Part shown: positions 1 through 64,000 of the stretch, one piece after another
Position numbering within the stretch: position 1 is the stretch's first letter
Layout: each line of letters opens with the position of its first letter
Source of the DNA: a candidate division TM6 bacterium GW2011_GWF2_43_87
GTDB lineage: Bacteria > Babelota > Babeliae > Babelales > Babelaceae
NCBI GenBank assembly: GCA_001000065.1
Contig: LCGZ01000003.1
Location: 124,001 to 188,000, forward strand
DNA: 64,000 nt
Reading direction: 5' to 3'
Translations under genes and position numbers: made by a program
The notes under the pieces: model-generated
The model's input: only the letters and a program-made list of their open reading frames with translations
Databases searched by the model: none
Told to the model about the DNA's origin: nothing

Positions 1-253
1 TCCTGGATCTCTTTTTACGGGCAAATCGGCATCACAACACCTTGAAAATCTCAAAAAATGTTTTAATGAAACGAACAATAGCTGGAATGAAAGTCGTATT
101 AAGAGTTATCTTAATACGATTAAAAATAATGCATTAAACAAAACATTAACAAAACAGAGGGCTCGCTTTGGCGCGGCTTTAGGGATAGTAGTAGATAATG
201 CAAAAAAAACTAACACTATCATTCCACATCTCTTTTTTCATAAAAAACAATGA
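1..253 (+). CDS. C-terminal end of an ankyrin-type protein (5' truncated)
   Basis: An open frame enters from the left edge (first full codon at position 2) and stops at TGA 251-253, leaving 83 residues. By hand alignment 71 of these 83 residues match the C-terminus of the next gene (545-2899), starting at the PGSLFTGKSAS motif and running through RARFGAALGIVV to the HKK tail. It is therefore the tail of a tandem paralogue carrying the same non-ankyrin C-terminal domain. Whether ankyrin repeats precede it cannot be seen in this window. No function is known for the domain. The differences from the paralogue are mostly substitutions with no frame disruption, so this looks like an intact gene end. 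Confidence 0.8.
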   Translation, partial: PGSLFTGKSASQHLENLKKCFNETNNSWNESRIKSYLNTIKNNALNKTLTKQRARFGAALGIVVDNAKKTNTIIPHLFFHKKQ

Positions 254-324
254 TTGAACCCTCCAAAAGTCGGCTAAAGGAACGTATTATACTAACTTGC
301 TAATTGGTAGTTTCATTGACTAAT

Positions 325-380
325 CATGTATAAACTTGCTTAATGTAGCGCCGAAGTTTTTCTTTGCAAGTTTATACATG
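325..380 (+). terminator. 15-bp perfect inverted repeat
   Basis: Arms 325-339 and 366-380 are perfectly complementary, with a 26-nt loop. It lies between the stop of the truncated gene at 253 and the start at 545. No clean U-run follows the right arm, so it may be a weak terminator or a leader hairpin. The rest of 254-544 shows no gene; a weaker 6-bp inverted repeat lies near 399-421. Confidence 0.4.
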
Positions 381-544
381 TATTTTAGTTGGCAGAGCAT
401 ATGGATTTATCTAACCATATACTTTGCCAATATTAATAATAGAGTGAGAGACCTGGAAAACTATCAAGTTTTTTGTTGCCACAATTAAACATTTATGCAA
501 TAATAGAAAATAAAATAAAAAACAAATTAATAGGAGTTATAAGA

Positions 545-2899
545 ATGAATAGAATAAAAAAATCCTTACTTGCATTGGTAGTGGGAAGCCTTGCTATGGT
601 AAGCCATACTGCAGATGCTATGGTGTCAACAAAGCATTTAATTGGAAAAAAGAGTATAGGTAAAAGTTCTAAATTTTTTAAACCAATTCAATCGTTTGAA
701 GGCTTCGAAAACAAAGGTTATACGTTTGGAAAATTGTTGCAGCTACAGCTTAAAGAGTCTGTCAAAGCAAATGAAAACCCTAATCAAAGTGATGAATTTG
801 TGTGCGCTATTCTTAATGGGAATCTGGAAGAAATAAATGAAAATCTAAAAAAAATAAGAAAAATTTTAAATGCGGGGGTGGATGTAAATCAGTGCAATAG
901 CGATGGTTTTGCTCCACTTTTTGTAGCCATCAACAGAGGGGATAAAGAGATAGTAGAGCTTCTCTTGGAACATGGCGCTGATGTCAATATTTCTGAAAAG
1001 ACTATGGGTTGTACTCCACTTTATCTGGCTTGTCAAGAGGGATATGAATTTATCGCAAAGCGTCTTCTTGAATCAGGAGCCCTTGTAGATAAAAGCACTA
1101 ACGATGGCTATACTCCACTTCTTTGGGCCGTAAAAGCCGGGAATAAAGAGATAGTAGAGCTTCTCTTGAAATATAAAGCTAATGTTAATATTGTCGAAAA
1201 GATTAAGGGCGGTACTCCACTTTATCTGGCTTGTCAAAATGGATATGAATTTATCGTAAAGCGTCTTCTTGAATCAGGAGCCCTTGTAAATAAAGGCGCT
1301 AACGATGGCAGTACTCCACTTTATATTGCTTGTCAAAATGGATATGAATTTATCGTAAAGCATCTTCTTGATTCAGGAGCTCTTGTAGATAACGGCACAA
1401 ACGCTGGCTGTACTCCACTTTATATTGCTTGTCAAAATGAATATGAATTTATCGTAAAGCGTCTTCTCGACTCAAAAGCTCAAGTAGATAAAAGCACTAA
1501 CGATGGCTGGACTCCACTTTATATTGCTTGTCGAAAAGGGAATCTGAATATTGTAAAATTCCTTATTGAACACAAGGCAGATGTTAATAAAAAACACGAT
1601 GACACAAGCTCACCTCTTTATGGTGTATGTAGGAAAGAATCTGAAGATCGTGTGCAGATAGTTAAGATACTTTTAAAAGAAGGGGCAGACCCTGACGATA
1701 GTGTCTTGCATTTTGCATGCCTATCTGAATATGTAAAAATGGCAACTGCTTTAATAAAAGGCAATGCTAATATTAATTTAAAAAGTCCAGAATGTGGATT
1801 AACACCACTCATAATAGCGTGTTTGAAAAACAACTATGAGATGGTGGAAAGGTTAGTTGCGTTAGGCGCCAATGTTTCTTTATGTGGTGATTTTAACACG
1901 TCGCCGCTCCATGCAGCTGTCATTACAAGCAACAAGAAAATAATTGAATTTTTAGTTAATAATAAAGCTGACTTATGGGTGACAAATGACGAAGGAAAAA
2001 CAGCTCGGATGCTTGCCCGGAGTATGGCTCGCTCAGAAATTAGCAAGAAAAAGCGTGATAACTACAAAAAAATTGAAGATTTTTTAGAAAAACAAGAGAA
2101 CTTACAAACTCCATCATCTCTAAAGAATTCAAAAAATCTTAACACTAATTTTGTAAAAGAGAAGAAACTTAAGATAGATGGCGTAAATGGCTCCATAGAG
2201 GATGATCATACGGACTCTGTTCTTAACGATCATATGAACGAGTACCTTGAAAATGCAAAGATATGGGACTTTTATAATCAGGAAAAAAGCCTAGATTTGA
2301 CTAATCCATCTAGTTCTACAGATATTTGTGAGACTAAAAATTATTTTATTGTTTCAAATTCATCATCTTCTGCGCCATGGACTTTGGTTCTAAAAAAGAA
2401 TAATCATGTATTAATGCCTATAAAAAACGTCACTATATTGTCTCAAAAGCCTGATTTATACCATACCGTTTCTAAGATCATTTTTAATACTCCTAATCTA
2501 TTTTCGCAGGGACGTAAGGTTGAATATTGCAAAGGTAAAACAACCGCAGAAGCTAAGTCTCTAATAAAGAACTATGATCTTTACGAAGATGCTCTTCCTA
2601 GCACGTGTGACATTGTCTGGTTTCCGGGATCTCTTTTTACAGGTAAATCAGCGTCACAACACCTTGCAAATCTCAAGAAATGTTTTAATAAAACAAACAA
2701 TAGCTGGAATGAAAGCAGCATAAAGAGCTATCTTAATACAATTAAAAAGAATGTGTTAAATAAAACATTAACAAAACAGAGAGCTCGATTTGGCGCAGCT
2801 TTAGGGATAGTAGTAAAGAATACAAAGACAACTAACTTTGTCATTCCGCATCTCTTTTATCATAAAAAAATAATGATGAATAAAGAGAGCAAAATGTAA
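545..2899 (+). CDS. exported ankyrin-repeat protein with unknown C-terminal domain
   Basis: 784 residues. The start at 545 is preferred over the upstream in-frame start at 473 because a Shine-Dalgarno (taggag, about 530-535) precedes it and it begins a clean signal peptide (MNRIKKS then a hydrophobic stretch to about residue 25). Roughly ten or more ankyrin repeats occupy residues about 90-490, with consensus TPLYxACQxGYEFIVKxLLxSGALV. A charged linker follows. Residues about 597-775 form a separate domain, with LSQKPDxxHxxV, VWFPGSLFTGKSA and RFGAALGIVV as landmarks, shared with the genes at 1-253 and 4640-6811. Ankyrin repeats bind proteins; the exported location suggests a host-directed or envelope role, which is inference. 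The C-terminal domain is not one I recognise. Confidence 0.9.
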   Translation: MNRIKKSLLALVVGSLAMVSHTADAMVSTKHLIGKKSIGKSSKFFKPIQSFEGFENKGYTFGKLLQLQLKESVKANENPNQSDEFVCAILNGNLEEINENLKKIRKILNAGVDVNQCNSDGFAPLFVAINRGDKEIVELLLEHGADVNISEKTMGCTPLYLACQEGYEFIAKRLLESGALVDKSTNDGYTPLLWAVKAGNKEIVELLLKYKANVNIVEKIKGGTPLYLACQNGYEFIVKRLLESGALVNKGANDGSTPLYIACQNGYEFIVKHLLDSGALVDNGTNAGCTPLYIACQNEYEFIVKRLLDSKAQVDKSTNDGWTPLYIACRKGNLNIVKFLIEHKADVNKKHDDTSSPLYGVCRKESEDRVQIVKILLKEGADPDDSVLHFACLSEYVKMATALIKGNANINLKSPECGLTPLIIACLKNNYEMVERLVALGANVSLCGDFNTSPLHAAVITSNKKIIEFLVNNKADLWVTNDEGKTARMLARSMARSEISKKKRDNYKKIEDFLEKQENLQTPSSLKNSKNLNTNFVKEKKLKIDGVNGSIEDDHTDSVLNDHMNEYLENAKIWDFYNQEKSLDLTNPSSSTDICETKNYFIVSNSSSSAPWTLVLKKNNHVLMPIKNVTILSQKPDLYHTVSKIIFNTPNLFSQGRKVEYCKGKTTAEAKSLIKNYDLYEDALPSTCDIVWFPGSLFTGKSASQHLANLKKCFNKTNNSWNESSIKSYLNTIKKNVLNKTLTKQRARFGAALGIVVKNTKTTNFVIPHLFYHKKIMMNKESKM
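1013..1610 (+). repeat. 99/102-bp tandem coding repeats (ankyrin units)
   Basis: The string actccact recurs at 1013, 1112, 1214, 1313, 1412 and 1511, a period of 99 bp with one 102-bp step, which equals one 33-34-residue ankyrin unit. Several units (1214, 1313, 1412) are nearly identical at nucleotide level, indicating recent internal duplication rather than only protein-level conservation. Confidence 0.85.
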
Positions 2900-2951
2900 A
2901 GTCGAAAGAGCTTTTTAATTTTGATACACTGGGCTTAATGAAATTCTATGT

Positions 2952-3004
2952 CAGGATTAAATTTATTTAGGATAAACTTCTAAATAAATTTAATCCTGTT
3001 TTTT
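2952..3004 (+). terminator. strong rho-independent terminator
   Basis: A 19-bp perfect stem (2952-2970 with 2980-2998) and a 9-nt loop are followed by six T residues at 2999-3004. It ends the ankyrin gene just before proS. The stem is AT-rich. Confidence 0.85.
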
Positions 3005-3019
3005 AAGGGAACTTTTAAA

Positions 3020-4438
3020 ATGAAGAAACTAGCAGACATACAACAAAATTTTCCAGAGTGGTATCAAGATGTAGTCTATGCTTCTCAGCTTGCAGATCAA
3101 GCTCCTGTTCGAGGCTGCATGGTAATGCGCCCCTATGGATGCGCTCTATGGGAAGAGATGCAAAAAGTTCTCGATACTCGTTTTAAAGAAACAGGACATC
3201 AAAACGCGGCCTTCCCACTTTTGATTCCTGAATCTTTCTTAAAGAGAGAAAAGGAACATGTTGAAGGTTTTGCACCTGAGCTTGCCGTGGTTACACATGC
3301 AGGAGGCAAGGAACTTGAGGAGCCTTTGATTGTTAGACCAACATCTGAAACAATTGTTCACTACATGTTTGCGCAGTGGATACGCTCATGGCGAGATCTT
3401 CCGCTTAAAATCAATCAATGGGCGAGTGTAGTTAGATGGGAATTAAGACCACGTCCCTTCTTAAGAACCTCAGAATTTTGGTGGCAAGAAGGTCATACGG
3501 CTCACGAAACGTATGAAGAGGCCTGTGAAGAAGCTCATCGTATGCATCATGTTTACCAAGAGTTTATGGAAGAATATTTGGCTATCCCCGTAGTTGCAGC
3601 CTTTAAACCGGAACACGAAAAATTTGCCGGAGCCGACCAAACTTTAACACTTGAGGCTATGATGCAAGATGGGAAAGCCCTCCAAATGGGAACCTCCCAC
3701 TTTATTTCACAAAATTTTGCCAAAGCATTTAACATTACGTTTCAAGATCGCAATGGTGGCGTTTCTTACCCACATCTGACTAGTTGGGGCGTAACAACAC
3801 GTATGATTGGGGCTGTGGTTGGAGTACATGGAGACCAAAAGGGACTGGTCATGCCTCCACGCATTGCGCCTATTCAAGTTGTAATTGTGCCTATTTTTAA
3901 GGCAGAAAATCGTGAAATTATCTTGGCGGCTGCACATAAGGTTGCAGAAAGCCTTAAGGGTCTTGTTCGTGTTCATAATGATACTCGAGATTTTGAAACG
4001 CCCGGTGCCAAGTTTTATGAGTGGGAACTTAAGGGAATACCTCTGCGCATAGAACTAGGACCTCGCGATCTTGAAAAAAATAGTGTTACGATAGTTGATC
4101 GACTTGGAATTGCTAAAGAAATCGTAAAAATAAGCGATCTTGTGCATATAGTTCCTCAAAAAATGGTTGAAATTCAAAAGGCCTTATTTGATAAAGCCTA
4201 TGAGCTCCGTTCCAAAAAATGGTTTATTACGGATGAGTTATTGACTTCTTTTGGGCCACGTCTTCGTGAAGAAGGTGGATTTTATCAGGTTGGATGGAAC
4301 AAAAGTAAAGAATCGGTTGAAGCTCTTAAGGAGTATGGAGCAACTGTACGGTGCGTCTTGCCAAGTAAGGATGCTCGAATCTGTTTTCATTCAGGAAAAC
4401 CTAGTGAATGCGATATCTTAATTGCCAAGGCTTACTAA
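3020..4438 (+). CDS. proS: prolyl-tRNA synthetase, archaeal/eukaryotic-type short form
   Basis: 472 residues, class II aminoacyl-tRNA synthetase that charges tRNA-Pro in the cytoplasm. Visible motifs: RPTSET (about 104-109), motif 2 RWELRPRPFLRTSEFWWQEG (about 139-158), GTSHFISQNFAKAF, and the motif 3 region. There is no room for the approximately 180-residue insertion domain of the usual bacterial ProRS, and the protein ends in a C-terminal tyrosine (KAY), both traits of the archaeal/eukaryal-type enzyme that some bacteria carry. A Shine-Dalgarno (aaggga) lies just upstream of ATG 3020. It sits alone between two exported ankyrin genes. Confidence 0.95.
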   Translation: MKKLADIQQNFPEWYQDVVYASQLADQAPVRGCMVMRPYGCALWEEMQKVLDTRFKETGHQNAAFPLLIPESFLKREKEHVEGFAPELAVVTHAGGKELEEPLIVRPTSETIVHYMFAQWIRSWRDLPLKINQWASVVRWELRPRPFLRTSEFWWQEGHTAHETYEEACEEAHRMHHVYQEFMEEYLAIPVVAAFKPEHEKFAGADQTLTLEAMMQDGKALQMGTSHFISQNFAKAFNITFQDRNGGVSYPHLTSWGVTTRMIGAVVGVHGDQKGLVMPPRIAPIQVVIVPIFKAENREIILAAAHKVAESLKGLVRVHNDTRDFETPGAKFYEWELKGIPLRIELGPRDLEKNSVTIVDRLGIAKEIVKISDLVHIVPQKMVEIQKALFDKAYELRSKKWFITDELLTSFGPRLREEGGFYQVGWNKSKESVEALKEYGATVRCVLPSKDARICFHSGKPSECDILIAKAY

Positions 4439-4474
4439 TAATAGCTTGAATCGCTTATCGCTTTAATTATGGTA

Positions 4475-4504
4475 AGGGGTATGTGGTTTTAACAGCATAC
4501 CCCT
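4475..4504 (+). terminator. 9-bp inverted repeat after proS
   Basis: Arms 4475-4483 (aggggtatg) and 4496-4504 are perfectly complementary across a 12-nt loop. No T-run follows, so terminator function is uncertain, but it lies 37 bp after the proS stop, where one is expected. Confidence 0.4.
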
Positions 4505-4541
4505 AAGTGCTATGGTTGGGATATCTTAAAGCTTAATTTTC

Positions 4542-4570
4542 TTTACAAATTTTCATAAATTTACTATATT
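4542..4570 (+). promoter_or_regulatory. sigma70-like promoter for the second ankyrin gene
   Basis: TTTACA at 4542-4547, a 17-bp spacer and TATATT at 4565-4570 give a good vegetative promoter match in an AT-rich region. The predicted leader to the ATG at 4640 is about 63 nt. Confidence 0.5.
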
Positions 4571-4639
4571 TACTAATATTTACTGCTGTTGGCATCAAAT
4601 ACATTTAATACTAATATAAAAATAAAAAAGGAAATAATC

Positions 4640-6811
4640 ATGTATAAAAGAGTCAAGTTTATTGCACTCGTATGTTTTGCAGGTTTTTTAGGGTCCGCTA
4701 ATATGACAGCAATGCTTTCTATAAAGGCGTCAGGGCAAAAAGAGAAAATTCCTGCTCCGCTTTCTGAGTTAGAAGAAAAACTTTTGAGGTTTGAGCGTGA
4801 AATAGAAAACAAACCTTTTGTTGTTCCATCGCCTTCTATTTTTAATAGTCCACAAGTTGTGCTATGTACGCAATTTGTTAAAAAGATGACTTTGCCTAAG
4901 CCAATAGAAGATTCATTAAAAATTATCAAAGAATGTTTGCCAGCAGAAAATTTATCAAATAAGAATATGAAAAAGTTGCTTCTAGACGGAACATTAGAAA
5001 AGAATATGGGGAAATGCCTTGAAGAGTTGAAAATCGATTCCCCTGAGATTTCGAGAACCTTGAAGCGTATGAAGTCGCATAAAATCAAGTTAAAAAAACT
5101 AAATAAAACTGAAGACTTTGCTTATATGGTTAAGGAGCATAACTTTGAAGAGGCAAAAGCCATTCTTACTCATACTAAAATAGATACAAGCCTAATGAAT
5201 GCCTTATTTGAGACCTTCTGCGATGGGGATTTGGAAGCGATTAAGTTTCTGGTTGATTACATACCAGACATTGATACTCCAGGTACGCTTGGAAGAACTG
5301 GATTTGAAGAAGCATGTTTAATAGGGAGTTTTGACATAGCTGACTTTCTTCTTTCAAAAAATGCAAGCCTAAACAACTGTAACAAAAAGGGAATGACTCC
5401 CGTTCAAACTGCTGTCTATAGAGGGAATATAAAGATGTTGGAATATCTCAGCGGTAAGGGGGCGAATCTGAATGTGCTTGATAAAAACAATGGCACACTT
5501 CTTCATTTAGTTTGCAGTAGTTGTGAAGCGAACATATTTAAGTTAAACCATAACAATGACTTTGCATATCTAGCGTGTTTAATGCATCTTCTTATTAAAA
5601 GCGGCCTTGATATTAATGCTGTGGACAAAAATAAACGAACACCTTTCTTTTTTGCATGTCAAAATAAGAGTGAGCCAAGCACTTTTCTTGTTCGTTACCT
5701 TGTTGTACTGAAAAAGATAAACATAAATGTCCTTAATAAAAATAATGGACTTGCGCCACTTCATGAGGCCGCGTTGGCGGGAAGTGCTCGAGATATTTTA
5801 GTCCTTCTAGAAAATGCTGCTTCTATTGATATCCCTAGTGACAAAAATCAAACCCCTCTCCATTTTGCATGTTTGAGTGGAAGCTTGGAAGCTGTAAAGT
5901 GCCTTATTGAAAAAGGTGCCTATATTAATAACGTTGATTTTAAAGGTAGAACTCCACTTTCGATAGCCAAATCAAAAGACTACAAAGAGATAGAAAAATA
6001 TCTTGAAGGGAAAGGCGCCGTTTTGAGCAACAAGCTTGATAGCCTAGATAAATGCATTAAAAAAATAGGCAAGATAAACGAAAATGAAAAATCTAATAAA
6101 TCTAAGCCATTGTTCAAAGAGAATTCAGAAGAGTTTGAACCTGAGCATCCGTTTCCTATTGAAGAAAAGATAATTGAAGAGAAGAAAGAAAAAAATGAGG
6201 ATTTCCTTTTTAATAAGCATGAGCTTAAAGGGAAAGCCCTTCTTTTAAATGCTCCAACCTTAGAAACAGATACTTATCTTATTATGGCTCGAGAATGGGG
6301 CGCAAAGACCTCTGTCCTGGTCTTGCAAAAGCAGAAAGGTGTGAGTCAAACAAAAGATCTTTCACCTAATCATCTTACGCTTTTATCCCAAAAAGAAGAT
6401 AAGTTCCATAAACATGTTCGTCCACTATTTCAAAATTCTATGTTGTTAAATCATGGTCGATCATTATTGTATAGCTCTAACAAGCTGTCTCCAGAGATTA
6501 AGTCTATAATAAAAAAATATGGAATAAAAACAAATAAACTGCCTGATCCATGCAGAATAGTCTGGTTTCCAGGCTGTTTATTTACAGGCAATAGTGCTAT
6601 TACCCATTTTGCAGAGCTTAAGAAGTTTTTTACTGGAGTAAATAGTGGTGACGATGCCAAGATTGAAAAATACTTAGAAGACGTAAAGCAAGCGCAAAAA
6701 AATGAATCCTGCAAAAAGGCGTGCTTTGGAGCAGGTATTGGCATTCTTGTTTTCGATGAAATTAGTGATGAAACTTTGGTAACACATAGTTTCTTTCACA
6801 GAGAGATTTAA
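4640..6811 (+). CDS. exported ankyrin-repeat protein with the same unknown C-terminal domain
   Basis: 723 residues from ATG 4640, chosen because aaaaaagga precedes it and a signal peptide starts there (MYKRVKFIALVCFAGFLGS). The N-terminal third is helical and charged. Ankyrin units span about residues 163-463 (TPLHFACLSGSLEAVKCLIEKGA is the clearest). A lysine/glutamate-rich linker follows. Residues about 534-721 match the C-terminal domain of the 545 gene: LLSQKEDKFHKHV, GRSLLY, IVWFPGCLFTGNSA, ACFGAGIGILV and a terminal HSFFHREI. The shared domain is much more conserved than the repeats, so it is probably the functional part. The ligand is unknown. Confidence 0.9.
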   Translation: MYKRVKFIALVCFAGFLGSANMTAMLSIKASGQKEKIPAPLSELEEKLLRFEREIENKPFVVPSPSIFNSPQVVLCTQFVKKMTLPKPIEDSLKIIKECLPAENLSNKNMKKLLLDGTLEKNMGKCLEELKIDSPEISRTLKRMKSHKIKLKKLNKTEDFAYMVKEHNFEEAKAILTHTKIDTSLMNALFETFCDGDLEAIKFLVDYIPDIDTPGTLGRTGFEEACLIGSFDIADFLLSKNASLNNCNKKGMTPVQTAVYRGNIKMLEYLSGKGANLNVLDKNNGTLLHLVCSSCEANIFKLNHNNDFAYLACLMHLLIKSGLDINAVDKNKRTPFFFACQNKSEPSTFLVRYLVVLKKININVLNKNNGLAPLHEAALAGSARDILVLLENAASIDIPSDKNQTPLHFACLSGSLEAVKCLIEKGAYINNVDFKGRTPLSIAKSKDYKEIEKYLEGKGAVLSNKLDSLDKCIKKIGKINENEKSNKSKPLFKENSEEFEPEHPFPIEEKIIEEKKEKNEDFLFNKHELKGKALLLNAPTLETDTYLIMAREWGAKTSVLVLQKQKGVSQTKDLSPNHLTLLSQKEDKFHKHVRPLFQNSMLLNHGRSLLYSSNKLSPEIKSIIKKYGIKTNKLPDPCRIVWFPGCLFTGNSAITHFAELKKFFTGVNSGDDAKIEKYLEDVKQAQKNESCKKACFGAGIGILVFDEISDETLVTHSFFHREI

Positions 6812-6850
6812 GATAAAAAGCTTAAAAAATCTGTACTAATGTTTGAATTT

Positions 6851-6906
6851 ATACAACGATATGCGCTATAAGGTTTAATAAAAATCGATAGCGCATATTG
6901 TTGTAT
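6851..6906 (+). terminator. 19-bp near-perfect hairpin
   Basis: Arms 6851-6869 and 6888-6906 pair with one mismatch around an 18-nt loop containing atagcgc/gcgctat. It follows the ankyrin gene and precedes dnaN. No long T-run follows, so termination is likely but not certain. Confidence 0.55.
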
Positions 6907-6910
6907 GGTG

Positions 6911-6919
6911 TGGTATACT
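6911..6919 (+). promoter_or_regulatory. extended -10 element upstream of dnaN
   Basis: TGG followed by TATACT at 6914-6919 forms an extended -10 (TGn-TATAAT type). No good -35 is visible. The predicted leader to dnaN is about 55 nt. Confidence 0.35.
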
Positions 6920-6981
6920 TGAAGCAACAATGGTGGATGTCTTTATATTTTCGGCTCTATTAAGTGTGGAACGGCTGTCAT

Positions 6982-8103
6982 ATGGAATTGCAATTTTCGG
7001 TTGAACGTGAACAGATTTTTCCGTTATTATCGGCTCTCCAGCCGCTGGTTTCTAAGAGAACTACAGTAGATGCTACTTCACACATTTTTTTGCATGTAGG
7101 TAACCGCGAACTAGTAGTAAAGGGAACGGATTTAGAAGTAAGTTTGCAAGCCAGCTGTACTATTAATGACTGTTCGTGCCAGACGGGAGAATCTTTCCTG
7201 GTTTCTGGCCGTAGAATTTTTGATATTGTAAAAGAACTTGAGGGCATGGTAACGTGTCGGATTGATGCCAATCAGTTAGTTTTGCAAACTCAAGACATTG
7301 ACCTTAGGCTCGCCATAAAAGGAACGGAAGAATTTCCCCCTTTCCCAGAGCGCATAGAAAATTTAACCCATATTGAAGCTCAAGACTTATTAGCATTGCT
7401 TGAGAAGGTTGCCTTTTTAATTCCTCAAAGCAATTCCAATGCCGCATTAAATGGTCTCTTTGTTGAAGTGGGTCCTACAGGGTTAGTTATGACCGCGACG
7501 GATGGACACTCGTTAGTTCAAGTTAAATCATCAAAATACACCCTTGAAAATCAGCGCAATTGGTTGATCCCGCGTCGCGCTGTTTTTGAATTGAAAAAAT
7601 TAGTTGAAAACTCTGGAGATGCAACTGTATTTTTGGGTACGTGTGATGGGCACTTGGTATTTTCGGGTGAACTCTTTAATTTCTTTACACGTCTTATTGC
7701 ACAACCATTTCCTGAATATCGTCCGGTATTGGAGCGTGAGGGCTTTGTACAGGGGACCGTTGAGCGACAACATTTTATTAAAACATTAAAACGATCGACC
7801 TGCTTACTTTCGGGGCAATTTTTAGCAACTCGCTTTCTTTTTAACAAAGATGCATTACAAGTTACCTTCTCCAATAAGGGAGTGGGAACTTTGGATGAGC
7901 GACTAGCTCTTTCCTCTTTCGCAGGGGAAGAGCTGGATATTCGTTTTTATGCTCCTTACCTTTTAGAGGGGCTTCAGGCATTTGGGGAGGATAAGATACT
8001 TTTCCACCTTAAGAACAGCTCTAAGCCGATAATCTTCGAGTCGAATTCGGATACATCTTCATTGCTGTATTTAGTAATGCCAGTTTCTCCAACAGCTAGG
8101 TAA
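6982..8103 (+). CDS. dnaN: DNA polymerase III beta sliding clamp
   Basis: 373 residues. The ATG at 6982 gives the family N-terminus MELQFSVEREQIFPLLSALQ; an in-frame GTG at 6964 would add six residues. The three-domain clamp layout fits the length. Landmarks include DGHSLVQVKS, FPEYRPVL and a C-terminal IIFES ... YLVMPVSP, the usual beta-clamp ending. It tethers the polymerase to DNA. It is followed after 139 bp by recF, the classic dnaN-recF order, but dnaA is not adjacent (it is at 54.4-55.9 kb). Confidence 0.96.
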   Translation: MELQFSVEREQIFPLLSALQPLVSKRTTVDATSHIFLHVGNRELVVKGTDLEVSLQASCTINDCSCQTGESFLVSGRRIFDIVKELEGMVTCRIDANQLVLQTQDIDLRLAIKGTEEFPPFPERIENLTHIEAQDLLALLEKVAFLIPQSNSNAALNGLFVEVGPTGLVMTATDGHSLVQVKSSKYTLENQRNWLIPRRAVFELKKLVENSGDATVFLGTCDGHLVFSGELFNFFTRLIAQPFPEYRPVLEREGFVQGTVERQHFIKTLKRSTCLLSGQFLATRFLFNKDALQVTFSNKGVGTLDERLALSSFAGEELDIRFYAPYLLEGLQAFGEDKILFHLKNSSKPIIFESNSDTSSLLYLVMPVSPTAR

Positions 8104-8242
8104 TATATCTTCATGCGACCTGGGTTGTATTTGCTAGCATCCGCTCACCCTGCTGAGTGTTTTTTTCGTAGAAAAAAATGTATCGAATGGGTTGATGCAA
8201 TACATAAACTTTCGATTCTTTATTTTATAAAAAGAACCCCTT

Positions 8243-9316
8243 ATGTTTGTTAAGAGCCTCCTTGTCCGTCAATTTAGGTGCTTTGAATCCTTCCAAATTA
8301 CTTTTGACGCTCCTATAACTATTATTGAAGGTCCAAATGGTTCGGGAAAAACCTCTTTGGTTGAAGCTCTTTATTACGCTTGTTACTTAAAATCATTTCG
8401 CACTCACTTGCCACGTGAGATGGCACAGTGGGATAAAGAGGGATTTTCATTGGTTTTGACAGGCGCGAGTGACGCTTCTTCAATGGAAGTTGATAAAGAC
8501 TGGGACCTAAAGGTTGTCATTTCAAATACCAAGCGTTTAATTAAAGCAAATGGAGCGGCAATATCGTCCTATAAAGAGCTTTTTAATTTCTATCGCATGG
8601 TTGCGCTAAGCGCACAGGACCTTTTAATAGTTTCAGGCTCTCCAGAAGAAAGGCGGCAGTTTATTGACCATGCTGTTCTTTTGACAGATCCCCTTTATGC
8701 TCAGAGTCTAAAAAGCTTTAGGAAAACGTTAAAACAGCGTAATGCTCTTTTGGCGCAAGGAGCCTTGGACCGGGTAGTATATGAGATCTGGACCGAGCGA
8801 TTGCAAGGAGTTACCTCCGAAATACGTACACAACGTGAAAGGTATTTAGCAGACCTACAGGTTGAGGTAAATCGGTTGGTTAAGGAACATTTAGAGAGTG
8901 AAATTCCTACTATAGAGCTTCAGTATAAGATAGGCGATGATCAGAATAGTACATTGGAACGAGAAACCTATGTACGTCGATCGCTTATGGGAGCACACTT
9001 GGATGAGATCAACATTTTATTTAATGGACAATCCGCACGTCGATTTGCGTCTCGCGGTCAACTTAAATTGATTGTTTACTTTTTGAAACTTACACAACTC
9101 TCTCTTCTTAAGAAACCTACCATTGTAGTAGTCGATGATTTTATAACCGACTTTGATGAGCAAAGGTCAGAACGTCTTTTGGAGCTTTTGTGTGGAAGAC
9201 AGAATCATTCGTTAGCACAAAGGCAAGTAATTTTTACAGTTCCTAGCGGTTGCGATTTAGGCGAGCGAATGAAAAAGAAGAATTATGCAATATCAATAAA
9301 GACCTTGCCATATTAG
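8243..9316 (+). CDS. recF: DNA replication and repair protein RecF
   Basis: 357 residues, an SMC-like ABC ATPase acting with RecO/RecR at gaps. The Walker A motif GPNGSGKTS is at residues 30-38; the following SFRTHLPREM matches the RecF family. The signature region (SRGQLKLIVYFLKL) and the Walker B region (PTIVVVDDFITDFDEQR) are near the C-terminus. Length is normal. There is no strong Shine-Dalgarno before ATG 8243, although the N-terminus (MFVKSLLVRQFRCF) is typical of the family. Confidence 0.95.
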   Translation: MFVKSLLVRQFRCFESFQITFDAPITIIEGPNGSGKTSLVEALYYACYLKSFRTHLPREMAQWDKEGFSLVLTGASDASSMEVDKDWDLKVVISNTKRLIKANGAAISSYKELFNFYRMVALSAQDLLIVSGSPEERRQFIDHAVLLTDPLYAQSLKSFRKTLKQRNALLAQGALDRVVYEIWTERLQGVTSEIRTQRERYLADLQVEVNRLVKEHLESEIPTIELQYKIGDDQNSTLERETYVRRSLMGAHLDEINILFNGQSARRFASRGQLKLIVYFLKLTQLSLLKKPTIVVVDDFITDFDEQRSERLLELLCGRQNHSLAQRQVIFTVPSGCDLGERMKKKNYAISIKTLPY

Positions 9317-9724
9317 AAATTAATCCTAACGTATTGCCATAGAAAATTACACAAAAGAAGATAATAAAAAGAGCCAAAGATTTCTCGAGAGAAAATAGCT
9401 GCCTTATTGTCAAAAGCTAAGGAAAAGGGCACAACCCTCAAGATTTTTTTGCCAAAGAATTTGACTTTTATTGAAGAATCGGCATACTGGTATCTAAGTG
9501 GGTGATATTCAGACGAATACCTTCTCACCTTTAATATGGCTTCATTACTACTCTCCTTTTTCCACCGTATTGATGTTCTATCAATGCGGTGGTTTTGTTC
9601 TTTAAGAATAGAACTTGCTGATGACTATAGTCCAGATACACGTCAAGCGCAAGTTTTTTGAAGATTTTGACTTTTGCGGGGACCTGTTATTACCACAAGC
9701 CCCCGAGCATTTATACTTTAATTG
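9317..9724. other. 408-bp intergenic region after recF
   Basis: No convincing gene. In the recF frame, after two stop codons at 9362-9367, a 45-codon stretch (9368-9505) reads as plausible protein (for example LLSKAKEKGTTLKIFLPKN) but has no ATG and no Shine-Dalgarno; it may be a gene remnant or chance. A terminator hairpin lies at 9562-9599. The 9600-9724 segment shows nothing recognisable. Confidence 0.5.
9562..9599 (+). terminator. rho-independent terminator downstream of recF
   Basis: Arms 9562-9574 and 9580-9592 (ccaccgtattgat type) pair over 13 bp with one mismatch and a 5-nt loop, followed by ttttgtt. The T-run lies on the + strand, so it probably ends the dnaN-recF transcript. Confidence 0.7.
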
Positions 9725-12040
9725 TTATCCGTGTGCTATTGCTTGCAGGCTGAGCGCAAAATTATTAAGAATTTTACCCGTCTCCTCCTGCTGCTCCTTG
9801 TTTTCTTTTCTGCGCTTATCAACCCAATCTCGATTTATCTTAAATTTATCAAGCTCTTTTTTTATCCACTCGGTTTTATCATCAAGGTTCAATAATGACT
9901 CTATTAGATTTACCTCATCATCATTCCACGAGGAGCCTACTTTTTTAAGGACAAAAGAATCGATCAATTCATTAAAAAGTTCTATTCGAACCTCCTTTAT
10001 AACCTTGTAGTCCTTAGCTTTTTCAAACGGAAGCACCTGTGTAAAGCGCGCCGCATGTTCCATTGGTGTAAGCTTCCACTTTTTGTCTCGAAGAAGCAGT
10101 AGATCTCTAAAGGTTTTAACCTTCCCTTCTTTAGATATTCCCAGATTCTTAAAACTCTTTAGGAGTTTTAAAAGACCTAAATTCCCATCTCGTACTGCTA
10201 CATATAAAACATTTACTGCTTTTTCATCATACAAAGGGCTTTCTTTATATAGAGGCTTGGGACCAGGTATTTTCTCTACGAAAGTTCCTTTGTCTATTTT
10301 AGAGCTAGCAAGCAAAGTATCCCAGGCTTCAGGGTCTCCATCTTTCAATTTGTTAAATAGGGAAAGCAACTTGAGTAAGGATGTACATTCTTCCGAAAAA
10401 TGACGATAAAATGCATTCGTTTTACCGCGCTCCTCATAGTCCTGCAAAGAAATCTCGAGCTTTTTCTTGGCACTTTCCTGTGCAGCAAGTGATTCAGTTT
10501 CTACGGCATTTGGAGCTACAAAAGTCGCCCCATTATAAAGCAAGAGCTCGGCAATCTCTCTCTGGCCTCTTACAAAAGCCCAATAGAGAGCTGTCACCTC
10601 TTTCCATCCCGATTCCGCACATTTACCCGTTATATTCATATTCCCTTTTTTAATTAGACTCGCAACAATTTCATATCGTTCTACAATTTGAGATCTAAAT
10701 TCACCAAAAAGTCCTCTAACCGCAGCAAGCAATGCAGTCTCCGTCTCTACATATCCTGATGACTTATCATTAACCATTCGTTCGGCGTTAATAAAAGCCA
10801 CTTCATTAATAGATAGCTCTTTGGCCTTATTGAGCAAAACTTCTACAGTTTCAGGATGCGCATATCGACATGCAAGAAGAAGCGGCCTACTATTATCCTC
10901 TGCACACGCGACTGTTAAGGAATATCCTTGTTCTATTAATATCTTGACAACACTTGTGGCCCCTGCCTTACAAGCCTCCCCCAAAGGCCATAACACATCT
11001 CCATTAATCTTAAACTGTTTATTTATAGCCAACTCTTTAATAAAAGAACCAGCTTTGTCTTCAACCTGTTTATCAGTTAGAAGCCATTCCACCGCATTTC
11101 CCATGTTTTCGTGAATAAATGTTAAAAACACCTGCGCCACGTTTGAACTGGACACATAGTTAAGTACCTCCTTATAACTATTTCGTTTAGCAGCTCCAAT
11201 AGCTGCAAGAGAGGAAAAAAGAGGATTTGTCAAATCCAGCAACTTAACATCACTTTCCCAAAACGTTATCAGGTACATTAAAATTTTGGTAAACGAGGCT
11301 AAATCATTATTTAAAAAAAGGTTATTTAGACCCTGAGCTCTTATAACGTCTTTAACTTTGCTTTTAAGTTCATTCAATCGTTTTAGCGATTCCTCGTCTT
11401 TCTTTATTTCTTTGAGACGTATCAGTTTATTCATATAAAGCGTGTCATTTGCTCTAGTGAGAAAATTTTTTTTAGCTTTTTCCTTAATCTGCGTTACAGC
11501 ATCTGAGTATAAACTATCGCTTGGGTCAAGTTTGCTAATTTCTTCTTTTTCCATCAAAACCAGATACTCGTTAAACCACTTATCAACATCATCTTCAGCA
11601 TCCTTTTCAATCTTAACATCTTCGGGCAGCCAGATTTTGAGTTTTTCTGAAAGCCACAACTTGTACCAATCTTCTTGCAAAACTAGTCCTTCATCTTGAT
11701 TAAAATAAATCCAGTTATCAGACATCCATATTTCTGAAAGCCATTTGAGGACTGCAAGTCTTTCATCTTCGCTTAAAGAAGATGTTGTTTTAGGAGAATT
11801 TATTGTTGCTTCTACAATCCCTTTAATAGCATCAAGAAGTACCCGTCGTTTCTTATCAAGAGTATTATTCTCTCCAGCAAGAACCGCTTTAGTTAATACA
11901 CGCTCTGCGTGTGAAAGATCTTTATTTAAGACGGCCACTATAAGCTCATCTGCCAAAACTCCCTGTACGGCCAGAGGCCATAGAACAAAAAAGCCAAACG
12001 CTCCTAAAAAAGGAATTCTAAAGAAAAATTTTAACCTCAT
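9725..12040 (-). CDS. large exported protein with degenerate ankyrin-like repeats
   Basis: 771 residues. ATG 12040 has aaggag seven to eight bases upstream. The N-terminus is a signal peptide (MRLKFFFRIPFLGAFGFFVLWPL). Ankyrin-like pieces are scattered in the middle, for example PLGEACKAGATSVVKILIEQGYSL and LYWAFVRGQREIAELLLYNGATF, separated by long helical and charged stretches. The C-terminus ends in LNNFALSLQAIAHG, a short amphipathic motif also found at the ends of two USP-family proteins at 26910 and 29697. I do not recognise a specific family. It is a single-gene unit in the - direction with a duplicated upstream region. Confidence 0.85.
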   Translation of the reverse strand: MRLKFFFRIPFLGAFGFFVLWPLAVQGVLADELIVAVLNKDLSHAERVLTKAVLAGENNTLDKKRRVLLDAIKGIVEATINSPKTTSSLSEDERLAVLKWLSEIWMSDNWIYFNQDEGLVLQEDWYKLWLSEKLKIWLPEDVKIEKDAEDDVDKWFNEYLVLMEKEEISKLDPSDSLYSDAVTQIKEKAKKNFLTRANDTLYMNKLIRLKEIKKDEESLKRLNELKSKVKDVIRAQGLNNLFLNNDLASFTKILMYLITFWESDVKLLDLTNPLFSSLAAIGAAKRNSYKEVLNYVSSSNVAQVFLTFIHENMGNAVEWLLTDKQVEDKAGSFIKELAINKQFKINGDVLWPLGEACKAGATSVVKILIEQGYSLTVACAEDNSRPLLLACRYAHPETVEVLLNKAKELSINEVAFINAERMVNDKSSGYVETETALLAAVRGLFGEFRSQIVERYEIVASLIKKGNMNITGKCAESGWKEVTALYWAFVRGQREIAELLLYNGATFVAPNAVETESLAAQESAKKKLEISLQDYEERGKTNAFYRHFSEECTSLLKLLSLFNKLKDGDPEAWDTLLASSKIDKGTFVEKIPGPKPLYKESPLYDEKAVNVLYVAVRDGNLGLLKLLKSFKNLGISKEGKVKTFRDLLLLRDKKWKLTPMEHAARFTQVLPFEKAKDYKVIKEVRIELFNELIDSFVLKKVGSSWNDDEVNLIESLLNLDDKTEWIKKELDKFKINRDWVDKRRKENKEQQEETGKILNNFALSLQAIAHG

Positions 12041-12050
12041 AAATACAACT

Positions 12051-12202
12051 CCTTTTGATTAAAATAATTTTCCCATATGCAGGTTTCACCCTATCACACC
12101 AGCCGCCTCTGCGGCAAGAGAGATGACCTTTTGATTAAAATAATTTTCCCATATGCAGGTTTCACCCTATCACACCAGCCGCCTCTACGGCAAGAGAGAT
12201 GA
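12051..12202. repeat. 76-bp tandem direct duplication upstream of the 9725-12040 gene
   Basis: Copies at 12051-12126 and 12127-12202 differ at a single base (ctctgcggc against ctctacggc). Copy 1 abuts the Shine-Dalgarno of the - strand gene. Each copy holds a short hairpin (gccgc/gcggc, imperfect in copy 2). On the - strand each copy also carries a ttgccg ... atagg stretch that could be a promoter, so the duplication may double the promoter. Confidence 0.9.
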
Positions 12203-12478
12203 CCTTCATAGTCCCTCCCCCCGCTTTTTCCATGCCGCCATCCCGGCCAACACCCACGACAGCACGAAAAAAGAACGGGGCAAAAGGAGGAAGAAAAAGA
12301 AAGGGGAAAAAAGTTGATGTAAATTATGCAGCCAGAAAAAAAAACTAAACGATAAAAGAAAGATAAAAATAGTATAGAAGTCTCAAAATAAAACGCCGGC
12401 AGAATAAAGAGACACTTTTAGCTAACACCAACAAACCTGCAAACAGAAACAATTATCAGACGCGAAAAGAGCAAAAAA
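12203..12478. other. noncoding stretch before ruvC
   Basis: About 276 bp, purine-rich on the + strand with long A-runs. No open frame, hairpin with U-run or promoter stands out. Together with the 76-bp repeats it makes a 438-bp gap between the ruvC stop and the ankyrin-like gene. Confidence 0.5.
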
Positions 12479-12958
12479 TTATTTCCATGCCCACAAACCG
12501 CACAACGCTATTGCAATTGCATCCGTAACATCCAACTTCTTAGGCAACGCCAAAGAAGGGAAAAGCCGAATGACCACCCGCGCCACCTGCTCCTTCTCCG
12601 CCTGCCCAAAACCTGTAAGAGCCCGCTTAATCTCACGCGGAGCAAATTCATGGAGTGCCAAATTATGCCGTGCCACCAAAAGCAAAAGAATCCCTCGCAA
12701 ATACCCCAACTTTAAAAAATTTTGAGCGTTTTTACCCAAGAAAGGAGTTTCCAACGCCAATTCTGTAACCGAATAGGTCACAATTTTGTCCGTAAAAAAA
12801 TCATGAAAACAAGCAATGCGATCCTGTATTGAATCCTTGGATGACTGATTCAACGCTCCATAGTCCAACAAAAGCGCCTCTCTACCCCGCAGTCGAATAA
12901 TTCCAAACCCTGCTGAAACAAAGCCCGGATCAATACCTAGCACCACTTTATCAGTCAC
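12479..12958 (-). CDS. ruvC: Holliday junction endonuclease RuvC
   Basis: 159 residues, normal length. Acidic catalytic residues are visible in LGIDPG (near residue 10), ALETPF (Glu), and DVTDAIAIALC near the C-terminus; the HEFAPREIKRALTGFGQAEK segment is typical of RuvC. It starts at GTG 12958, overlapping the dnaB stop by 8 bp (GTGACTGA), which implies translational coupling. It resolves recombination junctions. ruvA/ruvB are not in this window. Confidence 0.95.
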   Translation of the reverse strand: MTDKVVLGIDPGFVSAGFGIIRLRGREALLLDYGALNQSSKDSIQDRIACFHDFFTDKIVTYSVTELALETPFLGKNAQNFLKLGYLRGILLLLVARHNLALHEFAPREIKRALTGFGQAEKEQVARVVIRLFPSLALPKKLDVTDAIAIALCGLWAWK

Positions 12959-14333
12959 CTACCGCATCCTCAAACGTAGTCATATCACGCACAAAGGCTA
13001 GATTTACCGTACCCGTAGGTCCATTACGCTGTTTACCAATAATAAGCTCAGCCGCATCAGGGTCGGCCGACTCTGGATTATATAGAATATCCCGGTATAA
13101 AAACATAATTAAGTCCGCATCCTGCTCAATCGCCCCCGACTCACGCAAGTCTGAAAGCATCGGACGTTTGTCTACACGCGCATCCACCGCACGAGAAAGC
13201 TGCGAAAGCGCAATAATAGGGATTTCCAGCTCCTTAGCCAGAGCCTTCAGCGCACGAGAAATAGACGAAATCTCCTGATTTCGATTCTCATGCCACCCAT
13301 TCCCATGCAATAGCTGTAGATAATCAATAACTAAAAGTTTGATCTGATGATCCGCACGCAATTTACGAGCCTTGGAACGCACATCCATGATAGTCTGCAT
13401 AGGAGTATCATCAATAAAAAAGCGCATATCCGCCAGGCGCGCAGCCGCATGCGTCAAATCTTCCCACTCATCAGACGAAATCGTAGCATTACGAATATTA
13501 TGATGCTTGACCCGCGATTCACTAGAAAGCAACCTAAGCGTCAGCTGCTCAGCACTCATTTCTAAAGAAAAAAAGCCAACCCCCACACCAGATTCCGCAG
13601 CATGCTTGGCCATACTTAACGCCAACGCCGTTTTACCTACCGAAGGACGAGCCGCCAAGACAATAAAGTCCCCCTTCTGAAAACCACTGGTATATTCGTC
13701 TAACTTACGATAACCCGTAGGGACTCCCGTAACGCCTTTACGCTGACTCTTAATTTCAGATATCTGCTTAAACGTGCGCTTTAACCAGATATCCAACTGC
13801 ATAAACCCTTGGCGCGTCCGTTTACCAGAAATTGCAAAAATCGTCTTTTCAGCCTCATCTAAAACCGCATCAATCTCACGGTCATCTTGGCCATAGCACT
13901 GAGTAATAATCGACGTCGCGGAACCTATAAGCTCTCGCAAAACCGCCTTCTCTTTAATCAACTGCGCATGCTGCTCAACCAGACCAATCGCAGCCAAATC
14001 TTCCTGAAGAGACAGCAGGTAAATAACCCCCCCAACCGCCTCAAGCTCTCCACGCTTTGTCAACTCATCCTGAAGCGTAATCACATCTAAACGACGATGC
14101 TGCTCAACAATCGCCATCATGGCAGAAAAGATTTTACGATGCGCATGCGCATAAAAATCATCACTCGTAAGCACTTCTGCTACTATAGGAAAATGCTCAT
14201 CATTAAGAATTACCGCGCCTAATACGGCACGCTCTGCCTCTAACGCATGAGGCAAACTCTTTCCGAGCACCTGCTCAACCGCAACAGATCTCTTCTGCTG
14301 CGGATCACCCTCTGGTCGCCGTTGTCGCTGCAT
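12951..14333 (-). CDS. dnaB: replicative DNA helicase DnaB
   Basis: 460 residues. The N-terminal domain starts at about residue 27 (PHALEAERAVLGAVI), then a RecA-type core with Walker A AARPSVGKTALAL (Lys at about 234), FFSLEMSAEQL, LLVIDYLQLL (Walker B), ISRALKALAKELEIPIIALSQLSR and the C-terminal DLRESGAIEQDADLI. It unwinds DNA at the replication fork. It lies between rplI (10 bp upstream) and ruvC (overlapping), the conserved rplI-dnaB order of many bacteria. The Shine-Dalgarno lies inside the end of rplI. Confidence 0.97.
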   Translation of the reverse strand: MQRQRRPEGDPQQKRSVAVEQVLGKSLPHALEAERAVLGAVILNDEHFPIVAEVLTSDDFYAHAHRKIFSAMMAIVEQHRRLDVITLQDELTKRGELEAVGGVIYLLSLQEDLAAIGLVEQHAQLIKEKAVLRELIGSATSIITQCYGQDDREIDAVLDEAEKTIFAISGKRTRQGFMQLDIWLKRTFKQISEIKSQRKGVTGVPTGYRKLDEYTSGFQKGDFIVLAARPSVGKTALALSMAKHAAESGVGVGFFSLEMSAEQLTLRLLSSESRVKHHNIRNATISSDEWEDLTHAAARLADMRFFIDDTPMQTIMDVRSKARKLRADHQIKLLVIDYLQLLHGNGWHENRNQEISSISRALKALAKELEIPIIALSQLSRAVDARVDKRPMLSDLRESGAIEQDADLIMFLYRDILYNPESADPDAAELIIGKQRNGPTGTVNLAFVRDMTTFEDAVGD

Positions 14334-14342
14334 AAAAATCTA

Positions 14343-14789
14343 CTAGTCCTCCGAAACAATCTTAACAGACAAGGTAGGCTGAAGTGTCGTTGAAAGTTTT
14401 ACAATCAACGTATGCATACCCTTTGCCTTAATAGCCTTATCCATTACTATCTGATTCTTGGAAACACTAACACCTTTCTCCGCAAGGGCGTCTACTATTT
14501 CCTGAGCATTGAGCGCTCCGTACAATTTCCCATCATCATGCAACTTACGCTTTAGCACAATCTGCAAAGACTTTATCTTTTCCGCAAGGCTCGATGTCTT
14601 AGTCTGAATAATTTCTTTACGCACTTCTACGACCTGAAGCCGCTTTTTAAAATCCGCTTCATTAGAAGGAGTTACCTGAATCCCTATCTTCTGTGGTAAA
14701 AGAAAGTTTTTTGCAAAGCCATCCGAAACCTTTACCATCTCGCCAGCAAGTCCAACGTTTTGAACATCCTTAAGAAGAAAAATCTTCAT
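14343..14789 (-). CDS. rplI: large ribosomal subunit protein bL9
   Basis: 148 residues from ATG 14789 (an in-frame TTG at 14795 is ignored; aaaaaggga lies 8 bases before the ATG). The N-terminus MKIFLLKDVQNVGLAGEMV and KVSDGFAKNFLLPQKIG match L9. A long helix and a C-terminal domain (KLHDDGKLYGALNAQEI) follow. First gene of the rplI-dnaB-ruvC unit; rpsR/rpsF are not upstream here. Confidence 0.96.
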   Translation of the reverse strand: MKIFLLKDVQNVGLAGEMVKVSDGFAKNFLLPQKIGIQVTPSNEADFKKRLQVVEVRKEIIQTKTSSLAEKIKSLQIVLKRKLHDDGKLYGALNAQEIVDALAEKGVSVSKNQIVMDKAIKAKGMHTLIVKLSTTLQPTLSVKIVSED

Positions 14790-14871
14790 AATCAAATCCC
14801 TTTTTAATATATAGCGCTACACTTAACAAAGCCCCAGTATAGACCAAAATTAAAGATAAAGCCCCAAAAAA

Positions 14872-16329
14872 TTAGTGGAATTCAAACCATCTCCCCTTTC
14901 CATCAAAAAACCCTCCACGCGTGTATGAAGCATATACCATATAAAGCCTCTGTGTCACAGAACGCAAAGCTGCCTCACGCCACAACATATCAGGAACCGA
15001 CACACCTAAAAAAGATGTCCCCAAAAACCACGCATCATTTACCAATGCCAGCCCACATACAGGAGTCCCTCCCCCCACTCTCTGCATAGCAACAATCTCT
15101 TTTACTATCTCATCCGTGAAAAATAGCTCAGAACAGATAAGAGGCACAAAACTCACGCCACTCACTCCAAAAATTGTGGCAGGCTCTACGCCCTGAACAA
15201 AAGGCTCTCCTCCGCCCAACAACGGCTGCAAAATAGCTCGCACAAATGGATAATCACACCATGCTGGAATACGCTCAACAAAGGGAACGCCATGCCGCTT
15301 AATATAACTTCCCTCAAGAACTCCATCCCTAAACCAACTGCAGGCATTCGCCTCTCCACACCGGTACGATCGATAACAACCAAGAATGACATCACTGCCA
15401 CAACTTACACTCGACAGCGCCTGACATACTGCGCTGTCATCTCTTACCAAGGCTGGGAATGACGATTCAGGCAAAATTACCACGCACCGTACACCCTGCC
15501 CTGCACGCTCCTTAGCCTTCAAAATCAAGCGCCCCAACCCCTGCACATATTTCTGAACATCAATCGATTGACAGGGGCTATACCCACCTTCAATCAATTC
15601 ATGCCCCGGCACCATAACTACCCCATTAAGCCATGCAGGATTTTCCCCACCTACAAAAGAAAGGTGAGCATCAACTCCCACAGCTAGCCCTAGACCCACC
15701 AACAGACAAAGCGCTGCCAACACCCTCTCCCTAATCACAAGCACGGCAAACAGATAAGCCATCATAACCAAAGCAAATAAAGCCCCCCACTCTCCACCTT
15801 GACAAATTATCAGACGACCAAAGTAAAAATCCATCAACGGCAACAGCGGATGGAGAAGAAAAAAACCCTCTCCAGAACCAAAAATCGAGAGCGCCCACTT
15901 TAAAAAAAGCCATAAAAACAACAGAGTTACCAACGACAAAGAAATTATGCGACATACCAAATTAGTAACCAGACGCTTTACCCTAACTAGTCCATAAAGC
16001 CACACCCCAACCCACCATGCTGCATAAGGCACCAGAAGTAGACCGACTACCACAAGTCCTACGGCGCACCACCAATCCCCCACCACGCGGATCAACGAAT
16101 AAACAACCGGCACAAAAACAGAACTAATCCACGCACTGCCCCAGAGAAAGCCCAGGTCGAAAGATGCATTCCCCGCCTCAACCGCATAAAAAACAAAAAA
16201 AAGTGCTGCACAACTGGCACAACAGCCTATCACGCCGCCATAACTCATGAGGGCAAAACTTAGCACGCCACCCCACACTATCCATCCGACTACATCGCGC
16301 AATAGATTCCCCCGTTCATCCTCAACCAC
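14872..16329 (-). CDS. lnt: apolipoprotein N-acyltransferase
   Basis: 485 residues from GTG 16329, which has ggggag seven bases upstream; a TTG one codon earlier is possible. The N-terminal half holds about six to eight membrane segments. The C-terminal half is a nitrilase domain with the catalytic triad Glu in VVILPESSFPA, Lys in YIKRHGVPFVERIP, and Cys in PLICSELFF. It adds the third acyl chain to lipoproteins at the inner membrane, which fits the several lipobox proteins in this window and implies a diderm envelope. Confidence 0.9.
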   Translation of the reverse strand: MVEDERGNLLRDVVGWIVWGGVLSFALMSYGGVIGCCASCAALFFVFYAVEAGNASFDLGFLWGSAWISSVFVPVVYSLIRVVGDWWCAVGLVVVGLLLVPYAAWWVGVWLYGLVRVKRLVTNLVCRIISLSLVTLLFLWLFLKWALSIFGSGEGFFLLHPLLPLMDFYFGRLIICQGGEWGALFALVMMAYLFAVLVIRERVLAALCLLVGLGLAVGVDAHLSFVGGENPAWLNGVVMVPGHELIEGGYSPCQSIDVQKYVQGLGRLILKAKERAGQGVRCVVILPESSFPALVRDDSAVCQALSSVSCGSDVILGCYRSYRCGEANACSWFRDGVLEGSYIKRHGVPFVERIPAWCDYPFVRAILQPLLGGGEPFVQGVEPATIFGVSGVSFVPLICSELFFTDEIVKEIVAMQRVGGGTPVCGLALVNDAWFLGTSFLGVSVPDMLWREAALRSVTQRLYMVYASYTRGGFFDGKGRWFEFH

Positions 16330-16478
16330 CAATCAACTCCCCTGTTTTAACTATAATCCCGGCAAATGAGGGACAAATTGACAAAACCAACAAAATACGT
16401 CACACTAATCTCCTAGTATCATCCCGCAAAAACATCGCTGACTGAAAAATAACTTTCTGCTTTTTGGAGGAAAAGACC

Positions 16479-17639
16479 ATGATTAGTACCATAACCATTA
16501 AGAGTATAATCTTTAAAACCAGGTTATCACAAAAAACCTACTTACTTTTCACGCTCCTTTTGCTAAGCGCAACACCCGCAGCATGGTCTATGACCCTAAC
16601 TCCGACGATACAGCCGGCGCTAACTCAACACATTCCTAAGCCAAACACCTCAACCTTCTCTCACCCTCTAGGCTTACAGACTCACACACTTCCTACCCTC
16701 GCCCCTTCACGACTAACCAGTGCATGGAACTTTGCATCTGCAGTCTTAAATCATCCCGTAGGCTACACCTGCGTAGGCATCGTAACAAGCACCGCGCTCT
16801 CTCTCGCGCAAGACTACTTTTTCAACTGCACAACTATAAGTCCCTCTAATCTACTTCTAGATGCCAAAACAACCGTCAATAATTCATATAAAGCTATACA
16901 AACAGAAAATCCCAACGCAACCAGAATTTTATACGACGACAATAAACCCTCTCAAACAGACCTCACTTGCACAGAACCCTACACTACCCGATTCAACACC
17001 CTTATTATCTCTTCTGCCTGGAATACCATCCCCGGAGAACAAAACCCCGCAGAAAAAATCGATGCTCGAAAAGCCATGCGCCATATAGCCTATGCGCAAC
17101 TAAAACAAAACGTTTTATATCGCGAAGTAGTTCCACACCTTATTAGCGGCAGCATAAATACCATTGCATCCCTAGCGCTCAGCAAACTCATTGATCATGC
17201 CACAAACCGCGTAACCTCAAGCACATCTCCTCGCCTACGCAACTTTTTCACCAATTACTCATTCCCAATAAGTTTTACAATCTCCTACATTCTTAGACCC
17301 TACATCCTCGACCCTATCCTCGAAACCGTTGGATTGAGCGCAGGGCAAAAGCACAGAGCCTGGCTACGAAAAAAAGCAGAACAAGAAGGCCTTCGCAGTC
17401 TCAACAACCAAGCAGAAGTCACCAACTATAAAACCTTTCTTGAAAAGTGTAAAGCCGCACAAATAAGCGCCATTAAGCAAGATCAAGATTCGAAGTATCG
17501 CATGGAACATGACAACGAAGCCATGCCTGATGATGTCGCAAAAAAATTACGTCTGCAGATCTACCCAGAACTTATATCTATTGACGAACGCATCAAGATA
17601 GCAGACACAATTGCAAATCCACCTGCACCCCGCCCCTAA
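16479..17639 (+). CDS. exported protein of unknown function
   Basis: 386 residues. ATG 16479 is preceded by ggagg at 16467-16470; an in-frame TTG at 16464 lies before the Shine-Dalgarno. An N-terminal signal peptide or anchor (LSQKTYLLFTLLLLSATPAAWS) is followed by a Pro/Thr-rich stretch. Hydrophobic segments occur at about 95-115 and 215-290, and the C-terminal third is charged and helical. The coding strand is strikingly rich in C and A and poor in G compared with genes at 1-9 kb. No family recognised. Single-gene unit divergent from lnt. Confidence 0.8.
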   Translation: MISTITIKSIIFKTRLSQKTYLLFTLLLLSATPAAWSMTLTPTIQPALTQHIPKPNTSTFSHPLGLQTHTLPTLAPSRLTSAWNFASAVLNHPVGYTCVGIVTSTALSLAQDYFFNCTTISPSNLLLDAKTTVNNSYKAIQTENPNATRILYDDNKPSQTDLTCTEPYTTRFNTLIISSAWNTIPGEQNPAEKIDARKAMRHIAYAQLKQNVLYREVVPHLISGSINTIASLALSKLIDHATNRVTSSTSPRLRNFFTNYSFPISFTISYILRPYILDPILETVGLSAGQKHRAWLRKKAEQEGLRSLNNQAEVTNYKTFLEKCKAAQISAIKQDQDSKYRMEHDNEAMPDDVAKKLRLQIYPELISIDERIKIADTIANPPAPRP

Positions 17640-17654
17640 TCATAAAAAAAATTC

Positions 17655-17694
17655 GCCGTGCGGACACACACGCCTAAATCTATGTCCGCACGGC
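17655..17694. terminator. 12-bp perfect GC-rich hairpin
   Basis: Arms 17655-17666 (gccgtgcggaca) and 17683-17694 are perfect complements with a 16-nt loop, right after the 16479-17639 gene. The T-run is on the - strand side (+ strand A-run before it), so on the + strand it acts at most as a U-less hairpin. Confidence 0.55.
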
Positions 17695-17842
17695 CTAAAA
17701 ATCCCACACTCCTCCGCAAAAAAAGACATTCCGCTCACCATATTCTTGCTTTTTCGTGCGCATTTATCTATACTTTCAGCAGAATAACTCTCTAATTGAC
17801 AAATATTATGGCAACTTCCACGAAGATGTCTAAGGAAAAACG

Positions 17843-20056
17843 ATGAAAGCACCATTTAGACTAATTGCGATGCTTCTCACGGTGACCAGTATAGCTGGCG
17901 CAATGCCGGGAGCAAGCATCCCAGGAATGGGAGGAATGTCTCTACCCTCGTTCCCACAACCAGCAGCCAATCCTGGATTTAACATGGCCTCAATGGGCGG
18001 AAATCCCGCAGCAGGCTTTGATGCCGCCAATCCTGGCGGACCTGGAAGCAATCAAGCTCAGAGCGAAAATGAAATGCAAGAGGCCATGGATTTTTTAAAG
18101 CACCTGGATGAAAGCAATAACCCCGATGATATCAAGCTCAAAAAAGAGATCGAGCGCATGTCTCTTGAACTATCTGCACAGATGTCCGATGCGGATATTA
18201 GCCAACTAAGCGCTGCCTTTGGAATACCGGCCTCCGACCTAGTTGCAACGCGAGACGATGCACGCGCAGAGCTCGCCAAAATTACATCCCAAGAACCCAC
18301 GGCTAACGAACAAGAAGAAGTAAGCGAAGACGAAGAAGAGGCAGAAACTGAACCAACAGGCCCTTCAACCGCCCAAGTCTCACGAGCCAAAGGCACTCGC
18401 CCCAGTGAAGAGGCTGTAAAACCGCCTACCCTAACCGACAAGCAACAGGCAAAAAAAATCATTGAACAGATTGTTGAAAAGCTAGGATCACTGCAAAAGA
18501 AAACCGCAAGCCACCCCACTATTGCTCAAATGCTACGATCCTGGGAACAAGAACTGCGTGACCTTAACTATTACCTACAGGTCATGAGTTCAGACGCTCG
18601 CATTGACCATATCATCACAGCCTCCGGCGGTAAACTATTAAAAAATCTAAAGGCGCTAGCTGCAACACTAACCTCGCAAGAACCCCAGGTCTCTATATCT
18701 GAAAGAACAGCAGAAGATTCTCCGTACAATCGCCTAGGCGTAAAACCAAAAGACTCAAAGGCCAAGATAGAAAAAGCCTACAAAAAACTTAAAGCCCTTC
18801 ACTCTGCAAAAACCGTTGAGAAAAAATTGAAAAAAGCAGGCGCTTCTGATGCAGATATTAAACGCGAAACACGTCTTGCAGAATTAAAACTCGCAACTAT
18901 CACCGAAGACTACGAGTCCTTAATCGACAAAAAATCACGCGAACAAGTTGACCGTGCCCTTAATGCAAAAGGGAAAGAACTCCAGGATGAAATCAACCGT
19001 TCACGCGCAGCTCTGTCTCAAATTGCTAATGCATTCAGCGAGGCTATTTTCAACAATAAGATATTAACCCTACTTGAAGGACTCTTGCAAAAAATTGCAC
19101 CCCAAGAATTAGAACAACAAAAAGAGATGAAGAAAGAAGAAGAAAAAAGACGCAAAGAGCAGGCTCAACGAGCAAAAGCTCGCCCACAACAGACCCCAGG
19201 GGGCAACCTAGAGCCTATGATACAACTTCCGTCGGGCCAAGGAGGAATCTACCCATCTGACTCTCCGTACTTTCCCGGCTATCCTGGATCATTTGGATAT
19301 GAGTTTCCAGGCTCCCAACCATCCTATGGGCAACAACAGCCTCAACAGCCACAACCGCAAGCAGCCGATAAAAAAGACGAAGGCACCGGAACAACAACTC
19401 CAGCCGCAGACGCTGCGCAAGCGCTAGCCGAAGCCAATAAACTCGACCCACGCCCCGTTGAAAAAATCGTCAAGGACCTCGAGACGCGTATCCATGAAAT
19501 AGGAAAAAAATTCCAGGATCCAAAGACCGACACCCTTCTTGATACGCTACGCAAACCAGCTCCAAGAAGAAACATCACCCCCGTTCCTGCAACAGGAGAC
19601 CCAACAGAAATCGATCCCGACCTAGAAGCCGAGATTACAAAAACATTAGGCAATTTTTATTCCGACTTACAACTTGATGCTGCCGCAAAAGATGCGGGAA
19701 TTTTAGCCGACAAACTAAACATTCAAATACGGGCCCAACTGCCTAATGCTAGCGAATTAAATGCCTGGCGCTCTCTAAAACACGAATTTGAAAAGTCACC
19801 TGAAACAACCACCGCCACCACGGGCACCGAGCTCTCGGTGAAAGAGGGAATTGACGAGCTTTTGGGGGGCGATGCAAGCCACAGAAGCTTTAGAGCATTC
19901 CGCGGAATCGCTAGAAAAATCAAAGCCTCTGCCGAAAAACTTGTCCAAAGCCTTGAACAGGCTGACAAGCTCTTTACAACTACGGTTACAGCCAAAGCAG
20001 ATGAGCAAAAACAGGCCAGTCCCCAACCTCAAGTTGGCGGGAAAAAGAAAAAATAA
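17843..20056 (+). CDS. exported protein with J-like domain lacking HPD
   Basis: 737 residues with a signal peptide (MKAPFRLIAMLLTVTSIAGA), then a Met/Gly/Pro/Asn-rich segment to about residue 70. An acidic helical region and a low-complexity EEEAE stretch follow. Residues about 293-365 resemble a J domain: SPYNRLGVKPKDSKAKIEKA, KKLKALHSAKT, and DYESLIDKKSREQVD. The HPD motif expected after helix II is replaced by LHSAK, so DnaK stimulation is unlikely. A Gln/Pro/Tyr/Gly-rich segment lies at about 450-520, a helical domain follows, and the end is lysine-rich (GGKKKK). Start supported by taaggaaaaacg before ATG. Function unknown. Confidence 0.85.
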   Translation: MKAPFRLIAMLLTVTSIAGAMPGASIPGMGGMSLPSFPQPAANPGFNMASMGGNPAAGFDAANPGGPGSNQAQSENEMQEAMDFLKHLDESNNPDDIKLKKEIERMSLELSAQMSDADISQLSAAFGIPASDLVATRDDARAELAKITSQEPTANEQEEVSEDEEEAETEPTGPSTAQVSRAKGTRPSEEAVKPPTLTDKQQAKKIIEQIVEKLGSLQKKTASHPTIAQMLRSWEQELRDLNYYLQVMSSDARIDHIITASGGKLLKNLKALAATLTSQEPQVSISERTAEDSPYNRLGVKPKDSKAKIEKAYKKLKALHSAKTVEKKLKKAGASDADIKRETRLAELKLATITEDYESLIDKKSREQVDRALNAKGKELQDEINRSRAALSQIANAFSEAIFNNKILTLLEGLLQKIAPQELEQQKEMKKEEEKRRKEQAQRAKARPQQTPGGNLEPMIQLPSGQGGIYPSDSPYFPGYPGSFGYEFPGSQPSYGQQQPQQPQPQAADKKDEGTGTTTPAADAAQALAEANKLDPRPVEKIVKDLETRIHEIGKKFQDPKTDTLLDTLRKPAPRRNITPVPATGDPTEIDPDLEAEITKTLGNFYSDLQLDAAAKDAGILADKLNIQIRAQLPNASELNAWRSLKHEFEKSPETTTATTGTELSVKEGIDELLGGDASHRSFRAFRGIARKIKASAEKLVQSLEQADKLFTTTVTAKADEQKQASPQPQVGGKKKK

Positions 20057-20075
20057 ATAAAAAAGCGGTAAAATC

Positions 20076-20117
20076 AAGGCCGGAACAATTGCAGCATACT
20101 GTAATCGTTCCGGCCTT
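20076..20117. terminator. hairpin between convergent genes
   Basis: Arms 20076-20086 (aaggccggaac) and 20107-20117 are perfect; pairing continues imperfectly inward for about six more bases. It lies between the + gene ending at 20056 and ileS (-), so it is probably bidirectional. Confidence 0.65.
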
Positions 20118-20143
20118 TAACTATTTCTAAACCGTTTTTTTCT

Positions 20144-22987
20144 CTACGCCTTTCCCACTACCTCCATCACCTCCATTACCCCCACACACCGGCGACAGAG
20201 CCCACGCGCATCCGCTTGAGTATCCCACTGCCAACAGCGGGGACATTTGGTACCGATAGCCCGATCAACGCGAACACAAATCCCCTCAACGCCCGTCTCA
20301 ACCGATCCCTCACAGGAGCTGCCAAGCGTTACCGACGACACAATAAAGAACTGAGGAAAGAAGACAGACCTATCACCCACAACCGTAAACTGCTCTAAAG
20401 AACCTGAAAGCAGAACTGCTGCCTCCAATGAATGCCCCAAAACTCCTTCGGCGCGTTTGACTTCAATGGCCTTAAGAACACTCGACCGCACCTCTCTCAA
20501 CCGCTGCCACTGCGCGTCATACTCCTTAAGATCTACCTTCTCAAAAAGCTTGTGCAAACTAGAAAGATCCGCAAATGCCTGCAGATGAATCGACTCACGC
20601 CCCTGCTTTTGATAAAAATCTGCAACCTGCTCAGACATAAAGGAGGTAATAGGTGCCGCAAGCCGCGTCAAAGCATCCACAATGTACCAAAAGGTTGTCT
20701 GAGCTGATCGACGCTGCACGCCATCCTTCTTGCCGCAATAAAGCCTATCTTTTGCAATATCTCCATAATACGAGCTTATCTCAACCGAACAATAGTCGTT
20801 CAACAAATGGTAAACTGCTGTAGGATTGCCTTGCTTATAGGCCTTTACAACGCCCTCTTGCAGGAGTAATAATTGCCGAATGGCATAACGATCAAACGGC
20901 TCAAGACACGCAGGTTCCACTGCATCTTTTGAGATATCAAAATCATATAAATTTTGTAATAAAAACCTACAGGTATTCCGCATCTTTCGGTAAACCTGCC
21001 CCACATTCTGCAACAAGCGATCAGAAACGAGAGCATCCCCTTCCAAGCCCACACTTGCAACCCAGAGGCGTAGCCCGTCCGTGCCTATCGAATTCATAAC
21101 CTGCTGTGGCGCAATTACGTTGCCCAACGACTTGGACATCTTGCGCCCCTTCTCATCTACCGTAAAGCCATGAGTCGTTATAGCACGCATAGGCGCCTCA
21201 CCCTCAATCATAATGCCGGTCAACAGAGAACTCTGAAACCACCCACGATGCTGATCAATCCCTTCAAGATAAAGATCTGCAGGAAATGCAAGCTCAGGCC
21301 GCTGTTTCAAAACAGCAAAGTGACTCACTCCAGAATCAAACCAGACATCCAAAATGTCCGTCTCTTTTCTAAAGCGGCTTACCTCTACAGAAGCAGGAAC
21401 CACCCCTGCCTTAACCAAATCGTCTATAGAAACACGATCCCAATACTCAATACCCTCTGTCTCAACCTGAGAGGCAATGTATTCAATGAACGCCGCATCT
21501 ACAAATACATCGTTGCCTTCTTTTGAGACCAGCGCCGCAATAGGAACACCCCAGGCTTTTTGGCGCGACAAGCACCACTCCCACCGATTTCCAACCGTAG
21601 CACTCAAAAATTTTTGCGCCTGCGCCGGGAAAAAATTAATCTTCTCAACAGCCTCAAGTGCTCGCTCCTTAGCCTTTTTATGAGCCAAGTTACAGAACCA
21701 CTGCGGAGTTGCGCGGAACATAAGTCCCTTATGACACCGCCAACAATGAGGATAGCTGTGTTGAATGGTCCCTACAAAGAGAACTACACCATCGGACTCA
21801 AGCTTTTCAGTCACCCACTTCTGTCCATAAGCAATAGTCTTGCCCTCAAGCTCTAAAGGCTCAACACCCTGCTCATACCGTCCATCCGCCGAGAGAGGTG
21901 AATAGATTTCAAGCCCCTGCTTAACCGCCACTTCATAGTCCAATGGACCACAACCTGGAGCACAGTGCACGCAAGCGGTTCCTTCCTCAAGGCTAACGGA
22001 AGGCTCTAGAATAATAGGAACAAATCGGGACCGAACCAAGGGATGGAAAACACGAGCGCCCTCAAAAACTTCCGCTTTAAACGTTTCATGCAGCTGAATT
22101 TCACACGTACCACGACCACACATAAGAGCCACAAAGGCAGAAACCAATGCCTCTGCAAGTACCACCTCTTTACCATCAACCGTCACTCGCTGGTAAGACG
22201 CTCCATTCTTGAGCCACATGGCGCGATTTAACGGCAACGTCCAGGGAGTAGTTGTCCAGACAACAAAACAGAGGGGAGGCTTAACCTTAGGAAAAAGACG
22301 AGCCTGATCTTCCGGCGATAACTCAAACAGGACATAGAGTGAAGGATCACTTCGATCTTGATACTCAATCTCTGCCGAGGCTAACGTTGTCTTGCATGAA
22401 TAGCACCACGGAACGGTCTTGTTCTTCCGCTCTATATATCCATCACGCACCATAGCAGCAAACGCCCGCAACGTCGAAGCCTCATACTTAGGGTCCATAG
22501 TAATGTACGGATGCTTCCAATCCATAAAAACACCCAGAGACTTAAATTCGTCCCGCTGTGTATGCACCCAACGCAGGGCATAAGTCCGACACTCTTTTTT
22601 AAGTGCAGGCCCTGAAAGAACAGGATTGTCACCCAGCACCTTGTGCTCAATAGGAAGTCCATGACAATCCCAGCCAGGGACTAACGGCACATGAAAACCC
22701 ATCATACGATGAGCTTTGGCAAGAATATCTTTTAAAATTTTATTATAAGCGTGCCCTAGGTGAATAGAACCATTAGCGTAAGGAGGGCCATCATGCAAGA
22801 TAAATTTTTGAGCGCCCTGATTACAACGCACAACTTTCTCATCCAGTCCCTCATGCTCCCACCGCTTTAACATCAACGGGTCATTGACGGCGCAATCTCC
22901 TCGCAAAGGAAACTCGGTACGCGGCAGATTAAGGGTATCCTTAAATTCACCAACCGGTGCCACACTATCCGTAGCTCGTTTTTCCAT
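20144..22987 (-). CDS. ileS: isoleucyl-tRNA synthetase
   Basis: 947 residues from ATG 22987, preferred because taggaa precedes it; an in-frame ATG at 23035 has no Shine-Dalgarno. Class I synthetase: HLGH at residues 76-79 in PPYANGSIHLGHAYNK, KMSKS at 616-620, CP1 editing domain between, and a C-terminal zinc finger (CPRCWQW ... CRRC). It charges tRNA-Ile. The last residues VMEVMEVVG come from a 9-bp DNA repeat. Flanked by hairpins on both sides, so monocistronic. Confidence 0.97.
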   Translation of the reverse strand: MEKRATDSVAPVGEFKDTLNLPRTEFPLRGDCAVNDPLMLKRWEHEGLDEKVVRCNQGAQKFILHDGPPYANGSIHLGHAYNKILKDILAKAHRMMGFHVPLVPGWDCHGLPIEHKVLGDNPVLSGPALKKECRTYALRWVHTQRDEFKSLGVFMDWKHPYITMDPKYEASTLRAFAAMVRDGYIERKNKTVPWCYSCKTTLASAEIEYQDRSDPSLYVLFELSPEDQARLFPKVKPPLCFVVWTTTPWTLPLNRAMWLKNGASYQRVTVDGKEVVLAEALVSAFVALMCGRGTCEIQLHETFKAEVFEGARVFHPLVRSRFVPIILEPSVSLEEGTACVHCAPGCGPLDYEVAVKQGLEIYSPLSADGRYEQGVEPLELEGKTIAYGQKWVTEKLESDGVVLFVGTIQHSYPHCWRCHKGLMFRATPQWFCNLAHKKAKERALEAVEKINFFPAQAQKFLSATVGNRWEWCLSRQKAWGVPIAALVSKEGNDVFVDAAFIEYIASQVETEGIEYWDRVSIDDLVKAGVVPASVEVSRFRKETDILDVWFDSGVSHFAVLKQRPELAFPADLYLEGIDQHRGWFQSSLLTGIMIEGEAPMRAITTHGFTVDEKGRKMSKSLGNVIAPQQVMNSIGTDGLRLWVASVGLEGDALVSDRLLQNVGQVYRKMRNTCRFLLQNLYDFDISKDAVEPACLEPFDRYAIRQLLLLQEGVVKAYKQGNPTAVYHLLNDYCSVEISSYYGDIAKDRLYCGKKDGVQRRSAQTTFWYIVDALTRLAAPITSFMSEQVADFYQKQGRESIHLQAFADLSSLHKLFEKVDLKEYDAQWQRLREVRSSVLKAIEVKRAEGVLGHSLEAAVLLSGSLEQFTVVGDRSVFFPQFFIVSSVTLGSSCEGSVETGVEGICVRVDRAIGTKCPRCWQWDTQADARGLCRRCVGVMEVMEVVGKA

Positions 22988-23091
22988 AGTAATTCCTAAA
23001 GGATTTCCTAAAAGTTTTAGACGTCTTTCGATCATGGTTTTAGTGTAGCGAAATTGAGCCTATTTTTTAATGGTATAAAGAAAACATTATA

Positions 23092-23132
23092 AAAAAAAAC
23101 GTATGCGCATTGAAAAAATCCAATGCGCATAC
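23092..23132 (-). terminator. rho-independent terminator, copy 1 of a duplicated sequence
   Basis: Arms 23101-23112 (gtatgcgcattg) and 23121-23132 are perfect with an 8-nt loop. Read on the - strand they are followed by a T-run of eight or nine. It ends the 23158-24612 gene. The same sequence, loop and T-run included, recurs at 24702-24741. Confidence 0.85.
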
Positions 23133-23157
23133 ACGTCTTAACCTTATTTTATTAAAC

Positions 23158-24612
23158 TTATTTTTTCAATGCCACTTGTTTCAAAACAAGGGCAATCCCT
23201 TTAAATGCAGGCGACATAACGGTAGGAGCATATTTCTTATGTGCCTCAAAGGCAACCTCAACCGCGTTGGGTTTCACAGCCAAGTTCTCCGCCTTGCACC
23301 CCAAAGAAACTGCATGGATTTTCCCTTGCCCTATAAGCATCGCATAAAGCTTCTTCATCATAACAATCGCCTCTTTCTGATCCTTCTCAAAAATACCACT
23401 TAATGGAATTAGCGTGTTAATAAGACCCGTAACCGCCTTTTCATTAGATAATACATATTGAGAATCAACCAAAATTTTACCATGTAACTGCTGAATCGAT
23501 TTTATATAATCTCTACGAACTGCCGGAGCAGGATGGGATACTTCAAGTAACGTATACAGTTTGTTACCATCATATTCAGAAAGATCCGATGGCTTGACTC
23601 CTTTAAACAAACTACCCTCAGACCCCAGCAAATTACTCAACTCCCCTGATTTATTACTACCCACCACCGTAGATAGCTGAAAACACGAATAACCTGGAGC
23701 CACTTTTTCATCACAATATTCTTTCAAACCAGTGGCAAGGTCATCCAAATAACAGGAAATAAGCTTATCATGCTGGGATAGAGCCACAAAACTATCCGCC
23801 TCAAGCTCATTGCGATAGTTAATCATTCGTTCCACAAATTTCCACAGCTCCTTATGAAATCCATTCAAGGACTGAGGGAAAGCACATTTTTCGCGTAGCC
23901 CAAAACAACGTGCCGCCGCCTCAAGCATCACAAATTTCACAAGCATAAGATCTTTCTGCTCATCCAGAGACACATATTTCTTAGAAAGCTGCGTAACAAG
24001 ATAAGCCGCACACGATCCAATAAAATCATAGGCAGGAGTCCGATCAAACGCATGGCCAAGTTCATGCAAGCATGCACTTCGCGCCATTCTTACATACGGA
24101 TCCTCGTCGTAAAATATATCCTCAGCAATTTCAATCAAATCAATAGGCCCTGCAGAACTCATGTTATCAAAACCTCCATTCCCTCCATTCCCTCCATTTT
24201 CCGACCACAAACTCACATGGACCATAGATTTATACGTGCCGATACTTTTATCAACCTTAGCTTTTAGCTGGGGACTAGAAATAACGTCGTTAAGAACATG
24301 TTTTGAAAGCGTATCGCAGATTTCTGCTTTACACGCCATACGATAATTACTTAAATAGGATTCACGGACTATACGCAGCTGCTTACTCTTGTCAGAAGAC
24401 AAAGATCGCATAAATTTTTGCTCACATCTCTGCGCACCAGATAGATTCCACCATTCATCAAACTTTTTTTGCTCATCCAATGACAAAGACGGAGTCTTAA
24501 CCTCTGAACTCGAAGACAAGGCATCATCCAACTCCATTAAATTCATGGCACCAACATAACCACTCATAGCCATCAAACTCAGAAAAACAGTCATAAAAAC
24601 AGTTTTTTTCAT
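23158..24612 (-). CDS. secreted M48-like zinc metallopeptidase (candidate)
   Basis: 484 residues from ATG 24612 (ggagg five bases upstream; earlier in-frame starts fall inside a 9-bp repeat that carries the Shine-Dalgarno). Signal peptide MKKTVFMTVFLSLMAMSGYVGA. A zinc motif HELGH is at residues 183-187, and NELEAD at 268-273 supplies an ExxxD third-ligand motif of the gluzincin (M48) type. A glycine-asparagine stretch (GGNGGNGG) precedes it. The rest is not recognised, so peptidase activity is inferred from the metal motif only. It has its own promoter and terminator. The C-terminus ends FKGIALVLKQVALKK. Confidence 0.75.
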   Translation of the reverse strand: MKKTVFMTVFLSLMAMSGYVGAMNLMELDDALSSSSEVKTPSLSLDEQKKFDEWWNLSGAQRCEQKFMRSLSSDKSKQLRIVRESYLSNYRMACKAEICDTLSKHVLNDVISSPQLKAKVDKSIGTYKSMVHVSLWSENGGNGGNGGFDNMSSAGPIDLIEIAEDIFYDEDPYVRMARSACLHELGHAFDRTPAYDFIGSCAAYLVTQLSKKYVSLDEQKDLMLVKFVMLEAAARCFGLREKCAFPQSLNGFHKELWKFVERMINYRNELEADSFVALSQHDKLISCYLDDLATGLKEYCDEKVAPGYSCFQLSTVVGSNKSGELSNLLGSEGSLFKGVKPSDLSEYDGNKLYTLLEVSHPAPAVRRDYIKSIQQLHGKILVDSQYVLSNEKAVTGLINTLIPLSGIFEKDQKEAIVMMKKLYAMLIGQGKIHAVSLGCKAENLAVKPNAVEVAFEAHKKYAPTVMSPAFKGIALVLKQVALKK

Positions 24613-24660
24613 CATTACCTCCATTACCTCCATCACCACCGATTTAACCTCTATAGTACA

Positions 24661-24688
24661 ATTTTACCATTATTTTACAAATTGTCAA
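24661..24688 (-). promoter_or_regulatory. sigma70-like promoter for the metallopeptidase gene
   Basis: On the - strand TTGACA (24688-24683), a 16-bp spacer and TAAAAT (24666-24661). A TACTAT lies slightly downstream. The leader to ATG 24612 is about 42 nt. Confidence 0.6.
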
Positions 24689-24701
24689 TTATTTTTAACA
24701 C

Positions 24702-24741
24702 AAAAAAACGTATGCGCATTGAAAAAATCCAATGCGCATAC
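24702..24741 (-). terminator. rho-independent terminator, copy 2 of a duplicated sequence
   Basis: Arms 24710-24721 and 24730-24741 with the same loop as copy 1 at 23092-23132, followed on the - strand by seven T residues. It terminates the zinc-ribbon gene at 24880-25242. The segment 24742-24879 shows no gene. Confidence 0.85.
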
Positions 24742-24879
24742 GCCAAAAACTCTTTGAAAGTTTTGCTACAAAAAAGAAACTTTCAGAACTTTTATTAGCC
24801 AAAAATAAAGTCTAATTAATTCTGAACATTTCTTCTATCACAGAAAAATCTTTTAACTATTGTTTCTAGATTTAGCCGC

Positions 24880-25242
24880 TTATCGAGCCCAACGCTTTAG
24901 TTTTTGAATGATTGAGCTAGCGACACTTTGTGCCTTTTCTTCAGGCATTCCACGACGCTGAACCATAATACGAGCAATTTTTTCAAACATTTGCTCTTTT
25001 GTGATATTAGGTTCAGTAAATGCTCCACGCTGATAGCAGAAGCAGCAGTATTCTGCCGACTTCTCGCCAGACGCTTCTGTACCAAATTTCTCTGGACGAA
25101 GCATTGGCATGCCACAGCTTTGACAATAAGGTCCACGTGGACCGCGAGGGCCTTCACGACGCTCGCCACCGCCGTTACCGTTGCGGTTAAAATTGTCTCC
25201 ACCACGAAAATCTCTTGGCGGCCTTGAATATGAAAAATCCAT
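24880..25242 (-). CDS. zinc-ribbon domain protein with Arg/Gly-rich N-terminus
   Basis: 120 residues. Residues about 39-75 hold CQSCGMPM, FGTEASGEKSAEYCCFCYQRG, matching the putative zinc-ribbon family (zf-ribbon_2 type), with a conserved helical tail (MFEKIARIMVQRRGMPEEKA). The first 37 residues are unusual: an RGG/GNGGGERR-type low-complexity segment as seen in RNA-binding proteins. No signal peptide, so cytoplasmic. Specific function unknown; RNA binding is only suggested by composition. Confidence 0.8.
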   Translation of the reverse strand: MDFSYSRPPRDFRGGDNFNRNGNGGGERREGPRGPRGPYCQSCGMPMLRPEKFGTEASGEKSAEYCCFCYQRGAFTEPNITKEQMFEKIARIMVQRRGMPEEKAQSVASSIIQKLKRWAR

Positions 25243-25356
25243 GAAAGGTAATCCCTTACTTTAGGTTATGAGTTTGCATATATGCTTGCTTATAATACCA
25301 CGTATTTGAAAAATAAACCAGACGCAGGTGAAACTCTGCCTATTTTCTCACCTTCC

Positions 25357-25980
25357 TTAAATCTTTAGCGCCGGTCTGCAAGTGTCAAGTTTAAACTTTT
25401 CGCGGGTTTTTACGTCCACTAAAAACAAAGAAAATTTGGGCGTAAAATACTCAACAGGAACAAAAAACAAGCCATTTAATACGGAGAAAGGCCGCATTTC
25501 TTGGTCCTCAACGGACTTTCTTTCAAAGTCCGCATCCAACGCCTGGTTAGCCTCAGCAGACCCCACTCCATCCACTATAGCTGGTATTAAAAAAGGCCAT
25601 ATAAAAAGTCCGGCCACACCATACCCCACTGCACGACCTGCCGTTGACGTATGAACGCTATGGGCAACACATTCTACATCCGCACAGGGGAAACTAAAGT
25701 GCGAAGTTGAAAAATAGAGATAACGGTTAGAGTGATTTGAAACGGTTATATGCACCGGCTGGTACCCACGTGCAATGACATTACGATCTAGATATTTTTT
25801 ACAGTCATGCCGACTAAATACACGATGTGCAAATGAGACATACTCTGTATTGTCATCTTCAAAGGCATGCACCGTCATCCGCTTTAAACCCGTGCGCCTC
25901 GGACAATAACTCGCGCAACCTGAAAGACCAAGTACTACACCTACACTAAAACATAGTCGAAACAATCTTTGTAATTCCAT
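25357..25980 (-). CDS. lipoprotein of unknown function
   Basis: 207 residues. ATG 25980 follows ggagg by nine bases. Signal peptide with lipobox LSGC (Cys at about 22), so a probable Lnt substrate. A beta-rich region follows, then a glycine-rich hydrophobic stretch (AVGYGVAGLFIWPFLIPAIVDGVGSAEANQALDADF) as in outer-membrane-associated lipoproteins with a glycine-zipper. The C-terminus resembles a small beta domain (LFLVDVKTREKFKLD). No family assigned. Monocistronic or first after the terminator at 26122-26170. Confidence 0.8.
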   Translation of the reverse strand: MELQRLFRLCFSVGVVLGLSGCASYCPRRTGLKRMTVHAFEDDNTEYVSFAHRVFSRHDCKKYLDRNVIARGYQPVHITVSNHSNRYLYFSTSHFSFPCADVECVAHSVHTSTAGRAVGYGVAGLFIWPFLIPAIVDGVGSAEANQALDADFERKSVEDQEMRPFSVLNGLFFVPVEYFTPKFSLFLVDVKTREKFKLDTCRPALKI

Positions 25981-26114
25981 TTTTCACATCCTCCATTTAG
26001 ACGTGTGCATTTTTAAAAACAAGATCTTTAGAAGCACCGCTTCTGTACACCAGTTTATTTTTTCAACCGCTATAACACTTACACTTATTAGGATAATTAT
26101 TTTTTCAAAAAACT

Positions 26115-26170
26115 CAAAAAAAGCCCTATGTTAAGCCTTTTTATTTTTCACAAAGGCTTAACATAGGGCT
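26115..26170 (-). terminator. 19-bp perfect terminator of the USP-family operon
   Basis: Arms 26122-26140 and 26152-26170 (agccctatgttaagccttt) are perfect. On the - strand they are followed by a T-run at 26121-26115. It ends the transcript of 26205-28195. Confidence 0.85.
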
Positions 26171-26204
26171 TTACAAAACGTAACTAATCAGACAAAACAA
26201 ATTT

Positions 26205-26897
26205 TTACTTTTCAACGAGTTCAAAGATAAAATACGTTCCATGGGTATACGCATAGCCCCATTCAGCTTGTTCAATCTTCCCTGTGGGACCGGAAATCTC
26301 TGATTCAACCCCACTTTCAAGCAACTTCCATGCCGACGCAGAGGAATCCCAAAAGATAACCGTGTCATCCTGGTCATCTTCCATAAAAATTCGTCGCAAT
26401 TGATAATACGGTTTTTTCCCATTTTTCTCATACCCAGGAATATACGACACAAAAGAAAGCTCTGTCGATGCTCCACCCGCGATTTTGACAGGATCTTGTC
26501 TTTCAACCTTCTCTATAGCTCCACACAACAAATCTACGGTCCTACGTGGCCTTACCACTAAAAACTTAGGGGGATAGGGATCAAACCAGACTAATTTAAC
26601 GCATCCCGGCTTTTTACAAGAAGGCTCATTACTAAAAAAAAGATTTTTTAAACATTCATCTAAATTCGCTGAGGTAACAGAAACATCAAGAATCTGTCCT
26701 AAGGACGTTTTAGAGGACGTCTTATTAAAAACGTCTAACTTAGAATCAAAACAATATTCTGTCTCAGTTAACTTAAATGCCGAGTCACTCCAAAATGAAC
26801 CTTGGTGAAAAAAAACAGTACTACTTTTAGCTGCCATTCCTGTCAAAACACAAAGGAGTGTTAAGCCAATGGCACCACAACCATAAATCAATTTCAT
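26205..26897 (-). CDS. exported protein, probable degenerate USP-family paralogue
   Basis: 230 residues from ATG 26897, with aaagg eight bases upstream (an ATG at 26906 overlaps the Shine-Dalgarno). Signal peptide MKLIYGCGAIGLTLLCVLTG. It follows the USP gene by 12 bp. PPKFLVVRPRR aligns with PEFLIINLKRY of that USP, and the C-terminus (GYAYTHGTYFIFELVEK) aligns with its GYLFFYRRK end. The catalytic Cys box is absent and the His of the GHYTAY position is not present, so it appears inactive as a protease. The assignment is by hand alignment and moderate. It may act as a binding partner. Confidence 0.75.
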   Translation of the reverse strand: MKLIYGCGAIGLTLLCVLTGMAAKSSTVFFHQGSFWSDSAFKLTETEYCFDSKLDVFNKTSSKTSLGQILDVSVTSANLDECLKNLFFSNEPSCKKPGCVKLVWFDPYPPKFLVVRPRRTVDLLCGAIEKVERQDPVKIAGGASTELSFVSYIPGYEKNGKKPYYQLRRIFMEDDQDDTVIFWDSSASAWKLLESGVESEISGPTGKIEQAEWGYAYTHGTYFIFELVEK

Positions 26898-26909
26898 TTT
26901 TATCATCCT

Positions 26910-27986
26910 TTATGTTGTCGCAATGTTTTTTAGAGAGCGTGCTAGTGGCTCAAGTACCTGCGCCGCTATAGAGGCCTCTTCCTTATCTTTTCGCCGATAG
27001 AAAAACAGATACCCATTCTTAGCAATGGCATTTTCCATACCAGCCAGATCACTCACCAAAGTAATCGAACTATCATTACAATAGTACCAGGACCGATTAG
27101 AATCATACTGATCCTTTATATAGGCCGTATAATGGCCAGAACTTGTCAACGGACCCAAATGCAAAGACACACCAATCAAATTATACTGCGCTACCGATTT
27201 CAAAGGTGCATCATGTACAAAGCTTCTTAAATCAATCTCAAACGCTGGCGCTACAGCGCGGGCCACGCGTGTCGGCAAAGCAACCTCCGGAGGAGTTAGA
27301 TACCGCTTTAAATTTATAATCAAAAACTCGGGCAAGTTTCCTGCCAACTGACGCATCACTACCGCTACTTCACGTTTTTTGGAAATGTCACCAATTTCCT
27401 CATACTCCAGGTCAGGGTCAATGACACCCGAAAAATATTTTTCAAGACAACCCTTAAGCGTGTCACTCTCCGGTGAGAGTAGCAAAAAAACTTCGGGAGT
27501 AAAAAGCTTTACCACCGTATTACGCTTAACAAATGCATTCTTAGCATTGTTCAAGCCATACACAACGCGACACTCCGTACTATTTACTTTAGATGCAACA
27601 ACGGTTCTCAGACCAAAAATTTGCCCTAGAGGAATAACTAGATCCTCCTGATTCCCCGCAACCATCCCACAACTCGCGCCCTCTGCAATCATCTCATTAT
27701 AAAGAGACACAATCTTATTATCTTCCTTCTCTCCTTTATAAAAACTCTGCACCACATCCTTATAAGCTTTCATAACTGCATCACCGCCAACATTTTCACT
27801 GAATAACGCAACGGTCAATGATTGCATATTGTACAAATTTTGCAAAAGTGAATTAAAAAAACAGATATTGCTTAACCCATATTGAAAATTAAAAAGACTT
27901 GGAGGGACCGCAAAAACAGACACTCCCAAAAAGCTCACACTCAGCACCAACAAAAAAATCGGTCGTAAAAAACATCGTACATTCAT
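26910..27986 (-). CDS. exported ubiquitin-specific protease (C19 family)
   Basis: 358 residues with a signal peptide (FLRPIFLLVLSVSFLGVSVFA). Cys box YGLSNICFFNSLLQNLYN with catalytic Cys42; a partial QxDxxxF-like QEDLV; PEFLIINLKRY; His box SGHYTAYIKD with His285; YYCNDSSI with Asp305; and the terminal GYLFFYRRK. These are the landmarks of eukaryotic USP deubiquitinases. It removes ubiquitin from proteins; bacteria generally lack ubiquitin, so a host target is likely. No zinc-binding insert is obvious and the protein is short for a USP. The tail ends LARSLKNIATT. The stop codon abuts the Shine-Dalgarno of the next gene, so they are co-transcribed. Confidence 0.9.
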   Translation of the reverse strand: MNVRCFLRPIFLLVLSVSFLGVSVFAVPPSLFNFQYGLSNICFFNSLLQNLYNMQSLTVALFSENVGGDAVMKAYKDVVQSFYKGEKEDNKIVSLYNEMIAEGASCGMVAGNQEDLVIPLGQIFGLRTVVASKVNSTECRVVYGLNNAKNAFVKRNTVVKLFTPEVFLLLSPESDTLKGCLEKYFSGVIDPDLEYEEIGDISKKREVAVVMRQLAGNLPEFLIINLKRYLTPPEVALPTRVARAVAPAFEIDLRSFVHDAPLKSVAQYNLIGVSLHLGPLTSSGHYTAYIKDQYDSNRSWYYCNDSSITLVSDLAGMENAIAKNGYLFFYRRKDKEEASIAAQVLEPLARSLKNIATT

Positions 27987-28195
27987 ACCACAGCTCCCAT
28001 AATAAATCCCTTGTTTACCGTTCTACCTCCAAGACTATACCACGGCGGACTCCGCAAAGTTAAGCAATTACTAGGTAAAAAGCTTCCTTCAATCTGCTCA
28101 AGAAAAAGGTCGAAACCCTCTAACATTTTTTGCCTTCTTGCCGTATCCTTTATATCTGTAACGGGTCTTGTTCCTACCTTCTTTAAAAAAATCAT
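27983..28195 (-). CDS. possible 70-residue protein coupled to the USP gene
   Basis: An open frame from ATG 28195 ends with TGA overlapping the USP ATG (ATGA), suggesting translational coupling. The product reads as plausible protein (KMLEGFDLFLEQIEGSFL, PPWYSLGGRTVNKG) with codon use like other - strand genes. There is no Shine-Dalgarno, and it lies only 20 bp from the divergent murD start, so it could instead be the leader of the USP mRNA. No family recognised. Confidence 0.35.
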   Translation of the reverse strand: MIFLKKVGTRPVTDIKDTARRQKMLEGFDLFLEQIEGSFLPSNCLTLRSPPWYSLGGRTVNKGFIMGAVV

Positions 28196-28215
28196 AAGGA
28201 GTAACCATACCACCC

Positions 28216-29661
28216 ATGGAGTTAAAAAATAAACGAATTGGCATCTGGGGACTTGGAGTTTCGGGCCGCGCAATCCTTTCCTACCTTGCCACACAAGAAT
28301 GCTCGCTATCAGTTCTTGAAAAACAGCTACCTGAAAACCTTTCCTCGAAAGGCATCAAAACCCCTACCTTTTTTAAAGATCCCAACGAACGTACACAATT
28401 TTTTACAACAAACGACCTCATTGTCCCCAGTCCAGGCATTGATATAACCCCTGAACTGGCCGCTCATCAAACGGACACAGCCCCCCATGGTCTCAACCAC
28501 AAAATTCTTACTGAAATAGACCTCTTTGCATCCGCGTGGCATAAACCCCTTATTGCCATTACCGGCACCTTAGGCAAAACCTCAACTACCCATCTTCTTT
28601 CTATGCTCTTATCCGCTCACGGTAAAAAAATTGCAACGGGCGGCAACATCGGCATCGGCATGCTAGACCTAATTCCCCTGCAAGAGAAATCTGACTACGC
28701 GGTACTAGAACTTTCTAGCTTCCAACTTGAACACGCGCACTTTATAGCTCCAAACCTAGCTATCATTACCAACCTTTATGAGAACCACCTAGACCGACAC
28801 AAAACTATGGTCGGTTATTTTGATGCCAAAAAACAGATTCTCCTGCACCAAAAACCAGGGCAGCAGGCCCTTCTACCACTCGAACTCGCGCCCCTCATCC
28901 GCGCAGACAAAAACCTTAAAGATCGGCACCTAAGCTGGTTTACCAGTAAAAATATAGAGACCGTTCGCGTAGAGTTTCAAACTGCAGACAACAATCTGAA
29001 CGATACCTTGTTCTGTTTAGATTCTAATGGCCATATCGTAATGCATACAATTTCTCATGAGAATGCCGCTCCTATTCACCTTTTGGGCGCTCAGGCTATC
29101 CCCACACTCTCATTCAAAGAAAACTGGATTACATTAGCTGCTGCCTGCCACCTACTCGGATTTTCTTTACAGGCTATTCTTCAAAATCTTGAACTCTCCA
29201 TCCCCCATAACCGACTAGAATTTGTCGCCACCGTCAACGGCGTTACCTATATCAATGACTCAAAATCTACAATCATCCAAGCAACAAGCGCCGCAGTAAA
29301 CTCAATCACCGCATCCATGAAAGAACAGTCAAAGCACCCGCTTATTCTCCTGCTTGGGGGAGTTAGTAAGGGCGTAGACCGCACCCGTCACCTTAGCGGC
29401 CTTAAAAAGGTCAGTCTGGTGCTCTGTTTTGGCAAGGAAGCAAAAATACTCGCCGATGCGTGTCTGCATGAAGGCATTGCTGCCGAAAGTTATGACCAGT
29501 TAGAACCTGCTCTTGAAGCTGCGCATAAAAAGGCGCCACCAGGAGCTACGGTACTTTTTTCCCCTGGCGGCGCAAGCTTTGACCTATTTAAAAATTATGA
29601 AGAGCGTGGGCAGCGGTTTATAACGCTAGTACATGAGATGCTCAAGCAACAAACCGATTAA
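28216..29661 (+). CDS. murD: UDP-N-acetylmuramoylalanine--D-glutamate ligase
   Basis: 481 residues. N-terminal UDP-binding domain (RIGIWGLGVSGRAILSYL), central ATPase domain with ITGTLGKTSTTHLL, in which Leu replaces the usual Asn of GTNGKT, then NLYENHLDRH, and the C-terminal domain with NRLEFV, YINDSKST and GGVSKGVD. It adds D-Glu in peptidoglycan precursor synthesis. The Shine-Dalgarno (aaggag at 28196-28201) is rather far, 14 bases, from ATG. With ftsW and lnt it shows a peptidoglycan-containing envelope. Confidence 0.95.
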   Translation: MELKNKRIGIWGLGVSGRAILSYLATQECSLSVLEKQLPENLSSKGIKTPTFFKDPNERTQFFTTNDLIVPSPGIDITPELAAHQTDTAPHGLNHKILTEIDLFASAWHKPLIAITGTLGKTSTTHLLSMLLSAHGKKIATGGNIGIGMLDLIPLQEKSDYAVLELSSFQLEHAHFIAPNLAIITNLYENHLDRHKTMVGYFDAKKQILLHQKPGQQALLPLELAPLIRADKNLKDRHLSWFTSKNIETVRVEFQTADNNLNDTLFCLDSNGHIVMHTISHENAAPIHLLGAQAIPTLSFKENWITLAAACHLLGFSLQAILQNLELSIPHNRLEFVATVNGVTYINDSKSTIIQATSAAVNSITASMKEQSKHPLILLLGGVSKGVDRTRHLSGLKKVSLVLCFGKEAKILADACLHEGIAAESYDQLEPALEAAHKKAPPGATVLFSPGGASFDLFKNYEERGQRFITLVHEMLKQQTD

Positions 29662-29696
29662 CACCTTGCCTCCACTTCTATCTTTTAAGCCTGTCT

Positions 29697-30635
29697 TTAG
29701 GATTGAGCTATTGCACGTAATGCATGCGCGAAGCTATCAAATGATGTGTCTTTGCGGACGTAGAAGAAGGCGGCGGTAATAGATGCTACTTTATCTCCAA
29801 CTGGAATAGCAGTGCCCATATCTTGAATCTTAGTCCCACCACATGCCCACCAGTGAGAAGCATCCCCGCGCACATCGCGAATAAGAGCTACGCTTTGCCC
29901 TGGAGCCAATACTTGAGTTATTGGATCCGCCACCCCAAACAAATAATTTAATTTCCCAACCAGTTCATACTTAGTATTCCCCTTTGGATTGTCGACAAAA
30001 TCCTTGACGTCTAATTCAAGTGTAGGAGTCGTTACTCTTTGCAATTTCTGAACATCACCATCAGTAGAAGCATTAAAGTGTGAACCTATAACTAAAATAT
30101 CGCCACATCCTCCCTGGGGCTTTTCCGTCGGCTTCTTTTGGAAATAATCAACACAAGCTTTTTGAATATCAACGTTCGCACCTGTATCTATTACCAACTC
30201 TATCCCATTTGTAACTACACCGTTTTTAAGTGGAATTTCAAAGAGTTTTTTAATATCAGGAGAAACATTCCACAACCCGTCTAACAATTTTTCTGCCAAA
30301 GATAAAGCGCTGAAAACATCAAAGACAGACCCTGGAGTTATTGTCGAGGCAACTCCATCAACACCGGCCTTCGCATCCCCCACAGGAGTGCTAGTCAATG
30401 CCCCTACTAACGCAGCAAACTTTCCAGACACATCCCCACTAGGAAATACGGTTAAATCTTTCTTCATAACGTCTATCAACGGCACTAGATTGTAAAAACA
30501 TTGGATAACCGAAATACAATAAGAAAGATCTTTGTTTGTCGGGATAGGCAATACAGGAGGATTCCCGCTACACGCCACAGACCCGAGCAGCACCGCCACC
30601 CCCAGTAAATTACTCCACATTTTTTTTGCACTCAT
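29697..30635 (-). CDS. USP-like lipoprotein with lost catalytic residues
   Basis: 312 residues. Signal peptide with lipobox-like SVAC (Cys about 22). The N-terminus DLSYCISVIQCFYN aligns with the USP Cys box, placing Ser38 at the catalytic position and Cys40 two residues later. The segment from SVALIRD to HWWACGGTKI aligns without gaps to YTAYIKD to SWYYCNDSSI of the 26910 USP; the catalytic His becomes Gln247 and the Asp becomes Gly. AFFYVRKD matches LFFYRRKD, and the tail FAHALRAIAQS matches LARSLKNIATT. It is a diverged paralogue, very likely a pseudo-deubiquitinase. Start: aaggg then ttgtc before ATG. Convergent with murD. Confidence 0.8.
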   Translation of the reverse strand: MSAKKMWSNLLGVAVLLGSVACSGNPPVLPIPTNKDLSYCISVIQCFYNLVPLIDVMKKDLTVFPSGDVSGKFAALVGALTSTPVGDAKAGVDGVASTITPGSVFDVFSALSLAEKLLDGLWNVSPDIKKLFEIPLKNGVVTNGIELVIDTGANVDIQKACVDYFQKKPTEKPQGGCGDILVIGSHFNASTDGDVQKLQRVTTPTLELDVKDFVDNPKGNTKYELVGKLNYLFGVADPITQVLAPGQSVALIRDVRGDASHWWACGGTKIQDMGTAIPVGDKVASITAAFFYVRKDTSFDSFAHALRAIAQS

Positions 30636-30726
30636 GACAACCCTTCCATAAAAACATTCCGTTAAACCTACCTACTTTAATCTTATTCCACCTCTTCTAC
30701 GAAATTCAATAAAAAAAACCAAGCTA

Positions 30727-30756
30727 TTGACAACCACGGCTCCCGCCAGGTAGTGT
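30727..30756 (+). promoter_or_regulatory. candidate promoter of ftsW
   Basis: TTGACA at 30727-30732, 18-bp spacer, TAGTGT at 30751-30756. The start codon is at 30766, so the transcript would be leaderless or nearly so; no clear Shine-Dalgarno is seen. Confidence 0.4.
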
Positions 30757-30765
30757 AGCCTTACT

Positions 30766-31887
30766 ATGGAACAGACAAAAAAATTTTTAACCACGTTTCT
30801 TACCCTAGTGGCCTTACTTATCGTAATAGGCCTCATATTTATCTATTCCGCAAGTTCAGTTTATGCCCTAGAAACCTTAGGCAACGCCAGCTTCTTTGTC
30901 AGAAAACAAGCGATAGGACTTATATTAGGGCTCATTGGCATGGGAGTCATCATCCTCCTTCCCTTAGAACTTATACGCAAACTTTCCCCACTCCTCTTTA
31001 TAGGTAGCCTAGCGCTAACCTATGCCACCCTGCTCCCCGGCATTGGCATCATGCTCAATGGGTCACACCGCTGGCTCTCAATCGGAGGAATCCTCTTCCA
31101 GCCAAGTGAGCTACTCAAAGTCTTTACCCTTTTATTTTTGGCCAACTATATTGAACGCACCCAGTTTAACCTCCGCTCATTTTTCTACGGATATGTCCCC
31201 TTTCTATGCATAGTGGGAGTCGCATTACTAGTACTCCTAAAACAGCCAGACTTTGGACAAGCCGTAACCCTAGGGTTTACCTCTTTAGCCCTATTTTTCG
31301 TAGCACAAGGCAACTTGCTCCACCTCTCCATAACCGGATTAATTGGCGCCATAGGAGCTGTCATCCTTGTAGTACTAAAACCCTATCGCTTACAACGCAT
31401 TCTCGTATTCTTAAATCCCTGGGATGATCCGCAAGGCGCAGGATTTCAAATTATTCAATCTCTGGTTGCAATTGGATCTGGGGGACTCTGGGGATTAGGA
31501 ATAACCCATTCAAAACAAAAATTCTTCTATCTACCTATGCAACACACCGATTTTATCTTTTCGGTCATCGCCGAAGAGACCGGTTTTATAGGAGCTGCAA
31601 TTCTCATAAGTATCTTCTTACTCCTGCTTATAACCGGCATCCGACTCGCACGCAGCCTAGAAAACGAATTTTCACAACTGACTATTCTCGGATTTGTCTA
31701 TCTCTTGAGCCTTCAAGCTATTGTTAACATCTTCGTCGCTTCGGGACTTGCACCAACCAAAGGCATCGGCCTTCCATTTGTAAGTTTTGGAAGTTCCTCC
31801 CTAATTTGTAGTCTTATTATGGTGGGTATCATCACCAATTGCGCCCTCGAAGGCAATGAAAAAAGTCATCTAAACCCCTCTATATAA
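30766..31887 (+). CDS. ftsW: SEDS peptidoglycan polymerase FtsW
   Basis: 373 residues, about ten membrane segments. Family landmarks: IYSASS in the first segment, GSHRWLSIGGILFQPSELLKV, KQPDFGQA (Asp of the SEDS active site), IIQSLVAIGSGGLWGLG, FFYLPMQHTDFIFSVIAEETG, and GIGLPFVSFGSSS. It polymerises glycan strands at division (or elongation, if RodA). FtsW is preferred because murD lies 1.1 kb upstream, but RodA cannot be excluded. The coding strand is C-rich and G-poor. Confidence 0.9.
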   Translation: MEQTKKFLTTFLTLVALLIVIGLIFIYSASSVYALETLGNASFFVRKQAIGLILGLIGMGVIILLPLELIRKLSPLLFIGSLALTYATLLPGIGIMLNGSHRWLSIGGILFQPSELLKVFTLLFLANYIERTQFNLRSFFYGYVPFLCIVGVALLVLLKQPDFGQAVTLGFTSLALFFVAQGNLLHLSITGLIGAIGAVILVVLKPYRLQRILVFLNPWDDPQGAGFQIIQSLVAIGSGGLWGLGITHSKQKFFYLPMQHTDFIFSVIAEETGFIGAAILISIFLLLLITGIRLARSLENEFSQLTILGFVYLLSLQAIVNIFVASGLAPTKGIGLPFVSFGSSSLICSLIMVGIITNCALEGNEKSHLNPSI

Positions 31888-31963
31888 ACCTTTCAGATCG
31901 GCTAAAAGGTACATTTCAACTCACCGCGACACCCCCCTATACCACCCACGGCCCTTCACCCTA

Positions 31964-31992
31964 TTGCCAGAGTTCTAGAAACTCAGTATCCT
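31964..31992 (+). promoter_or_regulatory. candidate promoter of the small-ORF cluster
   Basis: TTGCCA at 31964-31969, a 17-bp spacer and TATCCT at 31987-31992. Predicted transcription starts about 40 nt before the 57-codon ORF at 32042. The segment 31888-31963 holds nothing else recognisable. Confidence 0.4.
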
Positions 31993-32041
31993 ATTCCTCG
32001 GTGTTGAAAAGTACACCAAAAACGGGGAGATACTAGTCACT

Positions 32042-32215
32042 ATGAAGTACGTCTCAACAGCGCGCATTATCGCTGACATACAAACCTATCATCTAATCCC
32101 CTGTCGCGCTCAAAACACCATTCTATACCCTATAAAACTTCACGGCTCCTTTAAAGAGCATCTCTTAACTTTGCAACAAAACCTTAATACTATTGCCGAA
32201 GGATTTTTCCTATGA
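32042..32215 (+). CDS. 57-residue protein at the head of the microprotein cluster
   Basis: ATG 32042 is preceded by ggggag (spacing about 12). The product begins MKYVSTARIIADIQTYHLIP and ends IAEGFFL; it is not obviously a membrane protein. Its TGA overlaps the ATG of the next ORF (ATGA at 32212-32215), and the Shine-Dalgarno of that ORF lies inside it, both supporting a real coupled gene. No family recognised. Confidence 0.5.
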   Translation: MKYVSTARIIADIQTYHLIPCRAQNTILYPIKLHGSFKEHLLTLQQNLNTIAEGFFL

Positions 32216-32292
32216 GTATGTACAAAATATTAGTCATCGTGGTTGTTATCGTCGCGTTGTTAGGCCTCGCTCGTTATATGGGCTGGATGTAA
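32212..32292 (+). CDS. 26-residue single-pass membrane microprotein (copy 1)
   Basis: A strong Shine-Dalgarno (aagga) lies eight bases before ATG 32212. The product starts MSMYKILVIV, continues as an uninterrupted Val/Ile/Leu helix and ends LARYMGWM. The next ORF encodes a near-identical protein, and conserved duplication at this length argues for selection on the peptide. Single transmembrane helix predicted by composition. Function unknown. Confidence 0.75.
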   Translation: MSMYKILVIVVVIVALLGLARYMGWM

Positions 32293-32309
32293 GAAAGGAA
32301 TTTGAGAAT

Positions 32310-32390
32310 ATGGATATGTACAAAATATTGACCATCGTAGTTATCGTTATTGCATTGATAGCCCTTGCTCGTTATATGGGCTGGGTGTAA
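32310..32390 (+). CDS. 26-residue single-pass membrane microprotein (copy 2)
   Basis: ATG 32310 has gaaagga upstream. The product starts MDMYKILTIV and ends LARYMGWV; 19 of 26 residues equal copy 1, with the differences conservative or in the hydrophobic core. DNA differs at many third positions, the pattern of protein-level selection. The gap to copy 1 is 17 bp. Confidence 0.75.
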   Translation: MDMYKILTIVVIVIALIALARYMGWV

Positions 32391-32396
32391 TATCTC

Positions 32397-32483
32397 ATGA
32401 TAATGAACATGTATGTATGGATTGTACTTGCACTCGTAGCAGTACTATCGATAATTTATTTCATGCGTTGCACCTGTAAATAG
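32397..32483 (+). CDS. 28-residue single-pass membrane microprotein
   Basis: ATG 32397 (or in-frame ATGs at 32403 or 32409) opens a frame starting MIMNMYVWIVLALVAV and ending MRCTCK, with a cysteine pair at the C-terminus. Only 6 bp separate it from copy 2. No clear Shine-Dalgarno; coupling to the upstream ORF is possible. It shares the MY-then-hydrophobic-helix plan of its neighbours. Confidence 0.6.
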   Translation: MIMNMYVWIVLALVAVLSIIYFMRCTCK

Positions 32484-32518
32484 TACAACGTTATTTTTAC
32501 ATAAAGGAGATCAGTCCC

Positions 32519-32602
32519 ATGACAAATAATATGTATCTTATGATAGCAATCGGCGTAGTTATTTTCTGTTTAATCATTTACTACGCATTCTTCAACAAAT
32601 AA
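32519..32602 (+). CDS. 27-residue single-pass membrane microprotein
   Basis: An excellent Shine-Dalgarno (aaggaga, 32504-32510) lies eight bases before ATG 32519. The product starts MTNNMYLMIAIGVVIF and ends YYAFFNK. It is the last of the cluster and is followed by a terminator 18 bp later, so the group forms one transcription unit. Function unknown. Confidence 0.75.
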   Translation: MTNNMYLMIAIGVVIFCLIIYYAFFNK

Positions 32603-32619
32603 GAAGACTACCTCAAATC

Positions 32620-32652
32620 AAGGGCCACTGACGTTTTTCAGAGGCCCTTTTA
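32620..32652 (+). terminator. terminator of the microprotein cluster
   Basis: aagggcc (32620-32626) pairs with ggccctt (32643-32649); an inner ctga/tcag extends the stem past one mismatch, and TTT follows. Confidence 0.75.
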
Positions 32653-32684
32653 AATACTCTTTTGAAGCTAAGAAGGAAAAAACT

Positions 32685-33107
32685 ATGACACCTGCCATAA
32701 CCAACATAACCCCCAATCTAACGGTTAAAAACGTTCAAGAAAGCATCGAATTCTACACAAAGCTAGGCTTTTCACTTCGCATAGCTATCACAGACAAAAA
32801 AGAATTTCACCAGGCGCTGGATAAAGCCTCACATTATATCTATGCACAAGTAACCATAGGCAACCTCGAAATTATGTTGCAAAGCAAAGAAAGCGTTATA
32901 GAAGACAATCCCTTCTTAAAAAATCTTTCTATTGCATCGTCCATAACCTTGTTTTGCGAAGTAACTGGTGTCGAAGCCTTTTTCGCGTCGCTCAAAGGGA
33001 AAGTAGAAATCGTTAAGCCCCTTAATACGACGTGGTATGGCATGCAAGAATTTTACATCCGTGATAACAATGGATATATTCTTGGATTTGCAGAAAAGGC
33101 AAAATAA
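32685..33107 (+). CDS. VOC (glyoxalase/bleomycin-resistance) superfamily protein
   Basis: 140 residues. The N-terminus (ITPNLTVKNVQESIEFYTKLGFSLR) and C-terminus (MQEFYIRDNNGYILGFAEK) are the paired beta-alpha-beta-beta-beta modules of the VOC fold. The terminal Glu-type metal ligand position is shifted (GYILGFAE), so the activity cannot be assigned. Cytoplasmic. aagaagga precedes ATG 32685. Confidence 0.85.
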   Translation: MTPAITNITPNLTVKNVQESIEFYTKLGFSLRIAITDKKEFHQALDKASHYIYAQVTIGNLEIMLQSKESVIEDNPFLKNLSIASSITLFCEVTGVEAFFASLKGKVEIVKPLNTTWYGMQEFYIRDNNGYILGFAEKAK

Positions 33108-33126
33108 CCACAAAAAGGCCTCTTCT

Positions 33127-34782
33127 ATGCACACAAAACAAATTTTATATCCGCTAGTTGCAGCAACCATTCTAATCACGCCCCTACACGGCCTAAAATC
33201 TGCCCCAGAAGAGGCCCTCGTTTTAGAACAGCTTGCACAGTGTCTCGAAAATATTGCAAAAACTCCTGCAAGCCCATTTTTCTTAAAACCCAGCACCGTT
33301 ATTGCTACATTAAAAGAGATTCCCGGAGCACTAACTAGTCAAGATGACACCACCCGTGTTTATCAGATTCAATCCGCTACACAGGGTGGCAATGAATGCT
33401 GGATTTACGGAACACGTAACCCTCTGTTTATGGCACAATTATTCCTTGCACAAGACAAGGCTGAAATTAAAAAACTCTATGAAGCTATGGTCAATCCAGT
33501 TTTTGCAGAAAATTTTGCAACGCGAATCTACTCCCTAAAGACAGTTACCATGTATGGTCAAGCTGGACCACTCTACCAATTAAACGCGGACAAGCAGGGT
33601 GCCATCCCCGAACACAACAAAGATTTTATATTCGATGACAAAGAATTACCAGCCAACACCCCCCTTATAACACCCAAAGCCTACCCATCTCTTTTTGCCT
33701 ATGCTTTTTTCAACACCCTAGAATCTACGGACACTCCAAACAAATTAATGCCCTTGATAAAAGATAGAGAAAAAATAAAGGACGATTCCCTACTTTTGCA
33801 GTATGCAGACGATGTACTCATGTGCGCCAAAAATTCTATAGTATTTGACCTGTTAGAAAAGTTGGCAACCGATGACTCCTTCACCTTCATTTCATTTTTC
33901 TTCAATGAAAATATTGGTATTCTTCACCGAGCCGCACTCATTGTTGCTAAAGAAAAAAACGAGAAAAACAACAACGACTATTTCTACCTTTTCGCTGATT
34001 CTCTTGGAGGCTCCCCACCAGAGAACGAGATAAAAAGACTCAACAGACTTCTAAAAAATCCGACCTATTTATCCGAAATAAAACTTAGAACCGCCGTACT
34101 AGCAAGCCCACAACTTTCGTCTATCGAACAAAAAAAAGACGATCTGCCAGACCTACTAAATAAGAGCACACAGATCTGGTTCTCGGAGCCAACCCCACAA
34201 TCTGTAAAAGAGATAGGACAAGCTCTTACAAATCTAGAAGACCTATACAACAACCAACTCGCTTCACAAATAGCATCTATTACCGTTTACTACGCCACCA
34301 TAAAGAAAGACCTACCAACCTATAACACACTCCCGATCTTCCAAACCTACTATAAACCATTCTTAAATGAGTTCTTACCACCTAAGAAAAAACTGTATAT
34401 AAATCTGCTTTCCAATGCAAACTTCCCCAAATTTTTCACTCAACTCGAAGAGTTTGCAAAGAAAGTGGCCGAACACCTAGACACAACTATAAAACAAAAA
34501 ATGATTGAAAAACTAGAAGAAGATATCAAGAAAACAAAAAACCGTATTGAACAATCTAAACAGGATATAAAAAACAATAAATATCCCAAACTTGCCAAAA
34601 ATATCGTCGATGCGCTGACCATAAAACTCAAGAACTTAGATTGGGAATATGGTGAAATTGACCTAAAAATTAAACAACACCGCAAAACACTAAAGACCAT
34701 TACAGAAGAAACAATCCCCACAATAGAAAAGAAATATTCAGACCTTCTCTTGAAAATACAAGATATTCCCAACAGCTTTTGA
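33127..34782 (+). CDS. exported candidate papain-fold cysteine protease with coiled-coil tail
   Basis: 551 residues from ATG 33127 (aaaaagg eight bases upstream); a longer frame from 33037 overlaps the VOC gene and lacks a Shine-Dalgarno. Signal peptide MHTKQILYPLVAATILITPLHG. QGGNECWIYGTRNPLF places Cys91 in a papain-like context; His267 (LHRAALIVA) and Asp291 (YLFADSLGG) follow in Cys-His-Asp order, spaced as in papain-like or Ulp-like folds. The C-terminal 130 residues are a Lys/Glu-rich coiled coil. Residues about 33-50 carry LEQLAQCLENIAKT, similar to the tail motif of the USP proteins. Family not recognised, so protease activity is inferred. Confidence 0.7.
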   Translation: MHTKQILYPLVAATILITPLHGLKSAPEEALVLEQLAQCLENIAKTPASPFFLKPSTVIATLKEIPGALTSQDDTTRVYQIQSATQGGNECWIYGTRNPLFMAQLFLAQDKAEIKKLYEAMVNPVFAENFATRIYSLKTVTMYGQAGPLYQLNADKQGAIPEHNKDFIFDDKELPANTPLITPKAYPSLFAYAFFNTLESTDTPNKLMPLIKDREKIKDDSLLLQYADDVLMCAKNSIVFDLLEKLATDDSFTFISFFFNENIGILHRAALIVAKEKNEKNNNDYFYLFADSLGGSPPENEIKRLNRLLKNPTYLSEIKLRTAVLASPQLSSIEQKKDDLPDLLNKSTQIWFSEPTPQSVKEIGQALTNLEDLYNNQLASQIASITVYYATIKKDLPTYNTLPIFQTYYKPFLNEFLPPKKKLYINLLSNANFPKFFTQLEEFAKKVAEHLDTTIKQKMIEKLEEDIKKTKNRIEQSKQDIKNNKYPKLAKNIVDALTIKLKNLDWEYGEIDLKIKQHRKTLKTITEETIPTIEKKYSDLLLKIQDIPNSF

Positions 34783-34802
34783 TTAAACCTCTGCATACAA
34801 CA

Positions 34803-34831
34803 AGGGCCTTGAGTTTATAACTCAAAGCCCC
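34803..34831. terminator. hairpin between convergent genes
   Basis: agggccttgagtt pairs with aactcaaagccc(c) with one mismatch and a 4-nt loop. It serves the + gene ending 34782 and pepA (-). Confidence 0.6.
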
Positions 34832-34865
34832 AATTTATAAACCTAAATCCTGGCGTTATAACCTC

Positions 34866-36389
34866 TTATAACGGCTTCCAATCCATCAAAAACTCAACAA
34901 ATAGACGCACGCCAAATCCGGTCGAACCACCCCTATAGTACGGACGATCCGGAACTTCGAATGAAGTCCCTGCAATATCCAAATGTGCCCAAGGCATACC
35001 CGAAGCAAAATGCTCTAGAAAAAAACCAGCCGTAATAGCTCCTGCGCGATACGATTCTCTGCCAATATTACAGACATCCGCCACTTCCGAGCGAATTGCA
35101 GGTCTATAATCATCCGAAAAAGGCAACGGCCAGAGTCGATCTCCCGACATCTTCCCCGCCTCAATAAGACGGTCTATTAACGGCTCATTTTTACCAAGCA
35201 CTGCCGCATAAAAAGGACCAAGCGCATGAGAACAGGCACCGGTAAGCGTAGCAATATCAATCAATGCATCCAACTTATACTTAGCGGCTATATAGGAAAG
35301 AGCATCTGCAAGAATCAAGCGACCCTCTGCATCTGTATTTTTAATCTCAGAGGTCTTACCATTATAATGATAGACAATATCACCCGGTTTAATTGCTGTT
35401 CCACTAGGAAGGTTTTCTGTAACAGGAGCACATGCCACTACATTAACATGTGGTCTTAAGTACGCCAAAGCCTGCATAGTTGCAATAACTGCAGCAGCAC
35501 CGGCCATGTCATCTTTCATCTCATCCATGCGAGATGCCGGCTTTATGCTCAATCCGCCTGAATCAAACGTCACACCCTTGCCAACCAAACCAACGGTCTG
35601 GGCATCCTGTTGCCCACAATGATATTCCATCACTATAAAGCGTGGCTCCTGTGCTGATCCTTGAGAAACCGCAATCAAGCCACCCATTCCCATCTCGACA
35701 ATTTCATTTTTGCCAAAAATGGTGCAAGCCAAAGAATCATGTGCATGAGCAATAGCCTCTGCCCGTTCAGCCAATGCCGTTGGCGTCAAATAGAGTGCAG
35801 GCAAATCGCACCAGTGACGAGCCTGGTTAACGGCACACCCAATACGAGTCCCCGTCTCTATACCAAACTCAAGAGCCTCATGAATAGCGGAAGGCGCCAC
35901 AAAGGTTATCGCGTAATCCTTTGCAACGTGCCGCTTAGTATCCGTTATAAACTGGTTAAACTGATAAGCAGCCATCTCAATTGCAACCGCTAACTCCTTT
36001 GCGTAATCAAATGGCGTAAACCCAATAAGCTCAGGATGTGGCAACTTAAAAACTAACTGTGTAATTTTTAACTTCTCAGCAGCCCGAATCGCCTTGCCAC
36101 ATGCACGCCGCATATTTTCAATACGATGGTACACAGGAGCCGAAAGTGACCCAATCCCCACCAAAATAAGACTAACCGGACGTCCGCCCTGCACACCCTG
36201 CAAGTCAACGGCTGTTTCTGGCGCTCCCGAAAAATCCAACCGCTTTAATACCTGTTCGGCCGCACCATTAAAGGTCACCAAACCCGCACGCTGCTCCGGC
36301 GTTAACTCCTGATCAGCTGCACAAAATAGAACATACCCTTCAGCAATCAGCTCCGGAACCGGCCCTTTTGAAACCGTTATCTGAATCAT
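34866..36389 (-). CDS. pepA: cytosol (leucyl) aminopeptidase, M17 family
   Basis: 507 residues. The two-metal active-site motifs are present: GKGVTFDSGGLSIKPASRMD with the Lys and Asp ligands, KDDMAGAA, and NTDAEGRLILADAL. Releases N-terminal amino acids from peptides in the cytoplasm. Normal length for PepA (about 500). Start ATG 36389 has aagga five bases upstream. Useful to a bacterium that feeds on host peptides, which is inference. Confidence 0.95.
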   Translation of the reverse strand: MIQITVSKGPVPELIAEGYVLFCAADQELTPEQRAGLVTFNGAAEQVLKRLDFSGAPETAVDLQGVQGGRPVSLILVGIGSLSAPVYHRIENMRRACGKAIRAAEKLKITQLVFKLPHPELIGFTPFDYAKELAVAIEMAAYQFNQFITDTKRHVAKDYAITFVAPSAIHEALEFGIETGTRIGCAVNQARHWCDLPALYLTPTALAERAEAIAHAHDSLACTIFGKNEIVEMGMGGLIAVSQGSAQEPRFIVMEYHCGQQDAQTVGLVGKGVTFDSGGLSIKPASRMDEMKDDMAGAAAVIATMQALAYLRPHVNVVACAPVTENLPSGTAIKPGDIVYHYNGKTSEIKNTDAEGRLILADALSYIAAKYKLDALIDIATLTGACSHALGPFYAAVLGKNEPLIDRLIEAGKMSGDRLWPLPFSDDYRPAIRSEVADVCNIGRESYRAGAITAGFFLEHFASGMPWAHLDIAGTSFEVPDRPYYRGGSTGFGVRLFVEFLMDWKPL

Positions 36390-36573
36390 AAACTTCCTTG
36401 CGCTTTAGTTTTTTGAACTTACTCCCTGGTAAGCGTACACGTTTTAATCGGTAAACCCAAGCCCCGAACTCCAGAATTCTTGTTTCTTTAATACCCTACT
36501 TACGACCACTCAGAAAAAAGAAACCTTCTTTTTTGACGCGCGCAAAAAAAATTAACTTATTGAAAAACAATAC

Positions 36574-36602
36574 TTGATGGAGTCCAAAATTTGTAGTATC
36601 AT
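36574..36602 (+). promoter_or_regulatory. sigma70-like promoter of the cysteine-rich ankyrin gene
   Basis: TTGATG at 36574-36579, a 17-bp spacer and TATCAT at 36597-36602. The leader to the TTG start at 36647 is about 38 nt. Confidence 0.5.
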
Positions 36603-36646
36603 AAATTATAAATTAATTCAAAAAATTAACTCAAGGAGACTTTATC

Positions 36647-38695
36647 TTGAAAATTTTATTACGTACCCTACTTTCCAAAATCACACTGTCCCTACTTCTC
36701 TGCGGATCTCCAATCGCTGCAATGGATATTTTTAAAATTGAAGACCTTCTTAAATTTGAAGAAGATCAAAACAGCTTAAAAAAAGATGCTCAATCCCAGA
36801 CTTTCTCCATCCCTGACAAAATCCTATCTCAGAGCTCAGAGATTGAGAATGGCAAGTTCCAAAAAAACGTGAAATTTGTGCCGAAAAAAAAAGTAACCCC
36901 ACCCGCTCCTCATAAACCCCTAGCAAAAAAAATAACTCCGGAAGAACAGAAGTTATTAAATGAGAAAATAGTAGCAACAACAGACTATGCTTCCGTCTTA
37001 GATTTAATCAATAAAGGGGCAAATGTTAACGCGCGCAATAAAAAATCTTGTAATGAAACTCCACTGCACAATGCTACTAATCAACAAAAATTTAAAACCG
37101 TCGAACTACTTCTTGAACATGGTGCAGACGTCAATGCAACAAATGGGGAGGAGAAAACCGCCTTACACCTCTGTTGCGAACAAAATAACTACGAAATAGC
37201 TGAATTACTCATTAAACATCATGCAAACGTCAACATAGAAGATCAAGACGACAAAACCGCCCTGCTCCTCTGTTGCGAAAAAAAATGCTTCAAGATAGCT
37301 GAACTACTCATTAAACATCATGCAAACGTCAACTTAACATATACAAATGACAAAACCGCTTTACACCTCTGTTGCGAACAAAATAACTACACAATGGCTC
37401 AACTACTCATTGAGCATGGTGCAAACGTCAACTCAACATATTCAAACGGCAAAACCGCCTTGCTCATCTGTTGCGAAAACAAAAGATTCAAAATAGCTAA
37501 ACTACTCATTAAGCATAACGCAGACGTCAACGCAAAGTATGAAAACGGCCAAACCGCCCTGCACTTCTGTTGCAAAAACGATAACCCTGAAATGGTTGAA
37601 CTGCTCATTAATCACGGCGCAAACGTCAACGCAAAGTATAAAAAAGGCAAAACCACTCTGTATTGTAGCAGCCACAACAGTTCCGCCAAAATAACTGAAT
37701 TACTCATTATGCATGGCGCAAAAATAGACTCAAAGGATCAAGACGGCAAAACCCCTCTGTATCGAAACATCGAAAACAATAACACTGAAATAGCTAAACT
37801 GCTCATTGAGCATGGTGCAAACGTCAACTTAGCGTATACAAACGACGGAAACAACAAAACCGCCTTGCACCTCTGTTGCGAACAAAATAACTACAAAATA
37901 GCTGAATTACTCATTAAGCATGGCGCAGACGTCAATTTAAAAGATCAAGACAACAAAACCGCCTTCCACCTCTGTTGCGAAAGAAATAACTTCTCACTGG
38001 CTGAATTACTCATCAAGCACGACGCACAGGCTGATATAACCGACCTAACCTTGTGTTGCACACAAAGAAACGAATACCCAGAGACCTTAATTAAAACTCT
38101 AAAATACGTTCTTGAACGGAATGCAAATTTTTTTAGCCTTAATAAAAAATGTGACATCACTGAAGGATATAAAGTCGCTCTTAACCGCCTAAAAACTTGG
38201 CCGCCAGAATCCCTCGACCACCTATGCAAAAGCCTCATTCCTGTCAAAAAACAGACCTCGCCGCAACGAACAAGTCATTTTATCACCTTTTGCGTTTCAT
38301 CTTTAGCAGAGCAATTACAGCAAGGCAAACTTCCACTCACCGTTCCACCAACCGATACGATAATCAAAGGCATGTTAGAAACAATTCCAGATGCAGCAAA
38401 CCTAATTAAGCTGATAGAATTAGCAATGAATTACTATTTCCTCAAAGCCGACCAACAACCACTTGTCTCCACTACCATGCCCTGCCACAAACTCTCAGAA
38501 AAACAGTATCAACTCGCGCTCAAGTGGTTAGATTGTGAAGCCTTCCAAGTGCTTAAAATACTGACAGACCATAAAGAACTTCGCGGTTTCTTAAACAACC
38601 TTTTCAAAACCACTCAAAAGAAAGCACAACTTAAAGCCAAAAACCACTGTTTTAGTGATTTAAAAATCTATTTCAAAGACCCACGGTATATCTAA
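36647..38695 (+). CDS. exported ankyrin-repeat protein with Cys-Cys repeats
   Basis: 682 residues. Start codon is TTG 36647, seven bases after aaggaga; a signal peptide follows (KILLRTLLSKITLSLLLCGSPIAA). About ten ankyrin units span residues 115-466. In most of them the usual LAA is LCC (TALHLCCEQNNYEIAELLIKHHANV), giving a ladder of cysteine pairs. The repeats are also near-identical at DNA level (about 99-bp period). The C-terminal 200 residues are helical without a recognised family and differ from the VWFPG domain of the 545 and 4640 genes. Confidence 0.88.
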   Translation: MKILLRTLLSKITLSLLLCGSPIAAMDIFKIEDLLKFEEDQNSLKKDAQSQTFSIPDKILSQSSEIENGKFQKNVKFVPKKKVTPPAPHKPLAKKITPEEQKLLNEKIVATTDYASVLDLINKGANVNARNKKSCNETPLHNATNQQKFKTVELLLEHGADVNATNGEEKTALHLCCEQNNYEIAELLIKHHANVNIEDQDDKTALLLCCEKKCFKIAELLIKHHANVNLTYTNDKTALHLCCEQNNYTMAQLLIEHGANVNSTYSNGKTALLICCENKRFKIAKLLIKHNADVNAKYENGQTALHFCCKNDNPEMVELLINHGANVNAKYKKGKTTLYCSSHNSSAKITELLIMHGAKIDSKDQDGKTPLYRNIENNNTEIAKLLIEHGANVNLAYTNDGNNKTALHLCCEQNNYKIAELLIKHGADVNLKDQDNKTAFHLCCERNNFSLAELLIKHDAQADITDLTLCCTQRNEYPETLIKTLKYVLERNANFFSLNKKCDITEGYKVALNRLKTWPPESLDHLCKSLIPVKKQTSPQRTSHFITFCVSSLAEQLQQGKLPLTVPPTDTIIKGMLETIPDAANLIKLIELAMNYYFLKADQQPLVSTTMPCHKLSEKQYQLALKWLDCEAFQVLKILTDHKELRGFLNNLFKTTQKKAQLKAKNHCFSDLKIYFKDPRYI

Positions 38696-38715
38696 AAAAA
38701 ACGATTAAACTAAAC

Positions 38716-38757
38716 ACAAAGAGGGAGGATGTTCTCAAAGGACTCTTCCCTCTTTGT
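38716..38757. terminator. hairpin between convergent genes
   Basis: acaaagaggga (38716-38726) and tccctctttgt (38747-38757) are perfect complements; an A-run upstream supplies a U-run on the - strand. Bidirectional by position. Confidence 0.65.
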
Positions 38758-38809
38758 AATGCAATAATGCCAAAGCAATAAAACTCTTGCACAAAGCGGC
38801 TCATAAGAT

Positions 38810-39472
38810 TTACCAGTACCACCGTGTCCAAGGGCCACTATTGTAATACGATGGGCCATACCACCCATACGGCCATCCAGGATAGCCAAATCCAAATCCT
38901 GCACTAAAGCTAACACATGAATTGCATCGTTTGCACTTCTGACACCGCGCCCGCCTATCTTCCTCTTTTTTCTCTTCTGAGCGAAGTGCCGCTTCTGCAA
39001 AATCTCTTAAATTTGCACGATCCAAAAACTGCTTAACATCAGCGGGCATAAGCTCGTTTGTTACGGTCCGCTTGGCAATAACATGCCCCTTACGAAACAC
39101 CATCATCATATCGCCAATCATAGTATAATCCTTCCGCAACCCCTTCATATCGCCACGGTCAAGATTAGATGCTACAAAGACAACCTGATCATCGTACACA
39201 GGGTCCTCGCTAATTCCCGTAAAAATATTGATTTTTCGTATCACTTCTTGCCATTCAGGAGTATGATTTTTTGACCCATCCGGCATAACAATCTCATCAC
39301 GTAGAGTGCCGGGCAGTGAATAGACGTAGGCAACCACCAGATCATTATCATCAAGCACCTTGTCAAAATCATCCCGCACATGCACCATCTCTACGTTTGA
39401 GTAAACGAACGGGCTCGCACCAAGAATCAACACCGACCCCAGAAGAGCTATTCCCCATTTAATATTTTTCAT
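38810..39472 (-). CDS. exported thioredoxin-fold-like protein with Cys cluster and Gly/Tyr/Trp tail
   Basis: 220 residues. Signal peptide MKNIKWGIALLGSVLILGAS. The core (LVVAYVYS, VVFVASNLDR, MMVFRKGHVIAKRTV, DVKQFLDRA) follows a thioredoxin-fold pattern but lacks the CxxC active site at the usual place. Near the C-terminus RCQKCKRCNSC packs four cysteines, followed by an aromatic glycine-rich tail (YPGWPYGWYGPSYYN). Start has aggagg before ATG 39472. Metal binding or a structural role is possible; not assigned. Confidence 0.75.
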   Translation of the reverse strand: MKNIKWGIALLGSVLILGASPFVYSNVEMVHVRDDFDKVLDDNDLVVAYVYSLPGTLRDEIVMPDGSKNHTPEWQEVIRKINIFTGISEDPVYDDQVVFVASNLDRGDMKGLRKDYTMIGDMMMVFRKGHVIAKRTVTNELMPADVKQFLDRANLRDFAEAALRSEEKKEEDRRARCQKCKRCNSCVSFSAGFGFGYPGWPYGWYGPSYYNSGPWTRWYW

Positions 39473-39484
39473 GACAACCTCCTT

Positions 39485-40525
39485 TTATACCGCAGGCGCC
39501 ACATGCGCTGCCCGCGAGCCTATTTTCTCCACATCTTGATATATTTTCTGCTGAACGCCTGTCTTATACGACTCTGACAAGAATTTTTCAATAAACCGAC
39601 GTACTTTATAGGTATACTTCTCTGGATTATAAAAGAACGAATCAAAGTGGTGCCGGCCATCCGTAACCCAATAACGCTTATATCCCATCGCGGCCTCATA
39701 AACCTTACGAACCGCAGAAGGCGGAGCTTTTGCATCATTCCGACAGGTTATGAGAAACACCGGAATGGTAACCTTCTGAGCCGAAGCAACCGTATCAATA
39801 GGAACCACTCGGGTTGGAACCTGAGAGGCATCAATATTGGCGACTGTTTTTAGCGCCATCTTTAAAATCGATTGAACATAAGGGTTGTAGGCATACTTCA
39901 TTAAGAATGAATGGCCAGGAACCGCAAACACATGCCCAAACATGGTTACCTTAAGATTCCCTATCATCCGAACTAACAACTCTTCCGTAGAATCAAAAGG
40001 GCAATCCCAGATAGCGCAATCAAAAAGCTTCCCAAAGCGAGCCTGTGCTTCTATAGATGCAACTGCACCCATAGAAAAAGCATAGGATATAATCGGTAGC
40101 TTTTTCATCTGAGGATCGGATCGAATAAAATCAACTGCAGCCTTTACGTCATAGGCCTCATCAGAACCAAACGTACAACATTGTCGCTCTGTATTTTCGC
40201 CATGAGCTCTAAAATCAAAAACCAGAACATTGTACCGTTCAAAAATATATCGTAAAAAGCGCACATCATCTTTACTACACGAAAAACCATGTGCAATAAT
40301 AACCGTGGCTGGAGCATCCGGCTTGCGCCATAAAATGCCTTTACGCTTACACGTCCCCTTCCCGCTAACCCCCCCCGTTGCTATTAGCTGCACCTCTTCG
40401 ACCTTCGCACCCGCATACTTAAGCTGCTTATCTTCCGCTTTATGCATAACCTTATATTCTGCACACAGGCCTTTTGCCACCATACACACCAAGAATAAAA
40501 CGGCTATACGCCGCGCGCCTATCAT
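39485..40525 (-). CDS. exported alpha/beta hydrolase
   Basis: 346 residues with a signal peptide (MIGARRIAVLFLVCMVAKGLCA). Alpha/beta-hydrolase landmarks: HGFSCSKDD (oxyanion region), nucleophile elbow YAFSMGAVAS, Asp in LITCRNDAKAPP, and His in DGRHHFDSFF. The elbow is AFSMG rather than GxSxG. Substrate unknown; the layout is like BAAT/dienelactone-type or cephalosporin esterase relatives. Its ATG overlaps the stop of the endolysin-like gene (ATGA), and ggagg lies six bases upstream, so the two are coupled. Confidence 0.85.
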   Translation of the reverse strand: MIGARRIAVLFLVCMVAKGLCAEYKVMHKAEDKQLKYAGAKVEEVQLIATGGVSGKGTCKRKGILWRKPDAPATVIIAHGFSCSKDDVRFLRYIFERYNVLVFDFRAHGENTERQCCTFGSDEAYDVKAAVDFIRSDPQMKKLPIISYAFSMGAVASIEAQARFGKLFDCAIWDCPFDSTEELLVRMIGNLKVTMFGHVFAVPGHSFLMKYAYNPYVQSILKMALKTVANIDASQVPTRVVPIDTVASAQKVTIPVFLITCRNDAKAPPSAVRKVYEAAMGYKRYWVTDGRHHFDSFFYNPEKYTYKVRRFIEKFLSESYKTGVQQKIYQDVEKIGSRAAHVAPAV

Positions 40526-41154
40526 CGACGACCTCCATTAGAATAAAATAACCGTCGCTCTTCAAAAATCTTTTTCAACGATGCCATCTTTTTAGTTGGC
40601 TGCCCATAAGGCGAACCCGGAAACGACGGCCACACCCGATTAAGCTTGTTTACAGCCGTCTCAAATCGCCCACGCTTAACATCCTCAAGCGCACCCTTCT
40701 CAATTATCAGAAAGACCGCCACAATATCCTGATTGCGTGGACTAAAATCCTTTAACTTCAACACCTTTCTAATCCAATCCCACGTTGCAGCCAAAATTTG
40801 ATAACGCCCTGCCGCAGTTGAACAGACCTTCTTACCTAATATATAGGAACATATCTTCTCGTGCGGATGTTCTTGAAAACCTACAAAAGTTCCATATGGA
40901 TAACGCACCAAATAACTCCGAATCCCACCCCACCGAGCACTTGCCCATGTCTCAGCCCCTTCAGAACGAGCAATGACATCCAACATTGCCTGCACCGAAG
41001 GATCCCTCAACGCCACCTCGCACTCACGTAATCGCTTATCCTGCGTTTTACAAGCTCCACAGGCTCCAAAAAACATCGCTACCAGCAAAAGCCCTCTGCA
41101 GATACCCGGCACTCCTACCGGAAAACGGACTTGCAAACCTACTTGATATCCCAT
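40522..41154 (-). CDS. lambda-endolysin-like lytic transglycosylase (GH104-type), probable lipoprotein
   Basis: 210 residues. An N-terminal hydrophobic segment ends at Cys (FFGAC or GAC), a likely lipobox. The domain aligns by eye to phage lambda gpR: IARSEGAE (catalytic Glu), STAAGRYQILAATWDWIRK, LKLKDFSPRNQDIVAVFLI, RVWPSFPGSPYGQ. It would cleave peptidoglycan, outside the cytoplasm. It is encoded with the alpha/beta hydrolase in one unit. No other phage genes are near, so it looks like a captured phage function or an old family member. Confidence 0.8.
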   Translation of the reverse strand: MGYQVGLQVRFPVGVPGICRGLLLVAMFFGACGACKTQDKRLRECEVALRDPSVQAMLDVIARSEGAETWASARWGGIRSYLVRYPYGTFVGFQEHPHEKICSYILGKKVCSTAAGRYQILAATWDWIRKVLKLKDFSPRNQDIVAVFLIIEKGALEDVKRGRFETAVNKLNRVWPSFPGSPYGQPTKKMASLKKIFEERRLFYSNGGRR

Positions 41155-41470
41155 AGGACACCCCCCTTCATGCTCTTTATTTTGCGTCTATTACTTCTTC
41201 ATCCCTAGTATATTAAATATTAATTTCAAAATGAAACAATTTCTTTAAGCCATTTTTAAATAAGCAAAACAATCGCAGAAAAACGCCGCTTTAACCGCGG
41301 CCGCCTCGAATAAAAAATAATGCAACAATCGACCTAAAAATTTTCGACTGCGCAGAGACCAAAAAATAAACTTAATTTTAAGTTGACGGCTTATGTTCAT
41401 AAGATAGACTAGGGCACGTCTTACAAACCTAGCACAGGGGCATCGCCTCTTATCATCCAAAGGGGAAAAC
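41155..41470. other. 316-bp divergent intergenic region
   Basis: Separates the - strand endolysin-like unit from the + strand WD40-like gene. It contains the promoter at 41383-41410. No open frame with a Shine-Dalgarno is seen. Confidence 0.5.
41383..41410 (+). promoter_or_regulatory. sigma70-like promoter of the WD40-like gene
   Basis: TTGACG at 41383-41388, a 16-bp spacer and TAGACT at 41405-41410. The leader is about 54 nt and ends with the Shine-Dalgarno aaggggaaaac. Confidence 0.55.
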
Positions 41471-42784
41471 ATGACCGTTCCAATTCGCACTAATTATGTT
41501 CGCGCGATAATCTGTACAACCCTCATATCAACGCTTTCTAGTACCTCTATTTACTCCATGAAAAACAGAGACCTACGGTTAAAAAACCTAATAATTGGTA
41601 CCATAGAAAAAAACTCATCAACCACTACCCCGTCAACCCCTAGTTATACTACTCCCTCTAGCCCGGCATACTATCTCCCTAAAAACGACGTCATTTCCCC
41701 TACAAAGCGATGGCTCTGGTTTCTCGGCAAATGTGGCCTCAAATCGTCGGAGATTTCCGGTCTTTCATGCCACCAATTATCAGACCCATCTTTCCTAGCA
41801 GAAAAACTACTTCCCCGTCTCCCTGCTGAGATTTTTGACGATCCTTTCTTCCTAAGAAGCTATCTAAGCGATTCTCTATTAAAGCGCGCGCTGGGGCAGA
41901 TCCACTTTTTCGCACCTCTCCTAGAAAAGAAAAAAGCCCAAGTCAACTTTTCTGTCATCAAAGAAACAACTCCTCAACTCAATCAAATTCCTGCTCTTAT
42001 TTCCAAAGGCTCTAATTCATCACTGGCCATTGCATGGAATAGCGGATGGGATTATCAACCCAAAGAAAAACTCTCCCCCGTTTCGAAAATATTAATCTGT
42101 CTGAAAAAATCCAAAGATAACAATCTCTCGCCAGAAATCACCACTCCGTTGGAAATTGAATGCTCAACCACACCCTATGAAATGCTCTGGTCTCCCGCCG
42201 AATCATACCTCACCCTTAAGACCGCAGAGAATCGCATTGAAATCTGGGAAAAAGAGACCAACAAATTCCTCAGCCCTGCGATTGTAGCTCCCGGGAAAAT
42301 CGAAAAAATAATCTGGGCTCCTTGCGAAAAATTCCTTGCAATCAAAAGCTATGCAAACAATTCAACCACCTACTTAACCCTCTGGAAAATAAACACTCTC
42401 CCAACTTCCCAACAGCTGTCATTCGTAACTCAATGGGAAATAGATATTGACGATGAAAGCATCACAACCATCCAATTTTCTCCCGATGAAACCCGCGTTG
42501 CGTGGAGTACACAGCATGGGCACACCACCATATTTAACCTCACAAAAAATATGGTCGAAAAAGAGCTTGATCATCCAAGCTGCCAACACGGCTCCTGCTC
42601 GTGGAATAGCTCAGGAACAAAACTTGCAACTTTTTCTGAAATAGAAAATCTAGCAAACATTTACATAATCAAAGCAAATATTTACAGAATCAAGGACTGG
42701 AAACTCCTAAACACAGAATCTGATATTAAGGTAAAAAATCCAACCCAATGGATTCCAAAAAAAATCTTTAAAAAAAATAAGTAA
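41471..42784 (+). CDS. exported WD40-like beta-propeller protein
   Basis: 437 residues. N-terminal signal-like segment (RAIICTTLISTLSSTSIYS), then a Ser/Thr/Pro stretch. The C-terminal half shows WD-type blades: MLWSPAESYLTLKTAENRIEIWEK, IIWAPCEKFLAIKS, IQFSPDETRVAWSTQHGHTTIFN, and CSWNSSGTKLATFSE. About four to five blades are visible, so the propeller may be incomplete. WD40 proteins are protein-binding scaffolds, common in eukaryotes. Strong Shine-Dalgarno before ATG 41471. Confidence 0.75.
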   Translation: MTVPIRTNYVRAIICTTLISTLSSTSIYSMKNRDLRLKNLIIGTIEKNSSTTTPSTPSYTTPSSPAYYLPKNDVISPTKRWLWFLGKCGLKSSEISGLSCHQLSDPSFLAEKLLPRLPAEIFDDPFFLRSYLSDSLLKRALGQIHFFAPLLEKKKAQVNFSVIKETTPQLNQIPALISKGSNSSLAIAWNSGWDYQPKEKLSPVSKILICLKKSKDNNLSPEITTPLEIECSTTPYEMLWSPAESYLTLKTAENRIEIWEKETNKFLSPAIVAPGKIEKIIWAPCEKFLAIKSYANNSTTYLTLWKINTLPTSQQLSFVTQWEIDIDDESITTIQFSPDETRVAWSTQHGHTTIFNLTKNMVEKELDHPSCQHGSCSWNSSGTKLATFSEIENLANIYIIKANIYRIKDWKLLNTESDIKVKNPTQWIPKKIFKKNK

Positions 42785-42792
42785 TCAAAGTA

Positions 42793-42846
42793 TCAACAAA
42801 AACAGGTGGGCAAACTTTTAAAGGTTTGCCCACCTGTTTTTGTTGA
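42793..42846. terminator. 23-bp perfect bidirectional terminator
   Basis: Arms 42793-42815 and 42824-42846 are perfect complements with an 8-nt loop; T-rich on both exits. It separates the WD40-like gene (+) and trxB (-). Confidence 0.85.
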
Positions 42847-42871
42847 CTAGTCTAAAAGCTCTATCGCCCCT

Positions 42872-44359
42872 CTAGGCCTGAGCCGACATTAAAAAATCAT
42901 TAAAATCTTTAAACGACATGCTTTCATGCATACGTCCCACAACGGCGCCATCCTTAAGAACAACAACCGTAGGAACCGACTCAATCCCCAAACGTGTAAC
43001 TACGGCCTGCGCCTGAGCCGCATCCACCTTGTAAAAGAAAATGTCCTCATGCTGAGCCGCTGCCAACTCAAGAACTGGCAACAGCTGTGAACAGGATGGA
43101 CAATACTGAGTATAAAAGTCTAGAACAACCGTCTTATGTGATGCAACGGCTCGATCAAGATCTTCCGCCGTCTTAAGCTCCATCAGCGCCTTACGATTCA
43201 CTCCACCTTCAGGTGTAAAGAAATGCGACTCATACTGCTTTGCAACTAACCCGTTAAACCCTATCTCTCTCAAAAATTCTAACGCATCCAGACCTGCACG
43301 AATACCATCACCCGCAGCTACACCCGCCTGCTTGTAATGAGGATCTGCAACATCTCCCGCCGCAAAAATCCCACGCACACCCGTCTGCTGCGTATGCCCA
43401 ACAACCGTCAAATGCCCCCGTTCATCCATAGGCAAAACACCCTTAAAAGGAGCCGTATTTGGAGTATGCCCAATGGCTAAAAATAGATAAGAAATCGGAA
43501 TTAGACGACGCTCACCGCCACTCTCAATTTCAACCCCGGTTACATGGTTCCCATCACCTTTAATCGCAACAGGCTTAGACCGATAGGCTATAGTTACATT
43601 TTTATAGGCACCCAACCGCTCTTGCATAGAAGCAGAAGCTCGCATTGATTCACCACGAACGACCAGCGTTATAGTACGCGCATAGGACGCTAATTGAAGG
43701 GCATCCTCAACCGCAGCATCTCCACCTCCTACAATAACTACATCCGCATTCTTACAAAATGCAGCATCACACGTAGCACAAGTCGAAACCCCTTTTCCCC
43801 AATACGTATCCTCGCCCTCAATAGTCTGCTTTTCATCACTCAAACGCCGAGGAGTAGCCCCGGTTGCAACAATAACAGAAAGTGCCTGAATCTTTAATCC
43901 TGCCGCCGTTTCAAGAACAAACGGCCACGTTGAAAAATCTACTTTCACAACGGTGTCTTGTGCAAAAAGAGCCCCAAACTCCGAAGCCTGTTCGCGAGCA
44001 CCTTTAATAAGATCTGGTCCCATCCGCTTGGTCATTCCTGGCCAATTCTCAACCCACGAAGTTCCCATTAACTGCCCACCAGGCTGCTTGCCCTCAAACA
44101 CAACCGTATGCACACCGCCTCGTGCGCCATAAAGTGCTGCAGCTAATCCGGCAGGCCCCGAACCCAATATCGCAATAGGAACTATCTGCTCTTTACCTGC
44201 AAGAGCACCGCCTGGCAAAACGTTCAAAGATAGCTCTATAGGAGCCTTTTCACCTCGCACTTTAAATTGAGAATAAAAACGGTATCCTAAATATCCAATA
44301 GCTACAATCACCGCCAGCCAAAAGAAAAATGTCGCGCGCGAACGAGTTGCATGTCTCAT
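42872..44359 (-). CDS. trxB: membrane-anchored thioredoxin reductase-thioredoxin fusion
   Basis: 495 residues from ATG 44359 (gagg six bases upstream; TTG/GTG codons further up are ignored). One membrane segment at about 10-28 (TFFFWLAVIVAIGYLGYRFY). Thioredoxin reductase: FAD motif AILGSGPAGLAAA, redox site STCATCDAAFC, NADPH motif IVGGGDAAVEDA, and GIFAAGDV. After about residue 385 a thioredoxin domain is fused (VVLDFYTQYCPSCSQLLPVLE, with CPSC in place of CGPC, and SVPTVVVLKDG). It passes electrons from NADPH to its own thioredoxin. The membrane anchor is unusual, and the side on which the enzyme faces is unclear. Confidence 0.92.
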   Translation of the reverse strand: MRHATRSRATFFFWLAVIVAIGYLGYRFYSQFKVRGEKAPIELSLNVLPGGALAGKEQIVPIAILGSGPAGLAAALYGARGGVHTVVFEGKQPGGQLMGTSWVENWPGMTKRMGPDLIKGAREQASEFGALFAQDTVVKVDFSTWPFVLETAAGLKIQALSVIVATGATPRRLSDEKQTIEGEDTYWGKGVSTCATCDAAFCKNADVVIVGGGDAAVEDALQLASYARTITLVVRGESMRASASMQERLGAYKNVTIAYRSKPVAIKGDGNHVTGVEIESGGERRLIPISYLFLAIGHTPNTAPFKGVLPMDERGHLTVVGHTQQTGVRGIFAAGDVADPHYKQAGVAAGDGIRAGLDALEFLREIGFNGLVAKQYESHFFTPEGGVNRKALMELKTAEDLDRAVASHKTVVLDFYTQYCPSCSQLLPVLELAAAQHEDIFFYKVDAAQAQAVVTRLGIESVPTVVVLKDGAVVGRMHESMSFKDFNDFLMSAQA

Positions 44360-44482
44360 AATCAACCTCACCAAAACAATACATAAAAAATGCCACCAAA
44401 ATAGACTTTATTGAGTATAATATTATAAAACAACCTGTGAAACTTCCAGTATCGCTGAACACAAAAGCAACTTATACATGTT

Positions 44483-44510
44483 TTGACAAAAACCTAAATG
44501 TCTCTATACT
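44483..44510 (+). promoter_or_regulatory. near-consensus sigma70 promoter of the FtsH-like gene
   Basis: TTGACA at 44483-44488, a 16-bp spacer and TATACT at 44505-44510. The leader of about 70 nt contains a small hairpin (gaattt/aaattc, about 44533-44552) and ends with gggga before ATG 44586. Confidence 0.75.
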
Positions 44511-44585
44511 TTAAAACATCTTATAAATGGAGGAATTTCGTAAGAAATTCAATTAGGGAAATCGGGTTAAATAAGTGGGGACCCT

Positions 44586-46883
44586 ATGAATAAATTATTA
44601 CTAATGTTTATGTGTGCCATCGGTTTAAGTAGTGCACTCTCTTCTACAGTCCAAAAAAACAGTCCAACTTCTGAAGCTGAGTCATCATGCTCTCAGGAAA
44701 CTGAACGTCTTAAAACGCTTTACGGAGAATTCTCCCAGGGCGCAGCGGACCTATCAGCAACTATAGAACATCTTGCTCAACGTGCTACACGCCATAAAAT
44801 TGGTAATCCTGCTCTCTTAAATGAGACTATCGATTGGCTCTTATCCGCCAAAGATATTTTAACCAAGGCACTACAAGAGCCAATTGTTACGTTGACACCT
44901 ACCCGCATTGCATCATCATTCCGCACGGTCAACCTTATAGGTCAGGCAATTGAAACAGAAATAAATTCAAACTTCGCTACGCTGCCACTTCTTGACTATG
45001 ATACTATTACTCAAACTCGCATTTTTTCTACTACCTCTCTTGATGATGTAGAATTCTATGCAAGAAACACCACGCTCTTAGTATCCCGAGTCAGCGAAAG
45101 CGCACATAACAGTGGACTTTCGTGGTTCAACCAACAGTATACAACCGCCTCTGACTGGGCTCATAGAACTGGAATCTTAAGAAGACTTACACAAACTGCC
45201 ATAATTGGAAGCTCTGCCTTTCTGGTCTATCTGCTTGCCGCTCCAGAACGTTTTATCCCTGAAGGCCCCCTAAAAAAGCTGCGCGAAAAAATCAATGGTA
45301 CTCTTAATAACGTTCTTAACGGATCCCATATACAAGAACTAAATACGCTTCTGGCTATGGGCGCTTCGGTATCCACCATCACCAACAACGTTGACATACC
45401 TGCTGCAATCAACAAAGCAGCCTATGCCGTTGACGCAAAGTTACGAGGAATTGAACTGACTTCAGGCAATGTCTTTGAACCCATGGAAGGAAAGCGCGTA
45501 ACCCTTGATAGTCCTCTTTTTGACTATATTCGCAAGGATCTTGATCCGCTTCTTCAAATCTATCATTATATAAAAAACCCCAAGGGTTTTGCCCACATAA
45601 AAATCTGCCGTTCCATTCTCCTAGTTGGACCCTCTGGCAGCGGCAAAAGCTTTATAATACGAGCCCTCGCAGAGCTCTGCTCACAAGCAGCAGGAAACGT
45701 TTCTATCATCGTAGTTGATTCTACCGAACTTTTCTCATCAGAAGGCTTTAAAAATATTCTGCAACGGGCCCGTACAAACGCTATAACCTTTGTGATTATG
45801 GATGAATTCCAAAACATCGGCGGCGGTCCTCAGAAAAAAACCAACTGGGCAGTTGTCGAAGATCTGCTGCATGGATTTGACGAACTAAATCGGGACAACG
45901 ACCCTCACCACCAGGTCTTTTTCATAGGAGCCACAAACTGTCCGCATGAAATAAGCAAAGCGCTGTTAAGGCCCGGGCGTATTGACCGAATAATTGAGCT
46001 ATCCGAGCCCAACACTGAAGGACGCAAAACAATTCTTTCCACGTTATGCAAAGAAGCAGGGATTAATCCAGATGATATAAATGTCGACCTCTTAAGCAAG
46101 ATCTCAAAAGGCGCATCGGTAAGTGCTCTTAACAAATTTCTTGAAGAGGCTATCCGCCGTGCGAAACTTAACAACATGCCCGTCTCATTTGAAGATGCCT
46201 ACGAAGCATTAAATGATACGCTTCGTCGCCTACATCGACAAATACAGCTCTCACCTAATGAGCGAAAAGTTGTATGCACGCACTTGGCAGGAATTGCAAC
46301 GGCGCACCTATTTATGACTACACCTGAAAAGCTAGAGTCTATTACTCTACGTGCCCCTCAAAAGAAGATTGTCGAAAAGTACGACTGGCAAGTGACTCAA
46401 GCAGATGCAAATGAACAGAACAATACGTATGAATTTAAGCCTAACTACGGCTTATACTACACATATGGCGATAACGACTTCATCTCAGCACCTCCCAAAA
46501 CCGATCCCTACATGATGTGTAAAATCAAGCTTGCGGGCAAAGTTGCAGAAGAACTTGTGTTAGGATACAAAACATCCTACCACCCCAACGCACACCAAGA
46601 AGCCTATAATGAGGCCCTTGCAATAATAAGCCGCGGAATAGACATTAAAACGCTATCGCCCGTTATTCAAGCCGAACTTCAAACAACGGCCTGGAATAAG
46701 ATAAAAGAGGCTGAAGAAGAGGTAAAACAACTGCTATCTACACATATAAACCTTACAAAAGTCATAGCAGACAACCTTGATAAAAAGGAATTCTTAAGAA
46801 TCGATGAGATCAAGGACGCGGTGAAGACGCTGCTTCCCACAAATTCAATGCCTCAGGTTGACGCTCCTGCAGGCAGCTTGTAA
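44586..46883 (+). CDS. exported FtsH-like AAA ATPase with lost protease motif
   Basis: 765 residues. Signal peptide MNKLLLMFMCAIGLSSALSS; a membrane segment at about 199-220. AAA module: Walker A GPSGSGKS (Lys354), Walker B ITFVIMDEF, and the SRH-like LRPGRIDRIIELSEP. The C-terminal third follows FtsH M41, including AGKVAEELVLG, but the HEAGH zinc motif is replaced by HLAGIATAH (about 566-574), so it is probably not a protease. It may act as an unfoldase or scaffold. If the AAA domain faces the periplasm, ATP supply is a problem; the N-terminus could instead be an anchor. It leads a group with the two related genes downstream. Confidence 0.85.
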   Translation: MNKLLLMFMCAIGLSSALSSTVQKNSPTSEAESSCSQETERLKTLYGEFSQGAADLSATIEHLAQRATRHKIGNPALLNETIDWLLSAKDILTKALQEPIVTLTPTRIASSFRTVNLIGQAIETEINSNFATLPLLDYDTITQTRIFSTTSLDDVEFYARNTTLLVSRVSESAHNSGLSWFNQQYTTASDWAHRTGILRRLTQTAIIGSSAFLVYLLAAPERFIPEGPLKKLREKINGTLNNVLNGSHIQELNTLLAMGASVSTITNNVDIPAAINKAAYAVDAKLRGIELTSGNVFEPMEGKRVTLDSPLFDYIRKDLDPLLQIYHYIKNPKGFAHIKICRSILLVGPSGSGKSFIIRALAELCSQAAGNVSIIVVDSTELFSSEGFKNILQRARTNAITFVIMDEFQNIGGGPQKKTNWAVVEDLLHGFDELNRDNDPHHQVFFIGATNCPHEISKALLRPGRIDRIIELSEPNTEGRKTILSTLCKEAGINPDDINVDLLSKISKGASVSALNKFLEEAIRRAKLNNMPVSFEDAYEALNDTLRRLHRQIQLSPNERKVVCTHLAGIATAHLFMTTPEKLESITLRAPQKKIVEKYDWQVTQADANEQNNTYEFKPNYGLYYTYGDNDFISAPPKTDPYMMCKIKLAGKVAEELVLGYKTSYHPNAHQEAYNEALAIISRGIDIKTLSPVIQAELQTTAWNKIKEAEEEVKQLLSTHINLTKVIADNLDKKEFLRIDEIKDAVKTLLPTNSMPQVDAPAGSL

Positions 46884-46942
46884 TCTATAACCTAGAATTT
46901 AACCCACGGTTTAACCGTAATGTAACCTAAAAAGAGGTCGAT

Positions 46943-47635
46943 ATGAAAAAGATACTTGTATTACTTACTTCCCTTATTGTCTGCTACACAGCAGCTCCTG
47001 CTCGCGCTGAAATAAACTGGCGCGCACCCTTTAGCGCAATTGATCGCTATGTAGTTAAAAATCCACTAGCAACGGCTGCATTGACTCGTTCTGCAGTTTA
47101 TGGCGGCTACTTGGCCTGGTGTTTGTATCAAGCATCTTTCAAAGATCTTCAGGATAACTGCCCAAAGTGCCTATATGGTAGGCTTCTACAACTCAAGCTT
47201 CTTCTTGGAAGCCCTAACGAGAAATCATTTGTTGCCAATGCACCCTCATGGAAAACTTTGCAAGGTGGCGCGCTGGATTACAATGCCTATATAACAGACA
47301 TCAATAATTTCAACGCACAGGCAAAAACGCATAATGACGCCATTCAAACAGCACGTGAACGTCTTGTAGCCGCTGGAGGAGATGCCACTCAACTAACCAA
47401 AGAAGACCAACAGTTGCTAAAGGATGCAACCGTAACCCTATCAGTCGTTGACAAACCCCAAAATGCGACCTGGAACAAAAAACTCAAATTGGGAAGCCTA
47501 AAGGTTGATTCGGGAACGGTACTCAGCCTTGCAATCCACTCAATTCTTGCGAAATTCCTTTACGAAGACGCCAAATTCTTGGGCGGAAACGTTAAAAAGG
47601 GATGGAACTGGCTAGCCACAGCACCTATTGCATAA
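46943..47635 (+). CDS. exported protein of unknown function (paralogue 1)
   Basis: 230 residues. Signal peptide MKKILVLLTSLIVCYTAAPARA. INWRAPFSAIDRYVVKNPL, VYGGYLAW, LTKEDQQLL and the terminal GGNVKKGWNWLA recur in the next gene in the same order. Two hydrophobic segments (about 45-63 and 195-210) suggest membrane association. Family not recognised. It lies 59 bp after the FtsH-like gene with its own Shine-Dalgarno (agagg); co-transcription is likely. Confidence 0.8.
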   Translation: MKKILVLLTSLIVCYTAAPARAEINWRAPFSAIDRYVVKNPLATAALTRSAVYGGYLAWCLYQASFKDLQDNCPKCLYGRLLQLKLLLGSPNEKSFVANAPSWKTLQGGALDYNAYITDINNFNAQAKTHNDAIQTARERLVAAGGDATQLTKEDQQLLKDATVTLSVVDKPQNATWNKKLKLGSLKVDSGTVLSLAIHSILAKFLYEDAKFLGGNVKKGWNWLATAPIA

Positions 47636-47654
47636 ACCTCTAATTAAACTTAAC

Positions 47655-47695
47655 AAAAACAGGGCGGAGTACTAAAAACCTCCGCCTTATTTTTG
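47655..47695 (+). terminator. rho-independent terminator
   Basis: ggcggag (47663-47669) pairs with ctccgcc (47680-47686); flanking A-rich and T-rich arms extend the stem, and ttatttttg follows. Confidence 0.8.
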
Positions 47696-47733
47696 TTTCG
47701 AATACTTATTTAGTTTCTAATGGAGGTAACCTT

Positions 47734-48468
47734 ATGAAAAACCACTTTTTAGTCTTAACCTTTTTTGTAACTGCAGGCCTTGTACAGGCTTCAAATGCCG
47801 CGCAAACTACAGCATCCACAAGCTGGCGCCTACCCTTTCAATTACTTGATAAACATGTAGTGCGCAATGCTGTCGTACAATTTACCGTGCCACGCATACT
47901 GGTGTATGGAGGAATCGGGCTTCAGTACCTACGTTCCCATGTTAGTTATTCAGAGGCACTTAAATTACCCGGATGGATTAAAATACTCAAATACTATGTA
48001 GGTAGTTCTAATGATCAAGCAAACTCGATTCCATTTGGGCTCTGGGACAATTCCAAAGCGCTTAAAAAATTCAGAGCACGGAAAAGAAACTCTAAAGATA
48101 CAGTCTCCAATGCTAAAAACTACTACTACCCCTCCTACATTAAAAGCTGCATGATTCCTACGCAAATAGAAATCAAAGCCCACAATAACGCTCGCAACGC
48201 CGCCCTAAAAAAAGCACTGGCTGAAGGGCAAAATCTAACCAAAGACGAACAAAATCTTATCGACTCAGGGGACTGGACAACCCTCGCTTTAAAGAAAAAA
48301 TCTGACCCAGCTCTCATTAAAAACTTAAAAAAGATTGGCGTAGAGCTCTCGTTTAACGTGCTCTTCCCACTAGCTCTAAATGTGAGTTGCGCATGGTACG
48401 TATGGAACGATCTCCGTTCTCTTGGCAATGGGGCCCGTAATACGTGGAACTGGCTTGCGCGAGCCTAA
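47734..48468 (+). CDS. exported protein of unknown function (paralogue 2)
   Basis: 244 residues with a signal peptide (MKNHFLVLTFFVTAGLVQASNA). SWRLPFQLLDKHVVRNAV, VYGGIGLQY, LTKDEQNLI and the terminal GARNTWNWLARA match paralogue 1 block by block, with a different middle rich in Lys and Tyr. A perfect ggaggt lies before ATG 47734. Conserved framing of a variable middle suggests a shared membrane topology. Function unknown. Confidence 0.8.
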   Translation: MKNHFLVLTFFVTAGLVQASNAAQTTASTSWRLPFQLLDKHVVRNAVVQFTVPRILVYGGIGLQYLRSHVSYSEALKLPGWIKILKYYVGSSNDQANSIPFGLWDNSKALKKFRARKRNSKDTVSNAKNYYYPSYIKSCMIPTQIEIKAHNNARNAALKKALAEGQNLTKDEQNLIDSGDWTTLALKKKSDPALIKNLKKIGVELSFNVLFPLALNVSCAWYVWNDLRSLGNGARNTWNWLARA

Positions 48469-48570
48469 TTAAATTAATTTTATAAAAAGTCGCCATGAGC
48501 AGAGTAAGGGCACAGGCCCTCTGAATCAGAATAGTTAAAGCTCAAGCAACTTTCGCTTAAATGTCTTTCA

Positions 48571-49044
48571 TCACACCTTATCCAACATCTTAACACGCTC
48601 GGCATATCGACCTAGTTGCGCCTTAGACTCCAGCCATTCCCGCAGTATAAGCATAGCATCTGCCACCGACAGGTAGTCAGCAGGAAGCACCAGGACATTG
48701 CAATGATCTTCTTCCCGCACCCGCCGAGCAACCTCACGGTTCCACGCTACTGCCGCATAAATACCACGATGCCGATTGGCGGCCATTGCCATGCCAGCGC
48801 CTGTACCGCAGATCAAAACTCCGCGTGCAGCACGTCCCGATAACAAGATCTCACAAACGCGTTGCGCATAAATAGGATAATCGGACCGCTCAGCAGAAGG
48901 CGCACCACAATCAATAAATTCTAGCGACACATTTACTGATAAATCTACAGTTACGCCAAACACCAGGCCTACTTCTTTTTTAATCGCCTCTTTAAGAGCA
49001 AACCCTCGATGATCTGCTCCAATTGCTAATACTACCTGCTCCAC
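48571..49044 (-). CDS. rpiB: ribose-5-phosphate isomerase B
   Basis: 157 residues. Family motifs: IGADHRGFALKEAI, SDYP, LICGTGAGMAMAANRHRGIYAA with the catalytic Cys, and EDHCNVLVLPAD. Interconverts ribose-5-phosphate and ribulose-5-phosphate; cytoplasmic. Starts at GTG 49044 immediately after the TAA of the upstream lipoprotein gene, with aaggagg five bases before it, so it is the distal gene of a unit. Confidence 0.95.
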   Translation of the reverse strand: MEQVVLAIGADHRGFALKEAIKKEVGLVFGVTVDLSVNVSLEFIDCGAPSAERSDYPIYAQRVCEILLSGRAARGVLICGTGAGMAMAANRHRGIYAAVAWNREVARRVREEDHCNVLVLPADYLSVADAMLILREWLESKAQLGRYAERVKMLDKV

Positions 49045-49623
49045 TTAAGCCTCCTTGCACCAACAAAAGACCTCTTTATGCGTCCCATCAAAAACCTGAA
49101 GGCTGAAATCCGACCCAACAACAGACTGACTAAATTCTACTTCGTACACATTTCGTTGGTGTGATGTTATGTGTGAACCTAGAATACCACGATACCCTCT
49201 ATCCAGAGTTGTCCCTAAGATTTTTTTAGGCGCATAACATTTGCCGCCCACCTCTAAGGTTAAACTCCAATCCTTCTGTTCCCCATCCATAAGAACTAAA
49301 AAGCTCGTTTTTTCTTGCTGCGCTTTTTCAAAATTAGCAACTGATTCTAAATCTCGCCCCACAATCTCGCAGTCTGTTAAACAGCCATACATAAGCCCTT
49401 CATGCGCTTTAAAGACCTTAGAATTAATCCAGAGTACATAGATAATATCAACTGTATTAAGATAATCGCGAATGGCCTGACAACGAACAAACTCTCGCGC
49501 CTCTTGCGCATAACAGACATCACACTGTTCTGCCTGCCGAAACGTACGTTGAATCCAACAGACATACCGCGTGCAGGAAGGAAATAAAATTAAAATTCCT
49601 AAAAACAACGCCAACCGCTTCAT
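49045..49623 (-). CDS. lipoprotein of unknown function
   Basis: 192 residues. Lipobox LFPSC (Cys about 17) after a short signal peptide. Several further cysteines (CDVCYAQEA, CLTDCE, FCWCKEA). The C-terminal half is beta-rich (LTLEVGGKCYAPKKILG, YEVEFSQSVVGSDFSLQVFDG). No family recognised. It is preceded by a coupled 30-residue ORF and followed without a gap by rpiB. Confidence 0.75.
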   Translation of the reverse strand: MKRLALFLGILILFPSCTRYVCWIQRTFRQAEQCDVCYAQEAREFVRCQAIRDYLNTVDIIYVLWINSKVFKAHEGLMYGCLTDCEIVGRDLESVANFEKAQQEKTSFLVLMDGEQKDWSLTLEVGGKCYAPKKILGTTLDRGYRGILGSHITSHQRNVYEVEFSQSVVGSDFSLQVFDGTHKEVFCWCKEA

Positions 49624-49712
49624 AGTTTTGTCCCTTTTTCATAAACTAAATAGATAGCCATCACGGCTAAGAGTAAAATAAGTATTCTCGCATTACAAGG
49701 ATTACACTCCAT
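49620..49712 (-). CDS. possible 30-residue membrane microprotein
   Basis: ATG 49712 opens a frame starting MECNPCNARILILLLAVMAI and ending YEKGTKL, a single hydrophobic helix with a CxxC-like N-terminus. Its TGA overlaps the ATG of the lipoprotein gene (ATGA), and aaagggac inside it serves as the Shine-Dalgarno of that gene. Its start codon overlaps the start of the divergent permease gene at 49711, which is unusual, so the call is tentative. Confidence 0.4.
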   Translation of the reverse strand: MECNPCNARILILLLAVMAIYLVYEKGTKL

Positions 49713-50943
49713 GCGTTCTCTACCCTTTCTTCTAGCGCACCGTTTTTTGCGCTCTCTTGCCCAAGAGCAAGCCATTTCACGACTTGCCATAATCTGCTTT
49801 GCAAGCATATCACTAGGCTCCTGCGCGCTTTTAGTAACCACGGCCATTGTACACGGATTTCGCCGTGCAACTCAAGAGACTTTTCAGAATGTGCACCCTG
49901 ACATAACCATCCAAGCCTTTACACGCGCACCTCTCGCCTACAAAAAAATTTCTGCCGTACTGGAAAAAGAATTTAAAAGTAGCTGTGCCGCTCAAACACC
50001 CTATTCCGAAGGATATGCACTCGCTCAATCAGATGCCTGTGACGATCTATCCCACCTCGTAACTATCCAAGGTATCGATCCCCAAAAAGATGGGCTTGTT
50101 CGCAAACTAAATGCAACCCTTAAAACCCAACTTAAATCTGCCGCTGCAGCCCTAAAAGATGACTGTGTGCTAGTGGGAGACATTCTGGCCAAAGGGCTAG
50201 GGCTCGCGCCAGGCGAAACGCTCACCCTTCTACGCCCCACACACGCCAATGTACGCTCAAAAACCATTGCGTTTGAAGAGGTAACCGTTACAGTAGGAGG
50301 GGTATTTAAAACCGGCCTAGACGACATGGACGGCTCACTCGTTATCTGTCCGCTCTCCCTATTCAATCGTCTATTTCCGCAAAGCGGCATTACCAATATT
50401 GGTATAAAACTTCACCCCGATATCCCGCTAAAGCCCACCATACAAAAACTATCAAAACGGTTTAATCTAGACGTATTTTCATGGCAAGAACTTTACCCCG
50501 CACTTGAAGCTGCATTGGCATTAGAAGACCTTGCGTTAATGCTTATTGTCGCACTTGTCGCCCTGATCACCAACCTTAATGTAGCGTCACTTCTTTCCCT
50601 ATTTCTGTTTCAAAAGCGTCTACCTATCGCTATTTTACGCACAATGGGAATGCAACAACATATTTTAAGCAGAGGCTTTATGATTATAGGAGCTACTCTG
50701 GTGATAGGAGCCCAACTACTAGGACTTGCTATGGCCGCTGGAACGTGCTTTATCTTGGAACACTTTAAGCTAATATCTCTACCATCGGATGCCTACTTTG
50801 CCTCGTACGTCCCGGCGGAGCTACATCTTTTTAGCACGCTCTGGGTTCTTGGAATTGGCATCACCGTAGGTCTTTTGGTAAGTTGGATAGCAGCCCGGCA
50901 GGCCCGAAATGTCGATTTAGCTACTACCTTGAAAATGGGTTAA
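49711..50943 (+). CDS. LolC/LolE-type lipoprotein-release ABC permease
   Basis: 410 residues. N-terminus MRSLPFLLAHRFLRSLAQEQ and the first membrane helix (RLAIICFASISLGSCALLVTTAIVHGF) are typical of LolC/E; a periplasmic MacB-like domain follows, then three C-terminal FtsX-domain helices (LMLIVALVALITNLNVASLL and others). It would release lipoproteins from the inner membrane with LolD, which is not in this window. This fits lnt and several lipobox proteins. Shine-Dalgarno aagg is ten bases from ATG. Confidence 0.88.
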   Translation: MRSLPFLLAHRFLRSLAQEQAISRLAIICFASISLGSCALLVTTAIVHGFRRATQETFQNVHPDITIQAFTRAPLAYKKISAVLEKEFKSSCAAQTPYSEGYALAQSDACDDLSHLVTIQGIDPQKDGLVRKLNATLKTQLKSAAAALKDDCVLVGDILAKGLGLAPGETLTLLRPTHANVRSKTIAFEEVTVTVGGVFKTGLDDMDGSLVICPLSLFNRLFPQSGITNIGIKLHPDIPLKPTIQKLSKRFNLDVFSWQELYPALEAALALEDLALMLIVALVALITNLNVASLLSLFLFQKRLPIAILRTMGMQQHILSRGFMIIGATLVIGAQLLGLAMAAGTCFILEHFKLISLPSDAYFASYVPAELHLFSTLWVLGIGITVGLLVSWIAARQARNVDLATTLKMG

Positions 50944-51530
50944 TGTTTATGAAAACGCTTTATTTTGCAACCGGCAACCCGGGGAAATTTTCGGATGTGA
51001 AACGGTTTATAGAGCTCTATGCGCCCCATATAACTCTCGAACAATTTTCAGAGGATATTCCTGAAATTCAGTCCTATGATCAAAAGGCCGTAGCCCGAGC
51101 AAAGGCACTATATGCCTGGCAGCACCTCCAAAAACCCGTTCTAGTCGACGATGCTGGAATCTACTTTGAACGATACACCCTATTCCCCGGCGTTTTAACC
51201 AAGTATGTATACAAGGGCTTAGGGGTCGAAGGGATCAGACGCCTCTTTGAGCCTGGCGATCGCGCCTATTTTCTGCTCTATTTCGTTTTATGCTACGGTC
51301 CAGAGTCATTCGAATTTTTTGAAGGTAGACGTGAAGGCACCTTGATAAATCAAGATACATTTCAAGCGCCACCAACCCTTCCGTATGACCAATTTTTTGT
51401 ACCAACTGGTTTTGATATGACCTACGCAGAAATGCGCGTAAAAGACGAAGAATTATTCCATAAAGAAGATGTTCGCATTCCAGCCGTTAAACGTTTTGCA
51501 GATTGGATTGCTACCCATCCAGAGATGTAA
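50943..51530 (+). CDS. rdgB: non-canonical purine NTP pyrophosphatase (RdgB/HAM1 family)
   Basis: 195 residues from ATG 50943, whose A is the last base of the permease stop (TAATG); an ATG at 50949 is also possible. The N-terminal TGNPGKFSDVKRF and VDDAGIYFERYTLFPGVLTKYV match the family. Hydrolyses dITP/XTP to prevent misincorporation. The C-terminal region (YDQFFVPTGF, MRVKDEELFHKEDV) is slightly divergent from canonical RdgB (FxP, SHR) and the usual SHR motif is not obvious. Confidence 0.85.
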   Translation: MFMKTLYFATGNPGKFSDVKRFIELYAPHITLEQFSEDIPEIQSYDQKAVARAKALYAWQHLQKPVLVDDAGIYFERYTLFPGVLTKYVYKGLGVEGIRRLFEPGDRAYFLLYFVLCYGPESFEFFEGRREGTLINQDTFQAPPTLPYDQFFVPTGFDMTYAEMRVKDEELFHKEDVRIPAVKRFADWIATHPEM

Positions 51531-51555
51531 AAACCAAACCCAAAAAGGAGTCCCT

Positions 51556-52665
51556 ATGATTCATAGTACTATTGCTACCTGGCTACTTGAAGGGAAAAAG
51601 GTCTTTGTTCGCATTGATGGAAATGTACCCTTATGCGAAGGACGCATTGAAAACGACTTTCGCCTAAGAGCACTTCTCCCCACCCTAGAATTTTTGTCGT
51701 CAAAAAAAGCTCAGATTACCGTTGCAACCCATCTAGGGCGCCCCTCTCCAGACAAAAAAATTTCAACTGTACCTATCGCTCAATGGTTCTCACAAGCGGG
51801 TTATCCGAACATAACGGTTCTTGAAAATCTACGCAACGACCCTCGCGAGAAAAAAGGTGATGAGAGTTTTGCACAGGAGCTAGCGCAGGGGTATGATTTC
51901 TACGTCAATGATGCATGGGGAGTGATGCATCGCGCCGATTGTTCTATAACAAAGCTACCGCTACAGTTTCCAATCGAATGTCGATCCATAGGCCTTTTAG
52001 TAGAACGAGAACTACAGGCCCTCCACTATTTGCGCCACAAGCCCCAACGCCCCTATATCGCTTTCTTAGGGGGTGGCAAGAGCGAAAAGATTGAAACCTG
52101 TCTACGGCTTATAGAACAGGAGTTGGTCTCGACACTGGTGCTACTCCCTGGAATAAGTTTTACATTTTTAAAAGCTCAGGGATACCCTATTGGAAAATCA
52201 CTAATAGATGAGTCTTCCATAGAAATGTGCAGAACTATTTTTGATAAAGCGCGCCAAAAAAAAATTGATCTTGTTTTACCGTCAGATTATCTAATTGGAC
52301 GACTAAACAACGGAGAGACCTACGGCTCTGTATGCGATGCTCACAGAATTCCAGATGACGCCATAGGGCTAGCAATAGGACCCAAAACTCTTACTCAACT
52401 TAAAGCCCTAGTTGAACAAGCGGCAACCATCTTTTATAATGGCGCAATGGGACTTCCCTCTTTTCCTGCGTCGCAACAACCTCTGTATGAACTTCTAGAG
52501 ATTATAGCGCAAAGTTCTGCCTACTCTGTTGTAGGAGGCGGAGACTCAGTTGCTGCCGTTGAGAGGATAAGCTTGGAGCAGAATATTTCATTCTGCTCAA
52601 CCGGTGGAGGCTCAACTCTTGCCTATATTTGCCAGATACCACTAATAGGGCTTTCTGTCTTTTAA
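51556..52665 (+). CDS. pgk: phosphoglycerate kinase
   Basis: 369 residues from ATG 51556 (aaaggag five bases upstream), short for Pgk (about 390-400). Motifs: VRIDGNVPL, ATHLGRPS, LENLRNDPREKKGD, YVNDAWGVMHRA, FLGGGKSEKIE, IFYNGAMGLPSF, VVGGGDSVAAVE and STGGGSTLAYI. Some positions differ from consensus: GGGKSEK for GGAKVSDK, and YNGAMG for WNGPMG. Glycolytic ATP generation. Its 3' end overlaps the convergent 52662 gene by 4 bp. Confidence 0.95.
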   Translation: MIHSTIATWLLEGKKVFVRIDGNVPLCEGRIENDFRLRALLPTLEFLSSKKAQITVATHLGRPSPDKKISTVPIAQWFSQAGYPNITVLENLRNDPREKKGDESFAQELAQGYDFYVNDAWGVMHRADCSITKLPLQFPIECRSIGLLVERELQALHYLRHKPQRPYIAFLGGGKSEKIETCLRLIEQELVSTLVLLPGISFTFLKAQGYPIGKSLIDESSIEMCRTIFDKARQKKIDLVLPSDYLIGRLNNGETYGSVCDAHRIPDDAIGLAIGPKTLTQLKALVEQAATIFYNGAMGLPSFPASQQPLYELLEIIAQSSAYSVVGGGDSVAAVERISLEQNISFCSTGGGSTLAYICQIPLIGLSVF

Positions 52666-53189
52666 ACCAAAGGACAAAAACCGAGCAAACTCAGGCCCTG
52701 TGGCATGAATTCATGCGTCTCTTTAACTCCAGGCGTGTCTGCTTGGTAAATAAACACTCCATGGTTTTGATGTCTAACCGGAAACGTTAGATAGGATGGG
52801 TTTTTAATATCTAACCGTTTGGCAAGTTCATTCACCACCACGTCTATGTTATTCTTTTTTGCACTGGCATAATGCGTATCCCGCACCTTCTGGTTAAAGA
52901 TTGAACGCTTCATATCCTCGGCTAAATCCTGGTGTGCTCCCCAGACATCATCAATATGACGCGGATGATCCTCTCGAGAAAACCCTATGATTCCTTTACA
53001 ACAATCAAAGTCGGGATTATCCACAAAAAAAGCTGCTTTTTTTAGATCAAAACAGCTCGAACCACACAACTCATACAATACACAACCAGCCACGTGGTCA
53101 TGATCATGTAATGTTAGTATTTGGGGGGGTAAATTGCTCAAACGAGTTAATAATTCAGCCCGTTGAGGGGATAGAGTAGATAGCTTCAT
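52662..53189 (-). CDS. conserved-looking cytoplasmic protein of unknown function
   Basis: 175 residues, no signal peptide. Clusters of potential metal ligands: LHDHDHVAGC, CGSSCFD, FDCCKG, and EDHPRHIDD. The C-terminal half (YLTFPVRHQNHGVFIYQAD, ETHEFMPQGLSLLG) is beta-rich. Family not recognised; metal binding is inferred from residue clustering only. gagagg precedes ATG 53189. A consensus DnaA box sequence (53017-53025) falls within it, probably by chance. Confidence 0.7.
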   Translation of the reverse strand: MKLSTLSPQRAELLTRLSNLPPQILTLHDHDHVAGCVLYELCGSSCFDLKKAAFFVDNPDFDCCKGIIGFSREDHPRHIDDVWGAHQDLAEDMKRSIFNQKVRDTHYASAKKNNIDVVVNELAKRLDIKNPSYLTFPVRHQNHGVFIYQADTPGVKETHEFMPQGLSLLGFCPLV

Positions 53190-53344
53190 AATAATACCTC
53201 TCTTAATCTGCAGGTAGTTGTCATTTTTAAATCATGCAACCCACGTTACTGTTACATACTACCAAAGAAGAATCTTAAAAAGCAACCAAACGTCTTGCTT
53301 TCAAAATCAATGATATGGTAGCTTAAGAAAAAGGAGCTAAGATC

Positions 53345-54412
53345 ATGACGATGAAGAACGTAGTGGTAGTGGGAATCCTCGGAATCAGCATACTCGCACA
53401 CGCACCACTTGTGGGCAGATGGATACATAGAATTAAAGCCACGCCTCTTATCCCGTCGATCGAAACCTTTTGGAGTAACACACCTGACAAAGCTCACTAT
53501 ACACTTTCCAACACCTGTCTTAGAGCCTGGGCACTCTTTTATCGATTTGACAAAGAGCTACTTATGAAAGAACAGCTTCCAAAAAACCTCTCTTTTCGCT
53601 ACTCCACTGAAACTGTCGATAGCGCGATCTTATCAAGCCAGATGCAAGAATTAATCCAAGAACTACTAACCATACGGGAACACCCCAAAGATTTTGCTCA
53701 TTTTAAGATCTTAAAAGACAATGACTTTAATTATCTTCGCAGTTGTGGGGTTATTATTTTGAAATTCAAAGACTATCCTTTTGTAGTCAAACTATTTCGA
53801 GAAACTCCCGAGACCTTTGTCGAGCCCTTTGGGAAAGGGCTTCTTCCCGATCTTTTTTGGGGAATGGGTGGAGGCATGACCCGCTTTCTCGCTGGTTTTA
53901 CCCGCATCCGCAACAAGGATGCTGTCGAAGCAAAACTTAAAGAAAGTCCTAAATGGGCAAATCAAATATCCTTACCCCGTAAATGGTTCTGGATACCCCC
54001 TAATGTACCCTGGTTTACTGTAATCGGACACAATCTAAATTCACATGAACTAATGATAGAATACCCATCTCTCTACTGTATTGTATGTGATGAAATGAAG
54101 AGTGAGCGCGAGTTCTCAATCTCCAACGAGGAAGATAGAAAAACAGCGCTTGAGCTCTCTAATTTCTTAGGTAATCGACTAGACCCTCATATCTGCAACT
54201 TTTTCATAGAAAAAGGAACTGGTAAAATCGCGTTAGTCGACACTGAGCACTTTGCCTCCATGCTAGGATTGGAAGAGGAAATTCATTTTAAGAGTTACAC
54301 AGACTGGATAATAAAACTTGCACGAAAGTGCCTAAGAGGCAGTCTTTTTAGAAATAAAAAAGAGCGCCTGGACACCCTAACCTCACCGATACCAGCAAAC
54401 CTGGTTCTTTAG
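53345..54412 (+). CDS. kinase-fold-like protein with N-terminal membrane segment
   Basis: 355 residues. ATG 53345 follows aaggagc. A hydrophobic N-terminus (VVVVGILGISILAHAPLVG) may be an anchor. GVIILKFKDYPFVVKLF supplies a VxK-like lysine strand, and DPHICNFFIEKGTGKIALVDTEHF resembles the catalytic HxD...N and DxE/DFG region of kinase-like phosphotransferases (APH, ABC1 type), with Asn and Asp in register. The glycine loop is unclear. Kinase activity is inference. Its end overlaps dnaA by 4 bp, convergently. Confidence 0.65.
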   Translation: MTMKNVVVVGILGISILAHAPLVGRWIHRIKATPLIPSIETFWSNTPDKAHYTLSNTCLRAWALFYRFDKELLMKEQLPKNLSFRYSTETVDSAILSSQMQELIQELLTIREHPKDFAHFKILKDNDFNYLRSCGVIILKFKDYPFVVKLFRETPETFVEPFGKGLLPDLFWGMGGGMTRFLAGFTRIRNKDAVEAKLKESPKWANQISLPRKWFWIPPNVPWFTVIGHNLNSHELMIEYPSLYCIVCDEMKSEREFSISNEEDRKTALELSNFLGNRLDPHICNFFIEKGTGKIALVDTEHFASMLGLEEEIHFKSYTDWIIKLARKCLRGSLFRNKKERLDTLTSPIPANLVL

Positions 54413-55869
54413 AGATTTCCCGAACGCAAATCATTTTCTATTTTACGCAGCTCTGAAGCAAAGAGGCGATCGCGACGTTGATGCTTTTCTATCTTTTCAA
54501 GCGCACTAAGCACAGTAGTATGATCCTTACGCTCAAAGAATATTCCTATTTCACGAAGTGATGCATCGGTCAGACGCTTCATAAGATACATAGCAACATG
54601 CCGCGCCTGCGAAAGATCCTTGTTTCGCTTAGATGAACGCAGCTCTTGAACAGTATAATTAAAATATTTTCCAACAAAACGAGCAATACTAGGCAACCCT
54701 GCACCCTCTTTTTTCACTTCACTGGTATGCGTCAATACTTTACGCACTACCCCTTCAGTTAGAGGCTGCTTTGTCAAAGAAGCATAGGCCATAACACGAA
54801 TTAACATACCCTCTAGCTCACGCACGCTAGAACATTCACATGAGGCAATACAATAGGCAATTTCATCTTCCAAGACGTAATTATTCGCCTCAGCTTTCTT
54901 GAGAAGTATTGCCACTTTCGTTTCAAGTGTTGGCATCTGTATATCAGCAACCAATCCACCTGCAAGACGCGAGCGTACACGCTCCGCAAGCCCCACAATA
55001 TCACACGGCATCGAATCAGAGGTAAATATAATCTGACGCCCCGTTTGATGCATAGCATTAAAGATCCTAAAAAACGCTTCCTGCGTCTGCTCTTTCTTTG
55101 AAATAAACTGTACATCATCAACAAGAAGCATATCTATATCTTTATATCGAGCTTCAAATTCGTGTACCTTATTCTGCCGTATGGCCAAAACAAAATCATG
55201 CACAAAGCGATCGGCAGATTGATAAAGCACTATTCTGTGACGACTCTGTTCACGTACAGCATTACCAATTGCATGCAACAGATGAGTTTTCCCAAGCCCA
55301 GATCCCCCATAAATAAAGAGAGGATTGTATAATTTCCCCCGACTTTCCACTGTAGCTTGTGCAGCAGAAAAAGCTAACGCATTACTAGGCCCTACCACAA
55401 ACGTATCAAAGCGGTATTGCTCCATAAGAGCACCGTTAAAACCATCCGCCTTTTTACGCGCGGTAACTGCTTTAACTCGATTTTCAGAAGACGTTATAGG
55501 ACGAGCCGCCTGATACAGCTCAACGCCACCCTTATGCGCATTTTCACCTAGCTGCATTAAAACTATAGGTCCAGAACTAGCGGGAATGGGGGGAATGGCA
55601 GGAGTTGAAACTGTAGAGTCGACAAAGACAACGGACACTTTCTCTTCACTTAAAAGTCTACTCAAATGTTTCTGGCACAGCTCAAGATAATGGGAGGAGA
55701 TCCACTGTTTTACAAAAAGGTTGGGTGCCTCTAAGTAAACGGTACGCTCAAGGACGTCCCACCGCACAAATTTCACAGCCTTAAACCACGTTTCTACAAC
55801 GCGGCTCCCGGCTTCTTCGTGCATAATTTTTAAAAAATCTTGCCAGATTAACTCTATTGTCACAGCCAT
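54409..55869 (-). CDS. dnaA: chromosomal replication initiator DnaA
   Basis: 486 residues from ATG 55869 (MAVTIELIWQDFLKIM); an in-frame GTG at 55890 would add seven residues, and neither has a clear Shine-Dalgarno. Domain I, a variable linker with Pro-rich PPIPASSGP, AAA+ domain III with GGSGLGKTHLLHAIGN and MLLVDDVQF, and the C-terminal DNA-binding domain with QARHVAMYLMKRLT and RKDHTTVLSALEKIE. Opens oriC. No cluster of DnaA boxes is visible beside the gene, and dnaN is 46 kb away. Confidence 0.97.
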   Translation of the reverse strand: MAVTIELIWQDFLKIMHEEAGSRVVETWFKAVKFVRWDVLERTVYLEAPNLFVKQWISSHYLELCQKHLSRLLSEEKVSVVFVDSTVSTPAIPPIPASSGPIVLMQLGENAHKGGVELYQAARPITSSENRVKAVTARKKADGFNGALMEQYRFDTFVVGPSNALAFSAAQATVESRGKLYNPLFIYGGSGLGKTHLLHAIGNAVREQSRHRIVLYQSADRFVHDFVLAIRQNKVHEFEARYKDIDMLLVDDVQFISKKEQTQEAFFRIFNAMHQTGRQIIFTSDSMPCDIVGLAERVRSRLAGGLVADIQMPTLETKVAILLKKAEANNYVLEDEIAYCIASCECSSVRELEGMLIRVMAYASLTKQPLTEGVVRKVLTHTSEVKKEGAGLPSIARFVGKYFNYTVQELRSSKRNKDLSQARHVAMYLMKRLTDASLREIGIFFERKDHTTVLSALEKIEKHQRRDRLFASELRKIENDLRSGNL

Positions 55870-55937
55870 ACATATAAAAAGGTTAAACACACTGATCTAT
55901 TTACTTTACCACATTCAAGAAAGTAAACAAAAAACTC

Positions 55938-57023
55938 TTATTTACGAGGCGTCACTATATAGGCAAGATTTCGCGAATTTGCCATTGCTGTAAGAAAGCC
56001 GGAGAGACCATATCTTCGTAAAACTCCAGAAATGGACCACGACGCAGGATCATGACAGATCACCTCCCCGGTCTTAGCATCAAAGCCAACAATTAGCACA
56101 AGATGTCCACGAAAATACGCTTTAGGGGCGCCCTCAATTTCCCCGCGAACACTGACTACGACCGGCAATCCTTCTTGAAGCGATTGGTATAAAGCCCTAA
56201 AAGATTGGAGTCTCTGAACATGGAAAAAGAACGCTCCTCCGGCCCATTCAAACGCATGTGCAGTGTTACACTGCCAGCTACCAAAAACTTTTAACCCTTC
56301 ATCAAACACGCCATTTGCAAAGAGAACGGGATCTAAATTTTTGTGGTTAATAAACGAAGTAAGCATACAGGTAGAAGTTGGAGAACAGAGCACAGGCGCG
56401 CGCGGGTGATGAAGCGTCATCTGCGACCAAATCGGAACTCCTGGAATATAAACCGATTCTAAGGCAGAGTAACGTTGAAGCTGCGATTCTAATTTAAAAT
56501 CTGCAAGACAGGAGACACACGCGGCACAGAGCTTTATATCCGAAAGCTGCGCTCCCCCAACCGGTTCAATTTTGATCCAAAAGCCATTCGCCTTGCGACC
56601 GCCCATAAGCTCCAGCCGCACATGACAATAGGAAGATCCTTTTGACGAACTTGAAAACGAACGTTGAACGCCGTCCGCACCCCATTCAAACATTTTGTGC
56701 CACGACGACATCCACTGCCCGTTAACCTCATGTACACGCACCAAAAATCTAAAAAATCCTTGCTTAGGCCTAACCGCATTCCATGAAAATATAAGCTGGG
56801 TAAACGGCATCACATTCTCTTTTACAAAGGCCCGTTCACCATTACTCAAGCTTTTATCAATAAACGTCCGCTTGTAACAAGCTGTCCACGGCTTTGACTG
56901 TCCATAAAAAGTCGTAGTCGTTAACAGTAGCACTACCAACAAACAAAATCCCGTTAAACGGCTTAACGCAACTCCCTGTGGCGCGATCCCCTCTACTATG
57001 ATACCCCTTAAACCTACACACAT
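55938..57023 (-). CDS. exported C39-like cysteine peptidase
   Basis: 361 residues. Signal or anchor segment at about 23-40 (LTGFCLLVVLLLTTTTFYG). The N-terminal half is a beta-rich domain of about 170 residues. The C-terminal half matches the Peptidase_C39_2 pattern: PIWSQM, CSPTSTCMLTSFI (catalytic Cys), GHLVLIVGFDAKTGEVICHDPAS (His and Asp). gggggt precedes ATG 57023. Substrate unknown; not beside a bacteriocin transporter, so a general extracytoplasmic peptidase is likely. Confidence 0.85.
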   Translation of the reverse strand: MCVGLRGIIVEGIAPQGVALSRLTGFCLLVVLLLTTTTFYGQSKPWTACYKRTFIDKSLSNGERAFVKENVMPFTQLIFSWNAVRPKQGFFRFLVRVHEVNGQWMSSWHKMFEWGADGVQRSFSSSSKGSSYCHVRLELMGGRKANGFWIKIEPVGGAQLSDIKLCAACVSCLADFKLESQLQRYSALESVYIPGVPIWSQMTLHHPRAPVLCSPTSTCMLTSFINHKNLDPVLFANGVFDEGLKVFGSWQCNTAHAFEWAGGAFFFHVQRLQSFRALYQSLQEGLPVVVSVRGEIEGAPKAYFRGHLVLIVGFDAKTGEVICHDPASWSISGVLRRYGLSGFLTAMANSRNLAYIVTPRK

Positions 57024-57251
57024 TAGGCACCCCCTGATATCCGATTTATTTTCCCTACACCAAGCAATTTATCATATTAGAAATAAAGGAAGCAATATAT
57101 AGGAAAAAATTAGGAATAAAGAGTGAGAATTACGGGGTAATTTTCTGTACCTCAGGTCCTAAGGCAAGAGTCCTGTGTAGAGTTTATACTAAACTTATCG
57201 ACGCATGTCCTGAAGTTTACCAAAAGGTAGCGGACAAAGGCCGAGCCGTTG

Positions 57252-57328
57252 TGGTGCGCCTGGCGGGATTCGAACCCACGGCCTACAGATTAGGAATCTG
57301 TCGCTCTATCCTACTGAGCTACAGGCGC
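57252..57328 (-). tRNA. tRNA-Arg (anticodon CCT)
   Basis: On the - strand a full cloverleaf is seen: acceptor GCGCCTG/CAGGCGC, D arm GCTC...GAGC, anticodon arm ACAGA-TTCCTAA-TCTGT with anticodon CCT, T arm GTGGG-TTCGAAT-CCCGC, discriminator A and an encoded CCA. 77 nt including CCA. Confidence 0.96.
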
Positions 57329-57347
57329 ATAAAATATTGAAAGTTAA

Positions 57348-57378
57348 GTTAGGATCCTCAAACTATGAGAATCCTAAC
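57348..57378 (-). terminator. hairpin after the GDYXXLXY gene
   Basis: gttaggat/atcctaac pair over 8 bp, with a further 4 bp (ctca/tgag) after one mismatch. On the - strand it lies between the 57459 gene and the tRNA. Confidence 0.5.
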
Positions 57379-57458
57379 TACTTCATTATTTAATATATAC
57401 CAAACGATAAAAAAGAGGGAAGTAATCAAGCAAATAAAATCCACGTAACCCATCACTT

Positions 57459-58028
57459 CTAAATCGAGATTTCACCGCTCTTTAGTATTAATCCCTTAAT
57501 CAATGGCCGCCCCCACCTGTCAATCATCACCCGTGCCTTTAACCGCTTACCCTCTGCAACTCCTTCTCGAACGGCCTTTTCAATCGCAGCTCCAGTATTC
57601 TCACGGATATAAAAACGTTCAATACCATAATCCACCCAAACGCCCTGTGGGCCCGTCGTCACGGTTTCCCTTTTCGGCAAACGGGCTAATTCATTTATAA
57701 AAAACGTCACTTTACCCTTGATAAAAAGCCCTGCAGGACGCGTTGTACTTATGCCTGTACTGTCGTAACATCCATCAGCGTTTTTAACCAGTGAAACGTA
57801 AACAACCGCGCCCTGAGAAATAGAAGTACCTTCTGGAAGCTTAATCTGATTTATATCAAACTGCAGCTGCACATAATCGCCCTTAAAAAAATCACGAGGA
57901 TCTCGCTGTTCAATATAAAAAAGCACCTCAGTACCCGATTTTAATACATACTCATTAAACGCAACAAAACCACCCCATAGCGCCAACCAGAAGAACGCTA
58001 TCAGACCAAAACCCGTTATCAACTTCAT
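57459..58028 (-). CDS. GDYXXLXY-domain membrane protein
   Basis: 189 residues from ATG 58028 (aggaggg seven bases upstream; a TTG at 58031 is ignored). One N-terminal membrane segment (LITGFGLIAFFWLALWGGFVAF), then an extracytoplasmic domain with the signature GDYVQLQFDI. It lies 12 bp after the DUF2157 gene, the usual partner of this family. Molecular function unknown. Confidence 0.88.
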   Translation of the reverse strand: MKLITGFGLIAFFWLALWGGFVAFNEYVLKSGTEVLFYIEQRDPRDFFKGDYVQLQFDINQIKLPEGTSISQGAVVYVSLVKNADGCYDSTGISTTRPAGLFIKGKVTFFINELARLPKRETVTTGPQGVWVDYGIERFYIRENTGAAIEKAVREGVAEGKRLKARVMIDRWGRPLIKGLILKSGEISI

Positions 58029-58040
58029 CAAATCTCCCTC

Positions 58041-61000
58041 CTAGGATTGCTGTTCTTTTTTCGCGGCACTGGCCTGTTCGGAATGTGCAAAGGCTTCTTT
58101 TAATACACGCCGCTGCCATTCTAATATTGAACCACACACCAACAGTAAAAGTCCGCCCAACATAAAAAAGAGCGACCGAGAAATCAGATTCCACAAAGCG
58201 TCAAAGTATCGACTTACAGAAAGTAACACTATTAAGAACATGACCAGGTTAACACGCCCCATCTCTTCACGACGTACTCCGGAAACCATAAACACTATCG
58301 AAAATGCAAGCAAAATGCTATTAACTAAAACTACGTTCCATATCCAGGCAGGTGATACTATCCCCATTGAGAAATAAAAGGCCACTGCGCTGCCGGTTGC
58401 CGACAATGCTAAAATATTCTCTAAAACCCGCTCCCCCTTGTTTACACAAGGAAGACGCCCCGATAAAACAACCAAAAGAACAACACTCGCTGCTAACAAA
58501 ACAGAGATCCACTGACCTACCCATATCGACATCTGCCATTCGCCCCAACTTAACACCCTATCCGGTTGCAAAGGATGCTGATAAAACGATTCAACAATCC
58601 CTTGAAAGGACAGAATATAGAGCGACACCACGCCTAAACCTAAACCCACCTGCTGGCACATACGCAGAACGTCCGCAATAAGAGGCCTCTGTTCACGCCA
58701 CCTACCAAGCAATAAAAGAACCACTGCTAATAAAACCGCAAAACTCAACAGAGAACAGACAAAAAGATTATATGGTAGCTCCGCAGAGCGTCCCATGATA
58801 AGAGCACCTGTCAAAACCATGCCTGCCACTAGCGGAAGTCTAGACTGAGCTACAAAACCTCTCCATACCAAAGCTACAGCCACTACCCCGCAGCAGATAT
58901 TCACCAAAACTACATAAGGAATCTGATCAACATAGGATACATGGTTAAAAAAGGCGCTCGTCGCCAACCCCATGCTCACTATACTGAGTAAAAATATGCC
59001 ACGATCGATCTTGTCGGCTCCTCTGACTGACAAAATAAACTGCCACACAGAGCCACATAGCGCCAACAGCAATACAACACCAAAATAAAACACCGACATA
59101 GTCGATGGCACCAGTGACTCATATCTAACACTCTCAAACGAGAGTACACAAAACCCACATACAACTAAACATAACCCTATAATCTCATAATACTTTAAAG
59201 AAGGAGCCAAAGAAGCTCGTATACCTTCTTTAAGGCCTCTAGACAACTGGTTTATTATCAAAAGAACCGCACCCACAAGTACAAGCAAGGCCACCAGAGG
59301 AGTTGCCCCTGTAACCTTAGCATCAAATAAAAAGTGACTTATAGCAAAACCTACAAGCCCGATGATCCCCCCATTCAACCAGCGCGAATCTGAACTCCAC
59401 ACTCCCTTAGCTGCAACAATGATACACCCTACGGCCGCTATACCATTAAAGAAATAGTGCATAATCGTCAGGGAAAGCCCTGAAACAGCACCCGCCCTAT
59501 AAACAAAAAAGTCAGAATCACCCTTATAAAAAAGAAGAACAGCAATTGCCGCAACTAACATAGTTACAAAAAAGCTCTCAACGCCATCCCTCACTGAAAA
59601 TTTCCGACGCATAAAGGGAGGAATGAGGATAACCCCTAAGGCCGCACCGATCAACACCGTAAGATAAAATGCTCCCATAAAAGAATAGGCATCCACGTAT
59701 GAAAAACAGTTATTAGCCTCGCCTAACAACTTAGCAAAAGTCAAAAGCCAGAATCCTAAAACACCCATGGCAAGACCGATTATACCACAAATATCGGCGC
59801 CCTTCCGCCTCAACTCCCCTTCAGGGTTTAGATGCCCCACTCCATAAAACAAGATCCCAAACAACAACAGAATCGGCGCTTCCCCAGCCGGAGAAAGCCA
59901 AAAATTCACAACCAGAATAAGCGCGAGCAGACCAAGACTTAAGCGTGCGAGGGATTCCTGAACTATGCCACTTTTGATCATCACAGCCGAGCCCGCAATC
60001 CAGATCAAATTAAAGGCCAAAACAAAGAGAATAGGGTATGCAGGATAAATAAGCCCTACAAAGGCAATCAGCTGTGCTGCCACTACAAGAGGTGTAATGG
60101 CAAGGGTATTCGATTCTCCCTTTGATCGTTTTAGAACCACCCAAATCCACGACAAAATCCCCACTCCGACCATAAACCCAAAAAACAGAAGAGCCGGATT
60201 GTGGTAGATGGTATTCGTAACTGGATAAACCCAGTTCTTCTCTTGGTGCCGTAGCACCACCGCAAGTAGAGCAGGAAGCCCTACCCCTAATCCCACGCGG
60301 CGAAACACTCGAGCAAGCTTTTCCAACCGTGGGTAATAAGAATGCACACGGCTTATCAGAAAAAAGAAGGCGCCCAGTACTATAAAACTGAGGCCATAAC
60401 TGGAAAATCTATAAGGACGGCCTCCAAAAATATTAAACGTAAACCACGAGCCAAACACATTTTGCACAAAAAGATAATGTGCAATAAACAACAGCACAGA
60501 CGTGGTTAAGGCCATGGCCGTAGAAGCCACGCTATAGACTAACGGTATAATCGCCATAATCCACAAGAGCACCAGCCACTGTTCTTGCAGCCCCACGTTA
60601 TAAAGCTGAGCGATAAGATGAATGGTAGCACCACACAATAAAGTGGTAGCAAATAGTATCGCATCGCTAGAATGGGGACGATTCATGCGATCCGACCGCA
60701 ATAAAAAGCCCAGCGCAAGCGCAGAAAGAGTACCACCGGCCGCAATAGCAATTTTAATAAGCCTATGGAAATCTCCCCAATGAGACGAGACAAAAAGCGT
60801 AGCACCCACTCCCAGCAATATCGCCCCAAAAATCAAAAGAAACTTTATAACTCCAGCCGACCGTTGGCCTGCAGAAACCCCTTCTTCTAAGACGGCTTCC
60901 GAAGAAGCTTTCTCAAAATTAGAAGTAGGAGCTTCCACGTGGTCAACATCCACACGTTCCGAATCAATTGTAAGGGGTTCTCCTTTCTCGCTAACAGGTG

Positions 61001-61112
61001 GCTTTCCCTGTGTATCACGATCAGAAAGATTCGCCAACATCTTCTCTGCCTGCTGCTGCGAAATCATCCCACTCAAAACCCATCGATTCAACAGGTCTTT
61101 AAAGTCATCCAT
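58041..61112 (-). CDS. DUF2157-type polytopic membrane protein
   Basis: 1023 residues from ATG 61112 (gggag ten bases upstream; the GTG at 61121 sits against the Shine-Dalgarno). A short N-terminal helical domain (DDFKDLLNRWVLSGMISQQQAEKML) precedes the DUF2157 region (GAILLGVGATLFVSSHWGDF), then more than twenty hydrophobic helices to the end. The pairing with a GDYXXLXY protein is the conserved context of this family. Long for DUF2157 proteins, like fused DUF2157-DUF4401 forms. Function unknown; possibly envelope related. Confidence 0.88.
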   Translation of the reverse strand: MDDFKDLLNRWVLSGMISQQQAEKMLANLSDRDTQGKPPVSEKGEPLTIDSERVDVDHVEAPTSNFEKASSEAVLEEGVSAGQRSAGVIKFLLIFGAILLGVGATLFVSSHWGDFHRLIKIAIAAGGTLSALALGFLLRSDRMNRPHSSDAILFATTLLCGATIHLIAQLYNVGLQEQWLVLLWIMAIIPLVYSVASTAMALTTSVLLFIAHYLFVQNVFGSWFTFNIFGGRPYRFSSYGLSFIVLGAFFFLISRVHSYYPRLEKLARVFRRVGLGVGLPALLAVVLRHQEKNWVYPVTNTIYHNPALLFFGFMVGVGILSWIWVVLKRSKGESNTLAITPLVVAAQLIAFVGLIYPAYPILFVLAFNLIWIAGSAVMIKSGIVQESLARLSLGLLALILVVNFWLSPAGEAPILLLFGILFYGVGHLNPEGELRRKGADICGIIGLAMGVLGFWLLTFAKLLGEANNCFSYVDAYSFMGAFYLTVLIGAALGVILIPPFMRRKFSVRDGVESFFVTMLVAAIAVLLFYKGDSDFFVYRAGAVSGLSLTIMHYFFNGIAAVGCIIVAAKGVWSSDSRWLNGGIIGLVGFAISHFLFDAKVTGATPLVALLVLVGAVLLIINQLSRGLKEGIRASLAPSLKYYEIIGLCLVVCGFCVLSFESVRYESLVPSTMSVFYFGVVLLLALCGSVWQFILSVRGADKIDRGIFLLSIVSMGLATSAFFNHVSYVDQIPYVVLVNICCGVVAVALVWRGFVAQSRLPLVAGMVLTGALIMGRSAELPYNLFVCSLLSFAVLLAVVLLLLGRWREQRPLIADVLRMCQQVGLGLGVVSLYILSFQGIVESFYQHPLQPDRVLSWGEWQMSIWVGQWISVLLAASVVLLVVLSGRLPCVNKGERVLENILALSATGSAVAFYFSMGIVSPAWIWNVVLVNSILLAFSIVFMVSGVRREEMGRVNLVMFLIVLLSVSRYFDALWNLISRSLFFMLGGLLLLVCGSILEWQRRVLKEAFAHSEQASAAKKEQQS

Positions 61113-61240
61113 ACGAGTCACTCTCCCTATAGGTTTTTAACGTTTTAAGCTCCAGGGATAACCTACAATAATCAAAACTCCAAAAACAAGAGATGGAAAT
61201 TCCACGGCATTAAAGAGAAAAATGCGCAAGAATGCAAAAA

Positions 61241-61279
61241 GCCCCTGCTAACATAACTAGTAGTTATGTTAGCAGGGGC
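61241..61279 (-). terminator. 19-bp perfect terminator
   Basis: Arms 61241-61259 and 61261-61279 form an almost continuous palindrome. On the - strand five T residues follow, ending the 61308-61736 gene. Confidence 0.8.
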
Positions 61280-61307
61280 AAACCAAAGAATTTAATAAAT
61301 ACCCTTA

Positions 61308-61736
61308 TTAATTCTGCGATTGAGTATTAACGCTTATACTCAAAAACTGTTGATAAGCTGCTAAATACTGCAACCTAGAAATACCTTGAGGATAATGAAA
61401 CTGCTTATTTATATTTATATTAATAGTACCTGGAAGACTTGTTGAAGAAGATGAAGCTCCATTTTCAGGCGCTACCTTCTCAAAATAACTAAAAGTCGTT
61501 TTAACAATGTCAGCCCTGCAACCATATAACAAAGGAATCTTCAAAACCTCAACCTTCTCCGTCTGCTCCTGCTTAAATGTTTGTGGCCCACTAAAAGCAA
61601 AAGGCAACATAAATGGCCTACGTGGTTGATTCGGTCCACCATTTGAACCACTATTAGGATTGCTAAGCATTCCAAAGAAATTTTGCGCACACCCTAAACT
61701 CAAAACAGCTAACAAAAGACTAAGTTTTATCTTCAT
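61308..61736 (-). CDS. small lipoprotein of unknown function
   Basis: 142 residues. Lipobox LSLGC (Cys about 16) after MKIKLSLLLAVL. A Gly/Asn/Pro-rich segment (GSNGGPNQPRRP) follows, then a mixed helical-beta region and a Ser-rich loop. The mature protein has few charged blocks. Monocistronic with its own promoter and terminator. No family recognised. Confidence 0.75.
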   Translation of the reverse strand: MKIKLSLLLAVLSLGCAQNFFGMLSNPNSGSNGGPNQPRRPFMLPFAFSGPQTFKQEQTEKVEVLKIPLLYGCRADIVKTTFSYFEKVAPENGASSSSTSLPGTINININKQFHYPQGISRLQYLAAYQQFLSISVNTQSQN

Positions 61737-61789
61737 TTTTTCTTCTTTCTTTCAATTAAAAACATTAAGGACTTCAACATAATACTATT

Positions 61790-61818
61790 AATTTACTAAA
61801 TAGAATTCTATTTGTCAA
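61790..61818 (-). promoter_or_regulatory. sigma70-like promoter of the small lipoprotein gene
   Basis: On the - strand TTGACA (61818-61813), a 17-bp spacer and TAAATT (61795-61790). A palindromic aatagaattctatt lies in the spacer and might be an operator. Confidence 0.65.
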
Positions 61819-61964
61819 AGAATTGTTGCGACTTTTTATCGTAAGTTTTCTTTTACCCTACTTTAAATGATAAATTCACACTCCTACCCAACGTGATCTC
61901 AAGGGGTAAAAATAAATCCGCATCACTATCCAGACCCTTTGTCAAAAAACTACATTTAAAAAAT

Positions 61965-62011
61965 AAGAAGTTAGCACTCAATACAAACCCTGTATCAACG
62001 GCTAACTTCTT
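61965..62011 (-). terminator. terminator of the 62048 ankyrin gene
   Basis: aagaagttagc (61965-61975) pairs with gctaacttctt (62001-62011). On the - strand attttttaa follows. Confidence 0.7.
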
Positions 62012-62047
62012 TATGTCGAAAGATTAGTTTCTTAATCTGTCGATTCT

Positions 62048-63040
62048 TTAATCTTCTTCGCTAAAGAAAATCTTTATATCCTCATAAGGCTTTTTTTTCC
62101 ACGAAAACTCATTCTTTTTCTTAGACGCAGGAACGATAGACTTTATATTTTTTTGAAAATAAACTTCATCAGCTGTTTGCCAATTTTGCTTATATTTTAT
62201 CAGCAGATTTATTAAAGGTGACTTATCTGTGAAAATCCTTTTGCTCATCTCAAGCTCTTGATCATTAAATCCCCACGCCGTACCCTTGCAAACCAAGGCC
62301 CTCTCAATAAATTTCTTCGGACCCATAAGAAGGAAGTCGTTAAACTTAGCTGCAATAGAAAAAAGCGTCTCCTTATCTTTGTTTGATACTGAAGCAAAAA
62401 CAGGATCAACTGAAATTAGTAATCTTACCGATTCAACTAAGGTGCCATGCTCAAGAAAAGCAGCCCCAAAAATCTCTCTCATTGCCAAAGCCTCAGGCTC
62501 TTTCCTATGTCTAAACGGAAGCAATGCGTGTGCAAGCTCAATTCGAATCCACTCCCCCATCACATGTAAAGGACTCTCCTCAGTTTGATTAACCAGAATC
62601 CCACCCTGCTCAACAAGAAACTTAAGCACCTCTATATCCGCTTTAAAACCTTTCTTAGCCTCAGCTAAAAGAACCGGATTAACAGCTGCCCCCTGTTTAA
62701 CCAAAAAAGTCGCAATGTCAAAAGCCTTATTTACAAGCGCTTCCGCAAGAGGAGTTACGCCTACTGCATTTTGTTTATTAATATTCGCCCCATTTGCAAT
62801 GAGAATTTTAATCACCCCCATAAGGGAAAAACGAACTGCCAAATGGAGAGGGGTGTCTTTGTTGAAATGCTCTGCATTTACATCAGTCCCCTTCTCAATA
62901 AGCTTCTGAACCTCCCCCACCTCGCCGTCTATAATGGCATTGAAAAGATTCTCCGTCTCACCAGCTTTTACTTGTATGCAAAAACCTCCAAACGTTAAAA
63001 TAAGCGCACCAACCAGCGCAACTTTTGTAACTATCGACAT
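62048..63040 (-). CDS. exported ankyrin-repeat protein
   Basis: 330 residues. Signal peptide MSIVTKVALVGALILTFGGF. Three clear ankyrin units at about 30-130: LFNAIIDGEVGEVQKLIEKG, TPLHLAVRFSLMGVIKILIA, and VTPLAEALVNKAFDIATFLV. The C-terminal 180 residues are helical and not recognised. It lacks the VWFPG domain. Likely protein-binding outside the cytoplasm; partner unknown. Confidence 0.85.
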   Translation of the reverse strand: MSIVTKVALVGALILTFGGFCIQVKAGETENLFNAIIDGEVGEVQKLIEKGTDVNAEHFNKDTPLHLAVRFSLMGVIKILIANGANINKQNAVGVTPLAEALVNKAFDIATFLVKQGAAVNPVLLAEAKKGFKADIEVLKFLVEQGGILVNQTEESPLHVMGEWIRIELAHALLPFRHRKEPEALAMREIFGAAFLEHGTLVESVRLLISVDPVFASVSNKDKETLFSIAAKFNDFLLMGPKKFIERALVCKGTAWGFNDQELEMSKRIFTDKSPLINLLIKYKQNWQTADEVYFQKNIKSIVPASKKKNEFSWKKKPYEDIKIFFSEED

Positions 63041-63083
63041 AGGCTAGCCCTTTCTTATTTTAAAACCACGTCAAAATGCAACT

Positions 63084-64000: not shown

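Follow-up and report, generated by a model that had tools for sequence, protein, structure and literature searches.

Gene organization behind ftsW

The region described here lies in a 64,000-nucleotide stretch of DNA (the window) from candidate division TM6 bacterium GW2011_GWF2_43_87, whose genome (G000) comprises 1.13 Mb in four contigs and is around 92% complete. On the forward strand, ftsW (30766–31887; FTSW_RODA_SPOVE, Pfam PF01098, E = 6e-99), the conserved 5′ neighbor and presumed operon member, precedes four consecutive ORFs, each encoding 26–28 amino acids with one hydrophobic helix: C1 (32212–32292; MSMYKILVIVVVIVALLGLARYMGWM), C2 (32310–32390; MDMYKILTIVVIVIALIALARYMGWV), A (32397–32483; MIMNMYVWIVLALVAVLSIIYFMRCTCK), in which a transmembrane helix is followed by a C-terminal R-C-x-C, and B (32505–32602, coding sequence 32519–32602; MTNNMYLMIAIGVVIFCLIIYYAFFNK). 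An xMY N-terminus is common to all four. Such a row of tandem hydrophobic-helix ORFs, as originally predicted, is well beyond chance. When the 797 bp that separate ftsW from the glyoxalase-family gene (31888–32684) were shuffled 3000 times with dinucleotides preserved and scored for hydrophobic ORFs of 22–40 residues, 43 of the shuffles contained one such ORF and none contained two or more, against four in the real region.

Three of the four ORFs carry a Shine-Dalgarno sequence, in agreement with the original prediction, and a good one (AAAGGAG) lies directly 5′ of B. ORF A has no Shine-Dalgarno sequence of its own and starts 6 nt 3′ of the C2 stop codon, so that it is probably translationally coupled to C2. 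An intrinsic-terminator-like hairpin (32620–32651, forward strand; −16.9 kcal/mol, z = −3.2) closes the presumed operon; the terminator expected after B is thus a real hairpin, though its U-tract is short. The candidate promoter proposed ahead of the group did not hold up, the six promoter-like sites found being not above chance (4.6 expected).

The order murD–ftsW is retained across Dependentiae, and in the window the two genes are separated by an antisense insert. It encodes a ubiquitin carboxyl-terminal hydrolase-like protein (26910–27986, reverse strand; PF00443, E = 2e-24), next to a further ORF (29697–30635, reverse strand) whose resemblance to the N-terminus of such hydrolases is at chance level. 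Eukaryote-like proteins of this kind are frequent in intracellular symbionts, and the bacterium is symbiont-like. Downstream, the microprotein operon and pepA are separated by an insertion of a glyoxalase-family gene and a 551-residue orphan (32685–34782, forward strand). This spot is variable among relatives, because the nearest one (L005, see below) has a different gene there (349 amino acids, with a GHECGH motif). A long ankyrin-repeat-like protein (36647–38695, forward strand) adjoins pepA. Elsewhere in the window, a possible membrane microprotein of 30 amino acids with a Shine-Dalgarno sequence (MECNPCNARILILLLAVMAIYLVYEKGTKL; 49620–49712, reverse strand) overlaps the start of a 192-residue ORF (49045–49623, reverse strand).

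Distribution of A and B in the phylum

The FtsW of the window is closest to that of Dependentiae/Babeliae, the nearest being from TM6 bacterium GW2011_GWE2_42_60 (L005), of the window's own genus. The genomes compared are incomplete MAGs (82–95%); the loci L005, L006, L009 and L046 belong to genomes G001, G007, G012 and G009, respectively. In searches of 101 genomes of the phylum we used single-sequence queries (the window's B alone and A alone), because profile E-values are circular for the sequences that built the profiles. B matched G001 (3.8e-8), G007 (9.8e-8), G012 (1.1e-5) and G009 (1.2e-5), and A matched G007 (2.4e-7) and G001 (5e-3), both at the syntenic place. The next matches to B had E-values of 0.012 and above; the most plausible of these, in G006, G097 and G015, were inspected and attributed to chance, as they lack a suitable start or lie over other genes. 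B is thus kept in five Babeliae genomes, including that of the window, and A in three, with B occurring without A in L009 and L046. The frames of A and B, whose loss in relatives had been named as the point on which the original prediction would fail, are therefore conserved.

All five B genes lie 3′ of ldh (in the window, in the place of ldh behind ftsW) and a short distance 5′ of a strong hairpin; the hairpins at this place in L005, L006, L009 and L046 differ in sequence. The five genomes form one branch of the FtsW tree (support 87/90). Numerous other Dependentiae (L010, L032, L052, L057 and L058 among them) have ftsW and pepA as convergent neighbors, in some cases less than 100 bp apart. 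An ldh–A–B block, lacking A in G009 and G012, stands between the two genes in no other clade than that of G000, G001, G007, G009 and G012. Among the ldh loci examined elsewhere in the phylum, none has such ORFs behind ldh. Based on these sequence comparisons, the predicted A/B block is shown to be limited to one Babeliae clade within the phylum.

The order ftsW then ldh is found in L005, L006, L009 and L046, and the slot that holds ldh in these relatives corresponds by synteny to 31888–32211 (forward strand) of the window, which is empty of ldh. No LDH match was found in the 92%-complete genome of the window, from which ldh has apparently been lost. This bears on the idea that A and B help the LDH of the same cassette, ldh, A and B having arrived together between ftsW and pepA. 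The absence of the ldh–A–B slot from other Dependentiae with convergent ftsW and pepA would fit such an arrival, as would the closeness of ldh to A or B (within ~170 bp) in four genomes. However, the window's genome retains A and B although ldh is apparently missing, and the two are therefore not dependent on LDH; in addition, ldh occurs elsewhere in the phylum with no such ORF behind it, and LDH is soluble. We consider a helper role for LDH improbable.

A 57-codon ORF (p57; 32042–32215, forward strand) had been taken as the first gene of an operon with its own promoter. The ATGA overlap of p57 with C1 is present, but no relatives of p57 were detected in our searches, and it is without support as a conserved gene; that it is a gene is doubtful. 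Moreover, in the relatives the microprotein genes directly follow ldh and have no detectable promoter of their own, which speaks against an operon beginning at p57. By eye and by position, p57 is plausible as a decayed C-terminus of LDH. In comparison with shuffled sequences, the similarity to the best of 28 LDHs was equaled in 16 of 300 cases, and further tests gave p-values of 0.18–0.81 and 0.14; p57 is not demonstrably an LDH remnant. Residues 6–24 of p57 (TARIIADIQTYHLIPCRAQ) weakly resemble a sequence, TARI.VSI.T.GLLKA.AQ, that recurs near other ldh loci (L165, L170 and L173), with E-values of ~1–3 that are probably due to chance.

Selection on B and A

Between L009 and L046, LDH is 58% and FtsW 68% identical, and the untranslated flanks of B are largely unrelated. 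The B proteins, in contrast, are identical at 27 of 27 residues, and all 10 changes in their DNA are synonymous third-position changes (dN 0, dS ~1.2; p ~1e-7 for the synonymous excess). B is thus more constrained than the neighboring division and metabolic genes. We simulated the case in which residues 7–20 of B swap freely among hydrophobic residues until 10 synonymous changes have accrued; such selection for hydrophobicity only is expected to leave ~9 replacements, and none of 1200 runs left zero. In the wider pairs the synonymous excess of B is also seen (window and L006, p = 0.0009; window and L005, p = 0.006), and A has an excess of its own (p = 0.006). The invariance of B while its DNA drifts, together with the simulation, argues that B is translated and, as far as comparative sequence can tell, is under purifying selection that requires exact side chains. 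Conservation of exact residues in turn points to specific contacts made by the predicted helix, rather than to a generic greasy helix. The conserved positions define no single clear helical face (p = 0.15, with four distinct sequences only). N4, M8, V14, I19, Y21, Y22, F24 and F25 are invariant.

We regard B as almost certainly a real protein-coding gene, and A as very probably one. The central claim of the original prediction, that unannotated membrane microprotein genes exist here, is accordingly strong for B, good for A and moderate for C1 and C2.

Duplication of C1 and C2, and their possible relationship to A and B

C1 and C2 are located in the vacated ldh region and are the two copies of a direct repeat of 82 nt (79% identity, spacing 98). 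Their tandem duplication bears out the paralogy claimed earlier, but 18 rather than 19 of the 26 residues are identical, and the 17 DNA differences, described as third-position changes, fall 7/3/7 on the three codon positions. The comparison of the dN/dS type suggested for the two copies gave seven synonymous and 10 nonsynonymous differences, a weak and borderline bias to synonymous change (binomial p = 0.05). No homologues of C1/C2 were found outside their own genome in the relatives searched.

This restriction to a single genome, with the borderline synonymous excess, is what would be expected if C1 and C2 were not functional proteins, being instead an unselected recent insertion of a duplicated segment in the vacated ldh slot, with only A and B real. 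Against this, both frames have stayed open despite 17 substitutions, and the extreme hydrophobicity (15-residue mean 3.4–3.5), the start sites and the ARYMGW end have been kept. We judge an unselected insertion to be the less likely reading, by a good distance, and C1 and C2 to be likely protein-coding genes.

Old paralogy is probable for A and B: hhalign pairs them with a probability of 96.6% over 23 columns, and shuffles gave p = 0.0005, or 0.007 with hydrophobic zones kept (0 of 4000 for the L006 pair). The similarity of C1/C2 to A and B is weak (p = 0.01–0.23), and C1/C2 may belong to the same family. A family of this kind might pack with itself instead of with a large partner, forming homo- or hetero-oligomers (a channel, a scaffold or a membrane-organizing array) by a tandem expansion from B to A to C1/C2. 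The paralogy of A and B, the C1/C2 duplication, the shared xMY N-terminus, the tight co-localization of the four genes and the exact conservation of B are all consistent with mutual packing. However, B stands alone in L009 and L046, so hetero-assembly is not required, and the link from C1/C2 to A and B is weak; we hold mutual packing to be unlikely.

Comparison with known small membrane proteins

Searches of PDB, NCBIfam, PHROG and PADLOC with the microproteins gave chance-level matches only, and those of phages, plasmids and viral contigs were empty or gave chance matches. PHROG 16709, an uncharacterized family of 27 positions, matches C2 with an E-value of 2e-4 over 20 residues, and no phage record matching C2 was found.

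The original prediction compared the genes with type I toxins and with cytochrome-oxidase-like small subunits. The microproteins resemble the toxins Ldr, Ibs, TisB and ShoB in being short, hydrophobic and sometimes in tandem, and membrane-active peptides silenced by an antisense RNA would, like Ldr or Ibs, have the size, hydrophobicity and tandem copies seen here. In contrast to such toxins, however, they show strict vertical synteny behind the housekeeping genes ftsW–ldh in five genomes, stringent residue conservation, with B more conserved than the flanking enzymes, and a good Shine-Dalgarno sequence immediately 5′ of B. Consensus scans detected neither a promoter of their own nor an antisense promoter above chance or conserved, and there was no Rfam match of note and no PADLOC match. 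The lack of a detectable antisense RNA or dedicated promoter, with the conserved synteny and exact residues, disfavors toxins, and we think it improbable that these genes encode them.

The oxidase comparison fared no better. CydA (PF01654) was found in none of 16 genomes, and heme-copper oxidase subunit I (PF00115) in none of G000–G009, with one partial match in another family; controls were positive in both searches. CydX- or CcoQ-type membership is not supported, the required oxidase not being found across the family. In addition, CydX is described as highly variable outside its core region, in contrast to the exact identity of B in two species. KdpF is not supported either, as no KdpABC neighborhood was found: no KdpA exceeded the cut-off, a weak sub-threshold partial match (20.7 bits, G000 C3:195882) lying outside the window. 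The missing oxidase and Kdp partners thus disfavor CydX- and KdpF-type membership. A also resembles the FeoB-associated Cys-rich proteins, with one helix and a short Cys-containing basic tail (R-C-x-C-K), but it has no Pfam match, PF12669 included, and FeoB in the family gave only sub-threshold matches in the GTPase region, none exceeding the model cut-off; this membership is likewise not supported.

Possible function

As a class, KdpF, CydX, TorE and AcrZ are single hydrophobic helices of ~29–56 amino acids. They either act on larger membrane proteins or have genes next to those of such proteins, and they are described as stabilizing or tuning membrane complexes (PMC6134056, PMC4325964, PMC7267776). 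Single-helix proteins of this size often pack with a specific protein, a mode for which the exact conservation of B also argues; TorE, KdpF and CydX are discussed in PMC6134056 and PMC4325964. No sequence relationship of these to the microproteins was detected. The microproteins nevertheless have one hydrophobic helix, are shorter than ~60 amino acids, are conserved and are co-encoded with larger genes, as is the rule in this class. Our tentative preference, which falls somewhat short of an even chance, is that A and B have a specific function, most plausibly as lineage-specific accessory or regulatory one-helix subunits of a larger membrane protein.

Under this proposal, A and B, and probably C1/C2, would be translated as single-pass membrane microproteins from the 3′ end of a murD–ftsW–(ldh) cell-wall operon ending at the intrinsic terminator. 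No promoter for B itself was detectable above chance or conserved in consensus scans of the locus and relatives; with its conserved place after ftsW/ldh, B is probably co-transcribed with these housekeeping genes. In both A and B the C-end carries a net charge of +1 to +3, as against no net positive charge at the N-end, and this distribution suggests that both are oriented N-outside, C-inside. Each helix would pack laterally on a larger membrane protein, stabilizing or tuning it as KdpF, CydX, TorE and AcrZ do theirs; both the lateral packing and the partner's identity are inferred. The operon context makes FtsW, or the reduced divisome, the first candidate partner. Since ftsW occurs throughout the phylum without A/B, these cannot be a general FtsW subunit, and any FtsW-linked role would be specific to this lineage.

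More speculatively, an expanding set of paralogous helices of 26–29 residues, assembling with each other with or without FtsW, might be a multi-helix membrane machine, composed of single helices each encoded by its own gene and specific to one Babeliae clade whose division apparatus is reduced; this we regard as improbable. Chromulinavorax destructans, of the same phylum, is described as having an fts set reduced to ftsA, K, L, W and Z, and peptidoglycan synthesis with a reduced divisome is described for the phylum (PMC6561590). Comparison of DNA sequences by itself suffices here to demonstrate genes of no more than 27 codons, in a phylum that is almost uncultured. If the FtsW machinery is the partner of the microproteins, these would represent a division factor specific to this lineage, in bacteria whose divisome is minimal.
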